Below, in pieces: positions 1 to 11,362 of a DNA stretch of 11,362 nucleotides. The DNA comes from Methanobrevibacter sp. (GTDB taxonomy: Archaea; Methanobacteriota; Methanobacteria; Methanobacteriales; Methanobacteriaceae). Numbering within the stretch: the stretch's first letter is position 1; each line of letters starts with the position of its first letter. The stretch lies in NCBI GenBank assembly GCA_017404125.1, contig JAFRCZ010000169.1:1-11362 (forward strand). Reading direction: 5' to 3'. The position numbers and the translations under genes are program-made. The notes under the pieces are model-generated. The model was given only the letters and a program-made list of their open reading frames with translations. It was not told the DNA's origin and did no database searches.

Positions 1-30
1 AATAAGATTTTTGACTTGAACAATACTACT

Positions 31-100
31 GAAAATATTTATTTTGAATAAATATTTTCTGATTTTTTTGTATTTTTTTATTTTTTAATAATTTTTAATT
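31..100 (+). terminator. Hairpin plus oligo-T terminator of an off-window gene
   Basis: GAAAATATTTATT (31-43) and AATAAATATTTTC (47-59) form a perfect 13-bp inverted repeat around a 3-nt loop. Long T-runs follow from about 61 to 100 and continue to about 150. Archaeal transcription ends mainly at oligo-T tracts, so this is the likely 3' end of a plus-strand gene lying left of the window. The inverted repeat is seen directly; the function is inferred. Confidence 0.5.
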
Positions 101-184
101 TTTTAATTATTTAATTTTCTTGAATTATTTTTTTTATTTTTATTACTTTTTTCATTATTTTAACAGTTTAAATAATAATACTAA

Positions 185-231
185 TTTAAAAAAAAGTATT
201 ACTTAATATAAATTTTAAAAAAAGTATTACT
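185..231 (+). repeat. Two direct copies of an A-tract AGTATTACT element
   Basis: TTTAAAAAAAAGTATTACT at 185-203 and TTTTAAAAAAAGTATTACT at 213-231 differ only in the lengths of the T and A runs. The second copy recurs exactly, in inverse orientation, at 4107-4125. The core AGTATTACT also occurs at 554-562. Function is unknown. Confidence 0.6.
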
Positions 232-574
232 AATTTTTATTTGGCCTTAAATTTAGTTTATTTCTAAAAAAACAGTTAATTAATTGATTTATATTAAAAA
301 TAGTCTTAGTTGTTCTTTATTTAACCAAATAATGATTTAAAATTGGTTTTGATGAATTAAGTTAATAATAAGGAAAATTTATTTTTATTATAATTATTAC
401 TTTTTTGAAATAATCCATTATTCTAGAGTTAAATTAATTTTTATGCTATTTAGTGCTATTTTAACTAATTTAAAGTTTTTTAAATTATTATTTTTAAAAA
501 ATATTGATTTTTAGAGGACTAAATTTTAGAAATTTTTTCAAAATATTTATATGAGTATTACTACATATATAAAA

Positions 575-602
575 AGTGTGATTTTTTTATTTTAATCACA
601 CT
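575..602. promoter_or_regulatory. Inverted repeat AGTGTGATT/AATCACACT, possible operator
   Basis: AGTGTGATT (575-583) and AATCACACT (594-602) are perfect 9-bp arms around a 10-nt T-rich spacer. This is a relatively GC-containing dyad in an otherwise nearly pure A/T stretch, which makes chance less likely. It could be an operator for a dimeric regulator or an RNA hairpin; about 290 bp separate it from the first start codon. The dyad is seen; the role is inferred. Confidence 0.35.
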
Positions 603-731
603 AGTCCATTTATTAAAATTTAAGTATTTAGTTATAATATTCATTCAAAATTCACTATTTTTCCTTTATTTGGGTATTATAATCATAAGACTTATTTATT
701 TTAGTATTATGGCATTAAGAGAATAATTTCT

Positions 732-756
732 TAATTTAGGTGATTTTCCTAAATTA
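732..756 (+). promoter_or_regulatory. Hairpin with a Shine-Dalgarno-like sequence in the presumed leader
   Basis: TAATTTAGG (732-740) and CCTAAATTA (748-756) form a perfect 9-bp stem with a 7-nt loop. The 3' side of the left arm and the loop read AGGTGAT (738-744), a full match to part of the archaeal ribosome binding consensus, but no sensible ORF starts just downstream. It lies about 137 nt upstream of the operon's first ATG and may fold in the leader RNA. Confidence 0.35.
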
Positions 757-878
757 GATCATTTTGATTAAATCGAATGAATTTTCTATGATTGTTTCTT
801 AAATGTTTTAAATTGACTTTTTTAGAATTTGCAGGTTTGATTTTTCAAGATGGTTTGATTTCTTTAAGAAAAAATTTT

Positions 879-884
879 GGAGAT
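879..884 (+). promoter_or_regulatory. Ribosome binding site GGAGAT
   Basis: GGAGAT sits 8 nt before the ATG at 893 and supports that start codon. Confidence 0.6.
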
Positions 885-892
885 AAAATTTT

Positions 893-1969
893 ATGTTAGA
901 CATAAAACATACAATATGCCCTTCATGTTCTGTAGGATGTGGGCTAAATATTGTTTCAAAAGATGGGACAGTAGTTGGTTCTTATCCATATAAAAGACAT
1001 CCTATAAATGAAGGTAAAAATTGTTTAAACGGTCGAAATTCCATCCTGCAATTTGATAATCAAATTGAGGAACCTTCAATAGTGAAAAATGGTGAACTTG
1101 AGGGATCTGACTGTGAAACTGTCTTAAACATTGTTAAAGACCAGTTAGCTTCCATAGATAAAAATGAGTTAGCCATTATCTGTTCCGGTAACAGCACTAA
1201 TGAAGAGCTTGATAAGATTAAAGAATTTGCTGATGGCTTTGGTTGTGAAAAAATAGGATTTTATGGATATAACTTCCCTAATTTCTCAGCTGATGTAGCA
1301 AGCTATGATGATATAGCAAGTGCAAACACCATATTGGCTATTGGGGACATTTATAGGGAAAATCCTTTATTGGCTAGAAGAATAGTGTTGTCTAAAGAAA
1401 ATGGTGCAAAGCTAATTAATTTAGATGATGTGGAAAAATCCATTACTTCTTTGAATGCAGATGAATTCATTCAATTTGAGGGTCATCTTGATGATAAGAT
1501 TGATGCTCTTAAAAGCGAATTGGATGAAAATTCAATAATCATTGCAAACAAGGTCTGTTGCAAAGATGACTTTGTATCATTGGAATCCTTAGCTGAGGGT
1601 ACCGGTGCAAAGCTATTGCCTGTTTTCAATGCCCCTAACATGAAAGGTGCAATGAATAGAATGGATTCATGGGACGCTGAAGAAGTAAAGAACATTATTG
1701 ATGACTCTAAAGTACTTATTGTCGTGAAGGATAATCCATTGGAATATCTATCTAAAGACGACATAAAAGGAAAAGGTTTTATTGTAAATATTTCCAATGA
1801 AGACAATGCATTTGCAAAAATATCTGATGTCATTCTTCCAGGTAAGTCCTGGGCAGAAAAGACAGGAACTTTCACTAACTGTGAAGGTGTGGAACAATGC
1901 TTTGACATTTCTGCAGAAATTGAAAATGATAATTTAAGCGAAGTGGAAATATTCGATGAGCTTGCTTGA
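893..1969 (+). CDS. FdhA-like molybdopterin oxidoreductase homologue, short and degenerate (FlpA-type)
   Basis: A 358-residue protein of the molybdopterin oxidoreductase superfamily. The N-terminus has a 4Fe-4S binding pattern C9-x2-C12-x3-C16-x27-C44. Rossmann-like segments for the pterin-guanine-dinucleotide domains follow, and a C-terminal block near 315-340 (SDVILPGKSWAEKTGTFTN) matches the conserved region of formate dehydrogenase and FwdB families. It is about half the usual length of FdhA and has no C-terminal domain. The Lys normally after the fourth cysteine (C-x-K-G) is Asn46, and the segment that carries the active-site Cys/Sec in formate dehydrogenases (around 125-140 here) has none. 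It may therefore bind a cluster, and perhaps cofactor, without oxidising formate. It is the first gene of an operon whose next two products are F420- and Hdr-linked, so an electron-transfer or scaffold role is likely. FlpA of Methanothermobacter is the closest named relative I recall; the family is solid, the exact function is not. Confidence 0.85.
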   Translation: MLDIKHTICPSCSVGCGLNIVSKDGTVVGSYPYKRHPINEGKNCLNGRNSILQFDNQIEEPSIVKNGELEGSDCETVLNIVKDQLASIDKNELAIICSGNSTNEELDKIKEFADGFGCEKIGFYGYNFPNFSADVASYDDIASANTILAIGDIYRENPLLARRIVLSKENGAKLINLDDVEKSITSLNADEFIQFEGHLDDKIDALKSELDENSIIIANKVCCKDDFVSLESLAEGTGAKLLPVFNAPNMKGAMNRMDSWDAEEVKNIIDDSKVLIVVKDNPLEYLSKDDIKGKGFIVNISNEDNAFAKISDVILPGKSWAEKTGTFTNCEGVEQCFDISAEIENDNLSEVEIFDELA

Positions 1970-1973
1970 TATC

Positions 1974-1979
1974 GGTGAT
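1974..1979 (+). promoter_or_regulatory. Ribosome binding site GGTGAT fixing the FdhB-like start
   Basis: GGTGAT lies 3 nt upstream of the ATG at 1983 and is an exact match to the archaeal anti-Shine-Dalgarno. It selects 1983 over the in-frame ATG at 1956, which lies inside the preceding gene. Confidence 0.6.
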
Positions 1980-1982
1980 AAA

Positions 1983-3134
1983 ATGAGTGAAAAATTTATT
2001 CTTGCTAAAAGTAAAGCAAATGAAATAACTGATAGTGGAGCATGTGGAGGAGCAGTAAGTTCTATTTTCCAATATTTATTAGCTAATGAAATAGTTGATG
2101 GAGTATTGACTCTTAATAAGGGTGTTGACATCTATGACGGTGTTCCAAGACTTCTAACAAGTGCAGAAGAAGTAATTGAGACATGCGGTTCCTTGCATTG
2201 TGCACCTACAATGGTAAGTGACTTGATTTCTGATTTTTTAGCTGATGAAAGAATAGCTGTTGCAGTTAAGCCATGTGATGCAAAGGCTATTAATGAATTG
2301 GTTAAAAGACACAGAATTGATGGCGATAAGATCATCACTGTCGGTTTGAACTGTGGTGGTACAGTAAGGCCTGAAATGGCACAGGAAATGATCGAAAAAT
2401 TCTATAAGGTTGACCCTTCCAAAGTCGTTAAGGAAGAAATTGACAAAGGTAAATTCATCATTGAGCTTGATGATGGTGAAGAAATCGGAATCAAGATTGA
2501 TGACTTGGAAGAGGAAGGTTACGGACGTCGTGACAACTGTCAAAGATGTGAACTTAAAGTTCCTCGTAATGCTGACATTGCATGTGGTAACTGGGGTAGC
2601 GAACCTGGTTGGACATTTGTTGAAATCAACACTGAAAAAGGTCAGGAAATAATTGATGGAGCTATTGCAGAAGGATTTATTGAAACCAAAGCACCTTCTG
2701 AAAAGGCTTTGGAAATGAGGGACAAAGTTGAAAACATCATGATTAAGATGGGTAATAGAAATGTGGGTAAACAATTGGATGATGGTTTATCCCTTGAAGA
2801 ATGGGAGGCTCAATGGAACAAATGTATCAAATGTTTTGCTTGCCGTGATGTTTGCCCTATCTGTTGGTGTCATGAATGTGAACTTGAAAAACCTTACTTT
2901 AAGGATGATCCGCAATCACCTCCTGATCCATTAGGATTCCATGGGGTCAGATTATCTCATATGAGTCCAAGCTGTATTAATTGTGGTCAATGTGATGACG
3001 TTTGTCCAATGGAAATTCCAGTATCCAAGATATTCCACAAAATTCAAAAGAAATATGAAACTCACACTGGATATGTTGCGGGTATTGGTGATGAAAAACC
3101 TCCATTATACAGTCCAATGAAAGAAGACTTTTAA
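1983..3134 (+). CDS. Coenzyme F420 hydrogenase/dehydrogenase beta subunit family protein (FdhB/FlpB-like)
   Basis: A 383-residue FAD- and iron-sulfur-containing protein of the FrhB/FdhB family, which in methanogens exchanges electrons with coenzyme F420. Visible family segments are [10 protein letters not shown] near 18-27, CGSLHCAP near 68, KPCDAKA near 96, LNCGGT near 122 and [20 protein letters not shown] at 186-205. Towards the C-terminus are two 4Fe-4S sites, C281-x2-C284-x2-C287-x3-C291 (followed by extra cysteines 294, 296 and 299) and C331-x2-C334-x2-C337-x3-C341. The ATG at 1983 is preferred because of its GGTGAT site and because homologues begin MSEKF-like; an in-frame ATG at 1956 would add nine residues overlapping the previous gene. 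It starts 13 nt after the FdhA-like gene, so the two are surely co-transcribed. It probably carries electrons between F420 and the MvhD-like protein encoded next. Family assignment is firm. Confidence 0.92.
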
Positions 3135-3148
3135 AGGAGTTGAATTTT

Positions 3149-3550
3149 ATGGCAGAAGATGTTAAAATAGTAGGTTTTTGTTGTAATTGGTGTTGTTATG
3201 GTGGTGCTGATACTGCAGGTACTGCACGTATGCAATATCCTCCAAATGTAAGAATCATAAGGGTTATGTGTTCTGGAAGAATCAATCCTTCTATGATATT
3301 CAAAGCATTTAAGGAAGGTGCAGATGGAGTATTTGTAGGAGGCTGTCACATTGGTGATTGTCACTATGATGCTGGTAATTACAAATGGAATAGAAGAGCA
3401 TTGATGACTAAAGACATCATAGAGGAATTTGGAATTGACAAGGAAAGATTTAGATTTGAATGGATTTCAGCATCTGAAGGAGAAAAATTCCAAAGGACTA
3501 TGAAAGAGTTTCACAATACCATTAGCCAACTTGGACCAAGAAACAAATAA
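3149..3550 (+). CDS. mvhD: MvhD-family hydrogenase iron-sulfur (delta) subunit
   Basis: A 133-residue 2Fe-2S protein of the MvhD/VhuD family. In methanogens MvhD docks hydrogenase or formate dehydrogenase onto heterodisulfide reductase HdrABC and delivers electrons to HdrA for flavin-based bifurcation. The conserved cysteines are all visible: CCNWCC at 11-16, C41 in MCSGR, and C66 and C71 in [10 protein letters not shown]; the length is normal. The ATG at 3149 follows an AGGAG site (3135-3139) at 9-nt spacing. A TTG at 3140 is possible but lacks such a site. It starts 14 nt after the FdhB-like gene and completes an FdhA-FdhB-MvhD-like triplet. Because the mvhGA hydrogenase genes are absent here, this is probably a paralogue (FlpD-like) and not the copy belonging to the main Mvh hydrogenase. 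The family is clear; the partner complex is inferred. Confidence 0.92.
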
Positions 3551-3630
3551 TTAGACTGTTGAACAATAATAATGAAATAAAATTTTTAAAAAAATAGATT
3601 TTAATTAATCGTGTTTCAAAACTAAATAAA

Positions 3631-3717
3631 AGCTATCTATACTTCTAAAGGAAGTTTAGTGCTTCTATTAATAGTAAGCTATATTTCTATGAAATTTAGT
3701 GATTCTATAAAAAAAGT
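3631..3717. repeat. Imperfect tandem repeat of about 45 bp
   Basis: Unit 1 (3631-3676) and unit 2 (3677-about 3717) both start AGCTAT, contain TTTAGTG followed by a TTCTAT segment, and end in AGTA. They differ by several substitutions and a few missing bases in unit 2. They look like an old duplication; function is unknown. Confidence 0.4.
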
Positions 3718-3794
3718 AAACCATATTGTTTTATCTAATTCCAAAACAAACAAAACATTAAAAAGTTTTTATTCTCGAAATTCAGACGAAAAAA

Positions 3795-3909
3795 AAGAAG
3801 ATTTAATCATTAAATCAAATCAATAAATTTAAATTAATTTTCAAATCAAATCAACTTATTACTTCCAGGTAATATTTATAAATTTAATTTAAATAGATTA
3901 AATCTTCTT
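3795..3909. repeat. Nested inverted repeat with ATTAAATC motifs
   Basis: AAGAAGATTTAATC (3795-3808) is the exact reverse complement of GATTAAATCTTCTT (3896-3909). Inside it, ATTTAAATTAA (3827-3837) pairs with TTAATTTAAAT (3884-3894). The left arm also overlaps a local palindrome, GATTTAAT-c-ATTAAATC (3800-3816). The central part contains a small potential hairpin, ATTAC-n6-GTAAT, near 3860-3875. A structured RNA or regulator-binding region is possible. Confidence 0.4.
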
Positions 3910-3914
3910 AAATC

Positions 3915-3991
3915 CAATTAAAATTAATAGCTCATAATTAAATCTTGAATTTGAATTTATCCATTTGAGATTTAATTATTAATTTTAATTG
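3915..3991. terminator. Long 24-bp hairpin, probable bidirectional terminator region
   Basis: CAATTAAAATTAATA (3915-3929) and ATTAAATCT (3937-3945) pair continuously with 3968-3991, giving a 24-bp stem with one 7-nt bulge (3930-3936) and a loop of about 22 nt. T-rich sequence follows on the plus strand (about 4010-4036). The position between convergent genes fits transcription termination, but archaea do not need hairpins, so an RNA-stability or regulatory role is also possible. Confidence 0.4.
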
Positions 3992-4106
3992 AAAAGTAAA
4001 TTTTGTTATATTTTTAATAAACTTGATTTTTTTTTAAACTGTTTATATTAGTACATCTATTTTTATAATCCATATTTATTAAGTTTTTACATATTATTCT
4101 AGTTTT

Positions 4107-4125
4107 AGTAATACTTTTTTTAAAA
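4107..4125 (-). repeat. Inverse copy of the A-tract AGTATTACT element
   Basis: The minus strand reads TTTTAAAAAAAGTATTACT, identical over 19 nt to 213-231. It lies about 50 nt downstream of the stop of the flavodoxin-like gene and reads in that gene's sense direction. Confidence 0.55.
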
Positions 4126-4173
4126 ATTTTATTAAGTTTAAGATTTTTAAAATTTGTCATGCAATATATTAGA

Positions 4174-4806
4174 TTATAATACCAGTTCTTTTCCTTTTTC
4201 GAAAGCTGCTTCTCTTTCTTTTGGGAAAATCTTTTCATGTCTTTCATATCTTTCTTCAGCATTGAAGAACCATGGCCAATCTGTTTTGCTGTAATCCTTA
4301 AGCTGAAGTGTTTCTCCAGATACAAAGACTTCAGTAGGCCCTACAAAGCCGTTGAATATGTTTTGATATTTCTCAAGCAATTCCACATACATTGTATCAG
4401 GGGCATTGCTTGTCATGATGAGCAATGTTGGAATTGGATTTTCATTGCAGCATGGAGTTTCAGCATTGTATGTCAAGTTTTGGAATACCAATCTTTCATA
4501 AAGTGCTCTAAATGATGCGGTCATTTCACTTAAATAGTTTGGAGATCCGATAATCAAGCCGTCAGCTTCACGAATAGCATCCAATACTTCTGTCAAGCCG
4601 TCTTTGCGTATGCATTTTCCTTTATATTTCTCTTTCTTGCATCCGAAGCATGAAACGCAACCTGTGTATTTTTCCAAACGGAACAAGTTGAACTTTTGAA
4701 CTTCTGCTCCTGCAGATTCCGCCCCTCTTATTGCCTCATCGATTAATGTGTCAGTGTTCCATCCTTTTCTTGGTCCTGCATTAACAGCTATTATTTTTTT
4801 AACCAT
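4174..4806 (-). CDS. Flavodoxin-fold NAD(P)H-dependent oxidoreductase with a cysteine cluster (Isf-like)
   Basis: A 210-residue cytoplasmic flavoprotein of the NADPH-dependent FMN reductase / iron-sulfur flavoprotein group. The FMN phosphate-binding turn is near residues 8-20 (NAGPRKGWNTDT). The flavin-contacting loop after strand 3 is visible as IIGSPNYLSEMTASFRALYERL at about 85-107. A cysteine motif C50-x2-C53-x2-C56-x8-C65 probably holds a 4Fe-4S cluster, as in Methanosarcina Isf; the last gap is slightly longer than in the Isf proteins I know. The start is supported by AAAGGAGAT at 4810-4818. In methanogens such proteins are thought to act in redox shuttling or oxidative stress; the substrate here is unknown. 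It is transcribed alone, convergent to the flp-like operon and divergent from the channel-like gene. Confident on fold, not on partner. Confidence 0.88.
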   Translation of the reverse strand: MVKKIIAVNAGPRKGWNTDTLIDEAIRGAESAGAEVQKFNLFRLEKYTGCVSCFGCKKEKYKGKCIRKDGLTEVLDAIREADGLIIGSPNYLSEMTASFRALYERLVFQNLTYNAETPCCNENPIPTLLIMTSNAPDTMYVELLEKYQNIFNGFVGPTEVFVSGETLQLKDYSKTDWPWFFNAEERYERHEKIFPKEREAAFEKGKELVL

Positions 4807-4809
4807 TTT

Positions 4810-4818
4810 ATCTCCTTT
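4810..4818 (-). promoter_or_regulatory. Ribosome binding site AAAGGAGAT
   Basis: On the minus strand AAAGGAGAT lies 3 nt before the ATG at 4806 and supports that start. Confidence 0.55.
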
Positions 4819-5012
4819 TAAAATTTGTAAAAAAAATTCATTAGTTGTGTTATTTTTTTATTGTTTATTTAATTTAACTATTGTTATTTTTAATTCCACA
4901 TTTCTTAATACTAAATTCTAAATCATAAATAACTATTTAAAATAAAAATAAGAAAGTAAAAATAAGAGAATAAAAAACAAAATAAAAAAAGAAAAATAAA
5001 AACTGTGGTCAT

Positions 5013-5831
5013 ATGAATAATAATTATTTAGTTTTTCAGATAATAGTTTCATTAATAATTTTTGGAATCATTTTTCTGATGGGATATACTTTAAAGGACA
5101 GAATCCTTCATAAGGTAAATTTCTTTTTAAATCCTCACGAGTATCTGCCGGATGAACAAATAAAAACATTAAAGCAGTTTTATTATCTGCTTTTAATTCT
5201 GGTTCTGTTTGTAACAATCGTAAACTTCTTTTTTGATAATGATATAGTCATGCATAACAGTCCGGAGTTTTATGTATTTAATTCAGTAATAGATATAATA
5301 TGTTCAATGTATATTGGAATAAACATTTATGACGGCTCTAAAAAAAGCAAAATATTAATCGTGTTCTTAATCCCACTTGCTTCAATCGCATTTTTACTGT
5401 TTGGAGAGTCAGTAATTGAATACTGGGATTTTATACGTATTCCTGCATTATTATACATTATGAAAATATTATATGATAAATTCAAGACATTCACTACTAA
5501 ACATAATCTTGGAAAATCAATATTTCTGCTCTTTACAATAATCTTTATCACTTTTATCCTAACTCTCTTTGTAGAGAATGAAGATCCATTAAACGCTTTG
5601 GTCATGGTGTCTAATGCATTTACAAGTAATGGGTATGCGATTACTGGTGAAAGTGTTGTAGGAAAAATCATCAGTATTTTTCTGGTATGGAGCGGTTATA
5701 TCATATCCGGAGCAGCTACAGCCACTTTAAGTGCTGCAATTCTAATCACTCACTTCAATCGTAAACTAAATCGTTATGATGAAAAATTCGAGAATCTTGA
5801 AAATCTGATAAAAGACCTGAAGGATGATTGA
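5013..5831 (+). CDS. Six-helix ion-channel-like integral membrane protein
   Basis: A 272-residue membrane protein. Hydrophobic helices are visible at about 6-26, 56-74, 87-106, 113-132, 168-187 and 217-246. Between the last two is a short re-entrant-looking segment with TSNGYAITG at 204-212, placed where potassium channels carry the TVGYGD selectivity filter. The C-terminus (248-272) is charged and looks coiled-coil, as in tetrameric channels. The layout of six helices, a pore loop before the last helix and a C-terminal coiled coil resembles the ion-transport / K+ channel superfamily. The filter is not canonical and no clear voltage-sensor arginine ladder is seen, so ion selectivity and gating are unknown. 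Upstream only a weak GGTCAT-like site precedes the ATG. Downstream, the duplicated mch leader begins 30 nt after the stop. Membrane location is firm; channel identity is an inference from pattern. Confidence 0.75.
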   Translation: MNNNYLVFQIIVSLIIFGIIFLMGYTLKDRILHKVNFFLNPHEYLPDEQIKTLKQFYYLLLILVLFVTIVNFFFDNDIVMHNSPEFYVFNSVIDIICSMYIGINIYDGSKKSKILIVFLIPLASIAFLLFGESVIEYWDFIRIPALLYIMKILYDKFKTFTTKHNLGKSIFLLFTIIFITFILTLFVENEDPLNALVMVSNAFTSNGYAITGESVVGKIISIFLVWSGYIISGAATATLSAAILITHFNRKLNRYDEKFENLENLIKDLKDD

Positions 5832-5861
5832 GGTAATGAAACATTTAAACTGGAATAATTT

Positions 5862-6070
5862 TATAAAATTTTAAATATTTAGTTAATTAACTGTAAATAT
5901 AATATTTTATTCATTTTTAATAATAATTCAATTTAATCGATTTATTTATTTATTTATTTTTATTTGAATAAATTAATTTACAAATGTATTTTAATTGAGG
6001 TTAAAATATGGTTAGTGTTAATTTAGAAGCTAAAAAAAATGTAGATATAATGATTGAAAAAGCTGATGAT
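5862..6070 (+). repeat. Left direct repeat: diverged copy of the mch leader and first 21 codons
   Basis: This block aligns with 10269-10493. The 63 coding bases (6008-6070 against 10431-10493) align without gaps and differ at five positions. The noncoding part shares TATAAAATTTTAAATA, TTAGTTAATTAA, ATAATATTTTATTCATT, TTATTTTTATTTGAATAAA and TTTTAATTGAGGTTAAA, with a net 16-nt length difference. This copy has an ATTT microsatellite at 5940-5959 that the right copy lacks. Similarity stops sharply after 6070. Confidence 0.85.
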
Positions 6071-6139
6071 ATATATTTTAAGAAATTTATTATATATAAT
6101 AATATTATATTAATATTTTCCAAAATCAATTTCATTTAA
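6008..6139 (+). pseudogene. mch: Truncated mch 5' fragment
   Basis: The ATG at 6008, with its GAGGT ribosome binding site, begins a frame whose first 21 residues (MVSVNLEAKKNVDIMIEKAD and one more D) match the intact mch product except for T11N and V14I. Homology then ends and the frame continues through unrelated A/T-rich sequence to a TAA at 6137-6139, giving a possible 43-residue peptide. The last 30 nt overlap the 3' end of licD on the other strand. It cannot make cyclohydrolase. It may still be transcribed, because the leader is largely preserved, and would then run antisense into licD. Confidence 0.8.
6087..6102. terminator. Perfect 16-nt palindrome downstream of licD
   Basis: TTATTATATATAATAA at 6087-6102 is a perfect palindrome just past the licD stop codon (minus strand) and 17 nt inside the left duplication boundary. 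It may help end the minus-strand operon. Weak, being pure A/T. Confidence 0.25.
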
Positions 6140-6934
6140 AATGTGCCCTACACGTTCTTCTTTAGGGGGAAGTTGCATATAATCCCCATATATTGGCATT
6201 AATGTGTTGTCATCATTATTGGGGATATTAAATATATGATCTTCAAATTTAGATTTTTTTGGAGGTTTGTAATCACTTCTTTTAAAGACTACTCTTTCTC
6301 TTAAAGTTAAATCTGTAACATATTGCCCTGGTTCTGATTCATATTTTCTAAATAACTTTGATAGTTTCTTTTGAAAATATTTATCATTTATTTTAAATAA
6401 ATTTAACAGATCATGGATAATATTGAGGGATAAATTAACAATTTTTGAAAATTTATAAAATTTCAATACGGACAGAGAGTAAAATCTTGAATAAATAAAA
6501 CAACAATGAAGATAAATCTGCCGTTTTAATTTATTATCGGGTAAATTGTCTAGAATAAATAAATCTATATGAATTCCTAATTTAAATGAAACTTGATCAT
6601 CCCAATATTCCGCCCAATATGTTTCATTTAAAGACATTCTACCAAATTGGAAGAAATATTCACTATTATATCTTGAATCAAAAATGGTATATTTTTCACA
6701 GGGATTTTCTTCCATTACTTTTAAGAATTTTTCATAATCTTTTCTAAACATTATTATATCAATGTCATCGTCCCATGGAATAAATCCTTGATGTCGAATG
6801 GCTCCTATTTGAGTTCCATAAATCAAGTAATATTCAATGTTATTATCTTCACAAATCTTAACGAAATCTTTTAAAATCATTAATTCAACATCTTGAAGAT
6901 GGGATAAAACGTTATCATTAAGAATCTTATCCAA
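6110..6934 (-). CDS. licD: LicD family phosphotransferase
   Basis: A 274-residue member of the LicD / nucleotidyltransferase-fold family, whose members move a phospho-substituent (phosphocholine, or a related CDP- or CMP-activated group) onto cell-surface glycans. The signature is clear: YGTQIGAIRHQG at 39-50 followed by PWDDDIDI at 53-60, which carries the metal-binding aspartates. The start is a TTG at 6934, with GAGGGAT at 6939-6945 as ribosome binding site. The next in-frame ATG (codon 19) would cut into the conserved N-terminal helix LQDVELMILKDF, so TTG is preferred. It starts 12 nt after the cytidylyltransferase fusion and is the last gene of the operon, which supports transfer of a CDP-activated group made by the upstream genes. 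There is no obvious signal peptide or membrane helix, so it probably acts on a cytoplasmic lipid-linked or nucleotide-linked precursor. The acceptor and exact donor are unknown. Confidence 0.88.
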   Translation of the reverse strand: MDKILNDNVLSHLQDVELMILKDFVKICEDNNIEYYLIYGTQIGAIRHQGFIPWDDDIDIIMFRKDYEKFLKVMEENPCEKYTIFDSRYNSEYFFQFGRMSLNETYWAEYWDDQVSFKLGIHIDLFILDNLPDNKLKRQIYLHCCFIYSRFYSLSVLKFYKFSKIVNLSLNIIHDLLNLFKINDKYFQKKLSKLFRKYESEPGQYVTDLTLRERVVFKRSDYKPPKKSKFEDHIFNIPNNDDNTLMPIYGDYMQLPPKEERVGHILNEIDFGKY

Positions 6935-6946
6935 TTAAATCCCTCG

Positions 6947-8275
6947 TCAATATCTTTTTATAAAATTCACATCTTTATTTTCAAAATCTTCAATTATTTT
7001 ACAAATAGCTTTGGAAATATTATAGTCAATATATCCATTATATTTGCCCAATTCTATTGATTTAGCAAATGCGACAAGTTCATATCTTATGCCCTCCCCA
7101 TCCAATTGATAAAAATATTTCCGATTATCCTCTAAATTTTCATATCTTAATTCAAAATAATCTGTCTTCCACCATGGCGCGGGTACATAAGCATATCCTT
7201 CTGTTCCAGAAATTATTAATTCCCCTTCTGATTTAACACTATTTGCAACTTTTATTGAAGCAACAGCATTATCATATTGGAAATCAATTTTTGTAAATAA
7301 GTCAAAGTTTGGTTTTTCATCTAAAGTTAATGAATTTATAGTTTTGTTTTTATAATCTATGCCTAAAATTTGGAAAATAGGTAAAAGTGCAGTTGGTGCC
7401 CATGAACTAATACTATTCCAAGAATTATCATCAAAATCTCTTAAACTGGTACATGTAGCATCAATAGAATAAATGTTTCCAATATTTCCCCCTTTCATCA
7501 AAAGCAATAATCTGTTATAAGCAGTTGAGTAAGCAGTTTTAATAGAATCCATTAAAATTAAATTATTTTCCATAGCTAATTTTTGCAATTCATCAAATTC
7601 TTTTTCATTTAATGCAACTGGGGATTCACATAAAACATGCTTTCCTTGTTTTAAAGCTTTTTTAATCTGTGAATAATGTTTAGATGGATGTGATATAATA
7701 AATACTGCATCGACTATTTTTAATAATTCATCATAATCCTTAGAAAAAATTAGATTTTCATTTTTATAACATTCTTTTTCAGAATCATTGTCAGTGAGAA
7801 TGGTATTAACTTTAATGCCATTAACTAATTTTGATTCATCATGGAACTTTTTTAAAACATTACCCTCTCCAACAAGGCCTAAATTGATATTCCTTTTTTT
7901 AGATCTAATATTAGAACTTGAAACACCTTCAGTACGTGGCAGATATACAACATCACAATATTCATTTAAATAATCAAAATGACCTACCCAATCTGAACCT
8001 ACAGTAAAAATATCTACTCCAAATCGTTTAATATCATCAATTTTCTGGCCCTCATATTCTTCAACAATTATTTCATCTGCAAGACCTGTTGCACGTACAG
8101 ATTCAATTCTTTCCATCAATGATTGTTGTACATTAATTTTTCCCCTTTTTTTATCAAAATCATCAGTTGTGACTCCAACAATAAGATAATCACCTAATGC
8201 TTTTGCTCTTTCAAGAAGTCTTTGATGTCCATAATGAAATAAATCATAAGTTCCATATGTAATTACTTTAATCAT
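6947..8275 (-). CDS. Fusion: TagD-like cytidylyltransferase with Gfo/Idh/MocA-type domain
   Basis: A 442-residue two-domain protein. Residues 1-128 closely resemble glycerol-3-phosphate cytidylyltransferase (TagD): HYGH at 14-17, VGSDWVGHFDYL at 92-103 and RTEGVSSSNIR at 114-124, all nucleotidyltransferase hallmarks and apparently intact. This half should join CTP to a small phospho-alcohol. Residues 130-442 have the Gfo/Idh/MocA oxidoreductase fold (Rossmann start LGLVGEGNVL at 132-141, HPSKHYSQIKKAL at 196-208, then an alpha/beta domain). However, the usual EKP motif with the catalytic lysine reads ESP (217-219), the third glycine of the nucleotide loop is Leu141, and the D-x3-H segment expected near 295-305 (WAPTALLPIFQILG) has neither Asp nor His. 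Ordinary dehydrogenase activity is therefore doubtful. The ATG overlaps the aminotransferase stop as ATGA (8272-8275), so translation is coupled. The fusion resembles in principle Haemophilus Bcs1, which couples polyol-phosphate reduction to CTP activation with different folds. Confidence 0.88.
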   Translation of the reverse strand: MIKVITYGTYDLFHYGHQRLLERAKALGDYLIVGVTTDDFDKKRGKINVQQSLMERIESVRATGLADEIIVEEYEGQKIDDIKRFGVDIFTVGSDWVGHFDYLNEYCDVVYLPRTEGVSSSNIRSKKRNINLGLVGEGNVLKKFHDESKLVNGIKVNTILTDNDSEKECYKNENLIFSKDYDELLKIVDAVFIISHPSKHYSQIKKALKQGKHVLCESPVALNEKEFDELQKLAMENNLILMDSIKTAYSTAYNRLLLLMKGGNIGNIYSIDATCTSLRDFDDNSWNSISSWAPTALLPIFQILGIDYKNKTINSLTLDEKPNFDLFTKIDFQYDNAVASIKVANSVKSEGELIISGTEGYAYVPAPWWKTDYFELRYENLEDNRKYFYQLDGEGIRYELVAFAKSIELGKYNGYIDYNISKAICKIIEDFENKDVNFIKRY

Positions 8276-9348
8276 TTTAATATTCCTCTTTGTTTTAAAT
8301 CGTGTAATGCTTCAATTAATTGGTCATTATCTTTGATGGTTAAATTCCCAATATGCCCTACTCTAAACATTTTCTTCCCAACTTTTCCTCCATTAGGATT
8401 TACCCAAATGCCATATTCATTTTTTAAAGCATCAACAATAGTATCTGCTTCTGAATTAATACAATACACACCAGTAACTGAATTTCCTAAACTTTTGCAA
8501 CGAATTTCTAATGGTAAATCTTGAATTCTTAATCTAAAATCATTAGCTAACTCAGAAATCCTTAAAATTTCCTCTTCAACCCCTCCATTATTTTTAATTT
8601 CTTTTAATCTTGCATTTATTTGTAATAATATTGTAACTGCAGGAGTGAATGGAGTCTGGCCTCTTTCACCATTATTTAACATGTCTTTTAAATCAAAATA
8701 CATACTTTTGCATTCATTATTCATAACCCGTTCTAATGCTTTTTCCCCTAAAACTATTATTGAAATTCCAGGAGGGCAAGCCAATGCTTTTTGAGAACCT
8801 GTAATGAATACATCAATATTGTCTTTTGTCATGTTTAAAGGATTAGCTAAAAAAGAACTTATTGCATCTACAACCAAAAAGATATTATTTTTATTACAAA
8901 ACTCAGAAATTAAATTTAAATTATAATAAACGCACGAACTAGTTTCACAGATATTAACCAAAAATCCAGTGAAACCTTGATTACTATACTCATCTAAAAT
9001 TTCTTTAGTGATATCTTGACCAAAGTCAAGTTTAATTTGATCATGAGGGATATTATGAAGTTTACATAAGTCTACAAAACGTTGACCGAATCCCCCACCA
9101 TTAACAATTAAAACTTTATCATTTTCATTGAAAACGTTCATTACTGTGGCTTCCATAGCTGCAGTTCCAGACCCAGTGATAAAAACAACTCTGGAATCTG
9201 CACTGGCATATACAAATTCTTTTATTAATTTTTCATTCTCAAGCATAACTTGTGAAAATTCTTCATTTCTAAAGTATGGAGTTTGTTCACATCCAATCTT
9301 TAAAACATCAGAACTACTCATTACTGGGCCAACAGTAAAATTCAACAT
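8272..9348 (-). CDS. Class V PLP-dependent aminotransferase (PhnW / alanine-glyoxylate type)
   Basis: A 358-residue fold-type I, class V aminotransferase. Visible features are LNFTVGPV at 2-9, GSGTAAMEA at 59-67 (phosphate-cup region), D161 in VVDAISSF (pairs with the PLP ring nitrogen), the Schiff-base lysine K187 in GSQKALACPPG, and a C-terminal FRVGHIGN whose arginine should bind the substrate carboxylate. Relatives include 2-aminoethylphosphonate-pyruvate transaminase and alanine-glyoxylate aminotransferase; the sequence alone does not settle the substrate. ATG at 9348 is chosen because AAGGTG (9354-9359) lies 5 nt before it and relatives start MLNFTVGP. A TTG at 9366 would add six residues and overlap the methyltransferase. 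It lies 10 nt after the methyltransferase and overlaps the next gene by 4 nt. In this context it probably makes an amino-alcohol, amino-phosphonate or amino-sugar precursor for the CTP step; no PEP mutase or phosphonopyruvate decarboxylase gene is in the window. Confidence 0.87.
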   Translation of the reverse strand: MLNFTVGPVMSSSDVLKIGCEQTPYFRNEEFSQVMLENEKLIKEFVYASADSRVVFITGSGTAAMEATVMNVFNENDKVLIVNGGGFGQRFVDLCKLHNIPHDQIKLDFGQDITKEILDEYSNQGFTGFLVNICETSSCVYYNLNLISEFCNKNNIFLVVDAISSFLANPLNMTKDNIDVFITGSQKALACPPGISIIVLGEKALERVMNNECKSMYFDLKDMLNNGERGQTPFTPAVTILLQINARLKEIKNNGGVEEEILRISELANDFRLRIQDLPLEIRCKSLGNSVTGVYCINSEADTIVDALKNEYGIWVNPNGGKVGKKMFRVGHIGNLTIKDNDQLIEALHDLKQRGILK

Positions 9349-9353
9349 ATTAA

Positions 9354-9359
9354 CACCTT
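9354..9359 (-). promoter_or_regulatory. Ribosome binding site AAGGTG fixing the aminotransferase start
   Basis: AAGGTG on the minus strand, 5 nt before the ATG at 9348, favours that start over the upstream TTG at 9366, which would place this site inside the coding region. Confidence 0.5.
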
Positions 9360-10066
9360 CATTCAATCACAAAATATTTATAATGAGTTTCGCTATGACT
9401 ACTCAAATCTTCAAAAATATCATCAGCAAATATTTTATTATAGTTTAAAATTTCAAATAAGTCCATATATTCTTCTTCAGTTCTATATATTGCATTGTAA
9501 TCAGCTTCTAAACCTTCGGAATAGAAATCTTTAAGAGTTAATCTTGAACCCATACGAGAAACAGGTTCCATTATAAATAATTTTTTGTCATCTGAACAAA
9601 TACGATTAAGTTCATTGAAAACTAATTTGATATCCTCATCATTAATGTACATTAGAACCCCACTAAAAATAATTACATCAAAGGGAGGTTTAATTAATAG
9701 GGTATCTGCTTTAATATCAGTTGCAGACATTACTTGAAACTTACAATTATCAAAATCATATGATTTTTTAGCTATTTCAATTAAATCTTCTGTATAATCA
9801 ATTCCTAAAAAGGATTCGCATTTATCATGTAATGCTTCAGCCCAACGACCAATTCCACACCCTACTTCAAGAATGATTTTCCCATCAACGTTAATGTGTT
9901 CATGGAATATTTTTTTTTCTTCAATATGTCTTTGTTCTGAGTTTTCTTTTTCCTGAAATAATACAATAGATAAATCGCTTTCCAAATCACGATTTGCCCT
10001 ATCACTAAAAAAATTTTTTACATCATCAGGATTAATATCTTTTTTTTCACCATATAATCTAGACAT
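9359..10066 (-). CDS. Class I SAM-dependent methyltransferase
   Basis: A 235-residue Rossmann-fold methyltransferase. Motif I is ILEVGCGIGRW at 65-75; the acidic residue that binds the SAM ribose is in GIDYTEDLIEIAKK (about 92-105); motif IV-like FDVIIFSGVLMYIND lies near 129-143. The N-terminal 60 residues are charged and helical-looking, probably a substrate lid. It is the first gene of the four-gene minus-strand operon and starts behind AGGTG (10073-10077, 6 nt before the ATG). By context it may methylate the amino or hydroxyl group of the small molecule that is later CDP-activated, or the finished glycan. There is no membrane helix. The family is certain; the substrate is unknown. Confidence 0.88.
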   Translation of the reverse strand: MSRLYGEKKDINPDDVKNFFSDRANRDLESDLSIVLFQEKENSEQRHIEEKKIFHEHINVDGKIILEVGCGIGRWAEALHDKCESFLGIDYTEDLIEIAKKSYDFDNCKFQVMSATDIKADTLLIKPPFDVIIFSGVLMYINDEDIKLVFNELNRICSDDKKLFIMEPVSRMGSRLTLKDFYSEGLEADYNAIYRTEEEYMDLFEILNYNKIFADDIFEDLSSHSETHYKYFVIE

Positions 10067-10090
10067 TTAAAACACCTAAAAAATAGATTA

Positions 10091-10110
10091 TTATATAGTA
10101 TATTTAAACT
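10091..10110 (-). promoter_or_regulatory. Probable TATA region of the glycan-modification operon
   Basis: Read on the minus strand this is AGTTTAAATATACTATATAA. The TTTAAATATA part (10099-10108) is centred about 37 nt before the methyltransferase ATG. Transcription starting about 25 nt downstream would fall near 10078, leaving a short leader that just includes the AGGTG site. Inferred from spacing and composition only. Confidence 0.4.
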
Positions 10111-10227
10111 CATTTAAATAAGTTAACGTAAAAAAATAAAATTAATATTTAATTATACAAATTAAAAAATTTATATCATATTTATGAATATAATTTAGGC
10201 TATGTTTTTATAATATTCATATTGTTC

Positions 10228-10260
10228 CAAATTTTATAGAAGTAATAATTCTAAAATTTG
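10228..10260. repeat. Bulged inverted repeat next to the right duplication boundary
   Basis: CAAATTTTA (10228-10236) pairs with TAAAATTTG (10252-10260); after a 2-nt bulge GAA (10239-10241) pairs with TTC (10249-10251), leaving a 7-nt loop. It ends 8 nt before the right direct repeat begins. It could be a terminator left from former DNA, a regulator site, or part of the insertion junction. Confidence 0.4.
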
Positions 10261-10268
10261 AATCAATG

Positions 10269-10493
10269 TATAAAATTTTAAATAGTTAGTTAATTAAAGA
10301 TATCATTATAATATTTTATTCATTATCAATAAATAAATTCAATTTAAATCAATATTTTTAAATCAATTTAATTATTTTTATTTGAATAAACTAATTATAA
10401 ATTAAAATATATTTTAATTGAGGTTAAACTATGGTTAGTGTCAATTTAGAAGCTAAAAAAACTGTAGATGTAATGATTGAAAAAGCTGACGAC
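10269..10493 (+). repeat. Right direct repeat: functional mch leader and first 21 codons
   Basis: This is the intact partner of 5862-6070; the two copies bracket the four-gene minus-strand operon. Here the repeat leads without interruption into full-length mch. The leader includes AATTGAGGTTAAA with its GAGGT ribosome binding site (10420-10424), 6 nt before the ATG. Confidence 0.85.
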
Positions 10494-11362
10494 CTTAACA
10501 TTGCTGTTTCCAAATTAGGAAACGGAGCAACCGTTATTGACTGTGGTGTAAATGTCGCTGGTAGTTTTAAAGCAGGTGAATTATATACTAAAGTATGTCT
10601 TGGAGGATTAGCTGATGTAGGTATTTCCATTCCTGGAGACTTATCTGAAAAATTCGCATTGCCTTCTGTAAAGATAAAAACTGATTTCCCAGCTATTTCC
10701 ACTTTAGGTGCTCAAAAAGCAGGTTGGTCTGTTTCTGTAGGTGAATTCTTTGCTTTAGGTTCCGGTCCAGCTAGAGCATTATCCTTAAAACCAGCTGAAA
10801 CCTATGAAGAAATTGATTACAAAGATGAAGCTGATCTCGCAATCTTAACTTTAGAAGCTGATGTATTGCCTGGTGAAGATGTAGCAGCATACATTGCAGA
10901 TGAATGTGGTGTAGATGTAGCAAACGTATTCTTGCTTGTAGCTCCTACCGCTTCCTTAGTTGGATCTATCCAAATTGCAGGAAGAGTAGTTGAAAACGGT
11001 ACTTACAAGATGTTAGAATTCTTAAAATTCGATGTTAAGAAAGTTGTACATGCAGCAGGTATTGCACCAATTGCACCTATTGACCCAGATGGATTAAAAG
11101 CTATGGGTAAAACCAATGATGCAGTTTTATTCGGTGGAAGAACTTACTACTATGTCAAATCTGAAGAAGGAGATGACATTGCAGCAGTAGCAGCTCAATT
11201 ACCATCTTCTGCAGCTGATGGATATGGTAAACCATTCTTTGACGTGTTTAAAGATGCAGGATTCGACTTCTACCAAATCGACAAAGGAATGTTTGCACCA
11301 GCTGAAGTTGTTATCAACGATTTAACCACTGGTAAATTATACAAAGAAGGATTCGTTAACGC
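10431..11362 (+). CDS. mch: Methenyltetrahydromethanopterin cyclohydrolase (3' end outside window)
   Basis: This gene encodes Mch, which interconverts N5-formyl- and N5,N10-methenyl-tetrahydromethanopterin in the CO2-to-methane pathway; it acts in the cytoplasm. The 310 complete codons visible, out of about 320 in the family, begin MVSVNLEAKKTVDVMIEKAD and remain open to the window edge. Family segments are visible throughout: NGATVIDCGVNVAGSFKAGE near 31-50, GGLADVGIS near 58-66, SGPARALS near 111-118, GRVVENGTYK at 184-193 (R185 and E188 correspond to the Arg/Glu pair reported as catalytic in the Archaeoglobus enzyme, as I recall it), and FGGRTYYYV in the C-terminal part. The start is firm, with GAGGT at 6-nt spacing. 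Codon use is richer in GC than in the operon upstream, as expected for a highly expressed core gene. Only the C-terminal dozen or so residues are missing. Confidence 0.97.
   Translation, partial: MVSVNLEAKKTVDVMIEKADDLNIAVSKLGNGATVIDCGVNVAGSFKAGELYTKVCLGGLADVGISIPGDLSEKFALPSVKIKTDFPAISTLGAQKAGWSVSVGEFFALGSGPARALSLKPAETYEEIDYKDEADLAILTLEADVLPGEDVAAYIADECGVDVANVFLLVAPTASLVGSIQIAGRVVENGTYKMLEFLKFDVKKVVHAAGIAPIAPIDPDGLKAMGKTNDAVLFGGRTYYYVKSEEGDDIAAVAAQLPSSAADGYGKPFFDVFKDAGFDFYQIDKGMFAPAEVVINDLTTGKLYKEGFVN

Follow-up and report, generated by a model that had tools for sequence, protein, structure and literature searches.

A four-gene operon, probably for cell-surface decoration, appears to have been inserted in this Methanobrevibacter DNA between two diverged direct copies of the promoter, leader and start of mch, an essential methanogenesis gene, while three related loci carry the same site empty. 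The window, i.e. the whole stretch of 11,362 nucleotides analysed, is the whole of contig C93, one of the 288 contigs of a MAG (G000) that is 68% complete and 3% contaminated; its Methanobrevibacter host is close to M. olleyae records. As for the mode of entry, a single crossover of the Campbell type, in which a circular molecule would have brought in an mch promoter fragment together with the operon, is given about an even chance. The features concerned are as follows:

5013..5831, plus strand: gene of a channel-like membrane protein in the left flank, marker of the empty site (98% identical in G002, where mch adjoins it)
5862..5877, plus strand: left member of a perfect 16-bp repeat, proposed crossover interval (match to the G002 empty site)
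5862..6070, plus strand: left copy, apparently foreign, with a TATA-like box, leader, start codon and mch codons 1-21, then broken (homologous to 10269-10492; G003-like)
6008..6139, plus strand: ORF of 43 residues that begins as mch and continues antisense to the 3' end of the LicD gene
6110..6934, minus strand: LicD-family protein, probable phospho-group transferase (PF04991, 142.6 bits vs. a cut-off of 22.6, profile positions 1-227 of 227)
6947..8275, minus strand: fusion of a TagD-like cytidylyltransferase and a Gfo/Idh/MocA oxidoreductase (PF01467 and PF01408, both over cut-off)
8272..9366, minus strand: class-V aminotransferase, PhnW-like (PF00266 over cut-off)
9359..10066, minus strand: class I methyltransferase (PF13649, 56.1 bits vs. 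a cut-off of 27)
10121..10268, no strand: 148 bp between the operon and the native-looking promoter (the DNA match to G090 ends at 10120)
10269..10284, plus strand: right member of the 16-bp repeat (match to the G002 empty site)
10269..10493, plus strand: right copy, native-looking, with promoter, leader and mch start (99.6% identical to the G002 empty site)
10431..11362, plus strand: mch, methenyl-H4MPT cyclohydrolase, cut by the contig end (TIGR03120, 437 bits vs. a cut-off of 228.8)

In a DNA search of the window's own genome, positions 5862-6070 were found to be homologous to 10269-10492 (83% identity, 230 bits, E 1.7e-61), and a repeat search of the window also reports this pair of blocks (families D2, D4 and D19). 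Both blocks, in direct order, bracket the four minus-strand genes. The right copy opens an mch of which 310 codons are present before the contig end and which also exceeds the PF02289 cut-off; on the left, the homology to mch ends after codon 21. Five of the 21 codons differ between the two mch parts, three silently and two not (T11N and V14I). Among the mch-like starts listed, N at position 11 is confined to four entries, all of them copies of the left fragment, which would fit a broken gene; I at position 14 also occurs in a few others. The preliminary description of this DNA, which had proposed homologous blocks with five differences in 63 bases, a left copy stopping after codon 21, a right copy opening mch and a self-contained minus-strand operon between them, agrees with these results. 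The same holds for its statement that integrase, transposase and tRNA are lacking: no integrase or transposase family was matched by the four operon genes in Pfam or NCBIfam, and a tRNA search of the window found none, which sets the insert apart from an integrase-type genomic island or provirus. A separate variation of this part of the gene was seen in G012 (L105 and L150), the mch of which shows an in-frame loss of 12 bases, i.e. four codons, at codons 12-16.

The product of the channel-like gene matches no family in Pfam or NCBIfam. In a search of 19 genomes of the genus, this gene is found with at least 82% identity only in C93, G002, G012 and C158, the last being another contig of the same MAG. 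Its position directly before mch in relatives had been set beforehand as a test, and this is what was observed in all three other channel-mch loci found (G002, G012 and C158), each without the operon; relatives all sharing the insert, the outcome that would have contradicted an insertion, were not found. The next-best channel match, in G011 (72%), has one internal stop and is distant from the mch of that genome. A survey of mch loci comprised 89 loci (80 named records and nine fetched regions), reduced to 88 when G007, with a partial mch, was dropped; three of the fetched regions duplicate named records, and the upstream sequence is shorter than 1 kb in seven loci and at least 5 kb long in 61. 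None of the four operon genes gave a tblastn match at E 1e-8 anywhere in any of these 88 loci. Two genomes rated 99% complete, G004 and G023, gave no mch match, be it through an assembly gap or a true absence.

On the left side, the match to the G002 empty site is exact over 5844-5877, and on the right side over 10269-10332. The two stretches share 16 bases, which sets the length of the insert at 4,407 bp (5862-10268). The 16-base run at 5862 and 10269 is presumably the TATA box of the mch promoter, judging from archaeal promoters in general. With the insert left out, the window differs from G002 by six substitutions in 4250-5249, 18 in 5250-5649, four in 5650-5849 and none in 5850-5861; on the right side, a single substitution in 10269-10522 (254 bp) is abruptly followed by seven in 10523-10556. 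A length difference of about 44 bases lies just 3' of the channel gene. Since the left flank and the right copy both continue this G002-like tract, they belong together.

The two copies differ by 26 substitutions, at all of which G002 has the right-hand letter. At the same positions, G003 has the left-hand letter 11 times and the right-hand letter eight times, and G012 10 and 14 times, respectively; in the gap columns between the copies, G003 agrees with the left copy in nine of 16. Eight letters are private to the left copy and none to the right one among the nine leaders compared. Outside the window, the best match of the left block in the 19 genus genomes is the mch leader of G003 (91%), so that a better match to some other gene, which would have spoken against its descent from mch, was not found. 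A leader tree also groups the left copy with the G003 mch leader (support 0.93), but is to be taken as a guide only, because the alignments are short and AT-rich and G007 is plainly misplaced beside the right copy (0.61). From these comparisons, the right copy looks native and the left copy looks like an incomer from a related species.

Two proposals of the preliminary description lose ground here. A tandem duplication of mch, after which the operon took the place of most of one copy, would give two leaders in direct order with the left one truncated. It is weakened by the left copy carrying another species' variants: decay of the right copy does not explain it, 18 of the 26 differences being common to at least one of nine other leaders, and a search for second mch starts in other loci gave no convincing case, the five matches obtained being short and weak (E 6.4 to 9.7). 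We regard this history as very improbable. Nor is it necessary that the insertion rebuilt a working leader and start, because the right leader and start look native and are continuous with the left flank as in G002.

Beyond the junctions, the window and G002 (L149) are near-identical over the FMN-reductase-like gene, the first half of the channel gene, the leader and mch codons 1-31, vs. about 90% identity over 868-4149 and 94% in the mch body. This near-identical stretch would be a recent recombination tract, and suggests that the mch region was recently exchanged between species. In its body, mch resembles G008 (97.2%) and G016 (96.6%) more than G002 (94.3%), and the right copy may therefore itself be partly imported.

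Over 4,012 bp, the operon is colinear at 88% identity (86-89% gene by gene at the DNA level) with a module of G090, a genome from a different genus-level group (g5), and its edges coincide with gene ends. The four genes were aligned in one stretch in five of the ten loci fetched. In G090, the neighbours of the module, named from their translations, are further LicD genes, a flippase-like gene and a glycosyltransferase. Some aminotransferase match was present in 126 of the 138 genomes of the family; those of at least 63% identity, window aside, come from 19 genomes of g5 and one of g3. The aminotransferase of the window pairs with that of G090 (0.989) in a tree of 30 sequences, where it stands away from the four g1 versions used. 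For the fusion protein, the best relative among the 120 matches listed, out of 8,000 candidates scored in a large protein database, has 95% identity, and distant full-length relatives (38-40%) are found in 10 of the 18 other genomes of the genus. No bracketing repeat was seen around the operon in nine of the ten loci fetched; on one side, no more than 600 bases were available for L223 and 90 for L226, and the tenth locus, L221, truncated at a contig end, was omitted. GC3 is lower in the four operon genes (14-19%) than in the six other genes measured (21-33%), the difference being mild. On sequence relatedness, the operon comes from a foreign lineage, the third one beside the native and the G003-like leader lineages. 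Acquisition of the operon, as first suggested, is supported by the three empty sites out of three, this foreign lineage and the duplicated leader marking the insertion.

The single crossover would have proceeded as follows. The incoming DNA would have joined a G003-like promoter, leader and 21 mch codons to a four-gene operon of the g5 type. One homologous crossover between the native promoter and the circle, within the 16 identical bases at the TATA-like box, would then have placed the foreign, truncated mch start to the left of the operon, and mch with its native promoter and leader to the right. As the native promoter and leader stay with mch, the essential gene would keep its own control region, and its expression would continue. 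With this single event, the repeats and the order in which they stand are accounted for, and so are the empty sites and the intact start of mch. Among the routes offered by the preliminary description, it fares best, its circular molecule being presumed. What speaks against it is the place of the crossover, which would have had to be within 16 bp at one edge of the homologous block, although longer identical runs lie inside that block (four of 19 bp and one of 18 bp); the alignments are compatible with a native/donor switch at a point inside these 16 bp. In another history, G002 could once have had the insert and lost it through recombination between the repeats.

A short perfect direct repeat at both ends, with the target intact on one side, would also be left by site-specific insertion at the 16-bp run. 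This would call for an unseen recombinase, none being present among the inserted genes, and the 16 bp lie within a longer, diverged homologous block of about 200 bp, which is what homologous recombination would predict; we find such an insertion barely credible.

The chief biological rival is a linear, partly illegitimate event, with a donor whose operon lay upstream of mch in divergent orientation. Homologous recombination on the right, within mch or past it, would have been combined with an illegitimate join to the recipient mch at codon 21; the left copy would be the recipient remnant and the right one imported. The divergent orientation of operon and mch, like that of an ordinary neighbour pair, agrees with it, as do the mch body, nearer to G008 and G016 than to G002, and the last 13 bp before the right copy (10256-10268), which resemble the same place in these two channel-less genomes, the match starting at 10256. 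For the whole of 10121-10268, a search found no clear source. Conversely, the empty G002 site corresponds to the left flank and the right leader together, while the left leader resembles that of G003, and the operon stands beside mch in none of the 88 loci, so that we hold this route to be unlikely, though not strongly so.

A carrier of the circle was looked for. Neither a circular form nor a gene for an integrase or for replication was found, and the nine plasmid and six phage matches obtained were all below 80% identity, none of them extending over 80% of the insert; a known plasmid or phage carrier is thus not supported. The widest of these matches is an unannotated human-faecal 'Bacteriophage sp.' record (55% of the insert at 65% identity). 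The viral contigs searched held no relative of the aminotransferase or mch and no exact left-junction pattern.

The process itself would be of a known kind, and what may be new is the site, the mixed ancestry and the sharp boundaries. Campbell-type integration leaves a truncated duplicate of the target gene and, as here, direct target repeats bracket the insert, one copy truncated and one whole, with no need for a recombinase; the present case differs in that the copies are 17% apart and of two species, that the crossover would lie at the edge of the homology and that the circle is conjectural. Homology-facilitated illegitimate recombination gives one homologous and one abrupt end, the latter resembling the break at codon 21, but does not require both outer flanks to match one empty site, as they do here. 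For the wall teichoic acid genes of Bacillus subtilis (PMC8753576), an exchange of surface-polymer genes between related lineages is likewise reported; here, by contrast, the exchange took place at the promoter of a methanogenesis gene and left a spare piece of that gene.

The chief technical rival is an assembly or binning error, joining pieces of several strains in one contig. The insert-bearing arrangement has a sole example, C93, in a MAG with two mch genes, the second one, complete, being on C158; C93 ends inside mch, and the stretches sampled from two other contigs are, unlike C93, not especially close to G002 (best 81% and 83%). C93 may thus come from a different strain than most of the bin. 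On the other hand, the longest exact repeat between the left and right sides is 19 bp, which is short for an assembler join, the confinement of T11N to copies of the left fragment fits a broken gene, and the operon edges match gene ends. The short repeats in particular argue against an error, which we consider decidedly unlikely. The C158 mch (L137) has its own channel gene, reflecting either a strain mixture or a true second copy.

As to function, the operon probably decorates the cell surface. It would activate a small polyol phosphate with CTP, oxidise, aminate and methylate it, and LicD would then transfer the modified polyol phosphate to a cell-surface polymer. The nearest solved structures of the front half of the fusion are glycerol-3-phosphate cytidylyltransferases, the fusion being below the TIGR01518 cut-off (114 against 165.4); that of the aminotransferase is 3f0h, deposited simply as aminotransferase, its TIGR03301 score also being below cut-off (160 against 360.8). 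With these structure matches and no PEP mutase over cut-off, the favoured product would be a polyol phosphate that has been aminated and methylated and that LicD would transfer to a polymer of the cell wall. One candidate is serinol phosphate, a compound described in studies of the Campylobacter capsule. A phosphonate product is disfavoured: PEP mutase was over cut-off in none of 12 genomes, with weak matches in five, in a search of unproven sensitivity that also found none over cut-off in 14 control genomes and included a MAG (G000) only 68% complete.

According to its genome report, M. ruminantium M1 has high wall phosphate and teichoic-acid-like genes (PMC2812497). The LicC/LicD and Pnt decoration pathways (PMC6697681) likewise bring together a cytidylyltransferase, an aminotransferase and a LicD-type transferase; here, the cytidylyltransferase is TagD-like and fused to an oxidoreductase, the aminotransferase is below the PhnW cut-offs and the 12 genomes lack a PEP mutase over cut-off. 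In the open-licence literature, no paper was found on an insertion at mch, on LicD in Methanobrevibacter or on LicD with a cytidylyltransferase and an aminotransferase in methanogens.

The locus provides a base-level record, involving three lineages, of a surface-modification cassette apparently entering a methanogen genome via the promoter homology of a core gene, with no visible mobile-element enzyme and with the essential gene unbroken. Surface variation in rumen Methanobrevibacter bears on how these archaea interact with viruses and with their hosts, and on anti-methanogen measures. More speculatively, and with little probability in our opinion, the mch promoter and leader could be a landing pad in Methanobrevibacter, where circular surface-gene cassettes would anchor by a piece of leader and insert at the TATA-like box, leaving mch unharmed, the spare promoter firing into the 3' end of the operon as antisense tuning. 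The gene content just upstream of mch does vary between relatives, with an FMN-reductase-like, channel or FlpD-like gene lying there in G002, G003, G008, G010, G012 and G016, but a further insert between two mch leaders was not encountered.

Elsewhere in the window, an Rfam search gave a single match (1247-1319), below the gathering score and distant from both leaders. Positions 893-1969 encode a 358-residue formate-dehydrogenase-alpha-like protein (92.7 bits vs. a family cut-off of 666), and this short gene is followed by FdhB- and FlpD-like genes.
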